Assembly: GCA_028694915.1 (NCBI GenBank) | Contig: JAQVJY010000003.1 | Span: 1 to 64,000, forward strand | DNA from: Paludibacteraceae bacterium | GTDB taxonomy: Bacteria > Bacteroidota > Bacteroidia > Bacteroidales > Paludibacteraceae | Direction: 5' to 3' | Length of the DNA stretch: 64,000 bases | Shown: piece after piece, positions 1 through 64,000 of the stretch | How positions within the stretch are numbered: position 1 is the stretch's first letter | Layout of the letters: every line of letters starts with the position of its first letter | Program-made: the position numbers and the translations under genes | Notes under the pieces: model-generated | Told to the model about the DNA's origin: nothing | The model's input: the letters and a program-made list of their open reading frames with translations, nothing else | Databases searched by the model: none

Positions 1-23
1 CTAACAAACTAAACTCTTTATCT

Positions 24-1031
24 ATGAAAGTAGCCATTGTTGGCGTTAGCGGCGCCGTTGGTCAAGAATTTCTTAAAGTTTTGGCTGAACGACAGTTCCC
101 CATTGACGAACTTTTACTATTTGGTTCGGCACGTAGTGCTGGTACCGAATACGAATTTAGAGGCAAGAAATATATCGTAAAAGAACTCCAACATGGAGAT
201 GACTTCAAAGGTGTAAATATCGCCTTTACCTCGGCAGGAGCCTCTATTTCAAAAGAGTTTGCGGCCGACGTTACAAAATTTGGCGCCATTATGATTGACA
301 ACTCGAGTGCTTTCCGTATGGACACAGATGTACCACTTGTTGTACCTGAAGTTAATGCAAGCGATGCCAAGATGTGCCCACGTGGCATTATTGCCAACCC
401 AAACTGCACAACGATCCAGATGGTAGTTGCTTTAAAAGCTATCGAAGACATTTCACACATCAAACGTGTTCACGTATCTACCTACCAAGCCGCCAGTGGA
501 GCTGGAGCAGCAGCTATGGATGAATTGGAAGAACAATATCGTCAAGTGTTGAATGGAGAACCTGCCACCGTAAATAAATTTGCTTATCAATTGGCTTACA
601 ATCTAATTCCTCATATTGATGTATTTACTGAAAACGGTTACACCAAAGAAGAGATGAAGATGTATCACGAAACACGCAAAATCATGCATTCTGACGTAGA
701 AGTAAGTGCCACTTGCGTACGCGTTCCTTCGTTACGTGCGCACTCCGAAAACGTATGGGTTGAAACCGAGAAACCTATTTCGGTAGAAGCCGCTCGTGAA
801 GCTTTTGCAGCAGCCGATGGTGTAATTTTACAAGATAATCCTGCCAACAAGGAATATCCAATGCCTTTGTTTGTTTCAGGTAAAGATCCTGTATTTGTGG
901 GACGTATTCGTAAAGATTTAGCAAATCCAAATGGCTTGACTTTTTGGTGCGTAAGCGATCAAATCAAAAAAGGCGCTGCTTTAAATGCAGTTCAAATTGC
1001 CGAATACCTGATTAAAGATTCAAAAAAATAA
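24..1031 (+). CDS. asd: aspartate-semialdehyde dehydrogenase
   Basis: Reduces aspartyl-4-phosphate to aspartate-4-semialdehyde with NADPH, the branch point to lysine/DAP, threonine and methionine, in the cytoplasm. The 335-residue protein is normal family length. An N-terminal GVSGAVG nucleotide-binding loop lies at residues 7-13 and the catalytic cysteine in NPNCTT is C128. The ATG at 24 places the Rossmann strand (MKVAIVG) right at the N-terminus, as is usual. A strong hairpin terminator follows. thrA, the preceding pathway step, lies 13 kb away, so the pathway genes are dispersed. Identification is secure. Confidence 0.97.
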
Positions 1032-1066
1032 TCCGCCGTTTTAAAACAAAGCTTATTTCTCAACAA

Positions 1067-1101
1067 AAAAAACAGTCTTTAAATTAAAGACTGTTTTTTT
1101 T
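1067..1101 (+). terminator. Rho-independent terminator after asd
   Basis: Perfect inverted repeat AAAAAACAGTCTTT / AAAGACTGTTTTTT (arms 1067-1080 and 1086-1099) with a 5-nt loop and a T tract on the plus strand. The A-rich left arm could also let it serve transcripts arriving from the tRNA on the minus strand. Confidence 0.85.
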
Positions 1102-1156
1102 GTTACCAATCGATGCATAAAAAAATAAGAGCCAGTAAACTGACTCTTATTTCTAG

Positions 1157-1230
1157 TAGCGGGAACGAGAGTTGAACTCGTGACCTCCGGGTTATGAATC
1201 CGACGCTCTAACCAACTGAGCTATCCCGCC
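1157..1230 (-). tRNA. tRNA-Met (CAT), probably elongator
   Basis: On the minus strand a complete cloverleaf can be read: acceptor GGCGGGA pairs with TCCCGCT, the D arm is GCTCAGTTGGTTAGAGC, the anticodon loop TTCATAA gives CAT, and the T arm has GTTCAACTC. Position 1 pairs as G-U, not the C-A mismatch of initiator tRNA. An Ile-lysidine tRNA also has CAT, but the overall sequence resembles Bacteroidota elongator tRNA-Met. The 3' CCA is not encoded. Confidence 0.9.
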
Positions 1231-1253
1231 ATCTATTCCTATTTTTAGGAGTG

Positions 1254-1284
1254 CAAAGGTAAGCATTTTTCACGAAAACCACAA
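1254..1284 (-). promoter_or_regulatory. Bacteroidota-type promoter for tRNA-Met
   Basis: On the minus strand, TTG (1282-1284) and TACCTTTG (1254-1261) are separated by 20 nt, matching TTG-N19/20-TAnnTTTG. It lies just upstream of the tRNA 5' end at 1230. Confidence 0.75.
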
Positions 1285-1320
1285 AGACTTTTCTTAAAAA
1301 ATTGCTTTTACCTCTTTAAT

Positions 1321-1713
1321 CTATAATTTAGAAGCAATAGCCGACGCTATTTCAGTCATTTCCTGAGCCGACAATGTTAATTTCGGATTAGAAATAATCA
1401 TATCTGATTCTTTGGTGATAGGAATCAAATGCACGTGAGTATGAGGTACTTCCATACCCATTACTGCTACACCAACACGTTTACAAGGAACCACCGCGTC
1501 AATAGCCACAGCCACTTTTTTTGCAAACAACATTAAACCTGCATACGTCTCATCATCAAGATTAAAAATATAATCTTCCTCACATTTAGGAATAACCAAC
1601 GTATGACCTTTAGTCATAGGATTAATATCCAAAAAGGCAAAATAACGTTCATCCTCCGCTACTTTGTAACAAGGTATTTCGCCATTGATAATACGTGTAA
1701 AAATGGTAGCCAT
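1321..1713 (-). CDS. HIT family nucleotide-binding hydrolase
   Basis: Histidine-triad hydrolase, likely acting on nucleoside phosphoramidates or adenylated compounds in the cytoplasm. The 130-residue length is typical of Hint-branch proteins. The signature HTHVHLIP lies at residues 91-98, and the N-terminal FxxIIxGEIP motif is present. Its ATG is 4 nt from the end of greA on the same strand, so the two are probably co-transcribed, an arrangement common in Bacteroidales. The precise substrate cannot be deduced. Confidence 0.93.
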   Translation of the reverse strand: MATIFTRIINGEIPCYKVAEDERYFAFLDINPMTKGHTLVIPKCEEDYIFNLDDETYAGLMLFAKKVAVAIDAVVPCKRVGVAVMGMEVPHTHVHLIPITKESDMIISNPKLTLSAQEMTEIASAIASKL

Positions 1714-1717
1714 AGAC

Positions 1718-2188
1718 TTATAATGAGATAGCTAAAACTTCTAATTTAATAAGACCAGAAGGCACTTGTAATTCAGCAATTTCGCCAATTTTCTTACCAA
1801 GTAATCCTTTAGCAATAGGGGTTGTAATCGCTAATTTGCCCTCACGAATATTCGCTTCGCTTTCAGCAACAATCATATACTCCATTTCTTGTCCATTAGC
1901 CTGATTGCGTACACGCACTTTATTCATAATTTGAACACTATCGGTATTCAATTTACTTTCATCAATAAGGCGAGCATTAGCCAATCGTTCTTTGAGTTGC
2001 GAAATTTTCATTTCCAACATCCCTTGAGCCTCTTTTGCCGCATCGTATTCAGCATTTTCCGACAAATCGCCTTTATCGCGTGCTTCTGCTATTTGATGTG
2101 AAATCAGTGGACGTTCCACGGTTTCCATATGTTCGATTTGCTCTAACAATTTTTTGTAACCATCTTCGGTCATGTAAACTGCAGCCAT
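1718..2188 (-). CDS. greA: transcription elongation factor GreA
   Basis: Rescues backtracked RNA polymerase by stimulating transcript cleavage. The 156-residue protein has the N-terminal coiled coil, including the acidic tip region DKGDLSENAEYDAAKE, and a C-terminal FKBP-like domain with TPIAKGLLGKKIGE. The open frame extends 30 codons upstream, but that extension is hydrophobic and unlike GreA. The ATG at 2188 (MAAVYMTEDGYKKL) gives the family N-terminus, so I choose it. The HIT gene follows after 4 nt. Confidence 0.96.
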   Translation of the reverse strand: MAAVYMTEDGYKKLLEQIEHMETVERPLISHQIAEARDKGDLSENAEYDAAKEAQGMLEMKISQLKERLANARLIDESKLNTDSVQIMNKVRVRNQANGQEMEYMIVAESEANIREGKLAITTPIAKGLLGKKIGEIAELQVPSGLIKLEVLAISL

Positions 2189-2315
2189 AAAAAATGAGGA
2201 TTTAATTATTAATGATAAAACAAAAAGAATTCCAACATAGAGTTGGAACCCTTCCGACGTGTCATAAACACTATGCAAAGATACTCTTTTTTTTTGATAT
2301 TACAAATTTTGTAAT

Positions 2316-2729
2316 TTAATATTTTCGAGTCAAAATTTCGGAATATATAATGGCCTTGGCAGCATCTTCTTGATCGTCAAACTCCACTAAAAGAGACGAT
2401 TGTGATACTTCATCATCCTCCACAATAGCCGTTCTATTTGTTACCGAACGTGTACCTTCGGCCGCTGATTTTACCGAAACCATAGCCTCTGGCGTGGGCG
2501 ATGCCGTGGCAGGTTTTGCTACCACAGGAGCCACTTTCACAGGGGCAGGTTCAGGAGTGTCAACTAACTCTTTACCTTCAGCCATTTGTTTAATAATTTC
2601 CTGCCAATTGGTTGCTGGCGCGGGATGTTCATTTGGCTCCGTTTCCTTCTTTTTTTTCTTGCCAAAAAAGCTAGAAACTACCGCTATGGCAATAAAAATC
2701 AAATAAATATAATCGCCTAAATCTTCCAT
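2316..2729 (-). CDS. small membrane-anchored hypothetical protein
   Basis: 137 residues. One membrane helix lies near the N-terminus (about residues 7-22, LGDYIYLIFIAIAVVSSFF) followed by KKKKK, suggesting the N-terminus is outside and the long tail cytoplasmic. The middle is rich in Pro, Ala and Val and probably disordered. The C-terminus AIIYSEILTRKY resembles a conserved end seen in Bacteroidales hypothetical proteins. No enzymatic motif is visible. It lies between greA and comM on the same strand with gaps of about 127 and 34 nt. Function unknown. Confidence 0.75.
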   Translation of the reverse strand: MEDLGDYIYLIFIAIAVVSSFFGKKKKKETEPNEHPAPATNWQEIIKQMAEGKELVDTPEPAPVKVAPVVAKPATASPTPEAMVSVKSAAEGTRSVTNRTAIVEDDEVSQSSLLVEFDDQEDAAKAIIYSEILTRKY

Positions 2730-2763
2730 TGTGGTCTATTTTATACTGTTTATACTAATTTTG

Positions 2764-4302
2764 TTAACCTGCCCAACCCTCTCTATCGAGGTTACGGTAA
2801 TTAATAGCTTCTGCTAAATGCTGTATCTGTATGGATTCACTTTCGTCTAAGTCCGCTATCGTGCGCGACACTTTTAGAATACGATCGTAAGCACGCGCCG
2901 ACAGATTCATGCGCAGCATGGCCGCTTTGAGCAATTCCTGACCAGCAGAATCAATCACGGCGTACTTGCGTAACATCTTGGACGACATTTGCGCATTACA
3001 ATACACACCTTCAGCATCTTTAAAACGTAATTCTTGTAGTTGGCGAGCTTTCATTACGCGCTCACGAATCTGCGCACTAGGTTCTGCCGGAGCAGCTTCT
3101 GATAACTTATCAAACGGAACTGGAATAATTTCAATGTGCATATCAATGCGATCCAACAAGGGACCAGAAATACGGCTTAGATATTTTTGAACCATGCCTG
3201 GCGAACAAACACATTCGCGATCGGGATGATTATAGTAGCCACACGGACAAGGATTCATAGAGGCCACCAACATAAAACTCGCTGGATATTCCACTGCAAA
3301 TTTTGCGCGCGAAATAGCTATTTTACGATCTTCGAGCGGTTGACGCATCACTTCCAATACCGTACGTTTAAATTCTGGCAATTCGTCCAGAAACAAGACA
3401 CCATTGTGCGCTAACGATATTTCTCCAGGTTGTGGAAAAGCTCCGCCACCTACTAAAGCTACATCGGAAATGGTGTGATGCGGACTCCGAAACGGACGTT
3501 GTGCCATCAATGCGGTATCGCGATCAATTTTACCTGCCACCGAGTGAATCTTGGTTGTTTCAAGCGCCTCATGCAATGTGAGTGGTGGCAATATCGTTGG
3601 AATGCGTTTTGCCATCATCGATTTACCAGCTCCCGGAGGACCAACCATAATAATATTATGTCCACCGGCAGCAGCTACTTCAATGGCTCGTTTGACATTT
3701 TCTTGTCCTTTTACATCAGCAAAATCAATATCAAACGCATTGACACGAGCAAAAAATTCTTCGCGCGTATTCACCTCGGTGCGTTCTAATGTTTTCTTGT
3801 GATTAAAAAAGTCGACTACATCCGTAATATTCTCAACTCCAAACACATCCAAATCATTTACCACCGCAGCTTCTTTACTATTTTCCTTTGGTAAAATAAA
3901 GCCTTTAAAGCCTAATTCACGGGCTAAAATAGCAATGGGCAAAACGCCTTTTACGGGTTTCAACGTACCATCAAGCGATAATTCGCCCATAATCACATAA
4001 TGTTCAATGTCGGTAGCATCAATCACTTCGCTGGCCGCTAACATGCCTATGGCGAGTGGTAAATCATATGCTGAACCTTCTTTACGAATATCAGCGGGCG
4101 CCATATTTATAACCACTTGCTTACGCGGAACCGGTATTTTATTGTACTGCAAAGCAGACATAATACGTTCGTGGCTTTCCTTCACAGCATTGTCGGGCAA
4201 ACCCACCAAAAAAAATTTGATGCCGGCCGAGATGTTTACCTCTATCGTTACCAAAGTAGCTTTAATGCCTTGAACTGCCGCCCCAAAAGTTTTAACTAAC
4301 AT
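2764..4302 (-). CDS. comM: YifB/ComM family Mg-chelatase-like AAA+ ATPase
   Basis: Hexameric AAA+ helicase. The characterised ComM promotes branch migration during natural transformation. The 512 residues comprise an N-terminal ChlI-like domain (about 1-170), Walker A GPPGAGKS (221-228), Walker B GVLFLDELPE (301-310) and a C-terminal Mg-chelatase segment. A Cys-rich insert NPCPCGYYNHPDRECVC follows the ATPase core, as in the family. Transformation competence of this organism cannot be inferred from this gene, because it is widespread in non-competent bacteria. Confidence 0.94.
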   Translation of the reverse strand: MLVKTFGAAVQGIKATLVTIEVNISAGIKFFLVGLPDNAVKESHERIMSALQYNKIPVPRKQVVINMAPADIRKEGSAYDLPLAIGMLAASEVIDATDIEHYVIMGELSLDGTLKPVKGVLPIAILARELGFKGFILPKENSKEAAVVNDLDVFGVENITDVVDFFNHKKTLERTEVNTREEFFARVNAFDIDFADVKGQENVKRAIEVAAAGGHNIIMVGPPGAGKSMMAKRIPTILPPLTLHEALETTKIHSVAGKIDRDTALMAQRPFRSPHHTISDVALVGGGAFPQPGEISLAHNGVLFLDELPEFKRTVLEVMRQPLEDRKIAISRAKFAVEYPASFMLVASMNPCPCGYYNHPDRECVCSPGMVQKYLSRISGPLLDRIDMHIEIIPVPFDKLSEAAPAEPSAQIRERVMKARQLQELRFKDAEGVYCNAQMSSKMLRKYAVIDSAGQELLKAAMLRMNLSARAYDRILKVSRTIADLDESESIQIQHLAEAINYRNLDREGWAG

Positions 4303-4409
4303 ACGATTTGTTTAAACGCTAAGGATTTGAAGATGAGGAATTGATATAAAACTCTCACAAAGATACTCATTTATTTGACATTTTGCGAAACTCTATCAAC
4401 AATTAGCTA

Positions 4410-5276
4410 TTAGAACTTCGAGAGCCAAATAGTACTCATCGATCGGTCGGCAATCACAAATTGGTCGTTCCACCAAACAAGCGAAGACGGACTCTGCCAT
4501 TTCATAGGTACAGCAATAAAATCGACAACACCTGTGGCAAATTCTAACCGACCAAGTTCTTTGCTATTTTTATCAATAAAATAAAGCGATTCGCCATCGG
4601 GCGTTAATGCCAAATCTTGATATTGTCCAATTCTATGTGTAATGGGTTGCGCTACAGGATTACTTAAATCATCAATCATGTAAATAACATTGAATTCTGT
4701 GGGCTCGCCATACGTCGTAGAAGAACCTATAAACAGATGATAATCGGACACACACAAACTCGTGGCACCTGGCACCACAGCATAAACAGCCAACGACCCA
4801 ACATTAATATGAGCTAGATTACTAATATCTAAGGCATAAATACTACTCGTATTGGTAACCGCTGCGAGTAACACATTACCAATAATTGCCACATCACTCA
4901 CGAAATCATTACCTTCAGGAAATGATATCACTTGTGGTTGGTCGGAAGTTTCATTTAAATTATACACAACCACTTTATTGACATCGGCCACGAATAAATA
5001 ATCGTCCTTGACAGCCATACCTTTGGGAGCTGAAAGCGTGCCATCAGCAGGAATTAAAATAGACGTAACACCTTCTTTGTGAAACGCGATATAGCCTTTC
5101 CCTTCCTGATTTAAAGGGTTGATAGAATCGGTGCCCCAATTGGAAATAAGTAAACCATCTTGATAAGGACAAACACTATAACAGATTTGTAGATTCCGTG
5201 TCAGAACATCTTTTTCACGCACACAAGCCATCATAGCAAGAACCACCAAGAGGCCAATCATTTTTTTGTGTTTCAT
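4410..5276 (-). CDS. lipoprotein with beta-propeller-like repeats
   Basis: 288 residues. A signal peptide and lipobox (LAMMAC, cysteine about 18) indicate a lipoprotein. The body has repeated strands typical of an NHL/SMP-30-like propeller, such as APKGMAVKDDYLFVADVNKVVVYN and QDLALTPDGESLYFIDKNSKELGRLE. No clear metal site of a lactonase can be assigned. It ends 108 nt before comM and starts downstream of the terminator of the LPP20 gene, so it is probably transcribed separately. A sensor, binding or hydrolase role is possible. Confidence 0.75.
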   Translation of the reverse strand: MKHKKMIGLLVVLAMMACVREKDVLTRNLQICYSVCPYQDGLLISNWGTDSINPLNQEGKGYIAFHKEGVTSILIPADGTLSAPKGMAVKDDYLFVADVNKVVVYNLNETSDQPQVISFPEGNDFVSDVAIIGNVLLAAVTNTSSIYALDISNLAHINVGSLAVYAVVPGATSLCVSDYHLFIGSSTTYGEPTEFNVIYMIDDLSNPVAQPITHRIGQYQDLALTPDGESLYFIDKNSKELGRLEFATGVVDFIAVPMKWQSPSSLVWWNDQFVIADRSMSTIWLSKF

Positions 5277-5336
5277 AGCTTAAAATAAACCTTAAATGAA
5301 GAACAAAGATAGTATATATCTTTGAACCGAAAAAAC

Positions 5337-5381
5337 AAAAAAAGTGCCAAAATACGCTCAAACGATTTTGGCACTTTTTTA
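5337..5381 (-). terminator. terminator of the LPP20 lipoprotein gene
   Basis: Inverted repeat with arms AAAAGTGCCAAAAT and ATTTTGGCACTTTT around an 11-nt loop. Read on the minus strand it ends in a T tract directly after the gene ending at 5398. Confidence 0.85.
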
Positions 5382-5397
5382 AAATAACAAGATGAAC

Positions 5398-5955
5398 TTA
5401 TTTCAATTTGTTCATTTCTTCGTCAAATGTTTGTTTGAATTTTTCGTATTCGTAATCGATACGCAATTTATCGTCAGCTTTCACAGCATTAGCCACTTTT
5501 TCAGCTACTTCTGGGCCACCCAATTCAACCACGATGTAGCAACGGAATTTACCTTCTGGAGTACGGGTAGTTTCGTCACAGATAACAATTGTTCCACCTA
5601 ATTCACGATTAACTACTGTACGAGATAAATCTTGAAATTTGCTTTTTGCTTCTTCATCTTCACCCATTTGATAAGATGATGCATAGTTGTCAACTACACG
5701 TTTGATAGTGGCGTTAATTTGAGTAGCCAATTCAGCACGTGCATTTTGTAATGCTTTAGAACGAGCAATTTGCATGTCGGTACTGAAACCCATACCTAAC
5801 GCACGGAATGTTTTGCTGTTACTTTGATAATCTTTGCCAGAGCAAGGAACAGTTACAGACACATCACCTTTATAAGCTTCTTGTTGTTTGTCTTTTTTTG
5901 ATGCACAACCAACCGATAATAAAGCGATAGCAACAAATAGGAATACTTTTTTCAT
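5398..5955 (-). CDS. LPP20-family lipoprotein
   Basis: 185 residues. A lipobox (LLSVGC, cysteine 17) is followed by an LPP20-like domain: FRALGMGFSTDMQIARSKALQNARAELATQI is the typical region in which residues are counted as 'aralAlqdAraelA'. The C-terminus is charged and probably helical. LPP20 proteins are outer-membrane lipoproteins of unclear role, often beside flagellar, secretion or envelope genes. A second, larger LPP20 protein is encoded at 41128-42507. A monocistronic unit is suggested by its own promoter (6145-6175) and terminator. Confidence 0.85.
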   Translation of the reverse strand: MKKVFLFVAIALLSVGCASKKDKQQEAYKGDVSVTVPCSGKDYQSNSKTFRALGMGFSTDMQIARSKALQNARAELATQINATIKRVVDNYASSYQMGEDEEAKSKFQDLSRTVVNRELGGTIVICDETTRTPEGKFRCYIVVELGGPEVAEKVANAVKADDKLRIDYEYEKFKQTFDEEMNKLK

Positions 5956-6270
5956 AATGAAAAGATTTAAAAATTAAAAAATAGTTTTATTGTTTCTGTT
6001 TAACATTTACAAATACCGTGCTAAAATAGGTATTTTACTAAATAAATTTTACAAGTGTTTAAAAATCAATGTATTAATTTTTTAATAAAATTTTATTTAC
6101 TAGTTTAACACCACGTACGGTAGTAAAAATAGATTTCGAGGAAGCAAATGTAAAGGTTATTCCGTGATTTACCAAATTAATTGCAAAAAAGGTTTAAATT
6201 TCATATCATTCACTTTTTTTCTGCACTATTCACATCAAGCTGACTAAACATTAACAGGGTTTTCCCGTAG
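5956..6270. other. gene-free region holding a 5' leader and promoter
   Basis: 315 bases, very AT-rich, with no supportable ORF. It holds the promoter at 6145-6175 on the minus strand and a leader of about 180 nt in front of the LPP20 gene. I see no recognisable riboswitch in that leader. Confidence 0.6.
6145..6175 (-). promoter_or_regulatory. promoter of the LPP20 lipoprotein gene
   Basis: Minus-strand TTG (6173-6175), 20-nt spacer, TACATTTG (6145-6152), an exact match to the Bacteroidota -33/-7 pattern. The start site would be near 6138, far from the ATG at 5955. Confidence 0.75.
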
Positions 6271-7539
6271 TTATTTAGGTTGCACCACTACCATTTTATA
6301 TAATTTGTCGTTACGACGAATAGGCTCATTCGTTTTAATGGAAAATAACGTTCCTTTTCCAACACGTTCCACAGGTTGTAACTCAACATGAATAGCTTGA
6401 ACCACATCTTCGTAGGCACCAGTAGTAGCACCGGTAATCAAAATTTCATCACCCACCGCCAACTCTTGCGATTCCAGCAAAAATTCAGCTACGCCTATTT
6501 TGCTAAAATAGTTGGTACATTTACCAACGTACATTTTGCGGCGTGTAGCTTCCGAACCATAATTATGACTCCATTCACCCAATCGCTGTCCCAAATAATA
6601 ACCATTCCAAAAACCACGATTGAAAACACGCGATAAACGCTCGTCCCAACCGTCAATTTTATCGTCGGTAAATGAATTGTCGAGGTAACTTTCAATTGCT
6701 TCACGATAACAAGTCACCACCGTTTTTACATATTCAGGGCCGCGAGCGCGTCCTTCAATTTTGAATACTCGCACACCAGAATCAATCATTTTATTGAGGA
6801 AATGAATCGTCTTCAAATCTTTTGGCGACATGATATATTCATTATCAATATCGAGTTCTATATTAGAGTCTTTGTCGTGCACGGTATAACCACGGCGACA
6901 CACTTGCATACATGAACCGCGATTGGCCGATGCATTCATCTCGTGTAAACTCAAATAACATTTACCCGAAACCGCCATACATAAAGCACCATGACAAAAC
7001 ATTTCGATACGAACCAACGATCCATTTCGACCTAACAACTGCTCTTCCATAATCGTTTTATGGATTTCAGCCACTTGATCCATGTTGAGCTCACGCGCTA
7101 AAACCACCACATCAGCAAATTGCGCATAAAATTTGAGTGCCTCACGATTTGAAATATTAAGCTGGGTCGATAAATGCACTTCTACGCCACGACTATACGC
7201 ATACATCATTACCGCCACATCGGCCGCAATAATGGCTGAAACGCCCGCCTCTTTAGCCGTATCGACAATGGTGCGCATCAACGCTAAATCGTCATCATAA
7301 ATAATCGTATTGATGGTCAAATACGATTTTACGCCATGTTCGTTACATTGCTTAACAATGGTACGCAAATCGTCCGTCGTAAAATTGCTTGACGAGCGAC
7401 TACGCATATTTAAATTTTCAATGCCAAAATAAATGGAATCGGCTCCAGCCTGAATAGCTGCAGCAAGGCTTTCCCAAGAGCCAACAGGTGCCATAATTTC
7501 AAAATCGGCACGTTGTAATGTATTTTGAATGGAATTCAT
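6271..7539 (-). CDS. U32 family protein, TrhP/YegQ-type tRNA hydroxylation factor
   Basis: 422 residues. The N-terminal motif EIMAPVGSWESLAAAIQAGADSIYFG and the Cys set (FCHGALCMAVSGKCYLS, then NRGSCMQVCRRGY) are the U32 TIM-barrel and probable Fe-S/metal ligands. A C-terminal beta domain follows. U32 members of this type (TrhP, RlhA) take part in prephenate-dependent RNA hydroxylation. Many are annotated as collagenase-like peptidases, which is probably misleading here. TrhP versus another subfamily cannot be settled without alignment. A CAAAAGTA element (7600-7607) is a possible minus-strand -7 box. Confidence 0.88.
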   Translation of the reverse strand: MNSIQNTLQRADFEIMAPVGSWESLAAAIQAGADSIYFGIENLNMRSRSSSNFTTDDLRTIVKQCNEHGVKSYLTINTIIYDDDLALMRTIVDTAKEAGVSAIIAADVAVMMYAYSRGVEVHLSTQLNISNREALKFYAQFADVVVLARELNMDQVAEIHKTIMEEQLLGRNGSLVRIEMFCHGALCMAVSGKCYLSLHEMNASANRGSCMQVCRRGYTVHDKDSNIELDIDNEYIMSPKDLKTIHFLNKMIDSGVRVFKIEGRARGPEYVKTVVTCYREAIESYLDNSFTDDKIDGWDERLSRVFNRGFWNGYYLGQRLGEWSHNYGSEATRRKMYVGKCTNYFSKIGVAEFLLESQELAVGDEILITGATTGAYEDVVQAIHVELQPVERVGKGTLFSIKTNEPIRRNDKLYKMVVVQPK

Positions 7540-7773
7540 AATTTTTATTAAGTAGATAACATCAAGACCATATCAAGATGTAATTGCACTTTTGAACTAC
7601 AAAAGTAGTGTTTTTTCAGCATATTTTAATATCACCGACCTATTTTCGTTTACGACAATGTTATACAATTAGTTAACCTCTATTGAAATTTAATACTATT
7701 TCTATAATCATGGCACTAAACATCACCTCAATAATAGATATTTCATAACAATATAACATACCACTTTTATATA

Positions 7774-7803
7774 TTGTCAACAGTGGTTTTTTTTGTACAT
7801 TTG
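7774..7803 (+). promoter_or_regulatory. leuS promoter
   Basis: TTG (7774-7776), 19-nt spacer, TACATTTG (7796-7803). This is a full match to the Bacteroidota consensus, giving a leader of about 115 nt before leuS. Confidence 0.8.
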
Positions 7804-7825
7804 CACGTTAGAAAAGATAGGTATT

Positions 7826-7870
7826 ATGAAGCACGACAAAGAACATATGCTATCTCTAAAAAAATCATAA
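7826..7870 (+). CDS. possible leader ORF of leuS (14 codons)
   Basis: ATG to TAA, encoding MKHDKEHMLSLKKS. It lies about 20 nt downstream of the leuS promoter and 56 nt before the leuS ATG. Codons 9 and 11 are both CTA leucine codons, compatible with leucyl-tRNA sensing. It has no Shine-Dalgarno site, and an ORF this short arises by chance often, so expression is speculative. Confidence 0.3.
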   Translation: MKHDKEHMLSLKKS

Positions 7871-7889
7871 CTCACTCAAAAACAGATAC

Positions 7890-7913
7890 TCAAATTATGA
7901 TATCATAATTTGA
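7890..7913. repeat. 24-bp perfect palindrome before leuS
   Basis: TCAAATTATGAT followed at once by its exact reverse complement, with no loop. It ends 13 nt before the leuS ATG. There is no T tract after it, so it is not an ordinary terminator. An operator for a dimeric regulator or an RNA hairpin near the start codon are both possible. Confidence 0.85.
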
Positions 7914-7926
7914 AAAATGACGTATT

Positions 7927-10683
7927 ATGGAATATAATTTCAAAGAAATCGAGCAAAAATGGCAGCACTATTGGATTGAGAATGCCACTTACAAAGTTGA
8001 AGTCGATCAAACTCGTCCGAAATACTACGTTTTGGATATGTTTCCCTACCCTTCGGGTGCTGGGTTACACGTGGGACATCCACTTGGCTATATCGCTTCT
8101 GATATATACAGCCGCTACAAACGTTTGAAAGGTTTTAACGTGCTCCATCCCATGGGCTATGACGCTTACGGATTACCTGCCGAACAATACGCCATACAAA
8201 CTGGTCAACATCCTGAAGTAACCACCAAAAAGAACATTGCTCGCTACCGCGAACAAATGGACAAAATAGGTTTTTGCTACGATTGGAGTCGCGAAATACG
8301 CACCTGTGAACCCAATTACTACAAATGGACACAATGGGCTTTCATTCAAATGTTTAACCGCTGGTACTGCCAACGCACCAATGCCGCACAACCCATATCA
8401 GAATTAGTAGAACTCTTTACCAAAGAAGGTAATGCCAATATACAGGCAGCTCAATCGGAAACACCAATTTTCACCGCTGAAGAGTGGAATAATTGGGATG
8501 AGAAAAAGCAACAAGACGTGCTCATGGCTTACCGCATTGCTTACTTGGCCGACTTAAAAGTGAACTGGTGCCCTGCTTTAGGAACCGTATTAGCTAACGA
8601 TGAAGTCAGCGAAGGACTTTCGGTGCGTGGTGGACACCCTGTAGAACAACGCATCATGCGCCAATGGAGTTTGCGTGTATCCGCTTACGCACAACGCTTG
8701 TTGGACGGACTTGATCAACTCGACTGGACAGAATCGCTCAAAGAAACTCAAAAAAATTGGATTGGGCGTTCGGAAGGCGCGCAACTATTTTTCGGTTTAG
8801 CTAATAGCGATGCCAAAATTGAAATATTTACCACCAGAGCGGACACCGTTTTTGGCGTTACATTTATGGTATTGGCACCCGAAAGTGATTATGTGGCACA
8901 ACTTGTAACACCAGAACAAAAAGCAGAAGTAGAGGCTTATCTCGACCGCGTAAAACGTCGTACCGAGCGCGAGCGTATCGCCGACCGCAAAGTGACTGGC
9001 GTATTTTCTGGTGCTTACGCCATCAATCCATTAACAAACAATCAAATTCCTATCTATATTTCGGATTACGTATTGTCAGGTTATGGCACAGGAGCCATTA
9101 TGGCCGTTCCTGCGCACGACAGTCGCGACTACGCTTTTGCCAAACATTTCGATTTGCCTATCATTCCTCTGATTGAAGGATGCGACGTAAGCGAAGAAAG
9201 TTACGATGCTAAAGAAGGTGTGATGACCAACTCGGGTTTCCTCAACGGTAAAACTGTAAAAGAGGCCATCGGTGCCATGAAAACCTACATTGCGGAACAT
9301 AAGCTGGGACAAGTAAAGGTAAATTACCGTTTGCGCGATGCCATTTTCAGTCGCCAACGCTATTGGGGCGAACCATTTCCTGTGTACTACAAAGAAGGCA
9401 TGCCTTATGTGCTGGACGAAAGCAAATTACCACTCGAATTGCCCGAAATTGATAAATATCTGCCTACTGAAAGCGGCGAACCGCCACTCGGACGTGCCCA
9501 AAATTGGAAAACCGACGATGGTTATCCGTTGGAACTTAACACCATGCCTGGTTTTGCTGGTTCATCGGCTTACTACTTGCGCTACATGGATCCGCACAAC
9601 ACCGAAGCATTGGTTGGAAAACTCGCTAACAGTTATTGGCAAAATGTCGATTTATACATTGGTGGCACCGAACACGCCACTGGTCACCTGATTTATAGCC
9701 GTTTTTGGAACAAATTCTTATTCGATTTAGGCGTCATTGTGAAAGACGAGCCATTCCAAAAATTGATTAATCAAGGTATGATTCAGGGACGAAGCAATTT
9801 TGTGTATCGCATTGTAGGTACTAACAAATACGTATCGTACAATCTGAAAAACGACTACCAAACACAAGAAATTCACGTCGATGTCAATATCGTGAGCAAT
9901 GATGTGTTGGATTTGGAAAAATTCAAGAACTGGATGCCCGAATACAAAAATGCCGAATTCATACTCGAAGACGGTAAATATGTGTGCGGTTGGGCAGTTG
10001 AAAAGATGTCGAAATCGATGTTCAACGTGGTAAATCCAGACGATATTGTAGAAAAATATGGTGCCGACACGCTGCGTCTATACGAAATGTTCCTGGGTCC
10101 ATTGGAGCAATCCAAACCTTGGGATACGAATGGCATTGATGGCGTACATCGTTTTTTGAAAAAACTATGGGGACTTTTCTATAAAGAGGAAACCTTATTG
10201 GTTACTAACGACACGCCAACAGCTGAAGAGCTCAAAACGTTGCATAAAACGATTAAAAAAATCACCTACGATATCGAGAATTTCTCGTTCAACACATCGG
10301 TTTCAGCTTTTATGATTTGCGTGAACGAACTAGCTACACTCAAATGCACCAAACGCGACGTGCTGGAACCTTTATTGGTTCTCTTGGCTCCGTTTGCACC
10401 ACATATCACCGAAGAGTTGTGGCACACATTAGGTCACACCAACTCCATTTGCGATGCCACGTTCCCACTGTGCAACGAAGCACATTTAGTGGAAACCAGC
10501 GTCAAATACCCTATTTCGTTCAATGGTAAAGTACGTTTCATACTAGAATTGCCTGCCGACATGAGCAAAGAAGAGGTAGAAAAAACCGCTTTAGCCAACG
10601 AACAAACCACCAAATTTCTCGAAGGAAAACAACCTAAAAAAGTGATTGTGGTTCCTGGTAAAATTGTAAATATCGTTATCTAA
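7927..10683 (+). CDS. leuS: leucyl-tRNA synthetase
   Basis: Class Ia synthetase charging tRNA-Leu. The 918 residues are near the family length. The HIGH-type motif is HVGH in [12 protein letters not shown] (about residue 48), the CP1 editing domain contains [12 protein letters not shown] and [15 protein letters not shown], and the KMSKS loop is KMSKS in [10 protein letters not shown]. Before KMSKS there is a charged insertion (about residues 624-690), as in other Bacteroidota LeuRS. The downstream YitT gene starts 19 nt later without an intervening terminator, so co-transcription is likely. Confidence 0.97.
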
Positions 10684-10702
10684 ATTTTAATACGTTTATT
10701 GT

Positions 10703-11581
10703 ATGATGACTTTCACCAAACCCACTTGGAGCATTGTTAGAGAGTATCTAACTATTGCATTTGGATTACTGATGTACGCGTCTTCGTGGAAAGGTTTTTT
10801 GATACCACACGAAATTACTGGTGGCGGCGTCACTGGTATAGGAGCTATCATTCAATATGGTAGCGGCTTCCCCATATCGGCTACTTATTTTATTATCAAC
10901 GCGTTATTACTTATTTTATCCGTGCGTAGTTTGGGATGGGCATTTAGCCTACGAACTATCTATGGTGTATTTGTATTGACCGCCTTTTTGGCATTTCTTC
11001 CTGCCGCTAAAATTGGAACATTCGTTTCAGAACAAGAACCATTTATGGCGTGCGTGCTAGGTGGATTATTGGCAGGAACGGGCATGGGTATTGTGTTTCT
11101 AAACAATGGCAGTTCTGGAGGCACCGATATTGTGGCCAAAGTAGTGAACAAATACCGTAATATCACGTTAGGACGTGCGCTCTTGTATTGCGACGTATTG
11201 ATTATCAGCTCATCATGGTTGTTGCCAAACGGAAACATTGAAAAAATAGTGTATGGTTTAACCGCCATGGCAGTCACCACACTCACAGTCGATTTGGTGG
11301 TGAATGGTGTACGTCAATCGGTACAATTCTTTATTTTTTCGCACGAATATGCTAAAATTGCCGATGCTATAAATACCGAAGTACATCGCGGCGTGACCAT
11401 TCTCGATGGCACAGGTTGGTACTCGCAAGCACCTGTGAAAGTAATTACCGTGTTAGCACGCAAAAACGAATCGGCCAAAATATTCAAACTCGTAAAAGAT
11501 ATTGATCCAAACGCGTTTGTTTCCCAATCGTCTGCTATTGGGGTGTACGGACAAGGTTTCGATGTGATGAAAGGCAAATAA
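10703..11581 (+). CDS. YitT family membrane protein (DUF161/DUF2179)
   Basis: 292 residues. Five or six hydrophobic segments fill the first 210 residues, with the family motifs GFLIPHEITGGGVTGIG and NNGSSGGTDIVAKVVNKY. The C-terminal 80 residues form the soluble DUF2179 domain (HRGVTILDGTGWYSQAPVKV). Inner-membrane location is expected. The transported substrate or role of this family is not established. It probably shares a transcript with leuS. Confidence 0.92.
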   Translation: MMTFTKPTWSIVREYLTIAFGLLMYASSWKGFLIPHEITGGGVTGIGAIIQYGSGFPISATYFIINALLLILSVRSLGWAFSLRTIYGVFVLTAFLAFLPAAKIGTFVSEQEPFMACVLGGLLAGTGMGIVFLNNGSSGGTDIVAKVVNKYRNITLGRALLYCDVLIISSSWLLPNGNIEKIVYGLTAMAVTTLTVDLVVNGVRQSVQFFIFSHEYAKIADAINTEVHRGVTILDGTGWYSQAPVKVITVLARKNESAKIFKLVKDIDPNAFVSQSSAIGVYGQGFDVMKGK

Positions 11582-11601
11582 AACTATTTCATATCATAAA
11601 T

Positions 11602-11631
11602 AAAGGCGACTCCCAATTGGAAGTCGCCTTT
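11602..11631. terminator. bidirectional terminator between yitT and coaD
   Basis: Stem AAAGGCGACT / AGTCGCCTTT with a 10-nt interior, A-rich on the left and T-rich on the right. It can end transcripts of both convergent genes. Confidence 0.85.
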
Positions 11632-11659
11632 TATTATTTAAAATGTAAATTATCTACTT

Positions 11660-12100
11660 TTACGGTAAAAAATCGGTTACATCTTTGCCAAACGCTTTGA
11701 GTTCGCGTACCAACGACGAAGAGATAGAAGCCGTATCGGCATCGGCAAAAAGCAACACGGTTTCGAGTCCTGCCAACCGTTTATTTACGTCGGCTATGGT
11801 GCGTTCGTATTCAAAATCGGCCATGGTGCGAACGCCACGCAGCACGTACTGTGCACCAACAGACTTCGCAAAATCAATCGTTAAGATGTCGTAAATTTGC
11901 ACCTCAATGCGCGGTTCGTTGGCAAACAACGCCGCTATTTGCTGTTGACGTTCTTCAGGTGTGTAAAGTGTCTGTTTGGTGGTATTACGTCCAATGCCAA
12001 TCACCAAACGATCGAACAGCGGCAAAGCGCGCTCAACAATGTTTTGGTGTCCTTTGGTAAAAGGGTCGAAACTGCCTGGAAATAAAGCTATTTTTGCCAT
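11660..12100 (-). CDS. coaD: phosphopantetheine adenylyltransferase
   Basis: Transfers AMP from ATP to 4'-phosphopantetheine, the penultimate step of CoA synthesis. The N-terminus MAKIALFPGSFDPFTKGH contains the nucleotidyltransferase TxGH motif (T15-H18). The ISSSLVRE motif near residue 126 is the expected second signature. The length of 146 is slightly short of the usual 155-165, the C-terminal helix being brief. Last gene of a minus-strand run, 6 nt from the DUF2721 gene. Confidence 0.95.
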   Translation of the reverse strand: MAKIALFPGSFDPFTKGHQNIVERALPLFDRLVIGIGRNTTKQTLYTPEERQQQIAALFANEPRIEVQIYDILTIDFAKSVGAQYVLRGVRTMADFEYERTIADVNKRLAGLETVLLFADADTASISSSLVRELKAFGKDVTDFLP

Positions 12101-12106
12101 ACGAAA

Positions 12107-12499
12107 TTATTGTTTCATGTTACCCAAATAGAGTTCCAACGCACGCGACGAAATGATAATTTCCCAAATAGAAAGTCCTAACGACACAATCAACGCCAAC
12201 AACGCCAAACCAAAAATCCAAATGGCGGTAAGTGATAATCCAATGTAAATAACAAACATCGTGACCACACATAAAAACAGACTCACCGTACCAAATACTT
12301 GCATCAAGCGAGAAAGATTAAGACGTTTGCGGAGGTTTTCAATTTGAGCTTGTGTCACTGCCGAACGATCCTGTTCGTAACGATCTTTGAGTGTACGCAC
12401 CAACTGCGCGTAGGCCAAAAATCGGTTAGTGTACGCCAATAAAATAAGCGACACTGCCGAAAATAGCACCGAAGGCGTGATCAATGTAAGTTCTTCCAT
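12107..12499 (-). CDS. DUF2721 family membrane protein
   Basis: 130 residues from ATG at 12499. A TTG 3 codons upstream overlaps glmM and is less likely. The protein has an N-terminal hydrophobic segment (TPSVLFSAVSLILLAYTNRFL), a charged helix (about 35-60) and two closely spaced C-terminal membrane helices, the DUF2721 pattern. Function unknown. It sits between glmM and coaD with 5-6 nt gaps, implying one mRNA. Confidence 0.82.
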   Translation of the reverse strand: MEELTLITPSVLFSAVSLILLAYTNRFLAYAQLVRTLKDRYEQDRSAVTQAQIENLRKRLNLSRLMQVFGTVSLFLCVVTMFVIYIGLSLTAIWIFGLALLALIVSLGLSIWEIIISSRALELYLGNMKQ

Positions 12500-12504
12500 A
12501 ATTA

Positions 12505-13896
12505 TCAAAGATTAGCAATACGTTTAATTTCGTCGATTACCGCTTGGGCAAATTTATCAGCTTGTTCCATCGTTGGAGCCTCGCTGTAAATACGAATAAT
12601 CGGTTCGGTGTTCGATTTACGCAGATGAACCCATCCTTGTGGAAAATCGATTTTCACACCGTCGATATCATTAATTTTGAATTGTTTATAACAACCTTTT
12701 ATGACCGTTAAAACACCATCCACATCGATGGCAGGAGTCAATTGGATTTTATTTTTAGAGATAAAATAGTTAGGATACGAAGCACGCAATGCCGATACTT
12801 TCTGACCAGTTTTTGCCAAATTAGTCAAGAAAAGTGCAATGCCAACCAAAGCATCGCGACCATAATGCGAGGCAGGATAAATCACGCCACCATTACCTTC
12901 GCCACCAATCACAGCGTTGGTTTCTTTCATTTTGGTCACCACATTCACTTCGCCCACAGCTGCGGCACTGTAGGAACCGCCACGTGCAACGGTAACATCG
13001 TGCAACGCACGGGTTGAACTCAAATTGGAAACCGTGTTACCGGGCGTATGTTGCAACACATAATCGGCCACCGAAACCAACGTATATTCTTCACCAAACA
13101 TCGAACCATCTTCACAAATAATAGCTAAACGATCGACATCAGGGTCAACCACAAAACCAACATCCGCTTTTTGCGATTTGATTAAATTAGCAATGTCGCC
13201 TAAATGTTCTGGCAATGGTTCTGGATTGTGTGGAAAATGACCGTTTGGTTCGCAGTATAATTTTTCGATATGTTGCACACCCAACGCTTCTAACAAAGCT
13301 GGAATAGCAATGCCACCAACCGAGTTCACACAATCAACCGCCACTTTAAAATTAGCTTTACGAATAGCCTCCACATCAACTAACGCCAATTGCAGCACAT
13401 GGTCGATGTGTTTTTGGGTGTAATCAGTTTTCTCAGTTAACGTGCCAATTTCATCAACTGCCACATAATCGAAATCGCCTTTATCAGCAATTTCTAACAG
13501 AGCTTCACCTTCAGCCTTGTCCAAAAATTCGCCTTTTTCGTTCAATAATTTAAGCGCGTTCCATTGTTTAGGATTGTGGCTAGCGGTCAAAATAATACCG
13601 CCATCGGCACCTTCCATAGTCACCGCCAATTCGGTAGTAGGCGTGGAAGCCAAACCGATATTCACCACATCGCAACCAGAGCCGAGTAATGTTCCAATGA
13701 CAACGTGATTGACCATTTCGCCCGAAATACGAGCATCACGACCAACCACGACTTTGCAATGTGATTTATTGGAATATGTTTTTAACCAAGTGGCGTATGC
13801 GGTAGTAAACTTTACAATATCAATAGGCGACAAACCATCGCCCACAACACCACCAATGGTGCCACGAATACCTGAAATACTTTTAATTAATGTCAT
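12505..13896 (-). CDS. glmM: phosphoglucosamine mutase
   Basis: Converts glucosamine-6-phosphate to glucosamine-1-phosphate for UDP-GlcNAc, peptidoglycan and lipid A. 463 residues. The phosphoserine loop TASHNP has S106, the metal loop is DPDVDR (about 249), the sugar-binding loop GEGNGG (about 333) and the phosphate-binding loop RKSNTEP (about 433). A phosphomannomutase role cannot be fully excluded on sequence alone, but the GlmM-type residues and Bacteroidales context favour glmM. Confidence 0.9.
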   Translation of the reverse strand: MTLIKSISGIRGTIGGVVGDGLSPIDIVKFTTAYATWLKTYSNKSHCKVVVGRDARISGEMVNHVVIGTLLGSGCDVVNIGLASTPTTELAVTMEGADGGIILTASHNPKQWNALKLLNEKGEFLDKAEGEALLEIADKGDFDYVAVDEIGTLTEKTDYTQKHIDHVLQLALVDVEAIRKANFKVAVDCVNSVGGIAIPALLEALGVQHIEKLYCEPNGHFPHNPEPLPEHLGDIANLIKSQKADVGFVVDPDVDRLAIICEDGSMFGEEYTLVSVADYVLQHTPGNTVSNLSSTRALHDVTVARGGSYSAAAVGEVNVVTKMKETNAVIGGEGNGGVIYPASHYGRDALVGIALFLTNLAKTGQKVSALRASYPNYFISKNKIQLTPAIDVDGVLTVIKGCYKQFKINDIDGVKIDFPQGWVHLRKSNTEPIIRIYSEAPTMEQADKFAQAVIDEIKRIANL

Positions 13897-13944
13897 ATAG
13901 CAATGAATAATAATGTATCTATAAAAAAATCTTCGGCGATGTGC

Positions 13945-14475
13945 TTATTTAGGCACCACTTTCATCGAAATCTTAAAATGATAAGGAATAACGCTATTAG
14001 CAGCATCGGAAAAACTTAATTTTGATGGCACAATAACTTGAGCAATCGTTCCTGAACGGCGCATCATACCAAACGCATCGTCCCAACCTTCGCAACTATT
14101 AGTCGTTGATCCTTTGATAATTTGAGTTGGATAAGGTCGATCCTGCGTAGTCCAATAACTTACCACCACTGGATTTTCGTCCAATGTACTTTGAATATAG
14201 CGCACAGCCAATTCGTCGCCATCCACTACCTCTTTGCCAGTTCCCAACGAATCGATGCAGATATAAATGCCTTCATCGCTGAATCGGTACCACTGACCAA
14301 TGATAAATACAGAGTCGGCTGGATAATCGGAAATAACTGTTTTCCCATTACGAGCCAAATAATCATCCATTTTAATTTGTTCTTGTTCCAACTGTTTTGA
14401 ATAGTTCGAGCTACTCTCACATGCTACCAAAAACAGCAATGCCACAAAGGCAAACACCAACTTTACTTGTTTCAT
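13945..14475 (-). CDS. FKBP-like lipoprotein (DUF4827 type)
   Basis: 176 residues from the ATG at 14475. The upstream extension overlaps the thrA region and lacks a signal sequence at its N-terminus. Lipobox LLFLVAC (cysteine about 19). The C-terminal half reads like a divergent FKBP fold (GDELAVRYIQSTL, then WDDAFGMM and AQVIVPSKLSF), but several isomerase-site aromatic residues seem absent, so catalytic activity is doubtful. It lies 10 nt after thrA and 48 nt before glmM. Periplasmic or outer-membrane location is inferred. Confidence 0.75.
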   Translation of the reverse strand: MKQVKLVFAFVALLFLVACESSSNYSKQLEQEQIKMDDYLARNGKTVISDYPADSVFIIGQWYRFSDEGIYICIDSLGTGKEVVDGDELAVRYIQSTLDENPVVVSYWTTQDRPYPTQIIKGSTTNSCEGWDDAFGMMRRSGTIAQVIVPSKLSFSDAANSVIPYHFKISMKVVPK

Positions 14476-14485
14476 TTTTATATTA

Positions 14486-16918
14486 TTATCGAATATTTGC
14501 AATACTTATTATATCGGCAAAAACGCCTGCCGCAGTTACATCGGCACCAGCTCCTGCGCCTTTTATAATCATCGGATAATCGTGATAACGTTCAGTAGTC
14601 AACATCAGAATGTTGTTGCTACCTTCCAAGTCGTAAAACGGATGATGTGGATCGGCCTCTTGCAAAGCCACTGCGCAACGCCCCTCTGTCATGGTTGCTA
14701 CAAATCTGAATTTCATCTGTTTAGCATCCAACAGCTGACGTTTCTGTTCAAATTCTGCATCAAAATGTTTGATGTTTTGCCAAAACTCTTCCAACGTTCC
14801 TTGAAAAAGAGAATCAGGCAAAAACAACTGTTTTTTGACCTCTTCCTGAGTCACACGATAACCCGCTTCACGAGTCAAAATAACCAATTTACGAATCACA
14901 TCGGTGCCGCTTAAATCGACACGCGGATCGGATTCGGTATAACCTGCCTCTTTTGCCATCAAAATAGCTTTACTCAACGGAATTTCAGCACTTATTGTAT
15001 TAAAAATAAAATTCAATGTTCCCGAAAGAACGGCTTCCATTTTCAAAATTTTATCGCCAGAATTAATCAGATTATTGATGGTATTCATCACTGGCAAACC
15101 AGCGCCCACATTGGTTTCAAACAAAAATTTGATACCATGCTTGCGTGCACTCTCTTTTAACGCTAAATAATGCTCATAATTGCCTGAAGCCGCAATTTTA
15201 TTTGCTGCCACCACCGACACATTGGCTTCTATTAAATCTTGATAAATAGATGCCACTTCCGCACTCGACGTACAATCGACGAACACAGAATTAAACATAT
15301 TGAGCCCAATAATTTGATCGCGAAGGAACGTAGACGACGAATCAACCCCTTCTATATCGAGTAATGTTCGAATATTGCCAAGCGGCAACCCTTCACGGCG
15401 AAACAACGCTTTTTTTGACGAAGCCACGCCAACCACATTAATTTTCAACGCCTTTTCGGTCATCAATTTCGGTTGTTGCTGACGAATTTGTTCCAACAAA
15501 CTCGTTCCTACAGCGCCCACGCCCACCATAAACACATTGAGCTCTTGATATTCGGACAAGAAGAACGAATCGTGAATGACATTCAACGCTTTACGCAATG
15601 ATTTTTTGTCCGTTACCAACGAAATGTTGGTTTCTGATGCACCTTGCGCACAAGCTATCACATTAATACCATTGCGTCCGAGCGTGCCAAACAGTTTACC
15701 AGCAATACCAGTCGTTCGTTTCATGCCTTCGCCTACAATAGCCACGGTAGCTAAATCTTTTTCAGCTTTGATACGATTAATCTCGCCATTAGCAATTTCG
15801 GCAGCAAATTCAGTTTGCAAAACCTCCACCGCATGTTCGGCTTCGGCATTACACACTGCAAACGAAGTTGTATTTTCGGATGAGGCTTGTGACACCATGA
15901 ACACGCTGATACCATTTTTGGCCAACGCACGGAAAATGCGGTAATTCACGCCTATAACGCCCACCATACCAAGTCCTTGTATGGTAATTAAAGCCGTATC
16001 GTCAATGGACGAAATACCTTTAATCATACGTTCACGCTCCGCCACTTTTTCATGCGAAATATAGGTTCCTGGCGCTTCAGGATGGCAGGTATTTTTAATG
16101 CGTATCGGAATATTTTTATGATAAACAGGGAAAATCGTTGGCGGATAGATAACCTTTGCTCCAAAATTGCACAACTCCATAGCTTCCACAAACGTGAGTT
16201 TTTCAATCACATAAGCCGTATCAATAATGCGTGGATCGGCAGTCATAAAACCATCTACATCAGTCCAAATTTCGAGGATAGAAGCGTCCAACTGCGCAGC
16301 CAAAATTGCCGCAGTATAATCAGAGCCACCACGTCCTAAATTAGTTACATGGTTGGTAGCGACATCACTCGAAATAAAGCCTCCGCATACCACAATCTCT
16401 TTTTTATGCGAAAAATAACGATCAATCAGTTGATTTGTCGTTTCAAAATCGACTACACATTTACCGCCAATTTGTGGTTTTGTTTTAATAAACAACCGTG
16501 CATCAAGATGTTGAGCACCCGTTATCAGTTGGGCTACAATAACCGACGATAAACGTTCGCCATAACTCACAATGGAATCGATAATACGTTCCGAAATATC
16601 TTGAATAAGGCAGACGCCTCGCAAAATATTCCGTAATTCGTCGAATAAATGAGCCACTTCCACAGAGGCTGGCGTATCATTCATGCCTAAGTCACGAACC
16701 AACTGTACATGGCGTTCTTCCATTTCGGTGAATTGTTCCATATAACCCATATCGCCTTTAGACGCCGTACGAGCCATGTCGTACAACGTATCGGTAACAC
16801 CACCTAAAGCAGACACAACCACCACAACGGGTGTGTCGCAAACTTCCACTATGGTTTTGACATGACGAATAGCTGTTAATGAGCCGACAGAAGAACCTCC
16901 AAACTTTAATACTTTCAT
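14486..16918 (-). CDS. thrA: bifunctional aspartokinase / homoserine dehydrogenase
   Basis: Catalyses the first and third steps of the threonine/methionine branch. 810 residues. The aspartokinase domain begins KFGGSSVGS (residues 5-13), ACT regulatory domains follow (about 300-455), and the homoserine dehydrogenase domain starts VGVGAVGTSLLEQ near residue 466, with GTLNFIFNT in the catalytic part. The ACT domains predict feedback inhibition by threonine. A CAAATTTA element (16954-16961) is a possible -7 box on this strand. thrB and thrC are not in the window. Confidence 0.96.
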   Translation of the reverse strand: MKVLKFGGSSVGSLTAIRHVKTIVEVCDTPVVVVVSALGGVTDTLYDMARTASKGDMGYMEQFTEMEERHVQLVRDLGMNDTPASVEVAHLFDELRNILRGVCLIQDISERIIDSIVSYGERLSSVIVAQLITGAQHLDARLFIKTKPQIGGKCVVDFETTNQLIDRYFSHKKEIVVCGGFISSDVATNHVTNLGRGGSDYTAAILAAQLDASILEIWTDVDGFMTADPRIIDTAYVIEKLTFVEAMELCNFGAKVIYPPTIFPVYHKNIPIRIKNTCHPEAPGTYISHEKVAERERMIKGISSIDDTALITIQGLGMVGVIGVNYRIFRALAKNGISVFMVSQASSENTTSFAVCNAEAEHAVEVLQTEFAAEIANGEINRIKAEKDLATVAIVGEGMKRTTGIAGKLFGTLGRNGINVIACAQGASETNISLVTDKKSLRKALNVIHDSFFLSEYQELNVFMVGVGAVGTSLLEQIRQQQPKLMTEKALKINVVGVASSKKALFRREGLPLGNIRTLLDIEGVDSSSTFLRDQIIGLNMFNSVFVDCTSSAEVASIYQDLIEANVSVVAANKIAASGNYEHYLALKESARKHGIKFLFETNVGAGLPVMNTINNLINSGDKILKMEAVLSGTLNFIFNTISAEIPLSKAILMAKEAGYTESDPRVDLSGTDVIRKLVILTREAGYRVTQEEVKKQLFLPDSLFQGTLEEFWQNIKHFDAEFEQKRQLLDAKQMKFRFVATMTEGRCAVALQEADPHHPFYDLEGSNNILMLTTERYHDYPMIIKGAGAGADVTAAGVFADIISIANIR

Positions 16919-17011
16919 CGTACAATTGATTAATAAGTACCTATACTAATCGGCAAATTTACAAAAAAACAGCCACATAAGTATAATTATTCTGGAAATG
17001 CGAGGAAAAAA

Positions 17012-17042
17012 TTGTTTTTCTGACAAAAAAGCAGTAATTTTG
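17012..17042 (+). promoter_or_regulatory. promoter of tRNA-Arg
   Basis: TTG (17012-17014), 20-nt spacer, TAATTTTG (17035-17042), followed 24 nt later by the tRNA 5' end. Confidence 0.75.
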
Positions 17043-17065
17043 CACCCTCAGAAAACGTAATATTT

Positions 17066-17139
<74 letters not shown>

Positions 17140-17160
17140 CACAGTGAACGTTTTCACACG

Positions 17161-17190
17161 AACCTCGAATGAAAATTCGAGGTTTTTTTA
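17161..17190 (+). terminator. terminator after tRNA-Arg
   Basis: Hairpin AACCTCGAAT - GAAA - ATTCGAGGTT followed by TTTTT, 21 nt after the tRNA. Confidence 0.85.
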
Positions 17191-17206
17191 TGCAAAAAAC
17201 GATAAA

Positions 17207-17239
17207 AAAAGAGATTGTAATTCTGTTACAATCTCTTTT
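17207..17239 (-). terminator. terminator of the patatin gene
   Basis: 14-bp perfect stem AAAAGAGATTGTAA / TTACAATCTCTTTT with a 5-nt loop. On the minus strand it follows the stop codon of the patatin gene and ends in T residues. Confidence 0.85.
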
Positions 17240-17242
17240 ATA

Positions 17243-18049
17243 TTACCATTGAGCCTTTATCTGTTCTAGTTTCTTCTGAATATCGGGCTGATGCAATTTA
17301 ACCATAGCAGCTCGATAACCAATATCAAAAATTTCTTGTGTTTTGGAAATATCAAACATACCATAATTACGAGCTTCCACTGGTTCAATCACCACGTCGC
17401 AAGCGCGTTTTTCGCTCACTGTACTCGACTGAATAGCCAAATGATAGACACGTTCCATCACATCCATCATACCATCAATAGAACCTTCTGTCACAATAGG
17501 ATTAACATGTACGCCAAACAAAATATCACAATCTTGGCGAATCACCTTGGCTGGCATATTGCAAAAAATACCGCCATCCACATATACTTTTCCTTCCATC
17601 TCTTTCGGTGTCAAGAAAATAGGAACACTCGATGAGGCGACTATTTTATCAACTAATGAACCTGAATTAAAATAGACATTTTTACCTTCTATCAATTCGG
17701 TAGCATTTATGGTCAGTGGCATTTGTAGTTCCTCAAACGTTTTAGCAGTTAAAAAACCATCCAACAAGTTATAGAACCGCTCGGTGGACATCACGCCTTT
17801 TTTGGGTACCACTATTTTGACAAATTTAAAGAAACTGGAATCTTTAAAAAACTGACAAATTTCTTGTGGCGTTTTTCCATCGGCATACAAAGCACCAATA
17901 ATAGCACCGGCACTCACGCCAGCTATCACTTGAGGTTTAAAACCACATTCTTCGAGTGCCTGGAGCACACCCAAATGTGCAATTCCTTTAGCACCACCAC
18001 CACTTAAAGAAATACCAACTCGAAATTTGCGAGGACTTTCTATTGTCAT
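17243..18049 (-). CDS. patatin-like phospholipase (RssA type)
   Basis: 268 residues. The oxyanion loop is GGGAKG (residues 17-22), the nucleophile elbow GVSAG gives S46, and the dyad aspartate is D158 in YVDGG. The short single-domain form resembles bacterial RssA/YlbK proteins, and there is no signal peptide, so the location is probably cytoplasmic. Substrate unknown, presumably lipid acyl chains. It lies 12 nt after the exchanger gene on the same strand. Confidence 0.92.
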   Translation of the reverse strand: MTIESPRKFRVGISLSGGGAKGIAHLGVLQALEECGFKPQVIAGVSAGAIIGALYADGKTPQEICQFFKDSSFFKFVKIVVPKKGVMSTERFYNLLDGFLTAKTFEELQMPLTINATELIEGKNVYFNSGSLVDKIVASSSVPIFLTPKEMEGKVYVDGGIFCNMPAKVIRQDCDILFGVHVNPIVTEGSIDGMMDVMERVYHLAIQSSTVSEKRACDVVIEPVEARNYGMFDISKTQEIFDIGYRAAMVKLHQPDIQKKLEQIKAQW

Positions 18050-18061
18050 ATAATTACAGGA

Positions 18062-19030
18062 TTAAAGACTCGTTAATAACCAAACCAAATAGATTACATA
18101 GCAGAGTAAAAACAAAGCTCCTTGCCAACGTTTTATTTTATGGGAATGATTGGAAGTTACAAAAAACAATAATAACATACTTCCTAAAGCCGCTAACGAA
18201 GCATCAATCCACAAATTTGGATAACTATTTAACGGGCGAACGACCGCACTAATACCCAACACAAAAAACACATTAAAAATATTGGAGCCTATGACATTAC
18301 CTATGGCTAAATCTGAGTTTTTCTTAAAAGCGGCTATAGCCGAGGTCGCCAATTCGGGTAAAGATGTTCCTAAAGCAACCACTGTAACGCCAATAACTGC
18401 TTGACTTACGCCCCAAACTGTAGCAATTTTTACAGCATTATCAACAATTAAATGTCCACCTATCATTAGACCTAACAATCCGAGAACCACAAGCAAAATT
18501 GCTTTCCAAATTTTCATTGGACGAAAACCTTCCTGATGTTTGTTCTTCTTATTCTTTTTCCTTTTCGCCATTCGAAGGGTGTAATACATAAAAAGAGAAA
18601 AAATAAACAATAAAATAACTCCATCACTACGCGAAATAACCGCCTGTCCATCACATAAACTAAAAAACTCAGTACCCATCACCAACACGATTAAACCAGC
18701 AAAAAGACTCAGTGGGATTTCATAACGACGGGAACTTTTTTGTGATTTGATAGGATAAATCAGCGCCGAGATACCGAGAATAATAAATGTATTGATGGTA
18801 TTACTACCCAAAATATTGGTCAGTGCTATTTCGCTCACTCCATTAATGGCAGCCATTAAATTAACCATTAATTCAGGTGCTGATGTACCAAATGCAACTA
18901 CCGTTAAACCAATAACCAAATCAGGAACATTCAAGCGTTTAGCTAAACCAGACGCGCCACTCACCAACCAATCGGCACCTAAAATCAACACCACAAAACC
19001 AACAATCAATAAACCAAAAGATAATACCAT
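18062..19030 (-). CDS. calcium/sodium antiporter (CaCA family, YrbG-like)
   Basis: 322 residues, about ten membrane helices. The two inverted alpha repeats are clear: GTSAPELMVN...NILGSN in the first half and GTSLPELATS...GNVIGSNIFN in the second, carrying the conserved acidic ion-binding residues. A basic KRKKNKKNKH loop separates the halves. Inner-membrane exchange of Na+ or H+ for Ca2+ is the family role. The ion specificity is not resolved here. Confidence 0.93.
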   Translation of the reverse strand: MVLSFGLLIVGFVVLILGADWLVSGASGLAKRLNVPDLVIGLTVVAFGTSAPELMVNLMAAINGVSEIALTNILGSNTINTFIILGISALIYPIKSQKSSRRYEIPLSLFAGLIVLVMGTEFFSLCDGQAVISRSDGVILLFIFSLFMYYTLRMAKRKKNKKNKHQEGFRPMKIWKAILLVVLGLLGLMIGGHLIVDNAVKIATVWGVSQAVIGVTVVALGTSLPELATSAIAAFKKNSDLAIGNVIGSNIFNVFFVLGISAVVRPLNSYPNLWIDASLAALGSMLLLFFVTSNHSHKIKRWQGALFLLCYVIYLVWLLTSL

Positions 19031-19074
19031 AATTTTAAACTTTTTCCAGTAAGAACTTAGCTATGCGCCAAGTG

Positions 19075-20676
19075 TTATTTTAATTTTTCTACCGCTTTTT
19101 TCACTGTCATATCGTAGCTATTCAAATAAGGGAAAAATCCTGCATCACCTAACATGGTGCGCAACACATACGATTTCAATTGACGTGTAATAATCTCTTT
19201 AGATACCGCTTTGTCACGCGCACTTCCTTTAACCCCTTTGGCTGATGCATACGTATCGAATGACGCCTGCAAATTTTGAGTATCTAAATAAGCTGATAAT
19301 GTTTTCCAATCTTTATAAGTGCTCAATTTGGCACGTTCTTTTTCGGTAAACAACAAAGCATATTGATAGATATGACCACCATTAGCTAACGCATTGAAAT
19401 AAGGTGTAAATCCAATCGTATCACGTGGCACAAATACATCGGGCATAATGCCACCACCACCATACACGGTGCGTCCACCAACTGTTTTATACGCCACTGT
19501 ATCGGTTTGATGAATACTATCTTTCGAGAAAAATTCGCCATGTAAATAACGATTTAGAATATCACTTTCGTAGTCGCTGCTATTGCCACGTTCATACGGT
19601 TTTTGAATACATCTGCCCGAAGGTGTGTAGTAACGAGCCACTGTGATACGGACTGCGGAGCCATCAGAAAAATCAACTTGTTGTTGTACCAAACCTTTAC
19701 CAAATGAACGACGACCTACAATAGTTCCACGATCATTATCTTGAATGGCACCTGCAAAAATTTCACTAGCCGAACCCGAAAACTCATCAATCAAAACCGC
19801 TATTTTCATATTTTGGCAACTACCATTTCCATTAGCATAAGAGTCGCTGCGTGGATAGGCTTTGCCTTTAACATAGACAATCAAATCGCCCTTTTTCAAA
19901 AATTCGTTCAACATATTCACAGCTGCATCCATATAACCACCAGCATTACCACGTAAATCGATAATTAACTTCTTGGCATTCGCCTTTTGAAGTTTAGCTA
20001 TGGCTGTCAAAAATTCTTTATACGTATTAGCTCCAAATTTATTAACAGAGATATAGCCAATTTCAGGCGTTACCATATAACTCACATCAATACTGTGTAC
20101 AGGAATATCGCCACGCGTAATTTTAAAACGGAGCATTTTAGGCGCATTTTGCCGTACAATGCCGAGCTGCACCACCGAACCTTTAGGGCCACGCAAGCGT
20201 TTCATCACCTTTTCATTGTTGATGGATTTGCCTACAAATAAAGTATCGTTTACTGTCACAATACGGTCACCATCACGCAATCCTGCTTTTTCCGACGGAC
20301 CGCCAGAAATCACATCTACCACATAAATCGTGTCGTTCTGCAAATTGAACTGTACGCCAATTCCGCTAAAACTACCACCCAACTCTTCGTTCACAGCCTC
20401 TAAATCAGACGCAGGAATATACGCTGAATGAGGATCGAGTTGTTTTAAAATCATCGGGATAATCGACTCTTCAATACTATCAGTTGGTACCGAATCGACG
20501 TAAGCATTATCAATAATTTGAATCAAGTCGGATATTTTATCGCCAGACGAAGCGCCATTATTCATGCCACCAATTCCTGAAAGATAAGCACCTTGGCGCA
20601 TAGCGAAGAAATTACCAATAAGAATACCTATGACTAACACACAGGCTAAAATAATAGGAATAAGTGTTTTTTTCAT
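19075..20676 (-). CDS. C-terminal processing protease (S41 family)
   Basis: 533 residues. An N-terminal membrane or signal segment (5-25), a PDZ domain (about 100-180) with SGIGVQF and GLRDGDRIVTV, then the S41 core. The Ser/Lys dyad is S302 in SGSASEIFAGA and K327 in GRRSFGKG, 25 residues apart as expected. A periplasmic tail-specific protease is inferred. The C-terminal 150 residues extend beyond the minimal protease. Next gene upstream is the dCMP deaminase, 25 nt away. Confidence 0.94.
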   Translation of the reverse strand: MKKTLIPIILACVLVIGILIGNFFAMRQGAYLSGIGGMNNGASSGDKISDLIQIIDNAYVDSVPTDSIEESIIPMILKQLDPHSAYIPASDLEAVNEELGGSFSGIGVQFNLQNDTIYVVDVISGGPSEKAGLRDGDRIVTVNDTLFVGKSINNEKVMKRLRGPKGSVVQLGIVRQNAPKMLRFKITRGDIPVHSIDVSYMVTPEIGYISVNKFGANTYKEFLTAIAKLQKANAKKLIIDLRGNAGGYMDAAVNMLNEFLKKGDLIVYVKGKAYPRSDSYANGNGSCQNMKIAVLIDEFSGSASEIFAGAIQDNDRGTIVGRRSFGKGLVQQQVDFSDGSAVRITVARYYTPSGRCIQKPYERGNSSDYESDILNRYLHGEFFSKDSIHQTDTVAYKTVGGRTVYGGGGIMPDVFVPRDTIGFTPYFNALANGGHIYQYALLFTEKERAKLSTYKDWKTLSAYLDTQNLQASFDTYASAKGVKGSARDKAVSKEIITRQLKSYVLRTMLGDAGFFPYLNSYDMTVKKAVEKLK

Positions 20677-20701
20677 CTCATAAATTCATTAATGACCACC
20701 A

Positions 20702-21118
20702 TTATTCTTCTACAAAAACCACATCAATACCAGCACGTTTGAGCAAATTTAAACCATCCATAATGCGATAATTTTCACCATACACAACCCGTTTGATACC
20801 AGCTTGAATAATCAATTTAGCACATTCGATACAAGGTGAAGCTGTTACATATAAGGTAGCTCCTTGGCTACTATTGCTAGAACGAGCCACCTTGGTAATC
20901 GCATTTGCTTCGGCATGAAGAACGTACGGTTTCGATACATTATCTTCATCTTCACAGTTATTTTCAAATCCCGATGGAGTTCCGTTGAATCCATCGGAAA
21001 TAATCATTTGATCTTTAACCAACAAGGCACCTACCTGACGGCGTTTGCAATAAGAATTCTCGGCCCATATACGCGCCATACGCATGTAGCGACGATCTAA
21101 GAGTTGTTGTTTATCCAT
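20702..21118 (-). CDS. deoxycytidylate (dCMP) deaminase family protein
   Basis: 138 residues from ATG at 21118 (MDKQQLLDRRYMRMA). The longer frame adds 18 residues unlike the family. Zinc and catalytic residues are H68-A-E70 and P95-C96-x-x-C99. The motif NGTPSGFENNCED belongs to ComE/dCMP deaminases. It would make dUMP for thymidylate synthesis. Read together with ctp on the minus strand. Confidence 0.93.
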   Translation of the reverse strand: MDKQQLLDRRYMRMARIWAENSYCKRRQVGALLVKDQMIISDGFNGTPSGFENNCEDEDNVSKPYVLHAEANAITKVARSSNSSQGATLYVTASPCIECAKLIIQAGIKRVVYGENYRIMDGLNLLKRAGIDVVFVEE

Positions 21119-21335
21119 TATAATCTTGAAATTTTGTTGCAAAAATACGCTTATTTTACCGATTTTAGGCACATTTGGTCAAAAATTATTGGGTTCAACT
21201 CGCATCCAACGCCATTTTTAACCATTATAAACGCTTATAAATAGATAAAGTAACAAAACTCAAATTCTTACATTCAAAAAATATCTATTGATAACCAGCG
21301 TTTTAAAAATTTATTAGAAAATTTTATTAGAATAT

Positions 21336-21366
21336 TTGCACGATTCAAAAAAACGTTCTATCTTTG
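21336..21366 (+). promoter_or_regulatory. promoter of tRNA-Glu and rpsT
   Basis: TTG (21336-21338), 20-nt spacer, TATCTTTG (21359-21366). It lies 36 nt before tRNA-Glu and no other promoter is seen before rpsT. Confidence 0.75.
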
Positions 21367-21401
21367 CACTCGCAAAATAAGCCACGCTTTGTTTGCAAAA
21401 T

Positions 21402-21476
21402 GGCCCATTCGTCTATCGGTTAGGACGCCAGGTTTTCATCCTGGAAAGAGCGGTTCGATTCCGCTATGGGCTACCA
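21402..21476 (+). tRNA. tRNA-Glu (TTC)
   Basis: Acceptor GGCCCAT pairs with ATGGGCT, the D arm is GTCTATCGGTTAGGAC, the anticodon stem CCAGG/CCTGG encloses TTTTCAT (anticodon TTC), and the T arm has GTTCGATTC. CCA is encoded at 21474-21476, unlike the other two tRNAs in this window. Confidence 0.96.
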
Positions 21477-21502
21477 ACTTTAACGTATAAATTTGTTCTA
21501 TA

Positions 21503-21757
21503 ATGGCAAATCACAAATCATCTATCAAAAGAATTCGACAAATCGAAAAACGTCGTTTAAATAACAGATACTACGCTCGTACTACTCGTAATGCTGTACG
21601 CAAATTGCGCACGACTACCGAGAAAACAGAAGCTGTAGATTTGTTCAAAAAAGCGTCTGCTATGTTAGATAAATTGGCTAAACGTCGTGTTATCCACAAA
21701 AATAAAGCTAGCAACTTAAAATCTAAGTTAGCTTTACACGTGAATAAATTGGCTTAA
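21503..21757 (+). CDS. rpsT: 30S ribosomal protein S20
   Basis: 84 residues, strongly basic, beginning [22 protein letters not shown] and containing [12 protein letters not shown], the family pattern. It binds 16S rRNA early in 30S assembly. It follows tRNA-Glu by 26 nt, probably on the same transcript, and is closed by a strong terminator. Confidence 0.97.
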
Positions 21758-21777
21758 TTAGCTATCACAAACAAAAT

Positions 21778-21811
21778 AAAAAGGCTTTTCCATAATTGGA
21801 AAAGCCTTTTT
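21778..21811 (+). terminator. terminator after rpsT
   Basis: 14-bp stem AAAAAGGCTTTTCC / GGAAAAGCCTTTTT with a 6-nt loop and trailing T residues. Confidence 0.9.
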
Positions 21812-21843
21812 TTATATCTTTACGGTTCAAACATCACCAGTTT

Positions 21844-22539
21844 ATGGAACAACGTATGAACCTAAAAGCGTGGGCGGAAGAGGATAAGCCACGCGAAAAA
21901 TTACTAAAGAAAGGATTAAATGCACTCAGCGATGCGGAACTACTAGCCATTTTATTGCGTACTGGCACTCGCAATGAAACGGTGGTGGAATTATCGCGAC
22001 GCCTATTGAATTCCGTATCGAACAACTTGGATGAGCTTGGAAAACTCTCTATCAACGATTTACAAAAAGGATTCAAAGGTATTGGACAAACAAAAGCCAT
22101 TACGCTTATTGCTGCTTTAGAACTCGGGCGACGTCGGAAGTTGGGACAAACATTGGAACGCACACAAATACGCGAAAGTTTAGATATTTATCACTATTTC
22201 GAACCTATTTTGGCGGATTTACCTCACGAAGAGTTTTGGATCTTACTCTTAAATCGTCATCATAAAATTATTCAAAGTGTGTGCATTAGCAAAGGCGGCG
22301 TGGCTGGTACCGTGGTAGATATTCGGCTTATTATGCGCCACGCGTTAGAACAATTGGCTTCTTCCATCGTCATTTGCCATAATCACCCTTCGGGCAATAA
22401 AAACCCAAGCGAAGGCGATCGTAAAATTACACAATCGATAAAAGAAGCTGGCCAATTAATGGAAATTCAATTGATTGATCACATTATTATTGCAGGCAAA
22501 ACCTACTATAGTTTTGCAGACGAAGGTTTATTATATTAG
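21844..22539 (+). CDS. radC: RadC/YsxA family JAB-domain protein
   Basis: 231 residues from ATG at 21844. The open frame runs further upstream, but that part overlaps the rpsT terminator. An N-terminal helix-hairpin-helix region (about 25-100) is followed by a JAB/MPN domain with H179-x-H181-P-S-G and D192, the zinc-metalloprotease motif. The historic repair role of RadC is not supported by more recent work and the substrate is unknown. proB starts 2 nt after the stop, so the two genes are coupled. Confidence 0.92.
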   Translation: MEQRMNLKAWAEEDKPREKLLKKGLNALSDAELLAILLRTGTRNETVVELSRRLLNSVSNNLDELGKLSINDLQKGFKGIGQTKAITLIAALELGRRRKLGQTLERTQIRESLDIYHYFEPILADLPHEEFWILLLNRHHKIIQSVCISKGGVAGTVVDIRLIMRHALEQLASSIVICHNHPSGNKNPSEGDRKITQSIKEAGQLMEIQLIDHIIIAGKTYYSFADEGLLY

Positions 22540-22541
22540 TT

Positions 22542-23618
22542 ATGAAACAAAAACGTATCGCTATAAAAATTGGTAGCAATGTATTGACACGTGCTAATGG
22601 CACTTTAGATATTACGCGTATGTCGGCCTTGGTTGACCAACTAGCCTTTCTACATAAACAAGGCGTTCAATTGGTTGTGATTTCCTCAGGCGCCGTGGCG
22701 TCAGGTCGCAGCGAACTGAACCTTAATAAAAAACTAGATAGCGTAGAGCAACGCCAACTCTTCTCAGCAGTAGGACAAGCCAAACTTATCAATCGCTATT
22801 ACGAGCTGTTTCGCGAACACGGAATTTCGGTGGGGCAAGTGCTCACCACCAAAGAAAATTTTGGCACACGCCGACATTACCTCAATCAACGTAACTGCAT
22901 GCGCGTGATGCTCGAAAACAACGTTATTCCTATAGTGAATGAGAATGATACAATTTCGGTTTCGGAACTCATGTTTACCGATAATGACGAATTATCAGGC
23001 ATGATTGCCTCGATGATGAATGTACAGAAACTCATTATTTTGAGTAATATCGACGGCATTTATAACGGCTCGCCTAGCGACAAGGATTCCAAAGTAATTT
23101 CTACCATCTCAAAAGATGATTACATCGATACCTACATACAAGCCTCTAAGTCGACTTTCGGAAGAGGTGGTATGTTGACCAAAACGACCATTGCCCGCAA
23201 AATTGCAGAAGAAGGTATTGAAGTAATTATTGCTAATGGAACAAAAGATGACATTCTTATCAACTTATTAGCACAACCCCACTCCACTATTTGCACGCGA
23301 TTTATGCCATCTAGCAGCAATGTTTCGAGTGTAAAAAAATGGATTGCACACTCCGAAGGATTTGCCAAAGGCGCCATTTACATCAACGAAAATGCTGAAA
23401 AAGCGCTCTGCGGCGCGAATGCCGTAAGTTTATTACCTATTGGCGTAGAGCGTATTGAAGGCGATTTTGAAAAAGATGATATTGTACAGATTATCGGACA
23501 TAAGCAGACGCTTTTAGGTGTGGGCAAAACCCAGATAGACAGCGAAAAAGCACGTAATATGATTGGTAAAAAAGGTCAAAAACCTATTATACACTACGAC
23601 TATTTATATTTAGAATAA
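22542..23618 (+). CDS. proB: glutamate 5-kinase
   Basis: Phosphorylates glutamate at the first step of proline synthesis. 358 residues: an amino-acid kinase domain (IAIKIGSNVLTRANG at the N-terminus, VVISSGAVASG, NENDTISVSEL) and a C-terminal PUA domain (about 275-358). It follows radC by 2 nt. The downstream partner proA is not in the window. The last step enzyme, proC, lies at 38919. Confidence 0.96.
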   Translation: MKQKRIAIKIGSNVLTRANGTLDITRMSALVDQLAFLHKQGVQLVVISSGAVASGRSELNLNKKLDSVEQRQLFSAVGQAKLINRYYELFREHGISVGQVLTTKENFGTRRHYLNQRNCMRVMLENNVIPIVNENDTISVSELMFTDNDELSGMIASMMNVQKLIILSNIDGIYNGSPSDKDSKVISTISKDDYIDTYIQASKSTFGRGGMLTKTTIARKIAEEGIEVIIANGTKDDILINLLAQPHSTICTRFMPSSSNVSSVKKWIAHSEGFAKGAIYINENAEKALCGANAVSLLPIGVERIEGDFEKDDIVQIIGHKQTLLGVGKTQIDSEKARNMIGKKGQKPIIHYDYLYLE

Positions 23619-23630
23619 CAAAATCCGTTA

Positions 23631-24068
23631 TTACAAAGATGTTTTTTTAGTGGTAAACAGTACATACTTACGAATAAAGAAAATCAGCGTGAACACCAAA
23701 ATCATGGCAACTATTTTGGAGAACATATAGTAAATCCCCATACAATCGGTAAGAATCCACAAGAAAAAAACATTGAGCAGCAAACCGAGCCCTCCAATAG
23801 CGGTAAACAAAATAAACTCCAACGGTTTATTTTTTACTTTCGATTGATTAAACACCCAAAACGAACATAATAAATAATTGATGCCGCCTGCACACAGTGA
23901 GGAAAACACTGATGACCATAAATAATAAATATGTGCGCATTCCGTCAGTAGATACATCAAACCTAACTCAAGCACAAAAGCGACAGAACCCACCAAGGCG
24001 TTACGAAAAAACTGCAAAAGCGTACTATTTGCACTATCCACAAACAATTTTGATAGGGTCTTGCCCAT
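23631..24068 (-). CDS. GtrA family membrane protein
   Basis: 145 residues with four predicted membrane helices and the family start FFRNALVGSVAFVLELGLMYLLTE. GtrA-like proteins are often thought to move lipid-linked sugars across the inner membrane. It is the last gene of a minus-strand run, 9 nt after the GH13 lipoprotein gene. No glycosyltransferase is next to it, which is the usual partner, so its role here is unclear. Confidence 0.88.
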   Translation of the reverse strand: MGKTLSKLFVDSANSTLLQFFRNALVGSVAFVLELGLMYLLTECAHIYYLWSSVFSSLCAGGINYLLCSFWVFNQSKVKNKPLEFILFTAIGGLGLLLNVFFLWILTDCMGIYYMFSKIVAMILVFTLIFFIRKYVLFTTKKTSL

Positions 24069-24077
24069 ATTCCCTCC

Positions 24078-26453
24078 TTATTTTAAAATCTCAAAACCAT
24101 ACGGCGGCAACTTAATTTGAATTTTTCCATCGTCTGTTTTCTTGAATTTGTTGCCAAATGTGGCGGTCAATGCTTTTGCAGAAAGTCCGTGCGCATTACA
24201 ATCAATCAAAAAAGATTTGGCTGAAGCCGAATTATTTAATAACACAATAGCCTCTTGGTCAAAGTACTTACGTGCATAAACCCACGTATTATCAGTCACT
24301 TCTAAAGTCATAAAATCACCATAAATCAAAGCCAAATTATTGCGTCTCAAATGATTCAACTCGCTCACTTGGTTAAATAAACGCTGTTCGCGCGGGTTCC
24401 AATTGGAGAATCGCATCATACGGCGACAATCGGGATCATTTGCGCCTGTCATGCCAATTTCATCGCCATAATAAATAACAGGGACACCAGGAATCGTCAG
24501 ATTGAAAGCATGAAACAAAGCCAACTTTTTATAGGCGGTGCTATCTGTAATACCAATTTCGCGTGTCCAAGCAGCCGCTTTGGAATCTTCGCCCACTTTT
24601 AAATCGCCCGAAGCCATCGCCATAAAACGAGGTTTGTCGTGATTTCCACTAATATAACCCATCAAATTATGCGCTCCATAAACTTTCAAACTACTGCGCA
24701 AAATATTACTAACACGCGTCAATGTTCCGCCACTCACGCCATTAAAAGCAGATGTAGCTTCATCAAATACATTAAAATCAAATTGGCCATCGAGCATGCC
24801 GCTGTTCACGTAACTAGCCATTAATTCTGGACTTCCGTACGATTCACCAATTTGATAGAACTTACCTTGAGGGTCATATTCTTTCAATTTATAAGTCAAC
24901 AAACGCCAATATTCTTCATTCACATGCTTGCAAGCATCGTGACGGAAACCATCAATATTAAATTCTGACATCCAAAACATAGCAGAATCCACCATCATAC
25001 TCACTACTTTAGGATTGCCAAAATCAAGCGATGGCATGAACGTATCGAACCAAGTAGTTAAGCGTTGTTCATCCCACAACTGCGTATTCATACGACCATC
25101 AGGCAAATAAAGTGGCGTGGCATATTCTGGATGATTTTTATATAATGGATGATCTTGATGCACATGATTGGCTACATAATCAAGTAGGACATTTATTCCA
25201 TGTGAGTGCGCTTCAGCCACTAATGCCTTTAATTCATCATTCGTTCCAAATCGAAAATCGACTTTAGACGAAGAAATTGGCCAATAACCATGGTAACCCG
25301 CGAATTTGGTTTTACCAACTTCAGAATAACCATAAGGTTCCATGGGGTTTTGGTTCAATGGTGACACCCACAGCGTATTAACCCCCAATTTAGTAAAATA
25401 ACCGTCTCGGATTTCTTGTTGTAAACCAGCCAAATCGCCGCCTTGATAATCAGCTTTTGGATTTACATCAGGGCGATTCATTGGGTGATCATTCGTGGGA
25501 TCACCATTTTTAAAACGGTCGACCAACATGAAATAAATAATATTGGCATATTTATCGTGACGTGTGATATTAGCCGTATTTTCTAGCACTTCGCCACGGT
25601 CGAGTGGCACCAAAATATCGTTGCTCACACCATATTGGTTGACACCCCACACACGTATATACGAACGCTCTAATTCAGATGCTTCACGTGGTAATTTAAC
25701 ACTAATGCCTTCATCTGTCAAGGTGATAAAATCGGCAGGTAAACGGTAGTTTTGCCAATAAGCATACACTTTAGTCACTTCATTGGTGAATGAAAGTTCA
25801 ATCTGTTTACGACTAAATGTCTTAGTATGCAGTATAGGAAATTCTGACTCATAACCATCAACTTGTAAAATGGAATTGAATTTACCATAACCATTGTCCA
25901 CCTTATTAGGATTCGTAGAATCGTGATTTTGTTCACCATCAATAAGCAGTTGGTACAAATAAGTGCCTGGGCTTAGATGCAATGTCACTTCGTATATACT
26001 GTCGGCATTCAGTTGTAAATCGGGCGACATGGAGGCGACCCAATTGTTCATTTGTCCTGCAATTTGTACACGTCCCAATGGTTTTCCTTGTGGGTTATAA
26101 GTGAATACATAATCTATTTTATCAGATTTGCGTGCAGGCACCGAATAAGGCACTCCCGATACCCAAAACTGAATATCTACAAATTGCGGTAAATTCTTAG
26201 GAGCCGTCACCACCAATTTCAGTTTATCGGCGGACAAAGCACACTGCACATCAGCAAAATCACAAGTGACGGAATCAATGTCTTCACATTGCGGAATAAA
26301 ATCTTGCGTGTAAATCTGATTGTCGCCTTCACTAAGCGTTAACAACGAATTAAGACCAACCACTTTACCTGAATCGGCTGGTAAATAGAGTGCTGGCTGG
26401 GAACACGCCACAGCTACCAACATCAGAACGGAACTAAAAACTATTTTTTTCAT
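24078..26453 (-). CDS. surface GH13 alpha-amylase lipoprotein
   Basis: 791 residues. Lipobox VAVAC with C17. An N-terminal beta region (to about 115) precedes a CBM48/E-set-like domain (about 115-200, VQIAGQMNNW) and further beta domains. The GH13 barrel starts near 300: catalytic D506 in GFRHDACKH, acid/base E537 in QIGESYG, and D606 in GNHDKPR. The lipoprotein signal suggests anchoring to the outer membrane, where it would cut starch or maltodextrins, as SusG does. It lacks SusC/SusD neighbours. 22 nt separate it from the next GH13 gene. Confidence 0.92.
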   Translation of the reverse strand: MKKIVFSSVLMLVAVACSQPALYLPADSGKVVGLNSLLTLSEGDNQIYTQDFIPQCEDIDSVTCDFADVQCALSADKLKLVVTAPKNLPQFVDIQFWVSGVPYSVPARKSDKIDYVFTYNPQGKPLGRVQIAGQMNNWVASMSPDLQLNADSIYEVTLHLSPGTYLYQLLIDGEQNHDSTNPNKVDNGYGKFNSILQVDGYESEFPILHTKTFSRKQIELSFTNEVTKVYAYWQNYRLPADFITLTDEGISVKLPREASELERSYIRVWGVNQYGVSNDILVPLDRGEVLENTANITRHDKYANIIYFMLVDRFKNGDPTNDHPMNRPDVNPKADYQGGDLAGLQQEIRDGYFTKLGVNTLWVSPLNQNPMEPYGYSEVGKTKFAGYHGYWPISSSKVDFRFGTNDELKALVAEAHSHGINVLLDYVANHVHQDHPLYKNHPEYATPLYLPDGRMNTQLWDEQRLTTWFDTFMPSLDFGNPKVVSMMVDSAMFWMSEFNIDGFRHDACKHVNEEYWRLLTYKLKEYDPQGKFYQIGESYGSPELMASYVNSGMLDGQFDFNVFDEATSAFNGVSGGTLTRVSNILRSSLKVYGAHNLMGYISGNHDKPRFMAMASGDLKVGEDSKAAAWTREIGITDSTAYKKLALFHAFNLTIPGVPVIYYGDEIGMTGANDPDCRRMMRFSNWNPREQRLFNQVSELNHLRRNNLALIYGDFMTLEVTDNTWVYARKYFDQEAIVLLNNSASAKSFLIDCNAHGLSAKALTATFGNKFKKTDDGKIQIKLPPYGFEILK

Positions 26454-26475
26454 AATAGATAATGATATGATAAAT

Positions 26476-28323
26476 TTACTGAATGTCTAACACTAAAACT
26501 GTTTTAGCTGGAAGTAATATCGTTTTATTCAATTCTACAGATTCACGAGTTGTTACCTCAATGGCTTTTTTGCCTTGAATCTGCATTTCATCAAAACGCG
26601 CTAAATCGAGTTGTTTGTCTTCTTTGTTATTATTGGCCACCACCATAACGGTTTTATGGTCATCGTAACGAAAATAGACATAAATACCATCATACGGAAT
26701 AAATTGTTTCATGCGACCAGTCTGCAACGCTGGCGATTGTTTACGAAAATCCAAAAGTGTTTTCAAATAAGTAAATATTTCCTGTTCAGTTTTTGTTCGT
26801 TGTGAAACCTCAAAAGCATTGCGCGTATCGGTAGCCCAACCTCCAGGAAAATCGAAACGATGGCCTTCATAATTCCCAGCAATACCATCGAGCATAATTT
26901 CGGTTCCATAATAAATTTGAGGATAACCACGTGTTGTGCAAAGCATTGCTAAAGCCATTTTGTAAATAGAAATATCACCTTTGGCAACCGTTGCATAACG
27001 ATTGATATCGTGATTATCCAAGAAATTCATCACTAAATTGGGATTGGCATAGACAAAATCTTGGGCATAATGGTTATAAAAACGAATCATACCTTTATCC
27101 CATGATTCATTTTCTGTAAAAGCGGTTTCAAACACATCTTTCAGCACAAAATCCATCACACTTTGCAAATGCGAATCAAAGCCATCTTTATTATTGTTAC
27201 CCGATTGATAATAGGCAATTTCGGCTGGAATTTTTACCCAACACTCACCCACAACATTCATCTGTTTATATTCGTCGCGAATACGTTGAATAAACCGAGC
27301 TGCCGTGCGAATATTGTTATAAGGATACGTATCTACACGCATACCATCAATGTTCGCCAATTCAATCCAATAAATATACACTTGAGATAAATAATCGAAC
27401 AACAAAGGATTTTCCAGATTCAAATCGGGCATATTAGGAGCAAACCAACCTTTAGCTAATCGAGTTCTATCAAACTCGGAAGCGTGCGGATCCGTCCAAG
27501 CGGTCATGCGATAATTAGAGCCTGTATACGAATCCCAGCGATTGAACCAATCTTTTGCGGGCACATCTTTGTTCCACCAGTGAGCCGCTCCACAATGATT
27601 TGGCACCACATCAATTAATAATTTGAGTTGGTGTTTGTGACATTCATCAGATAATTTACGATAATCGTCAGCGGTTCCAAGGCGTGGGTCAATTTTATAA
27701 TAATCGCCACACGCGTAATGATGATAAGAATAATTGGAATCGTTATTGTCAAAAAAAGGCGTCGGCCAAACAGCCGTGCAGCCCAGTTCGGCGATGTGAG
27801 GTAAATGATTAATAATCCCCTGAATGTCGCCACCATGACGTGCACCTAAATCATTACGATTGACAGTTTGTACATAACCTTTCACATTATCATTGGCAGG
27901 ATTTCCGTTTGCAAAACGATCGGGCATAAGCAAGTAAATAGCATCAGCCGATGTGAAACTTGCACGGTCGGCCGAACCATCGCGACGCGCTTTGAATTCG
28001 TAATTAACGACTTGTTTTTTACAACCATTTTTGATAATCAGCCGATACACGCCAGGAGTAACACGAGCCGTATTGACATATACAAACAAAAAGTTAGGAT
28101 TGTCTGTTTTTTCAATACGTGAAATAGCAATTGCGCCATCTGCAAAACTCACTTCACACTGTGCCACATTACTGCCGTGCAACATCAGTTGCAATTCCGT
28201 ATTAGCCATGCCAGACCACCACGAAAGTGGTTCCACACGGTCAACCAGTACAGGCGCTTTAGCAAAAGACACTAAAGCTGATAAACTAAATACCAAACAA
28301 ACGATTATTTTTTTCATACGCAA
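26476..28323 (-). CDS. periplasmic GH13 neopullulanase / cyclomaltodextrinase (SusA-like)
   Basis: 615 residues. The signal peptide has no lipobox cysteine at its end (LVSFAKAP), so it is probably soluble in the periplasm. N-terminal cyclomaltodextrinase-type beta domain, then the GH13 barrel with D331 (DGMRVD), E360 (VGECWV) and D439 (LDNHD), and a C-terminal beta domain. Expected to cut oligosaccharides imported from the surface. A second ATG two codons downstream is an equally good start. Separated by only 6 nt from the MFS transporter gene. Confidence 0.93.
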   Translation of the reverse strand: MRMKKIIVCLVFSLSALVSFAKAPVLVDRVEPLSWWSGMANTELQLMLHGSNVAQCEVSFADGAIAISRIEKTDNPNFLFVYVNTARVTPGVYRLIIKNGCKKQVVNYEFKARRDGSADRASFTSADAIYLLMPDRFANGNPANDNVKGYVQTVNRNDLGARHGGDIQGIINHLPHIAELGCTAVWPTPFFDNNDSNYSYHHYACGDYYKIDPRLGTADDYRKLSDECHKHQLKLLIDVVPNHCGAAHWWNKDVPAKDWFNRWDSYTGSNYRMTAWTDPHASEFDRTRLAKGWFAPNMPDLNLENPLLFDYLSQVYIYWIELANIDGMRVDTYPYNNIRTAARFIQRIRDEYKQMNVVGECWVKIPAEIAYYQSGNNNKDGFDSHLQSVMDFVLKDVFETAFTENESWDKGMIRFYNHYAQDFVYANPNLVMNFLDNHDINRYATVAKGDISIYKMALAMLCTTRGYPQIYYGTEIMLDGIAGNYEGHRFDFPGGWATDTRNAFEVSQRTKTEQEIFTYLKTLLDFRKQSPALQTGRMKQFIPYDGIYVYFRYDDHKTVMVVANNNKEDKQLDLARFDEMQIQGKKAIEVTTRESVELNKTILLPAKTVLVLDIQ

Positions 28324-28329
28324 TCAAAA

Positions 28330-29637
28330 CTATTCATTTTTATGTTCTTTGATGAGCAACGTACAACCTGCTGCAATAACCAAAAATAGACCCGCTAACG
28401 CCAACATATACACTTGGTGACCGCCAACTAAGTATAAAAGACCGCCTCCAACTAAAGCTGCTACAATTTGAGGTAAACAAATAGTGCCATTGAATAATCC
28501 GAGATAAGCGCCCATGTGTTTCCCTGAAATATTATTGGTTAAAATAGTAAATGGTACCGCCAACATGGCAGCCCAAGAACAACCAATCAACAAATAGGAA
28601 ACGAACAGCCAATACGGATTATGGAAAAATAGAGTCGACACAAAACCTACGCCACCGAGCACTAAACTTAACGCATACACCAATTTGCGATTTTGGAACA
28701 GAGGAATGACCATCGCCCAAAGCACAGAGCCAACGGCTTGTACGGCAAACAATACGCCCACCCAATTTCCAGCTTCCTGATAACCAGCTGAGGCCGTATC
28801 GGTTGTTCCCCAACACGTGTCGGCAATGGCTCCATTGGTGTAAGTCCACATATACATAAAAGCTGCCCAGCTAAAAAACTGCACCAACCCAACAGTCCAA
28901 AACACCTTAGGAGCATGTAGCAGAAGTTGAAAAACATTTGTTTTTGTTCGTTCTTCGCTTTCTGTAATTCCATGAAATTCAGCATACTCCTTAGGCGGCA
29001 TTTCTTTTACTTTGAGGGACGTATAGAGCACACAAAGAATTAAAATAGCCGCACCTACGTAAAACGAATAAATCACGGAATCGGGCACTACACCTTCAGC
29101 CGCTATATTGCTCACGCCGATAAATGTAAAAATAAATGGGAACAAATAACCCACCAAACTACCAGCATTACACAAAAAACTTTGGATAGAATAAGCGAGC
29201 CCTTTCTGTTTTTCGTTAACTAAATCGCCCACTAACATTTTAAACGGCTGCATTGCCATATTAATACTGGTATCGAGCAACATTAACGAAAGTAAACCAA
29301 ACAGCATAGCAGAACCAACAGTCAGACCAAAACTACCAGCATTGGGCAGCAACACCATCACCAAAACCGCCACTAAAGCACCCACAAAAAGATAGGGAAT
29401 TCGTCGACCAAAACGTGTCCAAGTTTTGTCGCTCATCACCCCAACTACGGGCTGCACCAGAATCCCCATCAAAGGTGGCAAAATCCAAAAATAACTCAAA
29501 TTATGCGGATCAGCACCAAGCGTAGCAAATATACGACTGATATTAGCACTTTGCAGCGCGTAAGCAATTTGTACCCCAAAAAATCCAAAACTAATATTCC
29601 ATAATTTCAGAAAACTCAAATCTGGCTTTGTTTTCAT
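28330..29637 (-). CDS. SLC45-type MFS maltose/maltodextrin transporter
   Basis: 435 residues with 12 predicted helices. The N-terminal motifs QSANISRIFATLGADPHNL and VGVMSDKTWTRFGRRIPYL are those of SLC45-like proteins found with alpha-glucosidases in Bacteroidota. Inner-membrane import of maltose or short maltodextrins is inferred from its place as the first gene of an operon with two GH13 enzymes. A clear promoter lies upstream at 29668-29697. Confidence 0.88.
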   Translation of the reverse strand: MKTKPDLSFLKLWNISFGFFGVQIAYALQSANISRIFATLGADPHNLSYFWILPPLMGILVQPVVGVMSDKTWTRFGRRIPYLFVGALVAVLVMVLLPNAGSFGLTVGSAMLFGLLSLMLLDTSINMAMQPFKMLVGDLVNEKQKGLAYSIQSFLCNAGSLVGYLFPFIFTFIGVSNIAAEGVVPDSVIYSFYVGAAILILCVLYTSLKVKEMPPKEYAEFHGITESEERTKTNVFQLLLHAPKVFWTVGLVQFFSWAAFMYMWTYTNGAIADTCWGTTDTASAGYQEAGNWVGVLFAVQAVGSVLWAMVIPLFQNRKLVYALSLVLGGVGFVSTLFFHNPYWLFVSYLLIGCSWAAMLAVPFTILTNNISGKHMGAYLGLFNGTICLPQIVAALVGGGLLYLVGGHQVYMLALAGLFLVIAAGCTLLIKEHKNE

Positions 29638-29667
29638 AGTTTTATATGCGATTTAGCAAACTACTGC

Positions 29668-29697
29668 CAAAGATAGATGATTTTTTAAACTAGTCAA
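29668..29697 (-). promoter_or_regulatory. promoter of the maltodextrin operon
   Basis: Minus-strand TTG (29695-29697), 19-nt spacer, TATCTTTG (29668-29675), an exact consensus match 31 nt before the transporter ATG. Confidence 0.8.
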
Positions 29698-29772
29698 AAG
29701 AAATGCCCATTTTTTTACGCTCGCCCAAAAGAAAAATTACACCCATTTTAAGCTGAAAATAGCACGATTTAA

Positions 29773-29802
29773 TTGCCATTATGGAAATTTGTTGTATTTT
29801 TG
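29773..29802 (+). promoter_or_regulatory. frr promoter
   Basis: TTG (29773-29775), 19-nt spacer, TATTTTTG (29795-29802). Leader of about 42 nt. Divergent from the maltodextrin promoter. Confidence 0.75.
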
Positions 29803-29851
29803 TTCGAACTTTTGATTTTACAATACTATTAATCCTATAAATAACACAATT

Positions 29852-30418
29852 ATGTCTGACGAGAGAGTAAAAAAATACCTCGATGTAGCTGCCGAAGAAA
29901 TGGATGCATCGGTATTATTTTTAGATGAAGCCTTAGCACATATTCGTGCTGGTAAAGCCAATACACGTATTTTAGACGGTGTTCGTGTAGAATATTATGG
30001 CGGACTAGTTCCACTTGCCAATGTTGCTACCGTGACCACACCAGATGCTAAAACTATTCAGGTTCAACCTTGGGAAAAAGGATTAATCCCAATTATTGAA
30101 AAAGCCCTTCTTGGTTCAGACGTTGGTATTACGCCTATGAACAATGGAGAAACCATACGTTTGTGTATTCCTCCTGTGACCGAAGAACGCCGTAAACAGT
30201 TGGTAAAAATAGCAAGTGGTGCAGTAGAAGAAGCCAAAGTAAGTATTCGTAATGCGCGTCGCGAAGCTATTGATAAGTTGAAAAAAGAGGTAAAAAATGG
30301 CCTGCCAGAAGATGTTGAAAAAGACGGCGAAGCAGAAGTTCAAAAAGTACACGATAAATTTATCAAGAAAGTAGAAGAGATGCTTGCAGCCAAAGAAAAG
30401 GAAATTATGACCGTATAA
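29852..30418 (+). CDS. frr: ribosome recycling factor
   Basis: Splits the post-termination ribosome together with EF-G. 188 residues. Family signatures include [23 protein letters not shown] and the C-terminal helix-bundle stretch [27 protein letters not shown]. It starts 50 nt after a good promoter and is followed by a hairpin. pyrH, a common neighbour, is not seen. Confidence 0.97.
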
Positions 30419-30455
30419 TACTTTGCGCAATACTAACAATAACATTCAATAACAG

Positions 30456-30498
30456 ACAGATTCTACTGGTTATTATCATAACAGTCGGTAGAATCTGT
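30456..30498 (+). terminator. probable terminator after frr
   Basis: Arms ACAGATTCTAC (30456-30466) and GTAGAATCTGT (30488-30498) around a 21-nt interior, followed by a short T-rich stretch. Weaker than the other terminators because of the long loop. Confidence 0.6.
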
Positions 30499-30524
30499 TT
30501 CTTGCTTAATAGAATTCAAAAAGC

Positions 30525-31688
30525 GTGTTTTTAGCCATTACACAAACAAACAAAAGAATACTTTTTTTATTCATAATCAGCAGTTTATGGATAAACATTG
30601 GCTTGCACGCACAAACCGACAGTATAGGACTAGTAACTGACTCTGCAAAACAGACTAAAGTGTCGCGTTGGGATTCGCTCTTTGATTGGAATTTTTTAGC
30701 CGTGCCCACCATCGCCTATCAACCTGAAACCAATTGGTCTTTTGGTTTGGCTGGTGCTTATTATTTCAAGCTAAATGACGAAAAAACAAGCGATATTGGA
30801 TTCGACATGGCTTATACACTGAACAAACAGTGGAATGTAAACGTATTGTCTACTATGTATTTCGGAGGCAATAAACATTGGTTTATGTATACTAATGTAG
30901 GGTTTAAACGCTACCCCGATTTGTTTTTTGGTATTGGAAATCGTACCAACCAATTATTAGCAGCACCCATTCATTATTCGTCGGACAATGTATATTTAAC
31001 CGCACAACCGCAATATTACATCACCGACCATTGGATTGTAGGAGCCAATGTAACTCTGCGTTGGGAACAGGCATCGACTACGGCAAACCTCGATTCTATT
31101 GGTACATTTTGCTCAACTTCAGGCTTAGAAAAGCCTTATTTCATGGTTGGATTAGGTGGCGTCATTTCGTACGATTCGCGTGATCAGCAATTTTATCCTT
31201 CACGAGGTATCTTTTTCAAAACTGTAGCCAGTTATTACGAACCCTATTTAGGAAGCACTTACCGCATGGGTAAAATTTCTGCCGACTTTCGCCAATTTGT
31301 ACCTATTTATAAAGAGTTAGTATTCGGCTGGCAAGCCTCTACGGAATGGACCTTTGGTAACGAAAAGCCATTTCAATCATTACCAACGTTGGGAGGCGTA
31401 GATGTCTTGCGAGGCTTACGACGAGGCGAATGGCGCGACGACGCATTAATGGCTCTACAAGCCGAATTGCGCATACCAATTTGGCGTTTTCTGAAAGGCT
31501 CTATTTTTAGCAGTATTGGAGATGTGTATAATTTAGACAATTGGCAATGGAGCACGCCCAAAATAGGTTATGGAGCTGGCCTGCGTGTCGCATTAAATAA
31601 AGCAAAAGTCAATGTGCGATTTGATGTGGCACGACAAAATTACGATAACAACTGGAGTTTTTACTTGACTATAAAAGAGGCTTTTTAA
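30525..31688 (+). CDS. Omp85/BamA-type outer-membrane barrel protein
   Basis: 387 residues beginning at a GTG, with a signal peptide ending near HAQ (residue 29). No POTRA domains are present. The rest reads as beta strands of a surface-antigen (D15) barrel, including the conserved SYDSRDQQFYPSRGIFF and PFQSLPTLGGVDVLRGL regions, and ends in an aromatic residue (KEAF). A short BamA/TamA relative of unknown cargo. It is followed by rsgA after 16 nt. Confidence 0.86.
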   Translation: MFLAITQTNKRILFLFIISSLWINIGLHAQTDSIGLVTDSAKQTKVSRWDSLFDWNFLAVPTIAYQPETNWSFGLAGAYYFKLNDEKTSDIGFDMAYTLNKQWNVNVLSTMYFGGNKHWFMYTNVGFKRYPDLFFGIGNRTNQLLAAPIHYSSDNVYLTAQPQYYITDHWIVGANVTLRWEQASTTANLDSIGTFCSTSGLEKPYFMVGLGGVISYDSRDQQFYPSRGIFFKTVASYYEPYLGSTYRMGKISADFRQFVPIYKELVFGWQASTEWTFGNEKPFQSLPTLGGVDVLRGLRRGEWRDDALMALQAELRIPIWRFLKGSIFSSIGDVYNLDNWQWSTPKIGYGAGLRVALNKAKVNVRFDVARQNYDNNWSFYLTIKEAF

Positions 31689-31704
31689 AGGAATTTGAAC
31701 AATT

Positions 31705-32616
31705 ATGACAGGATTAATTATCAAAAATACAGGCAGTGATTACGTGGTTCGCTCTAGTGATGGTTCGAATAGCGTATGTCGCGTGAAAGGTTCTTTTCGT
31801 ATCAAAGGGATAAAAAGTACGAGTCCTGTAACCGTAGGCGATCGTGTAGAGTTTGATGATACGGGATACATCACAGAACTACACGAACGCAAAAATTATA
31901 TAGTCAGAAAACCCACAAATCTATCGAAACAGCTACATATTATTGCTGCGAATTTAGATCAGGCTATTTTAATAATAACGATTAAAAATCCAGTGACGTC
32001 AACCACGTTTATCGATCGTTTTTTAGCTACTGCCGAAGCATATCACATTCCCACTATTTTGGTATTCAACAAAATAGATTTACTCAATGCCGAAGACGAA
32101 GCATATGTAAACGCCCTCATCCATTTATACGAAAGCATTGGTTACCAATGTTTAAAAATGACAGCCATACAAGGCAACGGAATCACAGAACTGCAAAATA
32201 CATTAGCTGGCAAAATTTCACTCTTGTCAGGTAATTCGGGAGTTGGCAAATCTACTATCATCAATCAAATTATGCCCAATAGCTCTGCAAAAACTGGTGA
32301 AATATCTAATTCGCACCACAAAGGTATGCATACCACCACTTTTTCAGAAATGTACGAAATCAGCACAGATACGTTTCTAATCGACACGCCAGGCATCAAA
32401 GGATTTGGTATGGTAGATATGAACGAAGAAGAAATCGGACACTTTTTTCGAGATATCTTCGAAGCATCGAAAAATTGCCGTTTCAATAATTGTTCCCATC
32501 GCCACGAACCTGGCTGTGCGGTATTACAGGCTGTGAGTGAACACCGCATAGCGCAATCACGTTACGAAAGTTACCTTTCTATTTTAGAAGATATTACCGA
32601 AGGAAAATACCGATAA
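31705..32616 (+). CDS. rsgA: ribosome small-subunit GTPase RsgA
   Basis: Late 30S assembly GTPase. 303 residues: an N-terminal OB fold (to about 65) and a circularly permuted GTPase domain with NKID (122-125), GNSGVGKST (176-184) and DTPG (227-230). The C-terminal zinc finger uses C258, C263, H265 and C271. It is followed directly, without a gap, by the LTA-synthase-like gene, whose ATG begins one base after the stop. Confidence 0.96.
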
Positions 32617-34554
32617 ATGAACTCTTTGAAACCCATAAAAAACTTATTACGACAACCAATTACAGTGGTTGGTTGGAATTTTTTGCTGGCAATGTTACTC
32701 TTGTCGGCTTGCCGTATTTTTTTCTTTCTCATCTATCGTGACACCTTTTCGGACGTCACTTTCTCGCACCTAATCACCATGTGCGCTGGAGGTTTAAGGT
32801 TCGATTTATCTACTCTACTACTCTTCAATTCGCTCTATGCCTTGGTCATGCTAGCGCCATTTCGCTTTAGAGTTAAGCGACTATATCAAACCATCGCCAA
32901 GTACATTTTTGTCATCGTCAATAGTTTTCTAATTCTCGCCAACTGTGCCGATATGATGTACTTTCCGTTTAGTAACAGACGAAGCACTATCACACTATTA
33001 AACGAATTTCAACACGAGGAAAATTTTCTTCAAATCATCGGTTTTAGCGTCGTACAATATTGGTATATTACGCTCTTTGGCGTTATCATGGTAGCGTTAT
33101 TACTAGTGGGTTACAAAAAATATTCAGGTGATAGCAAACCCAAAAACTGGGTATATTATCCAATTCATACGGCCATTTTATTAGTATCTATTTACTTTAG
33201 TGTCATTGGCATTCGGGGTGGATTTGGTAGCTATACACGACCAATAAATATCAGTAATGCAGCGCAATACGTCAACAAACCGATTGAAAATGCAATTGTA
33301 CTAAATACGCCATTTAGCTTCTTTGCTACCATACAACAATCGGCATACAAAAGCCCCAATTACTTTTCGCAAGACGAATTAGCGACCATTTACACACCTA
33401 TACACCAAGGTAAAACAGGCGAAACATTTCGTCCAATTAATGTGGTTATTATCATTCTTGAAAGTTTTAATAAAGAATATATAGGCTACTTCAATCGTGA
33501 CCTTGACGGCGGTCAATACAAAGGATACACGCCATTTCTCGATTCGTTACTTGCCGAAAGTCGCACGTTTAAAAACAGTTTTTCTTCAGGACGAAAATCG
33601 ATTGACGCCATGCCATCAACCTTGGCCAGCATTCCTATGTTCATAGAACCTTATATCGTAACACCTTACGTAACCAACGAAATATCGTCGATTGCTAAAA
33701 TATTGAACAAAGAAGGCTATTATTCATCATTCTTCCATGGAGCGCCCAATGGTTCCATGGGCTTTCAAGCTTTTGCCAAAGCAGCAGGATTCAAAGATTA
33801 TTTTGGTATGACAGAATATGGAAATGATGCCGATTTTGACGGCGTTTGGGCTATTTGGGACGAAGAATTCTTTCAATTTTTTGAATCAAAACTAAACACC
33901 TTTCAGCAACCATTTGTGTCGGCAATCTTCTCCGCATCATCACATCATCCGTATAATGTACCCGAACGCTACAATGGAAAATTCCCGGAAGGCACACATC
34001 CTATTCACAAATGTATCGGTTATTCTGACCATGCCTTACGTCTATTTTTTGAAAAAGCCTCGCATGAATCGTGGTACAAAAACACATTATTTGTTTTCAC
34101 TGCCGATCACACCAACGTGCTAACACGCAAAGAATATCAAAATGATAAAGGATTATTCGAAATTCCTATTTTCTATTATCAACCAGGCAGTAACTTACGA
34201 GGTGAAAGCGACATTCCGACATCACAAGTTGACATTTTACCATCTATCTTAGGTTATCTAAATTACAACAAACCCTATTTTGCCTTTGGTAACGATGTGT
34301 TGACTGACACCACATCACATCACCGTGTGATTAACTACAACTACGGATTGTACCAACTATTTTCGGATAGTATGATGTTGCAATTTGATGGCACCAAGAC
34401 AACCGCTGTGTATAATTTCAAAAATGATCGATTTCTGAAACACAATTTGAAAGACACACAACCAATGACCAATGATGAACGGTTATTAAAAGCCACCATT
34501 CAGCAATATATCGAACGTTTAATTAACGACCAACTTACCGTTCAAAAGCCATGA
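32617..34554 (+). CDS. LTA synthase-like sulfatase-fold membrane protein
   Basis: 645 residues. Four or five membrane helices lie in the first 210 residues, then an extracytoplasmic alkaline-phosphatase-fold domain. The metal/nucleophile region is VIIILESFNKEY (metal Glu) and SSGRKSIDAMPS (nucleophile Ser, where LtaS has Thr). TADHTN supplies further metal ligands. In Gram-negative bacteria such proteins often transfer phosphoglycerol or phosphoethanolamine to glycans or lipids. The actual substrate is unknown. It overlaps the next gene by 4 nt (ATGA). Confidence 0.9.
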   Translation: MNSLKPIKNLLRQPITVVGWNFLLAMLLLSACRIFFFLIYRDTFSDVTFSHLITMCAGGLRFDLSTLLLFNSLYALVMLAPFRFRVKRLYQTIAKYIFVIVNSFLILANCADMMYFPFSNRRSTITLLNEFQHEENFLQIIGFSVVQYWYITLFGVIMVALLLVGYKKYSGDSKPKNWVYYPIHTAILLVSIYFSVIGIRGGFGSYTRPINISNAAQYVNKPIENAIVLNTPFSFFATIQQSAYKSPNYFSQDELATIYTPIHQGKTGETFRPINVVIIILESFNKEYIGYFNRDLDGGQYKGYTPFLDSLLAESRTFKNSFSSGRKSIDAMPSTLASIPMFIEPYIVTPYVTNEISSIAKILNKEGYYSSFFHGAPNGSMGFQAFAKAAGFKDYFGMTEYGNDADFDGVWAIWDEEFFQFFESKLNTFQQPFVSAIFSASSHHPYNVPERYNGKFPEGTHPIHKCIGYSDHALRLFFEKASHESWYKNTLFVFTADHTNVLTRKEYQNDKGLFEIPIFYYQPGSNLRGESDIPTSQVDILPSILGYLNYNKPYFAFGNDVLTDTTSHHRVINYNYGLYQLFSDSMMLQFDGTKTTAVYNFKNDRFLKHNLKDTQPMTNDERLLKATIQQYIERLINDQLTVQKP

Positions 34555-35619
34555 AAAAACAGTTAGTCTTATTATTTTTTGTGTTAGGCATTTATACACA
34601 ATTAAGCGCCCAAAAATTCAGTTACGATGTCGATTTTACAACCTATTTCGACAATCGCGAATATCATAGTGCGCAGCCATCACAAACCATTTTTGGTACA
34701 CGTCTTTCGCCTGAAATTGGTGTTTTATTCAACGATTCGTTAGGCGGTACACACAAGATGATGGCTGGCGTTAGTTACATACAACCATTTGGCGCACAGT
34801 GGCAAGCGGCCAAATTAATTCCAACCGTTTATTACCAATACCAGCAAAGTGGTTTTACGGTTAATTTGGGGGCTATTCCGTACACGCATTTGCTGCATGC
34901 GCTACCCGATTTTTTGATGAGCGATTCAATGACATTTGCTTATCCAAATATGCAAGGTGCACTGTTTCAATATGAATCAAAATGGGGGGTTTGCAGAATT
35001 CTTATGCGACTGGCGTGGCTTGCCAAGTGCTACCACACGCGAAGCATTTCGATTAATACTGAATGGGCAATTTCATCATAACTGGTTTTTAGCCGGCGGT
35101 TATGCTCAAATAAACCATTTAGCCAACAAATCGAGCGACCAACCAAACTTGGGGGTATGCGACGATATTTACATCAATCCATTTATTGGCGTAGATGTTT
35201 CAAATAAAACGCCATTCGATTCGTTATCATTAAAACTTGGTTACTTGGTGGGTATGCAGCGCGATCGAAAACAGAACCGCACATACACACCACAAGGAGC
35301 CACTATCGATTTGTTTGCACGCTGGAAGTTTTTAGGAATTCAAAATCGACTCTATGTTGGCGATAACCTAATGCCTTTGTATGGCACTTACGGTACGTTG
35401 TTGAATCAAGGCAACGCCTTTTATCAGTCGCCGATTTATAACAGAACCGACTTAATGATTTACATTGTTCAACGACCATTTGTAAACTGTTATTTCGCCT
35501 GGAACTTACACTATACCAAAGGTGAAAAACTAGGACATCAACAACAATTAGTAGTTCGCTTTAACCTCGATGCGATAAAGCACCAAAACGGAAGATTACA
35601 AAATTTATTTGATAAATAA
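34551..35619 (+). pseudogene. outer-membrane beta-barrel protein gene with one-base frameshift
   Basis: The signal peptide MKKQLVLLFFVLGIYTQLSAQ and the strands after it stay in one frame to KWG. The frame then changes at a run of six G (34984-34989). Removing one G gives KWGFAEFLCDWRG and a continuous 355-residue protein to the stop at 35619. Without correction the first frame ends at 35081. The amphipathic alternating strands and lack of a lipobox suggest a porin-like outer-membrane protein. Sequencing error, phase variation and a real mutation are all possible. It lies between the LTA-synthase-like and kinase genes, 5 nt before the latter. Confidence 0.8.
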
Positions 35620-35624
35620 CCAAT

Positions 35625-36785
35625 ATGCCGATGACACGAAACTCATATTATTTCAAAATTGGAGCATGGGTAGTGGCGTTTATTATTGTTGCCACTTCAT
35701 TACTCTTTACCAATCGCTTGGCCGAAAAGTTAACGCTTGAGCAACACCGCAAAATGGAAATTTGGGCCGAAGCAATGCGTCAGTTTGTAAATGCCACAGA
35801 GGAAACAGAACATGTTGATTTTTTGTGGAAAATCATTGAAGAAAATGATAACATCCCCGTACTCATAGCCGACCAAGCGGACCAAATAGTGACTTCGCGT
35901 AATTTTACACATGTACCTGAAGAAAACGCTGACGCCTACTATGCCAAAGAACTAAAACGGCTAAAAGGACTACGAAAACCAATTGAAATAAGTTTAGGTG
36001 ATAATCAGAAACAATACATCTATTACGATGACTCGAATTTACTGAAGCAATTAGCCTACTATCCTTACATCCAATTGTCCGTTATTGCCATATTTTTAAT
36101 TGGTGTACTCATGGCTTTGGCCACCACTAAAAATGCCGAACAAAACCGTGTTTGGGTAGGCTTATCCAAAGAAACAGCACATCAATTGGGGACACCCATT
36201 TCGTCGTTATTGGCGTGGATTGAAATCTTAAAAACCAATTATCCCGACGACTCCATGATTGATGACATGGGCAACGATATCAATCGACTAAAAACCATTG
36301 CTGAACGCTTTTCTAAGATTGGATCAAAATCGGAATTTGAACTCGTCAGCATCAACGACACCTTGCGCCAATCGGTACAATATATGCAAAAAAGGTCGTC
36401 GCAAATGGTTATTTACACACTTACCGAAACACAACCGAATATCCAAACACTGCTCTGCGTTCCTTTATTTGAATGGGTAATTGAAAATCTGTGTAAAAAT
36501 GCCATCGATGCAATGGACGGTAAAGGCAGCATCCAAATAGAAACAACCATTGATGAGCGTAAACATGTGATTATTGATATAACAGACACGGGCAAAGGAA
36601 TAGATAAACGACAATTCAAAAGCGTATTCAAACCTGGCTATACGACCAAACGCCGTGGCTGGGGGTTAGGGTTATCGCTGGCAAAACGCATTATCGAAGA
36701 GTACCATCACGGTAAAATATTTGTCAAACAATCGGCTCTTAACAAAGGAACCACGTTTAGAATTATTCTTTCACAAAAGAAATAA
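35625..36785 (+). CDS. sensor histidine kinase
   Basis: 386 residues. Two membrane helices (about 11-30 and 148-167) bracket a periplasmic sensor of about 115 residues. The H box SKETAHQLGTPIS puts the phosphorylated histidine at H186. The N box NLCKNAIDAM (about 288) and the DTGKGID and GWGLGLSLAK ATP-binding motifs are intact. No HAMP domain is evident. No response regulator gene lies beside it, so the partner is unknown. Genetic proximity suggests a link with envelope functions. Confidence 0.92.
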   Translation: MPMTRNSYYFKIGAWVVAFIIVATSLLFTNRLAEKLTLEQHRKMEIWAEAMRQFVNATEETEHVDFLWKIIEENDNIPVLIADQADQIVTSRNFTHVPEENADAYYAKELKRLKGLRKPIEISLGDNQKQYIYYDDSNLLKQLAYYPYIQLSVIAIFLIGVLMALATTKNAEQNRVWVGLSKETAHQLGTPISSLLAWIEILKTNYPDDSMIDDMGNDINRLKTIAERFSKIGSKSEFELVSINDTLRQSVQYMQKRSSQMVIYTLTETQPNIQTLLCVPLFEWVIENLCKNAIDAMDGKGSIQIETTIDERKHVIIDITDTGKGIDKRQFKSVFKPGYTTKRRGWGLGLSLAKRIIEEYHHGKIFVKQSALNKGTTFRIILSQKK

Positions 36786-36913
36786 ATCCAAAAGATTGAT
36801 TTTCAAAATATAAGCCGCTAAATTCAGGAAAGTTCGCGATAAAAGAAAAATATATTTCGTAAATCAGATATTTTTGCGTACTTTTGTGCCACTTTTTGAT
36901 ATCTCGTGTATCT

Positions 36914-37471
36914 ATGGCACATTTAGACTGTTACAACATCATTTTCAAATCGTTAGAGATTGGTAATCATACATTTGAATATGAATTAGATAACGATTTC
37001 TTTAAGAGTCTTGAAGATGCGGAGATTAAAGAAGGCTCGTTGAGTGCTGTAGTGACAGTACAAAAAAACGAAAAAAATGCCGAATTGAACATACAAATTG
37101 ATGGAATAGTTCAAATTCCATGCGACCGCTGCTTGGATGAGATGACACAAGAGATTGAAGTAGATGAAGATTTAATAGTTCAATTTACAAATGCAGGTGA
37201 AGAAACTGAAAACACGCTGTTTGTACCTGAAAATGAAGGCGTTTTAAACATAGCTTGGCATCTATATGAATTTATAGTACTCGCTATTCCTATTATGCAT
37301 ACACATCCTGATGGCGAATGCAATGAAGCTATGATGGATAAATATAACCAGTACGTAGTACGGCACATCGACGAAGAGCAAGATGATTGTGAAACCGACG
37401 ATGTAACAAACGAGAGTGATAGAACGGACCCACGATGGGACGCTCTGAAAAATATTAGTAATAACAACTAA
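36914..37471 (+). CDS. DUF177 (YceD) family protein
   Basis: 185 residues from the ATG at 36914. An in-frame TTG ten codons earlier lies next to the promoter. The CDRCLDEM motif (CxxC) and the acidic tail are those of YceD proteins, which in other bacteria associate with rpmF and 23S rRNA maturation. rpmF follows after 14 nt, the conserved arrangement. TATTTTTG (36869-36876) and TACTTTTG (36879-36886) are candidate -7 boxes. Confidence 0.9.
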   Translation: MAHLDCYNIIFKSLEIGNHTFEYELDNDFFKSLEDAEIKEGSLSAVVTVQKNEKNAELNIQIDGIVQIPCDRCLDEMTQEIEVDEDLIVQFTNAGEETENTLFVPENEGVLNIAWHLYEFIVLAIPIMHTHPDGECNEAMMDKYNQYVVRHIDEEQDDCETDDVTNESDRTDPRWDALKNISNNN

Positions 37472-37485
37472 AGAAATTATTTACA

Positions 37486-37671
37486 ATGGCACATCCTAAA
37501 CGAAAACATTCAAAACAGAGAACCGCCAAACGTAGAACGCACGACAAAGCAGCGATGCCTACATTGGCTACTTGCTCTAACTGCGGTGCTATCCACATTT
37601 ATCATACGGTTTGTCCGGAATGTGGTTACTACAGAGGCAAATTGGCAATCGAAAAAACAGTGAACGCCTAA
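37486..37671 (+). CDS. rpmF: 50S ribosomal protein L32
   Basis: 61 residues, beginning MAHPKRKHSKQRTAKRRTHDK, with zinc-ribbon cysteines CSNCGAIHIYHTVCPECG. It carries the four-cysteine zinc-binding form, so it is probably zinc-dependent. Paired with the DUF177 gene and closed by a terminator. Confidence 0.97.
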   Translation: MAHPKRKHSKQRTAKRRTHDKAAMPTLATCSNCGAIHIYHTVCPECGYYRGKLAIEKTVNA

Positions 37672-37694
37672 TTGGTTTGAATGACAAAAAGACA

Positions 37695-37728
37695 AAAAAT
37701 CCTCCCTAATTTTAGGGAGGATTTTTTT
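37695..37728 (+). terminator. terminator after rpmF
   Basis: Inverted repeat ATCCTCCCTAA / TTAGGGAGGAT, then a run of T. Confidence 0.85.
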
Positions 37729-37828
37729 ATTTATACTAAATGACTATCACGTTTAATAGTATGAAAGACCAACCAAGAGAACACCGTGGGCAAAAAAAGT
37801 GTATATTTGCAAAAAAAATAGTTGACTT

Positions 37829-38905
37829 ATGACACTCTATCCAAAACTAATTTTAGACGCGCTAACGCATGTACGCTATCCTGGCACAGGTAAAGATATT
37901 GTTTCTTCGGAAATGATAGAAGACGACTTGCGCATCGAAGGAAACAAAGTAACCTTTTCACTCGTCTTCGACAAACAAAACGATCCATTTGCTAAATCGC
38001 TTGTAAAAGCTTGCGAACAAGCTATTTTAACCTACGTATCGCCCGAAGTAGATATCAAAGGTAATATCACCATAAAATCTAAACAACCCATTGCCAAACC
38101 AACTGAAAAACCATTGGCTGGTGTCAAATACACCGTTGCCATTTCATCGGGTAAAGGTGGCGTAGGAAAATCTACGGTGTCGGCAAACCTAGCCGTAGCC
38201 TTGGCAAAACTTGGTTATAAAGTGGGCTTGTTAGATGCCGATATTTATGGACCATCGATGCCAAAAATGTTTGGACTCGAACAAGAACATCCAGCTGCTG
38301 AATTAATTGATGGGAAAGAATGGATTCTTCCAATCGAAAAATATGGCGTTAAACTTCTGTCCATCGGTTTCTTTGTCGATCCCGACAAAGCACTTATTTG
38401 GCGCGGAGCCATGGCTAGCAATGCTATCAAGCAACTTATCAATGACGCACAATGGGGCGAACTAGATTATTTTTTGATTGACTTACCTCCTGGAACCAGC
38501 GATATTCACTTGACCTTGGTGCAAGCCTTGCAATTGAGTGGAGCCATTGTGGTAAGTACGCCACAACAAGTAGCCTTGGCTGATGCACGCAAAGGATTAC
38601 AAATGTTCCAAACCGATAAAATAGAAGTGCCGATTCTCGGATTGGTGGAAAATATGGCGTGGTTTACACCTGCAGAGTTGCCAGAAAATCGTTATTATAT
38701 TTTTGGTAAAGATGGCTGCAAAAACCTAGCAGAAGAGAAAAATGTACCACTGTTGGCACAAATTCCAATCGTACAAAGTATTTGCGAAAGTGGCGACACG
38801 GGAGAACCCGTTGCCTTAAAAGATAACTCGATATTAAGCGAAGCGTTCCGCATGCTAGCTACCAACGTAGTAACTAGCTTAGAAAATGCAGCAAATCATC
38901 AATAA
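37829..38905 (+). CDS. mrp: Mrp/ApbC-type P-loop ATPase, Fe-S carrier family
   Basis: 358 residues. An N-terminal DUF59 (MIP18-like) domain (1-90) precedes a P-loop ATPase with GKGGVGKST (108-116), DADIYGPSMPKM and the conserved DLPPGTSDIHLT. Most Mrp proteins carry a CxxC after ENM in the C-terminal part, where the bridging cluster binds; here the stretch is ENMAWFTPAELPENRYY with no CxxC. A TATATTTG element (37802-37809) is a candidate -7 box. The reading frame ends before proC, which overlaps it only if an upstream ATG is used. Confidence 0.93.
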   Translation: MTLYPKLILDALTHVRYPGTGKDIVSSEMIEDDLRIEGNKVTFSLVFDKQNDPFAKSLVKACEQAILTYVSPEVDIKGNITIKSKQPIAKPTEKPLAGVKYTVAISSGKGGVGKSTVSANLAVALAKLGYKVGLLDADIYGPSMPKMFGLEQEHPAAELIDGKEWILPIEKYGVKLLSIGFFVDPDKALIWRGAMASNAIKQLINDAQWGELDYFLIDLPPGTSDIHLTLVQALQLSGAIVVSTPQQVALADARKGLQMFQTDKIEVPILGLVENMAWFTPAELPENRYYIFGKDGCKNLAEEKNVPLLAQIPIVQSICESGDTGEPVALKDNSILSEAFRMLATNVVTSLENAANHQ

Positions 38906-38918
38906 GAGAGAAACACAT

Positions 38919-39698
38919 ATGAAAACAGCTTTAAAAGTGGGCGTAATTGGCATTGGAAATATGGGTGGCGCTATTGCTGATGCTTTAGCGGCAGGTAGTA
39001 TCGCCCCACACAATCTATGGATTTCCGACATTAACACCACGGCAATAAACGCTTTTAAACATAAATTTACAGACGTACATGTCACGTCTAGTCAAGAATT
39101 AGCATCCGCTGTCGACATCCTTATTCTAGCCGTTAAACCATGGTTAGTGGAGACGGTTTTATCAGAATTGAGCCCTAAATTATCTGACAAACAGTTGTTG
39201 ATTTCAATTGCAGCTGGCGTTGATTTTGAAACGTTAGGTAAACTGTTGCCATCCATGCCACTCTTCCGAATTATTCCAAACACAGCTATTGCAGTGAATG
39301 AAAGCATGAGTTTTATAGCGGCACACAACGCCACAGAAGCACAAACCAAGGTTGTAGTGGAATTATTCGATCCTATGGGAAAAACAATGGTCATTCCTGA
39401 ATCCTTGATGACAGCAGCCACCTCATTGGCTTCATGCGGTATTGCTTATGCTCTTCGCTATTTACGAGCAGCTTCAGAAGGCGGTGTAGAGTTGGGCTTT
39501 ACAGCTTCGGCAGCGCATCAAATAGTAGCACAAACTATGATTGGTGCAGCGCAACTCATCTTACAGCAAAATACACATCCTGAAGCAGAAATCGACAAAG
39601 TTTGCACTCCTGGTGGATGGACTATAAAAGGATTAAATGCAATGGAAGAAGCGGGTTTCACAAACGCTGTGATACAAGGTTTACTCACCAACAAGTGA
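38919..39698 (+). CDS. proC: pyrroline-5-carboxylate reductase
   Basis: Reduces pyrroline-5-carboxylate to proline with NAD(P)H. 259 residues from ATG at 38919 (MKTALKVGVIGIGNMGGAI). The Rossmann glycine motif is GIGNMG, and the C-terminal helical domain has AASEGGVELG and CTPGGWTIKGL, the family signature. An in-frame ATG at 38886 would overlap mrp and put the Rossmann strand 12 residues further in. Confidence 0.95.
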   Translation: MKTALKVGVIGIGNMGGAIADALAAGSIAPHNLWISDINTTAINAFKHKFTDVHVTSSQELASAVDILILAVKPWLVETVLSELSPKLSDKQLLISIAAGVDFETLGKLLPSMPLFRIIPNTAIAVNESMSFIAAHNATEAQTKVVVELFDPMGKTMVIPESLMTAATSLASCGIAYALRYLRAASEGGVELGFTASAAHQIVAQTMIGAAQLILQQNTHPEAEIDKVCTPGGWTIKGLNAMEEAGFTNAVIQGLLTNK

Positions 39699-39713
39699 AA
39701 AACAACTTCTCAT

Positions 39714-39753
39714 AAAAATTAAAAGCCAAACAAATGTTTGGCTTTTAATTTTT
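39714..39753. terminator. terminator between proC and the TPR lipoprotein
   Basis: Long A/T-flanked stem AAAATTAAAAGCCAAACA / TGTTTGGCTTTTAATTTT. It is T-rich on either strand, so it can serve both convergent units. Confidence 0.8.
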
Positions 39754-41120
39754 TATTGTTCCGGATTGAAATTGATGAGCTTTTGTGCAATAGAGCGCCC
39801 TAAGGTTGGCGACAAGTCGAGCTCTAAGTCCTCAATCGCTTTCAGAGAACGTCGCGCTTGAACTAACGAAGAAATCTGAGACGAAGATAAGAAATTATCA
39901 CTCACATAGTCGACTGCAGGATCAAACGGTTTGTCCTGTTTTTCCCACGAACCGGTACGGATATTCAAATCACGACTGTCATTTTTATAATAAATATAAT
40001 GAATAGCATCATTGGCAGAAGCTGATGCAACGCCAGATAACAGAATAAGACCTGTAGATGTTGAGGTTAAATCGTAAGATACTTGAGCCCATGCTTGAGC
40101 CGTTTGCTGACAATCATAATAATAAATTTTATGATACTTAATAGTCTTATCTGCTTTGACTTCGCGTAAAAAGCCTTTCATCTTCACCTCTTTGAACTTT
40201 GATTTCTGCATATTCACATCGTTGATACGGCAAGCCAAATGAGCTCTCACAGGAATAATAGCCGATTTCAAATCCAAGTTATTGGCCAAAGCACGTTTCT
40301 GTTCTTCAATCAAAGCTTCGGTTTGATATAAATCGACAATACGCAAAAAAGGATCGTTATGACGTTGCACCAATGTTTTCACTTCGGCTACCATCATATT
40401 AGCCAACTGGCGATGACCGTAAGCATTGCGCACATCGACAAAAGCGACTGTTAATACGCCTTTATTTATGGCTTCTTGACGTAAATCGAGGGCGTCTTTA
40501 AAACTACTATCAATATTGAGCACACGGCCTAATTGTAAATAAGCTGCACGATATTTGCCATTCGTCATATTAGCCACTGCTTGACGATAGATAGGTTCAC
40601 TTTTGCAATATTTGACTAATTCTGCCGCTCTTTCATAAGTAGGATCAACATCCACCACTTGGTCGAACAGAGCCGCCGCCTCGCTAAATTTTTCTTCATC
40701 CATCAAGGCCTCTGCTTGTCGATATTTATTAGACAAAAAACGTGTTTTTGATTCTCGAAATTGCCCTTCAACGCGCGAGTCAATATTTAGTTCCGTATCG
40801 TACGGAGCCACCTGATTGCGCAAGTCTCTTAATTTTAGATAAGAACTCACCACCTGATCATCATCTAAGGCTGTATACGCTTGTTCTATCTGATCTGAGA
40901 GCTGTTCCGAATAGCGTGTTGACATACGTATTAAACCAATACGTGCATCGATATAATCAGGTTTCTTTTTGAGTGCTTTGATGTATTGTTCCAAAGCCGA
41001 TTCGTACAAACCTGCTGCCTCGTACTTATTAGCTTGTTTGGTGTATTTTCTGTACACACACGACGACACTAATAAAATAACCAGTACACTACTCGTAAAA
41101 AAAAGTAAAAATCTCTTCAT
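39753..41120 (-). CDS. TPR lipoprotein with a CsgG/LpoB-like segment
   Basis: 455 residues. Lipobox LVSSC with C21. TPR-like helices fill about 25-215 (ALEQYIKALKKKPDYIDARIG, EAAALFDQVVDVDPTYERA). From about 225 the sequence is TVAFVDVRNAYGHRQLANMMVAEVKTLV, then FLRIVDLYQTEALIEEQKRAL. That pattern resembles CsgG/LpoB-type periplasmic lipoproteins, where strand-helix-strand is followed by 'ER..l..il.EQ'. The assignment is weak and needs structure comparison. Last gene of an operon with an LPP20 protein, OmpA protein and giant T9SS protein. Confidence 0.7.
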   Translation of the reverse strand: MKRFLLFFTSSVLVILLVSSCVYRKYTKQANKYEAAGLYESALEQYIKALKKKPDYIDARIGLIRMSTRYSEQLSDQIEQAYTALDDDQVVSSYLKLRDLRNQVAPYDTELNIDSRVEGQFRESKTRFLSNKYRQAEALMDEEKFSEAAALFDQVVDVDPTYERAAELVKYCKSEPIYRQAVANMTNGKYRAAYLQLGRVLNIDSSFKDALDLRQEAINKGVLTVAFVDVRNAYGHRQLANMMVAEVKTLVQRHNDPFLRIVDLYQTEALIEEQKRALANNLDLKSAIIPVRAHLACRINDVNMQKSKFKEVKMKGFLREVKADKTIKYHKIYYYDCQQTAQAWAQVSYDLTSTSTGLILLSGVASASANDAIHYIYYKNDSRDLNIRTGSWEKQDKPFDPAVDYVSDNFLSSSQISSLVQARRSLKAIEDLELDLSPTLGRSIAQKLINFNPEQ

Positions 41121-41127
41121 AAATTAC

Positions 41128-42507
41128 TTATTGTTTTACAATGGCGGCCTCAAATTCCCGAAAATAACGAATTTCTATTTGACGAGCCCCCTCTTCATAG
41201 GCACTTAAGCCTGCTTTAACATAGTCTAATTGCGTGCCAGATATATTATTTAAAAAGCGATCGTACACTACACGGTCTTTATAATACAACTGAATTTGTC
41301 CATTGAGTGCGGTGGAATACAACCCATTTGATTGGCTTTTGGCCGTGGTATTAGTCGCAATTTTTAAAATATAATCCGCCTTTTGACGATTAGTTGAAAT
41401 AAAATAACCCGCATTCAAAAACAGATGTTCAAACATAGAAGCCAACACTAAACGTGACGAGGCCTGAGATAAATTTTGTTCAATTGATTCAATAAACACA
41501 GATGGTTTAACCACCGAAACCTGCATGGTGACATCTTGAACTGGAATTTGGACCAACCAACGACGCACCGCAAAATCAACTGCCGATTCCAACAAGAGTT
41601 TATTAATATCCAATGCAAACCGAATGGTTTCTACCGATTTCCTTGAACGAACTGTTGGCAACACAAACCCAGCTTTCCCTTGGTCATCGGTGAACTTATT
41701 GGCATTTTGTACCGATCGTTCTGAATAGGTTATCATTACGGGAAAATTGGCAATGGGTTTTCCCTTTGACGTCTGCAAAGAACATACCAAATCAGATTCT
41801 GGAATAGATTCACCCATCTTGCAAGTCACTTCATTTCGTACCGTCGTCAATTGTAAGCTGTTGAGCAATTCGTACGAACGACTATACGCTACCTGAGTCA
41901 AATTGATTTCTGTGCTATCAACGGTCATCAAAATTTGTTCGTTCAAATAGGCTTTTACAGCATCTAACGATTTTGCATAGTCAATAATAGCCGTTTTGTA
42001 ATCCATTTTTTGTTCCGCCTCTTGAGCTGCCAAGTAAAACACTTTAGCAGACTCAACAGCCAATCGACGTTTACGTGCCTGAGTGGCCGCATACTGTGAT
42101 TTGGACAAACGATAATAAACCCAATACCCTTTCCGATCTTCATAAGAAGCCACTTTCTCGTAGCCTTCAATATCTTTTTGTGCACGTGCTTTAATGATGG
42201 AGGTAAAATCATCTTTGAGCTGTTTGTCATCTTCAATCGTTATCATCAACGTAGACGCTGAAATACTAACTGAAATTTCAGACGCCAAATCATTCAAGGC
42301 ATTTTGCGCAGCCAAGTCATAATGAGCCGTTGACCTTTTAACTTTCGGTGCATAACCAATGCCTATATAATAATTAGCATCAGACACACGATTAACCACC
42401 CACTCAGGTGCTTTATTTTTTGCACATGCATGAAGTGTGCCACCGCCAAGCAGTAGCACACTACATAATATTAGGCTTGTAAACCTATTGAAATTCTTCA
42501 TATACAC
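41128..42507 (-). CDS. LPP20-domain envelope protein
   Basis: 459 residues with a signal peptide (LLLGGGTLHAC, possible lipobox). An LPP20-like domain covers about 35-140 (PEWVVNRVSDANYYIGIGYAPK, AAQNALNDLASEIS). The middle is helical, then beta. The C-terminus from about 350 (ADYILKIATNT, LNGQIQLYYKDRVVYDRFLNN) resembles the repeat found in several periplasmic TolB/CsgG-like proteins. No catalytic motif is visible. Ends 7 nt before the TPR lipoprotein gene and starts 3 nt after the OmpA gene. Confidence 0.72.
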   Translation of the reverse strand: MYMKNFNRFTSLILCSVLLLGGGTLHACAKNKAPEWVVNRVSDANYYIGIGYAPKVKRSTAHYDLAAQNALNDLASEISVSISASTLMITIEDDKQLKDDFTSIIKARAQKDIEGYEKVASYEDRKGYWVYYRLSKSQYAATQARKRRLAVESAKVFYLAAQEAEQKMDYKTAIIDYAKSLDAVKAYLNEQILMTVDSTEINLTQVAYSRSYELLNSLQLTTVRNEVTCKMGESIPESDLVCSLQTSKGKPIANFPVMITYSERSVQNANKFTDDQGKAGFVLPTVRSRKSVETIRFALDINKLLLESAVDFAVRRWLVQIPVQDVTMQVSVVKPSVFIESIEQNLSQASSRLVLASMFEHLFLNAGYFISTNRQKADYILKIATNTTAKSQSNGLYSTALNGQIQLYYKDRVVYDRFLNNISGTQLDYVKAGLSAYEEGARQIEIRYFREFEAAIVKQ

Positions 42508-42510
42508 GTT

Positions 42511-44496
42511 TTATTTCTTCAAATAGATGTCTTTTAAAGCGTTAGCTTTATCAATCGCTTCTTTACTTTTTGGATCCACTAACTCTGGTGCCATTTTTGG
42601 TATCATCAGAGTTATACCTGGTTCCACATTGTTAGGATCGGCTATTTGGAACATATTAGCTTCGTAAATATATACCCAGAAAGCTTGTTCTCCATTGAAC
42701 CACTTACGTGAAACTTGTGCCAAATAAACACCTTTTTTCACCTCTTCTTCGCCAATAAACTCAGTATATTTCAAGAATACTGGCACCTCACCAACACCCT
42801 CTAGGTAAACAGTTGGAATTTTCCGTTCTGTTTGAGGTTGACTTTGTGTTTGTGTTTGTGTCTGCGTACTTGGCACTTTCGATGAAACTGCAGGAACTTC
42901 CACGGTTGGAGGTACATAACCAATAGGTACTATTTCTACACGACGATCTTTAGAAATTTGATGCGAATGTTCGTTGTACTTAAAGGGACGATTGGCACCA
43001 AACGAGGCTACTTTCAACTGGGACTCTGTTACACCTTTCGTTTTTAAAATATTGGCAACAGCCTCTGCACGTTTCATAGCTAGACGTTGATTGTACTCAT
43101 CCGTTCCTGTTTTACAAGCGTGACCATTAACCGAAACGCCCATATCAGGATGTGCCAGCAAAACAGCCGCCACCTTATCTAAAATGTCTGCTGGTTGCAA
43201 CTTTGGTTCGTATTTATCAAAATCAAAATAGATTACAGAAGTTGACAATTCTTTTTCAAGTACCACAGATGCTTTGGCAATTGAATCTTTTTTGCCTTGA
43301 GTAATCGTGATTGTATCGCGTAATACCAATGTATCTTTTACAATTAAAGTGTCATACACGTACACAATTTTTTCTTTCACCTTCTTCTCTTTTTTCTCCT
43401 TTTTTGCTTTTGGAGTTAAACGCCCCATATACACATTCAAGCCCAATTTCACTCCACCAGAAAGCGCATTAAACCCACTTACATTTTGCGTGCCAATCAA
43501 ACCATTATAAGCCGTCATAAATTGATGATCGGCATTTTGAAAGCCAAGTGGCACTTTATTAGCCTCAGCCACAGGTTCGATGTTATTAAAACCATAATTG
43601 GCATAAATTCCGACTAATAAATCGGTACGTTTACCAATTTGAAACAAGGCGCCAAATTCCATAAAGGCTTTATAGCTATATAACGGATTTGCAAATGTTC
43701 CGTTCTGACCTTGATTTTCTTCGGTATAAAATTCATGAGACCCAGAGAGTGTTAAATCTGATTGAGGATAATAACCCGTATGGGTCATAGAACCGCCTGT
43801 AACACGATAATCAGAATAAAGAGGAATACCAACTTTTGCTCCTAAAGCACCATAGATACCGGTTCTTCCGTTGAAATTATGTTGAAATTGAAATGCTAAC
43901 GGAATTTCGACCATATAAGTAACTTGACGTTCCGTCCAATCATTCATTTTGACATGATGATTATAGGTTTCACCTTCAGAATCGGTTACACCATTCCATA
44001 CATATTCTCCATTGAGTGTAGCCACCGAACCATAGTTGCTCGCATAAGCTCCAGTTCCAATACCCATCCAAGGAAGGAAGAAATAGGAAAAACCAATATT
44101 GGCGGTTGCCGATGGAAGAAGAAACGTTTGTGCTCCACCTTGTACGGTATATAGCAAATCGCTCACACCGCCGCCTGCGCCAAACTGAAAATAGAAACCT
44201 TTACGTAATGGATGACGTGGTTCTTTTTTCGAAGGCGACACAGTATCAGTTGCTTCCGAATTTACCAGTAAAGAATCAGAATTGGTTGTAGAATCGTACA
44301 CAGGTGCTTCCTCTGCCACAGCAAATGGGTCAACCACAGGAGTTGCTGGAGTACTTTTAACTTCTTCAGTTGTGGTGGGAGCAAGTACGCTACCACTTAT
44401 GGAATCGGGTGCACCAAAAACGAAATCAGCCTCTTGAGCAAACGCATTTAGGCTAAAAGCCGTAATGGTTAAAGATAAAATTAAATTTGTTTTCAT
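42511..44496 (-). CDS. OmpA-family protein with LysM-like C-terminus
   Basis: 661 residues. After the signal peptide (SLNAFAQ) comes a low-complexity linker, an outer-membrane beta barrel (about 95-360), a Lys-rich linker, and an OmpA_C domain (about 415-525) with VIYFDFDKYEPKL, HACKTGTDEYNQRLAMKRA and the closing RRVEIVP motif, which binds peptidoglycan. A TQTQTQTQSQPQTE linker leads to a LysM-like module (about 585-640, GVYLAQVSRKWFNGEQ and NNVEPGITLMIPK). It probably anchors an outer-membrane machine to peptidoglycan. Spaced 17 nt from the giant gene. Confidence 0.85.
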   Translation of the reverse strand: MKTNLILSLTITAFSLNAFAQEADFVFGAPDSISGSVLAPTTTEEVKSTPATPVVDPFAVAEEAPVYDSTTNSDSLLVNSEATDTVSPSKKEPRHPLRKGFYFQFGAGGGVSDLLYTVQGGAQTFLLPSATANIGFSYFFLPWMGIGTGAYASNYGSVATLNGEYVWNGVTDSEGETYNHHVKMNDWTERQVTYMVEIPLAFQFQHNFNGRTGIYGALGAKVGIPLYSDYRVTGGSMTHTGYYPQSDLTLSGSHEFYTEENQGQNGTFANPLYSYKAFMEFGALFQIGKRTDLLVGIYANYGFNNIEPVAEANKVPLGFQNADHQFMTAYNGLIGTQNVSGFNALSGGVKLGLNVYMGRLTPKAKKEKKEKKVKEKIVYVYDTLIVKDTLVLRDTITITQGKKDSIAKASVVLEKELSTSVIYFDFDKYEPKLQPADILDKVAAVLLAHPDMGVSVNGHACKTGTDEYNQRLAMKRAEAVANILKTKGVTESQLKVASFGANRPFKYNEHSHQISKDRRVEIVPIGYVPPTVEVPAVSSKVPSTQTQTQTQSQPQTERKIPTVYLEGVGEVPVFLKYTEFIGEEEVKKGVYLAQVSRKWFNGEQAFWVYIYEANMFQIADPNNVEPGITLMIPKMAPELVDPKSKEAIDKANALKDIYLKK

Positions 44497-44513
44497 ATTG
44501 AATCTGATCTGTG

Positions 44514-47500
44514 TTATTCTACAATGAATTTAGAAATATACTGTTGACCGTTGGTAGCCGTGAAGCGTACTAAGTAAACACCTTGAACCACCATTGCAGG
44601 CATCGACGTATATTCCGTGATTTGATTCGTTTGATACACTTTCATACCTTGCGAATTAAAAACTTCTAAATATCCAGCGCTTAATTGTAATTCATCAAAT
44701 GGTAACTCCACCATCAACGTTTCATGTGGACGAGCTGGCACTGGATACACTTTAATACGAACATCCGAAGCAGTTTGCGCTAGTACAAATGTGGTATCAC
44801 ATGAGCGATAAACCAAACCATCGGTAGCTGTTAATACTACATAATAAGTTCCGCTTAAACCTCCTGCCTGTTGATAGAATTGTTCTGTTGCACCTTCTAT
44901 CAGTTCACCATCGCGGTACCATTGATACTCGGTGAATTTTAGATTAAGTGGTTCAGTTGCTTCATGATAATTGTCAACATAAATAACATCATTCCATTTA
45001 GTATGTAAATACCCATCTACCGAAATAGACATAACCAATGTGTCGACTACACTTTCGCAACCATATTGAGAACGAGCATCCATAAACTGTACAGCTACTT
45101 TGTAAGTTCCTGCATGAGCAGCAGCTGGCTTAGTGATTACAATCACGCTATCTAACGGAATTGCGGTGTAATCAACATCGACAAATCCTTGCGCTTTAGC
45201 ACGATCGTCGAACATTAATTTATAACGATTTGGAACACCTGCAAGTGTGCTAATTTCAAATTGCATGGCCGATTCCGTTTCACAAATTGGTGCAATTTGG
45301 CTTACTTCCACTACCGGCGTTTTACATAACACCGCACGTAAAGTCACTTTATAATCGCAACCGTACGAAGTGAAATCATTCATTAAGAATGTTTGTCCAT
45401 CTTCAAAGAAACGTACATCTTCCGTATGGCTATCGTAAGAATAAGTGTATGTGTAATTGAATGGGAAATCGTCTTGACAAATATACACATTACGAGTAGT
45501 AGCACGATGATCAGACATAATGTAACGTACAGTATCGGTCGAAGCTTGCCAGCCACCACTACAAAGCGTGTCTTTTGCCTCACGTATAAATGTGAATGTC
45601 ATTGGGAAACGAGCATTCAGTACATTGGCTCTTACAAACTGATACGTTTCCGTAGCCGATGCATTACCAATAACGGCATAACTAGTCGTATCCACTAACA
45701 CCGTAACTGGAGTTTCACCCGAATTATCAATCACGGCTTTTGCCCAATCGCAACGCATTCTCCAACGATATTCAATTTTTCCATCGCCACCTGTAGCTGG
45801 AGTAGCGCTACCTAAAACCATATCGTAGAAACCATCAGCTGTGGTGAAACAAAGTGTATCATTCATAGCCACTACAGCACCCGGATCAAATGGTGCATAA
45901 ATTTTCATCGTCGCTTTACCAGTCGAATTAGTCCAAGGAGCACATTTACCATCTTTTACTTGACGAACAAATTCATAAGCCACGTTGGCAGTCATAGTGG
46001 CTGGATCAGGCGTTAAAGTAGCCGCAGTTGCACCTGCTATTTCAGCGCCATTCATTAACCAACGGTATTCGATATTGGTATCACCACCTGTTGTCGCTGT
46101 TACTTCTGTAATTTCAGGAACTACATCAGAGGCACAAAGTACAGTATCTATTGCTTGTATTTCGCCAGCTACAAATGGGGCATAAACTACCAATGTCCAC
46201 GCGCCAGTTGACTGAACGGTATCACCTAACTGACATTTGTCATCAGTAACCCATCTCTTATAGGTATAAGTTCCTGGAGCCATACCAGTAGGAGGCGTAA
46301 ATGCTTTAGCAGTTGCACCAGCAATAATGGTATCGTTACATTTCCAAATATAAGTGGTATTAAATCCTGTTGTTGCATCGGTGATACTGTTGATTATTTT
46401 TGGAGCAACTCCTGCACAAACCGTATCATTAGTAGCTGCAATTTCACCAGGATTAAATACAGGATAGATTACCAAACGATAGTCGCCAGTAGATTTTGTC
46501 CACGTATTGCAACGACCATCCTTAGCTTCACGTGTGTACACATACTCACCAGCAACGGTTTCGGTAGGCGTATAAGTAGCGGTATTGGTTGATGCAATTA
46601 CCACGTCATCTTGTTTCCAACGATAGGTAATATTTTCATCTCCTTCTGCAGCATCGGTTACGCTACCAATTGTTTTAGGTGCTCCTACACCGCATATCGT
46701 ATCATTGGTAGCTTCGATTTCTCCTGCTGTAAAGTTTTCAAGTATCACGAGTGTCCACAAACCAGCAGATTGAATATAAGATAATTGGCAAGTATTATCT
46801 TTTACCCAACGTTCAAAGTTGTAAGTTCCAGGAACGGTCTCGGTAGGTACAAATTCTTTGACAGTATTATATATGGTATCACGATCTGTTGGAGTCGCAG
46901 CATTAATTTGAATCCACATGTAATCATATTTGCTATCGCCACCAGTAGGAGAAGTTACGTTATCAATCTTGTTATTGGTACTTCCAAAACAAGTTGTATC
47001 ATTTTTGGTATCAATGGTACCAGCCTCAAACGTAGACAATTTTGGTAATTTAATTTGTACCTTCTTATATGCATTATTGACAGAGTCCGTTAAAATAATC
47101 GTTTTATCGGATTCACATTTAAGAGTAACTGTGGCATTTCCAGCAGCCAATGCTACCCATTCATTATTAGAAGAACTCCATTTTGAGCCATTAACCGTGC
47201 TTACTGTAAAATTCTGAGTTACTTTACGCACATCTTCAATACCGGTGTCGGCAGTTGCCTCTTTCAACATAATAGGAGCAACAGAAGCCAATGCCGCATC
47301 AGTACCATCTAATCCTACTAACTGAGGATAAACCGATGCTCCGCACAACCAATTGACAGGATCGGAGGTGAACATGGCAATGTTATACATTTCAGATGTT
47401 TTACGAGCTACAACCGTAGCTGCTCCCAAATTGGTACCTACAGCCGTAGTCGCACACATTTGATAATCAAAATATGCATTGGTAATAGACCCCGTAGCTT

Positions 47501-50138
47501 CATTTTTACCAGCAAATGCACCCAAAATATCACCAGCAGCATTCACGTCGCCAGCATTGTAAACACTATCAATAACGCCCGTATTCAAACCCGCTATACC
47601 TCCTGCATAATCGGTTGATTTATAAATAATACCAACATTATAAGCTTGTTTGATAGTTCCATCATTACGACCAACCAAACCACCTACATTTTCGCCACCT
47701 TTTTCAATTTCGCTCATGTTGTAACAATGCATGAGTTTACCAGCATTTAAACCAGCGAAATTACCAATTTGGTTTCTACCCGAAATACTACCTGAAACGA
47801 TAGCTAAATTTTTAACAGTGGCTTCAGCTCCAATAACACCAAAAAGTCCAAGGTAATCGAGATCTTGTTTGATATATAAATTGCTCAATTCATGTCCGTT
47901 GCCATCAAAATCACCTTTGAAACGATTGGCAAGGGCTAGTTTACCGATTGGGGTCCACTCTTGACCACTCCAACCTGTAGTTACAGGATTATAAACACCT
48001 CCCAAATCAAGATCATTCATCAAAATAAGGTGTTTATTCAAGAATGTTTCTGTACCCGCATTTGCTTGATTAGCAACCCAAGCCAATTCGTCGGTGATAT
48101 AAATCAATAACGTATCGCCAGCCACATTGGCAATTGGAGCCGACACACCGCCTGTCCAAGCAGGTGCTTTGGCGAATATCGCTCTTAATTCAACATCAGA
48201 CGTTGGAATAAATGAGTACATTAATTGCCCATTTTCCGCTCGTACGCTATTTTTAACATCGGTGATGCCTTGTTCCAAAACTGATAAATAATAACCTGCT
48301 TCAGGAGTAATGGTGTATGTTTTAACATTGGTACCATTACACAGAATTGCTGGATCGTTATCTACAATAGTACCATTTACCGGCGGTGCAATTGTAACAA
48401 ACACTTCTGCTACCGATGTAATCTTAAGTGTGTCTTGCAAACCTGCTGGTAAAGCTGAGCAATAATCATCACTCAAAGCATCGAGGTAATAGTCGCCAGC
48501 AGCAACATTAAAAGTCACAACTGGATTTATAATACCTGTTGCAGTAGTAGGTGTTCCATTATTATTAAGAGTATAAGAAAAAGGAGGAGTACCATGTAGT
48601 AAAAATTGAATGGTAGTTGTATTAGCTCCAATCACATTATGATCTTCAGTAAGCATTTCCATCGTTGGTGCAGCGCGTAAAATAGTGGTCAAATCCACCA
48701 CGCTATCACAACCATGAACTGTTTGAAAAGTAACCAGTTCATTAATCGTATCGTTAGCAGCATCAAAATCGATTTGACTATAAGTGACTGAAGGAGTCAC
48801 AACGTAAGGTAATTCTGATGGACAGATATATTTTGTAGCAACTAAGCCATCAGCTAAAGTGTATTTAGGAGAGGTATTTTTAAGTTCTGCAGCTACTGTT
48901 TTTGTAGCGCTATTGAGCATAGCCGTAAAAATTGCCGATTCAGGGCCATCACACATCGTTGAAATAGTTCCAGCAGCGCCTACAATCTCAACGTTTGCAT
49001 TATCACAAGACCAAACCACACCATTTTCCGTATTAACCGTAAATGCGTTACGTACGCTATCTACATTTTCAGCTACGGGAAATGTGATAGGAGAAATAGC
49101 CAATTTGGCAACATCACTAGTTGTCCAAAAAACATTTTGAGGATACAAACCTGGTGTCAAAACAAAACTCCCAAAAGGGCCATCTAAATTAGTTAAATCA
49201 TTGGTATTATGAGGAACAGTGTCAGTAATAGAAAGAGAGCCACCAACAGCAAACTCAAAATGACATGAATCTATGCACTTAGTATTAGGTAGTAACTGTT
49301 TATCAAAATAACAATTCGTGATTGCACTAATCCCTGCTGTTTCTTGTTGGAAACGACCCACCAAAGCACCAACCTCAGACGTAGCAACACCCGAAACCGT
49401 TCCGATATTGTAGGAATTAGCAATAGTAGCACCAGCTTCGGCCATACCAGCTAATCCACCAATTAGAAAATTACTGTCTGTAGAAATAGCTCCAGAATTA
49501 AAGCAATCTTCGATAGTTCCTCCACGCAAATAACCTGTAATACCTCCAACGTTCTTAAACATCTCACCTGTAGTGGCGAAAACCGAACCTGTATTAAAAG
49601 ATCGTTGAATAGTAGAATTATCAGCTTTACCAACTAATCCTCCAACATGTTCTACGCCCGATATATGAAGCGTGTTATAACAATTTGTAATCACTGACGA
49701 TGATTCTGCCAATCCAACTAAACCAGCCACATTTGTTTTACCTTTTACTTCACCATTTTCAAGCCCAAGGTTTGAGATAGTAGCCCCGTAGATGTGACCG
49801 AATAATGCTTGACAATCTGATGCAGATGCATCAATCTTAATATTTTTAATTACATGCGCATCGCCATTAAAATGACCTGAAAAAGAAAAAGCCAAGTTAC
49901 CAATTGGTATCCAAGCTTCATTATCTAAATCAATATCGGCCGTTAGGACGAAATACTCACTAGCGTAATTTGTTCCCGCATTGACTTGTTCCGCCAAAAA
50001 AGCCAATTCATCAGCCGTTGAAATTTGATAAGCTGTTAATTCTGTAACTCCATCGCCTACAGTCCAAATAGTGGGAGTAAAAGCAAAAAGAGATGAAAAG
50101 AAGAGAGAGAGAAACACAAGAGAAGTAAACTTTTTCAT
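44514..50138 (-). CDS. giant T9SS-exported GLUG-repeat surface protein
   Basis: 1874 residues. Signal peptide (LFFSSLFAF) and no lipobox. Two blocks of GLUG-type repeats, about 115-280 (NVAGLVG, HVGGLVGKADNSTIQRSFNTG) and about 760-895 (NVGGLVGRNDGTIKQAYNVG). Between about 1035 and 1540 are five degenerate modules. The C-terminal 80 residues match a type A T9SS sorting domain (VRIKVYPVPARPHETLMV, ending ISKFIVE), so export and surface anchoring are expected. First gene of the operon ending at 39753. A CAAAGTTA element (50183-50190) is a possible -7 box. Ligand unknown. Confidence 0.85.
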   Translation of the reverse strand: MKKFTSLVFLSLFFSSLFAFTPTIWTVGDGVTELTAYQISTADELAFLAEQVNAGTNYASEYFVLTADIDLDNEAWIPIGNLAFSFSGHFNGDAHVIKNIKIDASASDCQALFGHIYGATISNLGLENGEVKGKTNVAGLVGLAESSSVITNCYNTLHISGVEHVGGLVGKADNSTIQRSFNTGSVFATTGEMFKNVGGITGYLRGGTIEDCFNSGAISTDSNFLIGGLAGMAEAGATIANSYNIGTVSGVATSEVGALVGRFQQETAGISAITNCYFDKQLLPNTKCIDSCHFEFAVGGSLSITDTVPHNTNDLTNLDGPFGSFVLTPGLYPQNVFWTTSDVAKLAISPITFPVAENVDSVRNAFTVNTENGVVWSCDNANVEIVGAAGTISTMCDGPESAIFTAMLNSATKTVAAELKNTSPKYTLADGLVATKYICPSELPYVVTPSVTYSQIDFDAANDTINELVTFQTVHGCDSVVDLTTILRAAPTMEMLTEDHNVIGANTTTIQFLLHGTPPFSYTLNNNGTPTTATGIINPVVTFNVAAGDYYLDALSDDYCSALPAGLQDTLKITSVAEVFVTIAPPVNGTIVDNDPAILCNGTNVKTYTITPEAGYYLSVLEQGITDVKNSVRAENGQLMYSFIPTSDVELRAIFAKAPAWTGGVSAPIANVAGDTLLIYITDELAWVANQANAGTETFLNKHLILMNDLDLGGVYNPVTTGWSGQEWTPIGKLALANRFKGDFDGNGHELSNLYIKQDLDYLGLFGVIGAEATVKNLAIVSGSISGRNQIGNFAGLNAGKLMHCYNMSEIEKGGENVGGLVGRNDGTIKQAYNVGIIYKSTDYAGGIAGLNTGVIDSVYNAGDVNAAGDILGAFAGKNEATGSITNAYFDYQMCATTAVGTNLGAATVVARKTSEMYNIAMFTSDPVNWLCGASVYPQLVGLDGTDAALASVAPIMLKEATADTGIEDVRKVTQNFTVSTVNGSKWSSSNNEWVALAAGNATVTLKCESDKTIILTDSVNNAYKKVQIKLPKLSTFEAGTIDTKNDTTCFGSTNNKIDNVTSPTGGDSKYDYMWIQINAATPTDRDTIYNTVKEFVPTETVPGTYNFERWVKDNTCQLSYIQSAGLWTLVILENFTAGEIEATNDTICGVGAPKTIGSVTDAAEGDENITYRWKQDDVVIASTNTATYTPTETVAGEYVYTREAKDGRCNTWTKSTGDYRLVIYPVFNPGEIAATNDTVCAGVAPKIINSITDATTGFNTTYIWKCNDTIIAGATAKAFTPPTGMAPGTYTYKRWVTDDKCQLGDTVQSTGAWTLVVYAPFVAGEIQAIDTVLCASDVVPEITEVTATTGGDTNIEYRWLMNGAEIAGATAATLTPDPATMTANVAYEFVRQVKDGKCAPWTNSTGKATMKIYAPFDPGAVVAMNDTLCFTTADGFYDMVLGSATPATGGDGKIEYRWRMRCDWAKAVIDNSGETPVTVLVDTTSYAVIGNASATETYQFVRANVLNARFPMTFTFIREAKDTLCSGGWQASTDTVRYIMSDHRATTRNVYICQDDFPFNYTYTYSYDSHTEDVRFFEDGQTFLMNDFTSYGCDYKVTLRAVLCKTPVVEVSQIAPICETESAMQFEISTLAGVPNRYKLMFDDRAKAQGFVDVDYTAIPLDSVIVITKPAAAHAGTYKVAVQFMDARSQYGCESVVDTLVMSISVDGYLHTKWNDVIYVDNYHEATEPLNLKFTEYQWYRDGELIEGATEQFYQQAGGLSGTYYVVLTATDGLVYRSCDTTFVLAQTASDVRIKVYPVPARPHETLMVELPFDELQLSAGYLEVFNSQGMKVYQTNQITEYTSMPAMVVQGVYLVRFTATNGQQYISKFIVE
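45518..47040 (-). repeat. five tandem 90-to-125-residue modules in the giant protein
   Basis: Successive module starts lie near 47040, 46742, 46463, 46182 and 45897, so four periods of 279-298 bp and a longer fifth. Each reads AGxIxAxNDTxC, a Tyr/Trp-containing core (YRWKQDD, YIWKCND, YRWLMNG, YRWRMRC) and a closing WTxSTG then LVIYP. The DNA is diverged, so these are old duplications. Confidence 0.8.
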
Positions 50139-50361
50139 GGTTTTCCAGTTAAAATTAGTATCGTGTAAAGGTTAATTGACGGCAAAGTTATAAAATAAAT
50201 CGAAAATCATACTATTAAAATAAAAAAAATGTATGTTAAGTCCCTCAAGCAACGTAATTAACCGATTTTACAGAGACGAAAATCACATTTTATAACATAA
50301 AAGTGCCTCCTTTTTGAAAAATAGAGTATCTTTGGAGCGTTTTTAAAACTGTGAATGAACT

Positions 50362-53208
50362 ATGCAAACAGACCTATTTTCAAGCCGTCACATTGGCATT
50401 ACTGAGCAGGATTTACCGCAAATGTTGTCAGTAATAGGAGTTAAATCTGTAGACGACTTGATGAACCAAACAATTCCTGCTACTATTCGTCTAAAAAAAC
50501 CGCTAAAGCTTCCCGCTGCAATGACAGAAGACGAATTTTTAAATCATATTCGTCAAATCGCTGCTAAAAATAGTGTAGCCGATAATTTTATTGGCTTAGG
50601 CTATTATGGCACGGTTACACCAGCAGTCATTCTGCGTAACGTATTTGAAAATCCAGTATGGTACACTTCATATACACCTTATCAAGCCGAAATTTCTCAA
50701 GGCCGATTGGAAGCACTGCTGAATTTCCAGACGATGATTTGCGACTTAACGAGTTTACCACTCGCAAATTGTTCCTTACTCGACGAAGCCACAGCAGCTG
50801 CCGAAGCCATGACCATGATGTACGGCTTACGCAGTCGCACACAAATAAAAGACGAAGTAAACACGCTATTTGTTGACGAACAACTCTTTCCACAAACATT
50901 GGATGTGTTAAAAACACGCAGTTTACCTCAAGGCATCAATTTGTTGGTAGGTGATTTTCAAACATTCGATTTTTCAACACCCATTTTTGGAGCTATTGTT
51001 CAGTACCCAAATAATAACGGCGAACTTTACGATTACAAAGCCTTCACCGACAAATGTCACGCTCAAGAGGCAAAAGTAGCGGTTGTGGCAGACTTGTTGG
51101 CACTTACTATTTTAGCGTCGCCTGGCGAATGGGGCGCTGATATTGCCGTGGGAACCACACAACGATTCGGCATGCCGCTCTATTTTGGAGGACCTTCAGC
51201 CGCTTATATGTCTTCACGCGACGAATTTAAACGCAATATGCCTGGTCGTATTATTGGCATTTCGAAAGACGCTAATGGTAAACCTGCTTTACGACTAGCT
51301 TTACAAACACGTGAGCAACATATCAAACGCGAAAAAGCAACATCCAATATTTGTACTGCACAAGCATTACCCGCTATTATGTCGGGTTTTTATGCTGCTT
51401 ATCACGGCAACAAAGGTTTGCAAAATATAGCGATGCACGTGCATATTAACGCCGTTTTGATTGCCCAAGAATTAACAAAATTAGGCTGCACACAACTCAA
51501 TAAAACCTATTTCGATACAGTTAAGATACAATTGCCAGAAGGATTCTCGGTAGAAACTCTCAAATTGTTAGCAGAAACCAATTTGGTGAATTTCCGTTAC
51601 TTTGAAGATGGCACCATTGGTATCAGTACCGACGAGACAACGTCCACCGAACAAATTGCTAAAGTGGTCGCTATTTTTGCACAAATTCTAGGCAAGGCTA
51701 TGCCAAGTACGCTCGGCGAGATTTCAACGATTTCGATCCCTGCAAATCTCATTCGCCAAACGCCCGCTTTGAACCACGATATTTTTGAAAAATACCATTC
51801 CGAAACCGAGATGATGCGTTACATCAAGCGACTCGATCGGAAAGATATTTCACTTACGCAGTCAATGATTTCGCTCGGTTCATGCACCATGAAACTGAAT
51901 GCGGCTTCAGAAATGTTAGCACTCAGTTTACCACAATTTACCAATATTCATCCATTTGCTCCGGCATCACAAACCAAAGGTTATCAAGAAATAATAGAAA
52001 ATCTTACCACATATCTTTGTGAAATTACAGGTTTAGTTGGCTGTACTTTGCAACCAAATTCGGGTGCTGCTGGCGAATATACAGGTTTGCTCACCATACG
52101 TCGTTATCAAGAGTCCATCGGACAATCGCACCGCAATATTGTGCTTATTCCATCGTCAGCACACGGCACAAATCCTGCTAGCGCCGTACAAGCTGGTTTT
52201 GAAGTAGTGGTCACACCGTGCGACGAATTGGGCAACGTAGATGTAGCCGATTTAAAAACAAAAGCAGAAGAATATAAAGACCGATTAGCCGCTTTGATGA
52301 TTACTTATCCATCCACACATGGTATTTTTGAACCTGCCATTGTGGAAATTTGCGATGCTATTCATGCAGCTGGCGGTCAAGTATATATGGATGGTGCGAA
52401 TATGAATGGTCAAGTAGGATTAACTTCTCCTGGCGTTATTGGTGCTGACGTTTGTCACCTCAATTTGCACAAAACATTTGCGAGTCCACACGGCGGCGGT
52501 GGTCCTGGCGTTGGTCCAATTTGTGTCGCCAAGCACTTGGTCGACTTCCTACCTCAGCACTATGTATTGGACTCAAAAAGCGCGTGTACTGCGGTATCGT
52601 CATCACCTTGGGGTAGTGCTGGGATTCTACCAATAACCTACGGCTACATCCGTATGATGGGCACAGAAGGTTTAACCAAAGCCACTCAAATAGCGATAGT
52701 TAGTGCTAATTATTTAACGAAACGACTTGAAAACGATTATGGCATTGTGTACACTGGTGCTACTGGTCGAGTTGGTCACGAAATGATTTTGGATTGCCGC
52801 CATTTTAAAGCGGATACAAACATTACCGAAAGTGATATTGCCAAACGTCTGATGGATTTTGGATTTCATGCACCAACGTTATCATTTCCAGTACACGGAA
52901 CTTTAATGATAGAACCCACAGAGAGTGAATCATTAGCCGAACTAGATCGTTTTGTAGAAGCGCTATTAGTGATTCGCGACGAAATAGACGAAATTGCTTT
53001 TGGCACAGCCGATAAGGAAGATAATGTGCTCATCAATGCACCACATCCCGATTATGTGATTGCTTCCGACACTTGGAATCATCCTTACGGTCGCGAAAAA
53101 GCCGCCTTCCCATTACCTTGGGTACGCGATAATAAATTTTGGATTTCAGTAGCTCGTGTGGACAATGGTTGGGGCGATCGCAACCTTGTTTGTAGCTGCG
53201 AAAATTAA
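50362..53208 (+). CDS. gcvP: glycine dehydrogenase (P-protein)
   Basis: Decarboxylates glycine using PLP in the glycine cleavage system. 948 residues, the full-length fused form. The PLP lysine is in NLHKTFASPHGGGGPGVGP (about 705). The N-terminal half contains FIGLGYYGT and GLLTIRRYQE-like conserved blocks. A TATCTTTG element at 50327-50334 is a candidate -7 box. gcvT and gcvH are not adjacent. The steroid-reductase-like gene starts 24 nt later on the same strand. Confidence 0.96.
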   Translation: MQTDLFSSRHIGITEQDLPQMLSVIGVKSVDDLMNQTIPATIRLKKPLKLPAAMTEDEFLNHIRQIAAKNSVADNFIGLGYYGTVTPAVILRNVFENPVWYTSYTPYQAEISQGRLEALLNFQTMICDLTSLPLANCSLLDEATAAAEAMTMMYGLRSRTQIKDEVNTLFVDEQLFPQTLDVLKTRSLPQGINLLVGDFQTFDFSTPIFGAIVQYPNNNGELYDYKAFTDKCHAQEAKVAVVADLLALTILASPGEWGADIAVGTTQRFGMPLYFGGPSAAYMSSRDEFKRNMPGRIIGISKDANGKPALRLALQTREQHIKREKATSNICTAQALPAIMSGFYAAYHGNKGLQNIAMHVHINAVLIAQELTKLGCTQLNKTYFDTVKIQLPEGFSVETLKLLAETNLVNFRYFEDGTIGISTDETTSTEQIAKVVAIFAQILGKAMPSTLGEISTISIPANLIRQTPALNHDIFEKYHSETEMMRYIKRLDRKDISLTQSMISLGSCTMKLNAASEMLALSLPQFTNIHPFAPASQTKGYQEIIENLTTYLCEITGLVGCTLQPNSGAAGEYTGLLTIRRYQESIGQSHRNIVLIPSSAHGTNPASAVQAGFEVVVTPCDELGNVDVADLKTKAEEYKDRLAALMITYPSTHGIFEPAIVEICDAIHAAGGQVYMDGANMNGQVGLTSPGVIGADVCHLNLHKTFASPHGGGGPGVGPICVAKHLVDFLPQHYVLDSKSACTAVSSSPWGSAGILPITYGYIRMMGTEGLTKATQIAIVSANYLTKRLENDYGIVYTGATGRVGHEMILDCRHFKADTNITESDIAKRLMDFGFHAPTLSFPVHGTLMIEPTESESLAELDRFVEALLVIRDEIDEIAFGTADKEDNVLINAPHPDYVIASDTWNHPYGREKAAFPLPWVRDNKFWISVARVDNGWGDRNLVCSCEN

Positions 53209-53231
53209 GTATCACCATAAAACAACTGATT

Positions 53232-54005
53232 ATGATTTTAGACATTCATTCATTCAATTTTCTACTTTATATAATGGCCTTTATTGCTGTTATTGTTTTT
53301 GTAGCACTCTATTTTGTAGAAGCTGGTTATGGTAAAATGATCTCTACAAAATGGGGACCAGCTATTAACAATAAAGTAGCTTGGGTTTTGATGGAATGCC
53401 CTGTATTTTTGGTACTTCTCTACTTCTGGAGTCATTCGTCACGTCAATGGGAAATTACACCGCTCTTATTCTTTTTATTTTTCGAATTGCACTATTTTCA
53501 ACGTTCATTTGTGTTTCCATTTTTACTCAAAGGGAAAAATAAAATGCCTATTGCCATCATGTTGATGGGTGTGATTTTTAATACCATCAACGGCTACTTA
53601 CAAGGAGAATGGATTTTCTTCCTTGCACCAGAAGGACTTTACACCGAGGCATGGCTTACCACACCACAGTTTATCATCGGCTCCATTCTATTTTTTATTG
53701 GCATGGGTGTCAATATACATTCCGATTATGTTATTCGTCATCTACGTAAACCTGGCGACACCAATCATTACTTACCTAAAAAAGGCATGTACAAATACGT
53801 CACATCGGCCAATTATTTTGGTGAAATTATCGAATGGTCAGGTTTTGCTATTCTTACATGGAGTCTTCCTGGTTTACTCTTTGTCGTGTGGACTTGCGCC
53901 AACTTAGTGCCTCGTGCCAATTCCATTTACAAAAAATATCAAAAAGAATTTGGCGATGAATTTACAGAACATCCTCTAAAACGAGTTTTCCCTTTTATCT
54001 ATTAA
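53232..54005 (+). CDS. steroid 5-alpha-reductase-like membrane enzyme
   Basis: 257 residues, six or seven membrane helices. Conserved 5-alpha-reductase/DUF1295-type motifs: FFELHYFQRSFVFPF (84-98), GMGVNIHSDYVIRHLR (157-172), ANYFGEIIEWSGFA (193-206), and a C-terminal YKKYQKEFGDEF. These lie where the NADPH and steroid sites of SRD5A-type enzymes are. Its neighbours are an OYE-type reductase and an SDR. Such a trio occurs in gut Bacteroidales that reduce 3-oxo-delta4 bile acids. I infer steroid or sterol reduction. Substrate unproven. 2 nt before the next gene. Confidence 0.82.
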   Translation: MILDIHSFNFLLYIMAFIAVIVFVALYFVEAGYGKMISTKWGPAINNKVAWVLMECPVFLVLLYFWSHSSRQWEITPLLFFLFFELHYFQRSFVFPFLLKGKNKMPIAIMLMGVIFNTINGYLQGEWIFFLAPEGLYTEAWLTTPQFIIGSILFFIGMGVNIHSDYVIRHLRKPGDTNHYLPKKGMYKYVTSANYFGEIIEWSGFAILTWSLPGLLFVVWTCANLVPRANSIYKKYQKEFGDEFTEHPLKRVFPFIY

Positions 54006-54006
54006 C

Positions 54007-55251
54007 ATGGAATCGCTGTTATTTACGCCTTATCAATTAGGTCCTATTACGTTACGGAATCGCACCATACGTTCGGCTGCTTTTGAAAATATGTGTTATG
54101 GCAATCGTCCATCACAAGATTTATTTAATTACCATACAAGCGTGGCCAAAGGTGGCATCGGTATGACTACTATAGCCTACGCCGCTGTCAATAGAAGTGG
54201 CGTTTCGTTCAATGGTCAGCTATGGATGCGCGAAGAAATTATTCCCGAATTAAAAACGCTAACCGATGCCATTCATGCCGAAGGGTCCAAAGCTTCTATT
54301 CAGCTCGGACATTGTGGCAATATGACACATTTCTACACCTGTGGCTGTATGCCTGTGGGAGCATCTACTGGATTTAATTTGTATTCGCCTACACTGGTTC
54401 GCGGACTCAAAAAATACGAGATCGAATCACTTGTTAAAGATTTTGGCAAAGCTGTGCATTTAGCGCGAAAAGCAGGCTTCGATTGTGTAGAGATTCATGC
54501 GGGACATGGCTATCTCATTTCTCAATTTTTGTCGCCTTACACCAACAAACGCAAAGATGAATATGGCGGTTCACTCGAAAATCGGATGCGGTTTATGCGG
54601 TTAGTGATAACCGAAGTGATACAAGCGGCTGGTAACGATATAGCGGTCGTTGTAAAAACAAACATGTACGACGGATTCAAAGGTGGCATGACACAACCTG
54701 AATGTATACAAGTAGCCAAAACCTTAGAACAACTCGGTGTACATGCATTAGTACTAAGTGCTGGTTTTGTAAGCAAAGCACCCATGGCTGTTATGCGTGG
54801 GGCGATGCCTATCAAAACGCTAGCACACTACATGGATATTAAATCGTTCTGGTGGTTAAAACTCGGCTTACACGTGGCTGGAAAATGGATGATTCCAACC
54901 GTACCATTTAAAGAAGCCTATTTTTTAGAAGAAGCCAAACAATTTCGTGCTGAATTATCACTGCCGTTGATTTATGTCGGCGGCCTTGTGTCACGTACTA
55001 AAATTGACGAAGTCCTCAATAGTGGTTTTGAATTGGTACAAATGGCACGCGCCTTAGTCCACGATCCAGCGTTTGTAAATAATATGAAAGAAAGCGACCA
55101 AACCTATCGGAATGGTTGCAAACATTCCAATTACTGCATTGCTCGCATGTACACACTTGAAATGAAATGTCACCATTGTGTAGCCAATCTACCAAAACAA
55201 ATTGAAAAAGAAATTAATATGGCAGAATCCGGAAAATACGATATAAAATGA
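54007..55251 (+). CDS. Old Yellow Enzyme-type NADH:flavin oxidoreductase
   Basis: 414 residues, FMN TIM barrel. IHAGHGYLISQFLSP (about 161) is the family active-site region and YVGGLVSRTKIDEVL the phosphate-binding region. A Cys set C371, C377, C388, C391 near the C-terminus recalls the Fe-S site of 2,4-dienoyl-CoA reductases, but spacing differs and the FAD/NAD domain of BaiCD-like enzymes is absent. Candidate 5-beta-reductase or enone reductase, by context. The SDR gene starts within its stop codon region (overlap 4 nt). Confidence 0.85.
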   Translation: MESLLFTPYQLGPITLRNRTIRSAAFENMCYGNRPSQDLFNYHTSVAKGGIGMTTIAYAAVNRSGVSFNGQLWMREEIIPELKTLTDAIHAEGSKASIQLGHCGNMTHFYTCGCMPVGASTGFNLYSPTLVRGLKKYEIESLVKDFGKAVHLARKAGFDCVEIHAGHGYLISQFLSPYTNKRKDEYGGSLENRMRFMRLVITEVIQAAGNDIAVVVKTNMYDGFKGGMTQPECIQVAKTLEQLGVHALVLSAGFVSKAPMAVMRGAMPIKTLAHYMDIKSFWWLKLGLHVAGKWMIPTVPFKEAYFLEEAKQFRAELSLPLIYVGGLVSRTKIDEVLNSGFELVQMARALVHDPAFVNNMKESDQTYRNGCKHSNYCIARMYTLEMKCHHCVANLPKQIEKEINMAESGKYDIK

Positions 55252-56042
55252 ACGCAACACATCGACCATTGGCACTTGTAACTGGCGCCAGCAGTGGCAT
55301 CGGATTGATGTATGCCACCGAATTAGCACGACAAGGCAACGATTTAGTCATTGTCAGTAATCAAGCAAAAGAACTTCAAGAAACTAGCGATAAACTAACC
55401 GCCGATTTTTTCGTAACAGTAACACCGCTTTATCGTAATTTAGCCACTCCCCAAGCCGCCGAAGAACTCCACCAATATTGTATTGAGAATCAATTAGAAA
55501 TTGATATACTCATCAACAATGCAGGCGTCTTTTTCTTCAACGAACTCACCAATACAGACATACGGCGCGTAGAATTGATGTTATCATTGCACGTGGTAAC
55601 CGTCACTAAACTCTGCCGATTATTTGGCGAAGATATGAAACAGCGCCGACACGGCTACATTCTCAATATGAGTTCCATGAGCGCTTGGATGGCGATGCCA
55701 GGCATACAAACATACAATGCCACCAAAGCCTACATTCTCAATTTCAGCCGCTCTTTGTGGTATGAATTGAAACCATACGGCGTAACGGTAACAGCTATTT
55801 GTCCTGGCGCGGTAGATACTGGTTTATATGGATTAAGCCCCAATTTACGACGTTTAGCGGTAGCCTTTGGCGTTTCCATGAAACCCGAAAAACTCGTCAA
55901 AATCGCCTTAAAAAAGCTGGCACAAGGCAAAAAACAAGTACTGCCCGGTGGCATCAACCATCTGTTTGTACCACTCATCAAACACCTACCCGATTGGGTA
56001 GTTTTTGCCGCCATGAAACGCATTAATAAATTTCAGGCATAA
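55248..56042 (+). CDS. SDR dehydrogenase, probable hydroxysteroid type
   Basis: 264 residues. The cofactor motif TGASSGIG lies at 12-19, NNAG at 90-93, catalytic serine in NMSSMSAW (142-143), and Y156-x-x-x-K160. The protein resembles the membrane-associated 17-beta/3-beta HSD-like SDRs and ends in a hydrophobic segment (LFVPLIKHLPDWVVFAAM). In context it could oxidise or reduce the 3-hydroxyl of a steroid. Other alcohols are possible. 15 nt precede the peptidase gene. Confidence 0.85.
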   Translation: MNATHRPLALVTGASSGIGLMYATELARQGNDLVIVSNQAKELQETSDKLTADFFVTVTPLYRNLATPQAAEELHQYCIENQLEIDILINNAGVFFFNELTNTDIRRVELMLSLHVVTVTKLCRLFGEDMKQRRHGYILNMSSMSAWMAMPGIQTYNATKAYILNFSRSLWYELKPYGVTVTAICPGAVDTGLYGLSPNLRRLAVAFGVSMKPEKLVKIALKKLAQGKKQVLPGGINHLFVPLIKHLPDWVVFAAMKRINKFQA

Positions 56043-56057
56043 TAAACTAACATCCGT

Positions 56058-58100
56058 ATGAAAAAAACAGGTCTATTTTTGGTACTATTACTAAGCATTA
56101 TGAGTTGCCAAACCTCTAAAAAACAAACTTCTATGAGTTCTATTTCAGAAAATACTATTCAGGCAACAATTGATTCCGTGAAAGTTCATGCGCCCGAAGT
56201 TGATGCAACAATGATTACACGAGGTGTAACTCATGCTGCAAAATTTTGGCAAACGACTGATGGTTCGGAAACCGATTTTTTGCAATTTTGCGTGGCGAAC
56301 TTTGCTAAAACAGACGCCGAAAAACAGCGCCTTTTTGCCACAATCCAAACCAACTTGGAAACCTTATTTGGCAACTACAACAAAATTAGTGTCAACTTAA
56401 AGTTACCACTACACGTAGTCGGACCCGATGTAACGCCTATGGACGAACAATTTGGTGCATTCGATCCATTTGCGCATTTTTCAGACGATATGTTTGCCTC
56501 CAAAATAGCCTTTACCACATTACTCAACTTTCCATTTTACACGTTGGAAGAAAAAAACAAGTTAGGCAAAACTTGGACGCGACAAGAATGGGCTTACGCA
56601 CGTCTTGGCGATTTATTCAACGCGCGCATTCCTGCCGAGATTAATCAAAACATAGCTACACAAAGCACTGAGGCCGATAGCTATATTTCCAATTATAACA
56701 TCATGATGGGACAGTTGCGCACCGAACAAGGTCAGCAACTATTTCCTGACCAAATGGCACTCATTTCACATTGGGGATTGCGCGATGAACTCAAAAGCAA
56801 TTATGCCAATGCCGACGGACACGGACTAGAAAAACAGTGGATGATTTACGAAGTCATGAAACACATCGTCAATCAAACTATTCCTCAGCAAGTGATTAGC
56901 AACGACGCCTACACGTGGCAACCATTGTCGAATAAATTGTTTGAAAATGGAAAGCCTATCACACCAACTCCTGAGCCCAACACGCGTTACGAAAAATTAT
57001 ACAATATTTACAAAGCCACCATCGCTGCGGACGCATATAGTCCTACTTACCCCACTTACATTCAGCGTTCGTTCGACCAGCAAATGGAAGTATCGGCTGA
57101 AGAAATAGAAACGATGTTCACCCAATTCATCGCTTCGCCACAAGTTGGTGAAGTCGCCAAATTGATAGAAACTCGTTTAGGGCGCAAATTGCAACCGTTT
57201 GATATTTGGTACGACGGATTTAAAAGCCGCAGTTCTATCAACGAAGACGAACTGACCGCACAAACTCGTAAACGTTATCCAACCAAAGATGCCTACGAAC
57301 AGGATTTACCAAATATATTGAAACAACTTGGTTTTTCGGACGAACGTGCTCACTTCATTTGCAGCAAAATACAAGTCGATGCGTCGCGCGGTGCGGGTCA
57401 TGCTTGGGGCGCACAAATGAAATCGGACAAAGCTCGTCTGCGCACGCGCATTGCTGCCGACGGCATGGATTACAAAGGCTACAACATTGCTACGCACGAA
57501 TTTGGACACAATGTGGAACAAACCATCACACTCAACAACGTGGATTACTACCTCATGAATGGCGTTCCAAGTACCGCTTTCACGGAAGCTTTGGCGTTTG
57601 TGTTTCAAAAACGCGACCTCGCTTTACTGGGCTATAAAAACAACGCCACCAGTCAAGCAGATTTACAAACACTCGATATTTTTTGGGGTTGTTACGAAAT
57701 TATGGGCGTTTCGCTCGTCGATTTATACACGTGGCAATGGCTCTACCAACATCCTGATGCTACGGTGGAAGATTTGAAAGCAACCATCATCACCAACGCC
57801 AAAACGATTTGGAACAAATACTATGCACCGATTTTAGGCGAACAGAATTCGCCGATTTTGGCCATCTATTCGCACATGATTGATATTCCTTTGTATCTGC
57901 CAAATTATCCATACGGGCATATCATCGAATTTCAATTGGAAAACCAAGTACACGATAAAAATTTGGGTGACGAAATTCAACGCATTTATCCTGCGGGTAA
58001 ACTGACTCCAAATTACTGGATGCAACACGCCGTAGGACACGATGTGTCGACCACGCCGCTACTAGAATCCACAAAAAAAGCACTCAAAACTATCAACTAA
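56058..58100 (+). CDS. zinc metallopeptidase lipoprotein with HEFGH motif
   Basis: 680 residues. Lipobox LSIMSC (C17). The zinc site HEFGHN lies at about 479-484, and a second Glu (TEALAF) about 30 residues later may be the third ligand. The layout is similar to M3-like peptidases but shorter in motif spacing, so family placement is uncertain. A periplasmic or outer-membrane location is inferred. It follows the SDR gene by 15 nt and ends before a hairpin, so it may be the last gene of the gcvP operon. Confidence 0.78.
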   Translation: MKKTGLFLVLLLSIMSCQTSKKQTSMSSISENTIQATIDSVKVHAPEVDATMITRGVTHAAKFWQTTDGSETDFLQFCVANFAKTDAEKQRLFATIQTNLETLFGNYNKISVNLKLPLHVVGPDVTPMDEQFGAFDPFAHFSDDMFASKIAFTTLLNFPFYTLEEKNKLGKTWTRQEWAYARLGDLFNARIPAEINQNIATQSTEADSYISNYNIMMGQLRTEQGQQLFPDQMALISHWGLRDELKSNYANADGHGLEKQWMIYEVMKHIVNQTIPQQVISNDAYTWQPLSNKLFENGKPITPTPEPNTRYEKLYNIYKATIAADAYSPTYPTYIQRSFDQQMEVSAEEIETMFTQFIASPQVGEVAKLIETRLGRKLQPFDIWYDGFKSRSSINEDELTAQTRKRYPTKDAYEQDLPNILKQLGFSDERAHFICSKIQVDASRGAGHAWGAQMKSDKARLRTRIAADGMDYKGYNIATHEFGHNVEQTITLNNVDYYLMNGVPSTAFTEALAFVFQKRDLALLGYKNNATSQADLQTLDIFWGCYEIMGVSLVDLYTWQWLYQHPDATVEDLKATIITNAKTIWNKYYAPILGEQNSPILAIYSHMIDIPLYLPNYPYGHIIEFQLENQVHDKNLGDEIQRIYPAGKLTPNYWMQHAVGHDVSTTPLLESTKKALKTIN

Positions 58101-58116
58101 TTGAGCACATACAACA

Positions 58117-58149
58117 AGCCCCATCTAGTTATCACAACTCGATGGGGCT
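58117..58149 (+). terminator. terminator after the metallopeptidase gene
   Basis: Arms AGCCCCATC (58117-58125) and GATGGGGCT (58141-58149) with a 15-nt loop. The following tract is only moderately T-rich. Confidence 0.6.
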
Positions 58150-58212
58150 CTTACTTTCAATTTTTGGCAGTTATAGTTCAACGTAAATACCTACCACATA
58201 GTTACGTATTTC

Positions 58213-59199
58213 TTATTTGATAATCTTGACCGTTTGATTGCCACATTTCAGCACATAAACACCAGTCGCTAATGTTGATGTATTGATACGTGATTGAGTA
58301 CTTGATAGCAACTTGACACCAGCTAATGTATAAATTTCAACAGGTGCTTGTGCGTTGGTTACTTCTACATAATCGGCAAATGGATTGGGATACACCGTTA
58401 TTTTTTGAGCCATCAACTCGCTCACATCCGTTGTTTTTGGAACCGTTACTTTCAACTTATCCATAGCAAAATAAGTGGCAGTATTCGAAAAGCCGTAGGA
58501 CATATCGGTAGAACTCACCGAAAATGAAATGCCACCAATTCGACCTAATGAACTCATATCAAACCATTCCCACGTATTATTTATCGTCCATTCCGCTGGA
58601 TTTTCCGAACGATAGTCTGCTAAATAAAACGAGACCGTTTGTCCTGTAGGCGCAAAGGACGCATCCAGCGCTTCAGCTTTTAATACAAACGAGTCGCCAG
58701 TAGCAAATTTTCGCGCATACGCATCGCCTTGCGTAATGGCTTTGTACGCCATCGGATTATTGCACACATACATACCTACCGCATCGTATTGTTCGCCCGT
58801 GGTGAAAATCACTTGATTGGAACTCGTTGAGTTCAACATCGAATAATACTCCGAATAATAACCCAACACATAAGGTGTCCCTATGCCATCGACACCGCCA
58901 CGCGCCATACAACCAAAATAACCGCTATCGGCAGCTACTTTACACACCGTAAATCCTTCGTACGACATGCCACCATAACTCTGTCCGCTTGGCAAATGTG
59001 AGAAGCCAAATACTTGCGATTCGATGTAGCCGTAGTCGGTTTCGTTGTACGTTTCGGTCCACGCATCGGCGACATTAAACGTAAAAGTAGCCGGATTAGT
59101 TGGTGTAGTTAAATCCAACGTAATCGTATCGCCAGGAGCATACGCAAACACATTGACCACTAAACAGGTCATTAAACAAAAGGAAAAAATTTTCTTCAT
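58213..59199 (-). CDS. DUF4465 protein with T9SS sorting domain
   Basis: 328 residues. Signal peptide (VVNVFAYAPG) with no lipobox. The DUF4465 domain covers about 40-250 (GYIESQVFGFSHLPSG, YGGMSYEGFTVCKVA, WTINNTWEWFDMSSLG). A T9SS type A tail follows (ITVYPNPFADYVEV to the terminal VKIIK). Some DUF4465 proteins in Bacteroides (BtuH) bind vitamin B12 at the cell surface. A cobalamin riboswitch lies upstream on the same strand, supporting a B12 role. Surface anchoring through T9SS instead of a lipid is unusual. Confidence 0.85.
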   Translation of the reverse strand: MKKIFSFCLMTCLVVNVFAYAPGDTITLDLTTPTNPATFTFNVADAWTETYNETDYGYIESQVFGFSHLPSGQSYGGMSYEGFTVCKVAADSGYFGCMARGGVDGIGTPYVLGYYSEYYSMLNSTSSNQVIFTTGEQYDAVGMYVCNNPMAYKAITQGDAYARKFATGDSFVLKAEALDASFAPTGQTVSFYLADYRSENPAEWTINNTWEWFDMSSLGRIGGISFSVSSTDMSYGFSNTATYFAMDKLKVTVPKTTDVSELMAQKITVYPNPFADYVEVTNAQAPVEIYTLAGVKLLSSTQSRINTSTLATGVYVLKCGNQTVKIIK

Positions 59200-59404
59200 C
59201 GGATAAATAATTAATTAAGTTTATAAAAAAATTAAAAATGCCATAAACACTAATTACTTCCGAAGCGAACGGACATACGAATAACCTGCAAACACTAGGT
59301 TGCTAAGTCACATCGTAGAAAAAAGACTGTAAGAATCATGCGGACAAACGTGTCCTCAGGGTTCATGCGCTCTATTCCTCGAAAGCGTGATAAAACAAAA
59401 GCAT
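59200..59404 (-). other. leader between riboswitch and DUF4465 gene
   Basis: 205 bases of 5' untranslated region downstream of the aptamer. It contains a short GGACA-CGTT-TGTCC hairpin near 59338-59355 that may belong to the expression platform. No terminator-like T run follows it, and no ORF is convincing. Confidence 0.5.
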
Positions 59405-59594
59405 TTGGCAGGTCTTCTGACTTGTTTCCAACTTATGCGCCTTCCCATTCCCGACAATCGGAACAGTGGCAAAAGTGTTGCATAAGTTGTTTGGGCTGAA
59501 ACTCACAGCAGCGGGTCTGTTCAGGATTTACACCTGATTCTCTATTCATTTTGTAGCGCGAAACGATACAAAAACCAAACACTGTACATTAAAT
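59405..59594 (-). ncRNA. cobalamin (B12) riboswitch
   Basis: On the minus strand: AATCAGGTGTAAATCCTGA, then CAGACCCGCTGCTGTGA, GCCACTG, CGGGAATGGGAAGGC and the B12 box AAGTCAGAAGACCTGCC, in the expected order. This is the class-I cobalamin aptamer layout. It would repress the DUF4465 gene when B12 is plentiful. The mechanism (transcription or translation) is not visible. Confidence 0.93.
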
Positions 59595-59600
59595 ACGCTG

Positions 59601-59628
59601 CAAAGATAGTACAAAAACCAAAAACCAA
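59601..59628 (-). promoter_or_regulatory. promoter of the B12-regulated gene
   Basis: Minus-strand TATCTTTG (59601-59608) with TTG 17 nt further upstream (59626-59628), slightly short of the usual 19-20. The start site would be near 59594, just before the riboswitch. Confidence 0.65.
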
Positions 59629-60045
59629 ATCGAAAAAAGAGAATTAGTTATCAACATCATTCACACCCAAACCTAAATGCACCTTAAAACCGAGCGTTAC
59701 AGCTAGTTTTAAAAAGCCGCTTCTTTTTTTGTAAAAAGATGTTAGGGTTAAAAAATAAATACGTACATTCGTAGCTGGATTTATTATTATCTTATAGATT
59801 ACATACACACCACACATTATATGTTTAGTAAATTTTGGAAATAATATCTAATAAACACAAAAAGAACTACTCAACGCAAATCAAACTTAATTATTAAAAT
59901 AATATAACTAGTCAACCTAATTGTGCTCTCTTTATTTGAATTTTAGAACGTTGAGTTGAAGTACAAACTTTATAAGGAAAATTTGCAAACTAATTATTTG
60001 AGATTATCTTAAAACGTGTCTAATAAATATCTATCTTTGCAAGAT
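59629..60045. other. AT-rich gene-free boundary before the accessory operon
   Basis: About 415 bases, strongly AT-rich, with no supportable ORF. It marks the change from core to accessory DNA. It contains the -7-like element TATCTTTG (60032-60039) on the plus strand. No integrase, tRNA or obvious direct repeat is visible. Confidence 0.6.
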
Positions 60046-61473
60046 ATGGCTACGATTAACGAAATAATGCCTTCTAACGGAGAATACAGTTACAAAATGA
60101 TGAATTTTGAATCATCATTGGCGTCAAGTTATAGGAAAGCAAACGGCGTCTACTATACTGATTTATTATTATCAGAAAGAATGTTAGATGATTTAAATAT
60201 TAGGAATGATTCTACTATATTAGACCCTTGTTGTGGAGCAGGAAGTTTTATTTTTTCTGCAAAAAAGAAAGGAATCAATAACATATATGGAATTGATCTA
60301 GATAAAAATGCCGTAAGTTTCTGTCTAAACCACATCCCTGATATTTCTTGTATACAATTTGATTCTTTAGGTAATAATGGCAAAACAATTCTTAATAAAT
60401 TACAAATTCAAGAAAAGGTAGATTATATAATTGGTAATCCACCTTATTCGCCTATTGATAAAAGCACTACATTTACAACAAAGGATATTGTTTTTAATAA
60501 AAAAGTTGCAGAATCAGGTAATAATTTGTTTGTAGCGGCTCTAATTAGAGCCTTGGAAATGGTAAAACCAAATGGAATAATATCATATATTATTCCTAAG
60601 AATTTTCTACATATAAGTTCCTATGGCAAGTTGAGAAAAGATTTGCTGAAACAACACACTATAATTTCAATAGTTGATATTGGAGCTTATTTTAAAAATG
60701 TTCGTGGAGAACAAATTATATTAACAATTCAAAATTGTTTACCCAAAGACAATAACAATATTATTATAAAGAAACTTGTTAATACTGAATTTGTAGCTCA
60801 AACTCAAGTCCCTCAAAAATATTTTTCAAATGAAATAATACTTTTTAATAGTGATGAGGACTTTTCCATTTATAATAAATTAAACTCCACATACCAAAAA
60901 CTAACGGATATTTGTCTTGGTTATATAGGAAGAGGAAAATCCAAAAATTTAAATGCCATTACCGGAAAAGAGATTAGAAAGTTTGGTTTAAAAAATACAA
61001 CATCTAATTTAGATGGTAATCAAATATTTATCCAAAACATCTATAGCACTGAATCTGGCATAATCGCGGCTTTTGCTGGAAATTTATCCGCAGGTGAGAC
61101 TGTTACTGTATTGACAGATGGGAACAAAGAAATGTGTAAGTTTATACTTGGTATTTTACACTCAAGATTGTGTAACTTTTTTCTCTACCATTATTGCTAC
61201 AATTATTCAAAACTTACAATGCACACAGATCCTAAATACCTCAAAAAAATACCTTTACCAGACACAGAATCACCTCTTTTTAATAAAATTGTACAATGTG
61301 TTGAAAAAATTGAGATGGATGAATATATGTCAAAATCATGGTTTGATAATGTAGAAGTCCTAAACAAATTAATTTATAAAATTTACAAAATTAAAAGAAA
61401 TGAATCTCAATATATCGATAAAGAAATGAGATTCGTTCAGTCTAATAAATGGCAAAATAATGGAATATTCTAA
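60046..61473 (+). CDS. DNA adenine-N6 methyltransferase (M1)
   Basis: 475 residues from ATG at 60046; an in-frame GTG at 60016 adds 10 residues, but the element TATCTTTG lies between them. Motif X/near region KANGVYYT, motif I DPCCGAGSF (60-68), and motif IV NPPY (131-134, in VDYIIGNPPYSPID), so the order is I then IV, gamma class, as in Eco57I/TaqI-like enzymes. The C-terminal half likely recognises the target site. Methylation of adenine is inferred from NPPY. It overlaps the next gene by 14 nt. Confidence 0.9.
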   Translation: MATINEIMPSNGEYSYKMMNFESSLASSYRKANGVYYTDLLLSERMLDDLNIRNDSTILDPCCGAGSFIFSAKKKGINNIYGIDLDKNAVSFCLNHIPDISCIQFDSLGNNGKTILNKLQIQEKVDYIIGNPPYSPIDKSTTFTTKDIVFNKKVAESGNNLFVAALIRALEMVKPNGIISYIIPKNFLHISSYGKLRKDLLKQHTIISIVDIGAYFKNVRGEQIILTIQNCLPKDNNNIIIKKLVNTEFVAQTQVPQKYFSNEIILFNSDEDFSIYNKLNSTYQKLTDICLGYIGRGKSKNLNAITGKEIRKFGLKNTTSNLDGNQIFIQNIYSTESGIIAAFAGNLSAGETVTVLTDGNKEMCKFILGILHSRLCNFFLYHYCYNYSKLTMHTDPKYLKKIPLPDTESPLFNKIVQCVEKIEMDEYMSKSWFDNVEVLNKLIYKIYKIKRNESQYIDKEMRFVQSNKWQNNGIF

Positions 61474-62233
61474 AAAATGTAATGATTTATCTGGAAAAGA
61501 ATGGCTTCAAAACTCTTTTAGTATTTGGCGGAATTTAAACAAAACAAAAGAGGAAAAGGATTTTAAACATCCTGCATCATACCCAGTAGAGCTGTGCGAG
61601 AAAATAATTAGGACATTTGCTAAATCTGATTGCAAAGTATTAGACCCTTTTAATGGTATTGGATCAACTGTAGTTGCCTGTCATAATCTTAATTGTCATG
61701 CTGTAGGCATTGACTTGTCAAAAGAATTTTGTGATATATCAAAGAAAAGAATAGAAAATGATTCAAAAATACAAATCATTAATGGTGACAGCTTTGAAGA
61801 ATTAAAAAAATTACCCGAAGAGCATTTTGATTTATGCTTAACTTCACCGCCATATTGGGATATTCTCAACATGAAGAGAAGTGCAGATATGAAAGAAGCC
61901 ATAAACTATTCTCAGAGTTTAAATGATGTTGGAAATATCCCTAATTACGATGAATTTATAGATAAACTTAAAAAATTGTTTATTGATGTTCAAAGAGTAT
62001 TAAAATCAGGTGGTTATTGTGTTGTAAATGTTATGGATATAAGAAAGAAAAGTGAATTTTATCCACTGCATAGTGATTTATCTACTGCATTGAAAGAAAT
62101 CGGATTTATCTATGACGATTTAATTATTTGGGATCGACAATCAGATTATAATAATATGCGACCTCTAGGATACCCATACAAATTTAGAATTAATAAAGTG
62201 CATGAATATTTAATGATTTTCATAAAAAAATAA
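61460..62233 (+). CDS. second DNA methyltransferase (M2)
   Basis: 257 residues. An N-terminal HPASYPVELCEKII (motif X-like), motif I DPFNGIGST (62-70), and motif IV TSPPYW (128-133), then SGGYCVVNV. The TSPPYW form is commonest among N4-cytosine methyltransferases but occurs in N6-adenine ones too, so the methylated base is open. No long target-recognition domain is obvious. Two different methyltransferases in one operon suggest an asymmetric recognition site, each strand protected separately. Confidence 0.88.
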   Translation: MEYSKKCNDLSGKEWLQNSFSIWRNLNKTKEEKDFKHPASYPVELCEKIIRTFAKSDCKVLDPFNGIGSTVVACHNLNCHAVGIDLSKEFCDISKKRIENDSKIQIINGDSFEELKKLPEEHFDLCLTSPPYWDILNMKRSADMKEAINYSQSLNDVGNIPNYDEFIDKLKKLFIDVQRVLKSGGYCVVNVMDIRKKSEFYPLHSDLSTALKEIGFIYDDLIIWDRQSDYNNMRPLGYPYKFRINKVHEYLMIFIKK

Positions 62234-62239
62234 TGACTC

Positions 62240-62689
62240 ATGACTGATCAAGAATTTTACACTGTTTTAGGATATCTTACAAATCCTACAAGAGAAACAA
62301 ACATCGAAGTTGAGTTACCATCACAAAGACAAACTCGTTTTATTTCTGAGTATGCTTCATGGACAAACAATCACCCTTTGCCATTAAAAACCTCTACAGC
62401 TCCTTATTATGTTTGGCCTATTGGTACAAACAAATACGGATTAGAAGTTCGTTTATATTTTATTTCTAACAATAATATGCCACAAATTCTCGATGCAATG
62501 TTAGAGCCTCGCAAAATTCAGAACAGACCTAGTTATGAAAATTGGGAGAGAAGAATAAGCTTAAAAGACCATATTATACCATTTTTACAAAAAGGTTTTG
62601 TTTTAGGTCGAGTACAAGATAAAAATAGAATTAGAACTTTTGTCCCAGCCCAATTCTTTGCAAATTTCGAATATGGTTATAACCTTTAA
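62240..62689 (+). CDS. hypothetical protein between methyltransferase and LAGLIDADG genes
   Basis: 149 residues, no recognisable domain. It is rich in aromatic and charged residues, with a Trp-Pro motif (YYVWPIGTNKYGLEVRLYF) and no nuclease motif that I can see. No signal peptide or membrane helix. Gaps of 6 and 11 nt to its neighbours place it in the operon. It could be a small subunit of the restriction complex, but this is only inferred from context. Confidence 0.7.
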   Translation: MTDQEFYTVLGYLTNPTRETNIEVELPSQRQTRFISEYASWTNNHPLPLKTSTAPYYVWPIGTNKYGLEVRLYFISNNNMPQILDAMLEPRKIQNRPSYENWERRISLKDHIIPFLQKGFVLGRVQDKNRIRTFVPAQFFANFEYGYNL

Positions 62690-62700
62690 GCTAATAAAAT

Positions 62701-63588
62701 ATGAATACAGAAATGTCATATTTACTTGGATTAATATCTGGAAACGGTGAAATAAAAAGAGGTGCAACTGAAACTATAATCTCAATTGATATTCCACACA
62801 AAAAGTTAGTTACAGAAAACGATCAAGATGTAAAAATATATGTAAAGGCTAGTATCTCGGACATTCGAGGAATAATTGAGCCACTTATTGGCACTGGTAT
62901 TATTTATACACAACAAGATACAAATACTATTTTGTCTTTCTGTAAACCAAATACCGATTATTTGATGAGAGAGATATTAAGATATGTAGGTCGTGCCTCA
63001 TCACATGAGAACATTCGTATCAGCAAAGATATGTTTTCTTTTAGCCAAGTTGAAAAAATATATTTTCTTAGAGGCTTTGCAGATACTACTGGGTACATTA
63101 GGAGAAGTAATTATTTCTTTGAACCATATTGTCATCGAGTATATTTAGAAATTCCACATAATTGGGAACTTGTGATTGATGTATGTAATCTGTTAAAAGA
63201 TGTTGATATTCCTGTTCAGACTATTGATTGGGCTCACCCAAACATGAGAGATGGCAACTTGACTAAATATAAACAAGGTAAACCAAATTTCTGGAAGAAA
63301 GAACATCAGTTAAAAATATGGGCAAATGAATTTGAAAAAATCGGTTTCGCTGTTTTACATAAGAAAGAAGCGTTATCAATTTTTTCCGAAGAATTGATTG
63401 ACGGAATTATTGACAGAGGGAAAAATGTTGCTTCCTTCACTCACAGATACTATTGGGAAGGAAGAGAATCAAATAAAATTAAACCTATACATCCATCCGA
63501 GAACGATATGTTTATTCCAGATTCCATACGTGGTAAACATTATTCTTCATGGAAGGAAATTGCAAAAAACTTAGGATATAAGAAATGA
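62701..63588 (+). CDS. degenerate LAGLIDADG-fold protein
   Basis: 295 residues with two LAGLIDADG-like motifs: LLGLISGNG (residues 9-17) and LRGFADTTG (123-131), about 114 residues apart as in single-chain homing endonucleases. The acidic catalytic residue of the eighth position is Asn in motif 1 and Thr in motif 2, so cleavage is doubtful and a DNA-binding role is plausible. In this operon it may recognise the target of the nuclease encoded next. The last codon overlaps the nuclease start (ATGA). Confidence 0.8.
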   Translation: MNTEMSYLLGLISGNGEIKRGATETIISIDIPHKKLVTENDQDVKIYVKASISDIRGIIEPLIGTGIIYTQQDTNTILSFCKPNTDYLMREILRYVGRASSHENIRISKDMFSFSQVEKIYFLRGFADTTGYIRRSNYFFEPYCHRVYLEIPHNWELVIDVCNLLKDVDIPVQTIDWAHPNMRDGNLTKYKQGKPNFWKKEHQLKIWANEFEKIGFAVLHKKEALSIFSEELIDGIIDRGKNVASFTHRYYWEGRESNKIKPIHPSENDMFIPDSIRGKHYSSWKEIAKNLGYKK

Positions 63589-64000
63589 GAGAGTTTGAGC
63601 TATACGAACCAATGAGAATTTGGTTGCAATCATACCTTGAATCAAATTATAAGCATCAAGAAATTATTACCATTGATGCACATAGCGAGCGCTTAGACAG
63701 AGTGCTTCGAAAATTTGGAATTCGATGTGATATTGCAACGGGAGTTGACATACAAATTGACATTTTAGGTATTGTAAAAAATGAACATTCATTTAAGCTA
63801 TTTTTTATAGAAGCAAAAAAAACAAGTTTGAATCTTCGTGATTTAGGTCAATTGTGGGCTTACTGCAAATTGATTGATCCGGAAGAAGCATTTTTGCTTA
63901 CTTCTGAAGATTTAGGAAGTCTAAATAAGATCTTAAATGTCTATAAAAGAGAAGACCTACTTGATTTTGGAGATGGAAAATTCATAAAAAAAATGAAAGT
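63585..64000 (+). CDS. PD-(D/E)XK nuclease, 5' part (truncated by window end)
   Basis: The first 138 codons are in the window and the gene continues beyond it. Residues 55-79 read as D59 in an IDILGIV strand, then FFIEAKK with E76 and K78: the PD-(D/E)XK pattern D-x16-E-x-K. A GQLWAYCKLIDPEEAFLLTSED stretch follows, typical of the core helix and strand. Probably the restriction endonuclease subunit of this operon. ATG overlaps the previous stop. Confidence 0.82.
   Translation, partial: MREFELYEPMRIWLQSYLESNYKHQEIITIDAHSERLDRVLRKFGIRCDIATGVDIQIDILGIVKNEHSFKLFFIEAKKTSLNLRDLGQLWAYCKLIDPEEAFLLTSEDLGSLNKILNVYKREDLLDFGDGKFIKKMK

What the first reader, a model, noticed from the sequence alone, without database searches (positions are those of the whole stretch)
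60046..64000. Five-gene restriction-modification-like operon with two methyltransferases and a LAGLIDADG-fold subunit
Genes are tightly packed (overlaps of 14 and 4 nt, gaps of 6 and 11 nt): N6-adenine methyltransferase, a TSPPYW methyltransferase, an unknown 149-residue protein, a degenerate LAGLIDADG protein and a PD-(D/E)XK nuclease. Restriction enzymes usually carry their own specificity. Here three small proteins may share recognition and cleavage. I know of no described restriction system using a LAGLIDADG-fold protein as a subunit, though my knowledge is limited.
Basis: partly seen in the sequence, partly recalled or inferred. Interest (0 to 1): 0.78.

Follow-up and report, generated by a model that had tools for sequence, protein, structure and literature searches.

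The report
Restriction system guided by dead meganuclease
A mobile bacterial DNA-defence cassette pairs two self-marking enzymes with a small cutting enzyme and a homing-endonuclease-like protein that has lost its usual cutting residues and probably serves as the guide, an arrangement not found in the literature searched here.

Summary
Past the window edge the nuclease ends at 64061 (158 aa).

The "LAGLIDADG" protein (LAG) has that fold: AlphaFold pLDDT 90; best Z 14.7 to PI-SceI, 13 to I-DmoI and WhiA. In all 60 relatives both canonical catalytic acids are replaced (N/R at 15, T at 130). The neighbouring nuclease (NUC) keeps D-EAK-QxxxY in every relative.

LAG and NUC were never found apart (60/60 loci, at least 11 phyla, plasmids, phages), while the methyltransferases are exchanged wholesale. 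Every complete locus nonetheless pairs one adenine-type with one cytosine-type enzyme, as expected for a non-palindromic site. A same-genus genome carries a different restriction-modification cassette at the same spot.

Best reading: a Type II restriction system in which a catalytically dead LAGLIDADG protein supplies specificity and a separate PD-(D/E)XK subunit cuts. Specificity and complex formation are inferred, not shown.

The 149-residue protein is not a core part: absent from 23 of 60 loci, variable in position, and found in unrelated restriction systems.

I found no described system of this kind in open literature, Pfam, NCBIfam, PADLOC or PHROGs; REBASE could not be searched. New variant of a known kind.

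The parts
60046..61473 (+). M1: adenine-type (N6) DNA methyltransferase, gamma-like, motif GNPPY, weak TaqI-like C-terminal specificity domain
   Evidence: Pfam N6_Mtase 7e-18, Eco57I 1e-16, TaqI_C 0.01; PDB relatives M.BseCI and M.TaqI; motif NPPY in the relatives scanned. Frame open from GTG 60016.
61460..62233 (+). M2: N6/N4-type DNA methyltransferase with TSPPYW motif, probably N4-cytosine
   Evidence: Pfam N6_N4_Mtase 6e-34; PDB relatives include DNA cytosine-N4 methyltransferase 8s9n 1e-15; TSPPYW in 41 of 41 relatives. The m4C assignment is inference from the motif.
62240..62689 (+). U149: accessory protein of a new family found with several unrelated restriction systems; possibly a single degenerate LAGLIDADG-like repeat (weak)
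   Evidence: Present in 37 of 60 LAG loci, variable position and copy number; also beside other R-M systems; model pLDDT 93, best structural match intein endonuclease 2cw7 at Z 6.3, Foldseek not significant.
62701..63588 (+). LAG: catalytically dead two-repeat LAGLIDADG protein, proposed DNA-recognition subunit; motif 1 at residues 9-16 (LGLISGNG), motif 2 at 123-131 (LRGFADTTG)
   Evidence: AF2 pLDDT 90.3, pTM 0.90; Foldseek best E 3e-6, VIA Z 14.7 to PI-SceI; catalytic positions N/R15 and T130 in 60 of 60.
63585..64000 (+). NUC: PD-(D/E)XK nuclease with RecB-like QxxxY, proposed cutting subunit; complete gene ends at 64061 of the contig (158 aa)
   Evidence: Full ORF in L002; D59, E76, K78, Q89, Y93 invariant wherever the residue is covered in 60 relatives; weak YhcG PDDEXK match in 9 of 29 members.
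59774..64000 (.). Low-GC (28-32%) exchanged segment; homology to a same-genus genome stops at about 59774 and resumes at about 64696, where that genome carries a different R-M cassette

Best explanation
This is a complete, horizontally mobile Type II-like restriction-modification cassette for a non-palindromic DNA site. Two methyltransferases, one adenine-type and one cytosine-type, each protect one strand of the site. LAG, a domesticated homing endonuclease that keeps the two-repeat LAGLIDADG fold but has lost both catalytic acids, binds the same site in unmodified foreign DNA. It delivers the small PD-(D/E)XK subunit NUC, which does the cutting, probably as two NUC copies or by successive nicks near the site. 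Shown: gene content, fold (by confident model), loss of the LAGLIDADG active site, intact nuclease motif, obligate LAG-NUC pairing, exchange of methyltransferases with the adenine+cytosine pairing kept, and allelic replacement by another R-M cassette. Inferred: that LAG is the specificity subunit, that LAG and NUC form a complex, that both strands of one asymmetric site are protected, and the cutting geometry.
For: R-M nature: two MTases with intact motifs plus a nuclease. A same-genus genome has the same flanks but an HTH + N6/N4 MTase + 376-aa protein cassette in their place, and both segments are AT-rich. LAG fold: model pLDDT 90.3/pTM 0.90; Foldseek best hit bI3 LAGLIDADG maturase E 3e-6, I-DmoI 6e-6; VIA Z 14.7 PI-SceI, 14.5 I-Tsp061I over 183 residues, 13 I-DmoI at 22% identity, 13 WhiA. 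Dead active site: the catalytic position of motif 1 is N in 58 and R in 2, and of motif 2 is T in 60 of 60, while the motif glycines stay. NUC alone keeps a nuclease site, D59-E76-x-K78-Q89xxxY93, invariant. LAG directly followed by NUC in 60 of 60 loci; NUC used as an independent query found only LAG loci; LAG and NUC identities are correlated (rho 0.80). MTase sets change (M1+M2; EcoRI-type + m5C, split or fused; M1 + m5C; D12 + M2 fused) but always combine adenine-type with cytosine-type, 58 of 58 complete loci. Minimal three-gene version on a 6.5-kb Lactiplantibacillus plasmid.
Against: No experiment, no methylation data and no LAG-NUC complex model. In WhiA, another degenerate LAGLIDADG protein, DNA binding is done by the C-terminal HTH and not by the LAGLIDADG domain (PMC3781837), so the fold alone does not prove that LAG reads DNA. 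NUC has one active site, so double-strand cleavage needs an extra assumption. LAG has an invariant H/K/E/D-rich stretch (HPNMRD...FWKKEHQxK) that could hide an unrecognised active site. LAG and NUC being adjacent and co-inherited does not by itself prove contact.
Confidence: 0.72

Rival explanations
1. Two-site (Type IIT-like) enzyme: LAG still cuts one strand with a non-canonical active site and NUC cuts the other, as the large and small subunits of BtsI and BsrDI do.
For: The layout is strikingly BtsI-like: large subunit plus a small one, with two methyltransferases; in BtsI the large subunit nicks alone and the small one is inactive alone (PMC2909958; PMC4081073). LAG has an invariant or nearly invariant D128, E150, D176, H179, R183, D184, K200, E201, H202, K205 set.
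Against: Both canonical LAGLIDADG acids are replaced by fixed non-acidic residues in 60 of 60. BtsIB uses a PD-EXK motif (P57, D58, E72), while no nuclease family matched LAG at a cut-off. The conserved set can equally be DNA-contacting if the target is shared.
Confidence: 0.15
2. LAG is a regulator (WhiA-like transcription factor or controller protein) and NUC is a stand-alone restriction enzyme with its own specificity.
For: WhiA is a degenerate LAGLIDADG regulator and is among the structural matches (Z 13); LAG ends in a conserved SWxxIAxxLGY segment that could be HTH-like; a 158-residue restriction enzyme is not impossibly small.
Against: LAG is never lost (60 of 60) and is always directly before NUC; no Pfam match to WhiA in 32 members; LAG stays with NUC through exchange of all other genes. 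A regulator would be expected to be dispensable or replaceable in some loci.
Confidence: 0.1
3. LAG (+NUC) is a selfish homing or mobility element sitting in an R-M operon rather than part of the R-M system.
For: LAGLIDADG proteins are classically mobile-element endonucleases; the loci are spread widely by horizontal transfer.
Against: No intron or intein context, catalytic acids lost, NUC and LAG always with a methyltransferase pair, and the whole cassette rather than LAG alone is what is exchanged.
Confidence: 0.03

Closest known systems
Type IIT/IIS heteromeric systems BtsI and BsrDI (large + small restriction subunit, M1 + M2)
   Same: Two restriction subunits of about 330 and 160 residues (estimated from the molarities in PMC2909958) against 295 and 158 here; two methyltransferases, one per strand of an asymmetric site; the small subunit supplies catalytic residues for one strand.
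   Different: BtsIB carries recognition plus its own PD-EXK site; here the large subunit has a LAGLIDADG fold with no recognised catalytic site. BtsI sequences were not at hand, so homology was not tested directly.
LAGLIDADG homing endonucleases (PI-SceI, I-DmoI, I-Tsp061I)
   Same: Two-repeat LAGLIDADG fold in one chain, Z 13-15, motif register preserved.
   Different: Both catalytic acids lost, not in an intron or intein, fixed partner of a PD-(D/E)XK nuclease and methyltransferases.
WhiA / DUF199
   Same: Domesticated bacterial LAGLIDADG protein without catalytic residues (PMC3781837); structural match Z 13.
   Different: Transcription factor that binds DNA through a separate HTH; not an R-M component; no sequence-family match.
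Engineered inactive I-SceI fused to PvuII (Fonfara et al. 2012, cited in PMC3857828)
   Same: Dead LAGLIDADG protein used as DNA-binding module for a PD-(D/E)XK restriction enzyme.
   Different: Artificial single-chain fusion; here nature appears to have the same division of labour in two separate genes with matching methyltransferases.
M.EcoRI-type (PF13651) plus C5-methyltransferase pairs
   Same: Used by 16 of the LAG-NUC loci instead of M1+M2.
   Different: The window itself uses the M1+M2 set.

Membership tests
Type II restriction-modification system | DNA methyltransferase(s) and a nuclease encoded together | tested here: met
   allelic to another R-M cassette.
Type II restriction-modification system | Methyltransferase and endonuclease act on the same defined sequence | not testable with these tools
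   Needs methylation sequencing and cleavage assays.
Type IIT (two different catalytic sites, asymmetric site, two MTases) | Two methyltransferases accompany the enzyme | tested here: met
   58 of 58 complete loci carry an adenine-type plus a cytosine-type enzyme or fusion.
Type IIT (two different catalytic sites, asymmetric site, two MTases) | Two different catalytic sites, one for each strand | tested here: inconclusive
   NUC has one; LAG lacks the canonical LAGLIDADG acids and shows no other nuclease family match, but an unrecognised site cannot be excluded.
BtsI/BsrDI family | Sequence homology of large subunit and its PD-EXK motif | not tested
   BtsI and BsrDI sequences are not in the libraries at hand; only the published motif positions were read.
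LAGLIDADG homing endonuclease | LAGLIDADG fold | tested here: met
LAGLIDADG homing endonuclease | Catalytic acidic residue at the end of each LAGLIDADG helix | tested here: not met
   Position 15 is N in 58 and R in 2; position 130 is T in 60 of 60.
LAGLIDADG homing endonuclease | Encoded within an intron, intein or as a free homing gene | tested here: not met
   Always the gene between methyltransferases (or U) and NUC.
WhiA / DUF199 | Match to the WhiA sequence family | tested here: not met
   No WhiA model among Pfam matches of 32 LAG members up to E 1.
PD-(D/E)XK nuclease (NUC) | D...(D/E)xK catalytic motif in the right register | tested here: met
   D59, E76, K78 plus Q89xxxY93 invariant in 60 relatives wherever covered; fold not modelled.
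BREX / MADS | Signature MTase above curated cut-off plus the other system genes | tested here: not met
   M1 matches PglX and MAD2 models far below their cut-offs; no other BREX or MADS genes adjacent.

The most novel reading that the evidence does not exclude
A natural split restriction enzyme in which a catalytically dead meganuclease is the specificity subunit for a small separate nuclease, i.e. evolution's version of the engineered dead-homing-endonuclease/nuclease fusions. An accessory family (U149), itself possibly a single LAGLIDADG-like repeat, is shared with other restriction systems.
Probability: 0.6. Interest if true: 0.75.

Novelty: new variant of a known kind. Interest (0 to 1): 0.68.

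Why it matters
A major review groups Type II restriction enzymes under PD-(D/E)XK, HNH and GIY-YIG catalysis and never mentions LAGLIDADG (PMC4081073). A LAGLIDADG protein serving as the recognition subunit would add a new DNA-reading scaffold to restriction enzymes and a route by which homing endonucleases are domesticated into immunity. Because reading and cutting lie on separate small proteins, with a three-gene natural version on a 6.5-kb plasmid, it would be a ready test bed for how reading and cutting can be uncoupled, which engineers have pursued with fusions. The interchange of methyltransferase types around one conserved LAG-NUC pair also predicts that members share one asymmetric site with a methylatable A on one strand and C on the other, which long-read methylation data can check at once.

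Tried and rejected
(1) U149 as an essential third subunit: rejected, absent from 23 of 60 loci and found with other R-M systems. (2) Isochorismatase-family gene at 64188-64682 as part of the system: rejected, in none of the other loci. (3) LAG by sequence search of solved structures: only chance matches; single-sequence Pfam matches to LAGLIDADG families weak (best 0.0027), so the claim rests on the modelled fold. (4) Profile comparison of U149 with LAG: not significant (probability 0.5%), although the one aligned stretch is the LAGLIDADG helix in register; Foldseek of U149 against PDB and viral models gave nothing significant. So the idea that U149 is a half-LAGLIDADG is only a lead. (5) Profile comparison of LAG and U149 with intein LAGLIDADG sequences was spoiled by mis-framed sequences in my alignment and is not used. 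(6) Known BREX/MADS membership of M1: matches far below cut-off. (7) Flanking repeats marking an integration site: nothing convincing. (8) Recognition sequence could not be inferred from relatives. (9) Literature: papers that mention LAGLIDADG beside restriction were checked (BsaXI, GmrSD, WhiA) and none describes a LAGLIDADG restriction subunit; for GmrSD an earlier LAGLIDADG claim was refuted (PMC4619093).
Full report
WHAT IS THERE. The window is bases 1-64000 of a 181-kb contig. Past the edge the nuclease gene ends at 64061 (158 aa), followed by 126 bp and an isochorismatase-family gene. The cassette has 28-32% GC in 41-44% surroundings. A genome of the same genus keeps both flanks: homology stops at about window 59774 and resumes at about 64696. 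Between them that genome has another AT-rich set: an HTH protein, an N6/N4 methyltransferase and a 376-aa protein, i.e. a different restriction-modification (R-M) cassette. So the spot is an R-M exchange site and the window's segment is one of its alleles.

THE LAGLIDADG PROTEIN. Single-sequence searches give only hints (Pfam Hom_end in 8 of 32 members, best 0.0027). The AlphaFold model built on 42 relatives is confident (pLDDT 90.3, pTM 0.90). Foldseek finds LAGLIDADG proteins at E 3e-6 to 6e-4, and structural alignment gives Z 14.7 (PI-SceI), 14.5 (I-Tsp061I, 183 residues, 3.0 A), about 13 (I-DmoI, 22% identity) and 13 (WhiA). The two motifs read LGLISGNG and LRGFADTTG. The position that holds the catalytic acid in LAGLIDADG enzymes (established knowledge: D20 in I-CreI, D21 and E117 in I-DmoI) is N in 58 and R in 2 of 60 relatives in motif 1, and T in 60 of 60 in motif 2. 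The surrounding glycines and D128 are invariant apart from A for G131 in nine. This is a fixed loss of the canonical active site, not decay of one copy.

THE NUCLEASE. NUC has D59, E76-A-K78 and Q89xxxY93 invariant wherever covered in 60 relatives (A77 varies in three), a PD-(D/E)XK site with the RecB-type QxxxY. Nine of 29 members weakly match the YhcG PDDEXK model. Its fold was not modelled.

CONSERVATION. A scan of 84,980 species genomes from short patterns of this one protein gave 49 loci. Plasmids gave 2, annotated phages 2, viral contigs 4 and the same family 2 more. In all 60, counting the window, NUC directly follows LAG. NUC searched on its own in plasmids, phages, viral contigs and 300 family genomes found no locus without LAG. 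LAG and NUC identities track each other (rho 0.80). Hosts include Bacteroidota, Bacillota, Spirochaetota, Thermodesulfobacteriota, Elusimicrobiota, Synergistota, Saccharibacteria, Cloacimonadota, Melainabacteria, Mycoplasmatota and Pseudomonadota. The system is rare within any group (3 of 300 family genomes, 1 of 395 phylum genomes), as expected for mobile defence genes.

METHYLTRANSFERASE EXCHANGE. Four sets occur with the same LAG-NUC pair: M1+M2 (39 loci including the window); an EcoRI-type adenine methyltransferase (PF13651) plus a C5-cytosine methyltransferase (PF00145), as two genes (9) or one fusion (7); M1 plus C5 (2); and, in a distant relative, a D12 adenine methyltransferase fused to M2. 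On the LAG tree the sets change few times (4 changes against 18 in shuffles). Every complete locus (58 of 58) joins an adenine-type enzyme (NPPY, NPPF or D12) to a cytosine-type one (C5 with PPCQ/ENV, or TSPPYW). TSPPYW as N4-cytosine is inferred from the motif and from M2's PDB relatives, which include a DNA cytosine-N4 methyltransferase but also adenine enzymes. The simplest reading is one asymmetric target conserved with LAG, one strand marked on A and the other on C. An alternative would be coincidence of class.

U149. Its family is present in 37 of 60 loci: before LAG, after NUC, twice, fused to M2 (L014) or fused to a NOV_C domain (L026, L050, L061). Elsewhere it sits between an Eco57I-type methyltransferase and a T5orf172/ResIII protein (L068), and behind a fused C5/adenine methyltransferase plus a 399-aa protein (L069). 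It is therefore a travelling R-M accessory of unknown role. Its model is confident (pLDDT 93). VIA ranks LAGLIDADG endonucleases first (2cw7, Z 6.3; the next sixteen rows are also LAGLIDADG proteins, Z 2.5-4.2) over residues 1-149, but Z below 8 is not decisive, Foldseek is negative and the profile comparison is not significant.

HOW IT MOST LIKELY WORKS. LAG, a pseudo-twofold saddle, reads a non-palindromic site (inferred) and cannot cut by the LAGLIDADG mechanism (shown by sequence). NUC supplies the cut (inferred from motif and obligate pairing). The two methyltransferases protect the two strands (inferred from class pairing and the Type IIT precedent). Double-strand cleavage would need two NUC copies or successive nicks (open). 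Rivals are a BtsI-like two-site enzyme with a cryptic LAG site, and LAG as a WhiA-like regulator. In WhiA the degenerate LAGLIDADG domain is not what binds DNA (PMC3781837), which is the main caution.

COMPARISON WITH KNOWN SYSTEMS. The layout works like BtsI/BsrDI (large + small restriction subunit, M1+M2; PMC2909958, PMC4081073), but the BtsI large subunit has its own PD-EXK site. Membership in that family was not tested because its sequences are not in the libraries here. Engineered fusions of dead I-SceI with PvuII exist (cited in PMC3857828); this looks like a natural two-gene counterpart. Ten literature searches found no LAGLIDADG restriction subunit. The library is open-access only and REBASE was not available, so prior listing there is possible.

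VERDICT. A real, conserved, mobile R-M cassette (near certain) with an unusual dead-LAGLIDADG plus nuclease pair (shown by sequence and model). The specificity-subunit mechanism is likely (about 0.72) but unproven.

Noticed in passing
L113 4145-6428 (same-genus genome G030, C142): At the spot where the window carries this cassette, a same-genus genome carries HTH_3 + N6/N4 methyltransferase + a 376-aa protein without Pfam match (likely restriction enzyme): an R-M exchange hotspot, next to a dinB-like gene.
   Followed up: partly
window 62240-62689; L068 6835-7275; L069 6508-6885; L014, L026, L050, L061: U149 defines a new small-protein family that accompanies unrelated restriction systems, sometimes fused to a NOV_C domain or to a methyltransferase; only K65, R71 and R105 are invariant. 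Role unknown, possibly a single LAGLIDADG-like repeat.
   Followed up: partly
L055/L056 (Lactiplantibacillus plantarum plasmids NZ_CP060181.1, NZ_CP141333.1): A 6.5-kb plasmid carries little more than replication genes, toxin-antitoxin genes and a three-gene version (fused EcoRI-type + C5 methyltransferase, LAG, NUC), both restriction subunits annotated as hypothetical.
   Followed up: yes
L057, L058 (Ca. Heliusvirales phage genomes PV036447.1, PV036410.1): Gut phages carry the three-gene version near one end of the genome record, in one case beside an excisionase gene: the system travels on phages.
   Followed up: partly
LAG loci as a whole: Methyltransferases around one conserved LAG-NUC pair are swapped between unrelated classes, but always as one adenine-type plus one cytosine-type enzyme.
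   Followed up: yes
contig beyond the window: window-equivalent 64188-64682: An isochorismatase-family gene lies inside the exchanged segment but is not linked to LAG elsewhere; probably a passenger.
   Followed up: partly

What the first reader, a model, noticed from the sequence alone, without database searches (positions are those of the whole stretch)
62701..63588. LAGLIDADG protein that lacks both catalytic acids
Both motifs are recognisable (LLGLISGNG, LRGFADTTG) but position eight, the metal-binding Asp/Glu in homing endonucleases, is Asn and Thr. WhiA is a known precedent for a non-cleaving LAGLIDADG fold used for DNA binding. Here it may have become a sequence-recognition module for a neighbouring nuclease. 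Glu18 directly after the first motif could instead serve as a shifted metal ligand.
Basis: partly seen in the sequence, partly recalled or inferred. Interest (0 to 1): 0.7.

Follow-up and report, generated by a model that had tools for sequence, protein, structure and literature searches.

The report
Homing-enzyme fold aiming a restriction nuclease
A protein built like a DNA-cutting homing enzyme but without its cutting residues is found paired with a small separate nuclease inside a DNA-methylating defence gene cluster, so it most likely serves as the part that finds the DNA site while its partner does the cutting.

Summary
The 295-aa protein (62701-63588) is predicted with high confidence to have a two-motif LAGLIDADG fold (pLDDT 90.8; PI-SceI Z 14.7, I-DmoI 13.1, WhiA 13.0). 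Position 8 is Asn15 in motif 1 and Thr130 in motif 2, in 57 of 57 homologues. Two distant relatives (32-37% identical) have Arg and Thr. No homologue examined has Asp/Glu at either position.

The key neighbour is cut off by the window end: a 158-aa protein (63585 to contig 64061) whose close homologue is predicted to have a PD-(D/E)XK nuclease-like fold, with D59, E76 and K78 conserved in 56 of 56. The two genes are adjacent, same strand, -17 to +5 nt apart, in 57 of 57 loci. Beside them lie two DNA methyltransferases, whose families are swapped while the pair stays.

Best reading: a two-subunit Type II restriction enzyme for an asymmetric site. A dead LAGLIDADG protein recognises the sequence and the PD-(D/E)XK subunit cuts. 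Binding, cutting and the target site are not shown. I found no such enzyme in the libraries and papers searched. The alternative that Glu18 (really Glu17) is a shifted metal ligand is unlikely: it is not fixed.

The parts
62701..63588 (+). LAGLIDADG-fold protein without position-8 acids (called LAG here), 295 aa; proposed sequence-recognition subunit
   Evidence: Model pLDDT 90.8, fold matches to PI-SceI, I-DmoI, WhiA; 57 aligned homologues
62722..62748 (+). LAGLIDADG motif 1, LLGLISGNG; position 8 is Asn15 (62743-62745)
   Evidence: Asn in 57 of 57; Arg in distant L079 and L081
63067..63093 (+). LAGLIDADG motif 2, LRGFADTTG; position 8 is Thr130 (63088-63090); Asp128 at position 6
   Evidence: Thr130 and Asp128 in 57 of 57; both also in L079 and L081
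63585..64000 (+). Start of the PD-(D/E)XK-like nuclease gene (called NUC here), 158 aa; runs past the window to contig position 64061; overlaps the LAG stop by 4 nt. Catalytic set: D59 63759-63761, E76 63810-63812, K78 63816-63818
   Evidence: Full gene L002:5586-6062; model of the L003 orthologue pLDDT 94.9, fold matches, residues 56 of 56
61460..62233 (+). Second DNA methyltransferase, N6_N4_Mtase family, 257 aa, motif SPPYW (presumed N4-cytosine type); called M257 here
   Evidence: PF01555 5.8e-34; SPPYW in 39 of 39 homologues
60016..61473 (+). First DNA methyltransferase, N6-adenine type (N6_Mtase/Eco57I, TaqI-like), 485 aa, GTG start
   Evidence: PF02384 7.4e-18, PF07669 1.4e-16; BseCI and TaqI methylases in PDB
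62240..62689 (+). 149-aa accessory ORF of unknown fold between methyltransferase and LAG; not a constant part of the system
   Evidence: No Pfam, NCBIfam, PADLOC or PHROGs hit; BLAST homologue at E 1e-5 in 18 of 57 loci

Best explanation
It is the target-recognition subunit of a two-subunit Type II restriction endonuclease for an asymmetric DNA site. Steps shown by computation: (1) a predicted two-motif LAGLIDADG fold whose position-8 acids are replaced by fixed Asn and Thr; (2) a directly downstream, overlapping ~160-aa gene for a PD-(D/E)XK-like protein with an intact catalytic set and no room for a separate recognition domain; (3) two different DNA methyltransferases in the same operon. Steps inferred: LAG sits on DNA as a pseudo-symmetric saddle and reads a short asymmetric sequence; it recruits NUC; NUC (probably as a dimer, as in FokI/PaqCI) cuts beside or within the site; the two methyltransferases, one for an adenine and one for a cytosine on opposite strands, protect the host's own sites.
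For: LAG fold with position 8 = Asn 57/57 and Thr 57/57, and Arg/Thr in two distant relatives. NUC fold (pLDDT 94.9; VIA Z 9.1 to the PaqCI cleavage domain, 7.0 to the small subunit of R.BspD6I, 6.8 to FokI) with D59, E76, K78, Q89 in 56/56. LAG and NUC adjacent, same strand, -17 to +5 nt in 57/57 loci. Tblastn with each protein separately finds the same 2 plasmids and the same 2 phages. Two methyltransferases in 56 of 57 loci, the 57th being a contig start. Methyltransferase families are exchanged under the LAG tree (3 changes on a 57-row tree, one clade of 10 well supported), so LAG goes with NUC rather than with one methyltransferase. Distant relatives at 32-37% identity keep LAG-NUC beside a third methyltransferase make-up. 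dN/dS 0.04-0.14 for LAG (7 of 11 pairs computable) and 0.03-0.09 for NUC (4 of 11).
Against: No binding, cleavage or methylation data exist; no complex could be predicted. One NUC homologue (L082) has no LAG on its contig stretch and sits beside a PLD-domain protein. Distance correlation LAG-NUC (0.68) is lower than LAG-M257 (0.80) on the same 34 loci, so co-inheritance does not single out NUC. Foldseek has no NUC match below 1e-3, and no Pfam nuclease model reaches cut-off. That NUC alone lacks specificity is argued from size and fold only.
Confidence: 0.74

Rival explanations
1. LAG still cuts one strand with a rearranged active site (for example using invariant Asp128, or Glu17), and NUC cuts the other: a two-nuclease heterodimer like R.BspD6I or BtsI.
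For: Asp128 (position 6 of motif 2) is 57 of 57 and kept in both distant relatives. Heterodimers with one nicking subunit are known (PMC4081073 passages; PMC2909958 start of abstract).
Against: Both position-8 acids are missing in every homologue. Motif 1 has no acid at position 6 (S, C, T, I, V, Y, L or F). Glu17 is lost in 4 of 57 and in L079.
Confidence: 0.1
2. LAG is a regulator of the operon (WhiA-like or controller-like) that represses or times restriction gene expression.
For: WhiA is a non-homing LAGLIDADG DNA-binding protein with a close fold match (Z 13.0). Many restriction systems carry control proteins (recalled).
Against: LAG is next to NUC, with overlapping or near-overlapping genes, in 57 of 57 loci, whereas control proteins are optional and much smaller (recalled). 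NUC would then lack any recognition part.
Confidence: 0.08
3. LAG is a shared specificity subunit for methylation as well as cleavage, like HsdS or the S subunit of BsaXI.
For: The 257-aa methyltransferase is small, and its distances track LAG closely (r 0.80).
Against: LAG persists in 17 loci where that methyltransferase is replaced by a C5 enzyme. C5, EcoRI-type and D12 methyltransferases usually carry their own recognition regions (recalled).
Confidence: 0.06
4. LAG is a former homing endonuclease sitting by chance in the operon, on its way to decay.
For: LAGLIDADG fold.
Against: 57 of 57 open frames, fixed residues, dN/dS 0.04-0.14; constant place beside NUC.
Confidence: 0.02

Closest known systems
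LAGLIDADG homing endonucleases (PI-SceI, I-DmoI)
   Same: Predicted fold with two LAGLIDADG helices (VIA Z 14.7 and 13.1)
   Different: Position-8 acids replaced by Asn/Thr in 57 of 57 homologues; not in an intron or intein; paired with a separate nuclease and methyltransferases
WhiA (DUF199)
   Same: LAGLIDADG fold kept for something other than homing (Z 13.0)
   Different: WhiA is a transcription factor with a helix-turn-helix domain (start of abstract of PMC11701221); LAG lies in a restriction-modification operon and is coupled to a nuclease
R.BspD6I/BstNBI, BtsI and other heterodimeric restriction enzymes
   Same: Small PD-(D/E)XK subunit (small subunit of R.BspD6I, 2p14, Z 7.0) plus a larger recognising subunit; asymmetric site
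   Different: There the large subunit also carries a nuclease site (review passages); here it is a LAGLIDADG protein with no recognisable site
FokI and PaqCI (Type IIS)
   Same: Separate recognition and cleavage modules; NUC resembles the PaqCI cleavage domain (Z 9.1) and FokI (6.8)
   Different: There both modules are in one chain; the PaqCI paper's text holds no 'LAGLIDADG'
bI3 LAGLIDADG maturase
   Same: Best Foldseek hit (E 1.3e-6); a LAGLIDADG protein used for another purpose (maturase, per PDB title)
   Different: Helps an RNA intron splice (recalled); no partner nuclease or methyltransferase

Membership tests
LAGLIDADG homing endonuclease | LAGLIDADG fold with two motif helices | tested here: met
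LAGLIDADG homing endonuclease | Catalytic Asp/Glu at position 8 of the motifs | tested here: not met
   Asn 57/57 and Thr 57/57; Arg/Thr in L079, L081
LAGLIDADG homing endonuclease | Encoded in an intron, intein or free-standing mobile gene that homes | tested here: not met
   Part of a methyltransferase-nuclease operon in 56 of 57 loci, the other starting at a contig end; an own frame, not inserted in another gene
PD-(D/E)XK nuclease (the partner NUC) | Core fold | tested here: met
   VIA Z 9.2 AF1548, 9.1 PaqCI, 7.9 EcoT38I; Foldseek weak, best 5.7e-3
PD-(D/E)XK nuclease (the partner NUC) | Catalytic D ... E-x-K | tested here: met
   D59, E76, K78 in 56 of 56
Type II restriction-modification system | Cognate DNA methyltransferases in the operon | tested here: met
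   Two in 56 of 57 loci; families
Type II restriction-modification system | Sequence-specific cleavage blocked by methylation | not testable with these tools
   Needs protein and DNA assays
Type IIS/IIT subtype | Asymmetric recognition site | tested here: inconclusive
   Suggested by two methyltransferases of different families per locus; the site is unknown
WhiA | LAGLIDADG domain followed by a helix-turn-helix domain | tested here: inconclusive
   Fold match to WhiA covers model residues 1-239 of 295; the last ~55 residues were not searched alone

The most novel reading that the evidence does not exclude
A restriction enzyme in which a catalytically dead LAGLIDADG protein, encoded as its own gene, supplies the sequence recognition and a separate minimal PD-(D/E)XK protein supplies the cut. 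This would be natural precedent for splitting meganuclease-like recognition from cleavage, and a recognition fold not among those named in the restriction-enzyme review passages I read. A further possibility is that the whole family shares one target, since many polar residues of its second half are fixed while the methyltransferases are swapped.
Probability: 0.68. Interest if true: 0.78.

Novelty: new variant of a known kind. Interest (0 to 1): 0.68.

Why it matters
If true, the LAGLIDADG fold, known for cutting and homing, has been domesticated as the address reader of a bacterial defence enzyme, with cutting handed to a separate small nuclease. It adds a recognition module to restriction enzymes, offers a natural two-part nuclease to study, and lets one test how a fold suited to ~20-bp sites (recalled) reads the short site a methyltransferase can protect. 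The gene pair is found in bacteria of many phyla, in phages and on plasmids, and is annotated 'hypothetical protein' in the four annotated records seen.

Tried and rejected
Sequence-only detection of the fold failed: Pfam matches stay below cut-off and there were no PDB sequence hits with profiles A1, A2, A4 or distant L084. PADLOC and PHROGs know neither LAG nor NUC.

Mirror-tree correlation was meant to single out the LAG-NUC link. It did not: LAG-NUC r 0.77 on 50 non-redundant of 56 loci, but LAG-M257 0.80 against LAG-NUC 0.68 on the same 34. It shows only that the operon travels together.

Class-wide search with the wider profile A4 gave two weak hits besides the window's own (E 0.002 and 0.006, L086, L087); both are histidine-kinase-like frames by sequence and neighbours, and were discarded. 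L081 as query found nothing in viral contigs and only the already known plasmids and phages.

L059-L064 repeat L052-L054 and are not counted.

Considered and rejected: decaying homing endonuclease; Glu17 as shifted ligand. MhoVII (PMC12898733) was looked at as a possible relative and left: its methyltransferases are of other classes (abstract).

Literature: seven searches ran and none listed a LAGLIDADG recognition subunit of a restriction enzyme. I saw listings, passages of PMC11997821, PMC10201449 and PMC4081073, and the outline and abstract of PMC12898733. Most subscription papers and REBASE were not searched.

Full report
CHECK OF THE OBSERVATION. The ORF at 62701-63588 + encodes 295 aa. 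Motif 1 LLGLISGNG is residues 8-16 and motif 2 LRGFADTTG residues 123-131; position 8 is Asn15 and Thr130. The acid after motif 1 is Glu17, not Glu18. An AlphaFold2 model from 53 aligned sequences has mean pLDDT 90.8 and pTM 0.90; helices 3-15 and 116-130 each end at position 8 and are followed by a strand, as expected for LAGLIDADG helices (recalled). Foldseek against the PDB gives LAGLIDADG proteins throughout the 50 rows shown (bI3 maturase 1.3e-6, I-DmoI 4.4e-6, WhiA 8e-5). VIA-align gives PI-SceI Z 14.7 (rmsd 3.9, 187 aligned), I-DmoI 13.1 (2.9, 165) and WhiA 13.0 (3.3, 183). Sequence libraries see almost nothing: sub-threshold Hom_end in 5 and LAGLIDADG_2 in 1 of 53 members.

HOMOLOGUES. 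A scan of one genome per species (84,980 species) gave 49 loci at 52-72% identity, nearly full length. Viral contigs gave 3, plasmids 2 and phages 2. With the window's own copy that makes 57 loci (55 different LAG sequences). By record titles they span Bacillota, Bacteroidota, Spirochaetota, Pseudomonadota, Synergistota, Mycoplasmatota, Elusimicrobiota, Thermodesulfobacteriota, Cloacimonadota, Melainabacteria and Saccharibacteria; many titles are of metagenome bins, so single placements may be wrong. The family is patchy: 1 of 395 genomes (the window's own) in a phylum-wide draw and 1 of 398 in a second phylum, the centre genome itself, by NUC.

POSITION 8 IN ALL OF THEM. Asn15 57 of 57, Thr130 57 of 57, Asp128 57 of 57. 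Glu17 is Glu 53, Thr 3, Ala 1. Residue 13 (motif 1, position 6) is never acidic. So the loss is an old, fixed state, not decay in one genome. Two distant relatives, found through NUC rather than LAG, have Arg and Thr at position 8 (L079, L081; 37 and 32% identical in alignment A4). There, R134, N137, R146, Y148, E150, H179, N181, R183, W198, K200, E201, H202, Q203 and K205 remain invariant over the 33 rows: the second half of the protein is the better kept. Whether these residues touch DNA is inference; no model coordinates were available to map them.

THE PARTNER. The ORF starting at 63585 overlaps the LAG stop by four bases (ATGA) and is cut by the window end; on the contig it ends at 64061 and is 158 aa. 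The model of its L003 orthologue (79% identical; 51 sequences) has pLDDT 94.9. VIA: AF1548 Z 9.2, PaqCI 9.1 (model 1-156 on its residues 3-158), EcoT38I 7.9, small subunit of R.BspD6I 7.0, FokI 6.8. Foldseek is weaker, best MspJI 5.7e-3 then BamHI. The whole protein is taken up by this one domain.

LINKAGE. In 57 of 57 loci NUC follows LAG on the same strand, -17 to +5 nt from the LAG stop; 53 of 57 gaps are between -11 and +4. Tblastn of a NUC sequence finds the same 2 phages and 2 plasmids as LAG and no others. Against: among the NUC matches of the order-wide search (5 of 393 genomes, one the window's own, one the genome of L036), L082 has a D12 methyltransferase and a PLD-domain protein and no LAG on the 7.5 kb held, which reaches the contig end.

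METHYLTRANSFERASES. Two are present in 56 of 57 loci: 39 have the window's pair (N6_Mtase/Eco57I type plus N6_N4 type), 15 an EcoRI_methylase-type plus a C5 enzyme (7 fused, 8 separate), 2 a C5 enzyme plus the N6_Mtase type (L020, L051). L049 starts at a contig end. The 700-aa plasmid protein annotated as a cytosine methyltransferase is both: PF13651 EcoRI_methylase (6.2e-118) and PF00145 (2.9e-72). The distant loci L083 and L084 (longer stretches around L081 and L079) have a D12-N6_N4 fusion. Motifs: N6_N4 type SPPYW 39 of 39; N6_Mtase type NPPY 40 of 42 rows matched at E 1e-5 (two without, not pursued; the frame of L009 is cut by its contig start); EcoRI type NPPF 14 of 15; C5 PCQ 17 of 17. 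That SPPY marks N4-cytosine enzymes, and NPPY/NPPF adenine enzymes, is recalled. On that reading each locus pairs one adenine with one cytosine enzyme, as expected for an asymmetric site whose two strands are protected separately.

TREE. On a 57-row LAG tree the methyltransferase make-up needs 3 changes (56 rows labelled); the clade of 10 with C5 enzymes is well supported (100/99) and, under midpoint rooting, nested among loci with the window's make-up. So the methyltransferases were replaced while LAG and NUC stayed together. The distance-matrix test does not single out NUC.

THE WINDOW'S COPY. The operon has 30.1% GC against 40.1% for window 1-59900 and 41.8% beyond it, which suggests acquisition. 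dN/dS is 0.04-0.14 for LAG in the 7 of 11 pairs and 0.03-0.09 for NUC in the 4 of 11 pairs where synonymous change was not saturated.

MECHANISM. Shown: folds (predicted), fixed loss of acids, intact NUC residues, linkage, methyltransferase pairs. Inferred: DNA binding by LAG, complex with NUC, asymmetric site, protection by methylation. Known heterodimers such as R.BspD6I pair a small catalytic subunit with a large subunit that both recognises and nicks (review passages); here the large partner seems to have no active site of its own.

KNOWN OR NEW. The review PMC4081073 groups Type II enzymes into PD-(D/E)XK, HNH and GIY-YIG, and also treats PLD enzymes (passages); the search listing counts no 'LAGLIDADG' in it or in PMC12707154. 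Seven literature searches listed no such system. Because it still works like a Type II restriction-modification system, I rate it a new variant of a known kind.

Noticed in passing
window 62240-62689; L050:4925-6004: The 149-aa ORF has diverged homologues in 18 of 57 loci, before LAG or after NUC; in L050 the homologous stretch is followed in one frame by a NOV_C domain (3.6e-10). Function unknown; perhaps an accessory nuclease or DNA-binding module.
   Followed up: partly
L082:2506-5401: A NUC homologue without LAG, beside a PLD-domain protein (weak RE_NgoFVII match) and a D12 methyltransferase: the nuclease may have changed its partner, or the locus is a remnant.
   Followed up: partly
L055:2180-4282, L056:2115-4217: Plasmid gene annotated dcm, DNA (cytosine-5-)-methyltransferase, is a fusion of an EcoRI-type adenine methyltransferase and a C5 methyltransferase.
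   Followed up: yes
L057, L058: Two gut phages (Ca. Heliusvirales) carry the complete system near one end of their records, L058 next to an excisionase gene: a phage-borne restriction-modification system.
   Followed up: no
L043:6863-7144: NUC copy cut short to 93 aa in a metagenome bin, while LAG and the methyltransferases are intact: inactivation or assembly error.
   Followed up: no
G402:C18:377-847 and 10240-10710: Two NUC matches with the same score about 9.9 kb apart in one Saccharibacteria bin: duplication or assembly artefact.
   Followed up: no
window 60016-64000: Operon GC about 30% against about 40% around it, followed by an isochorismatase-family gene: likely horizontally acquired.
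   Followed up: yes
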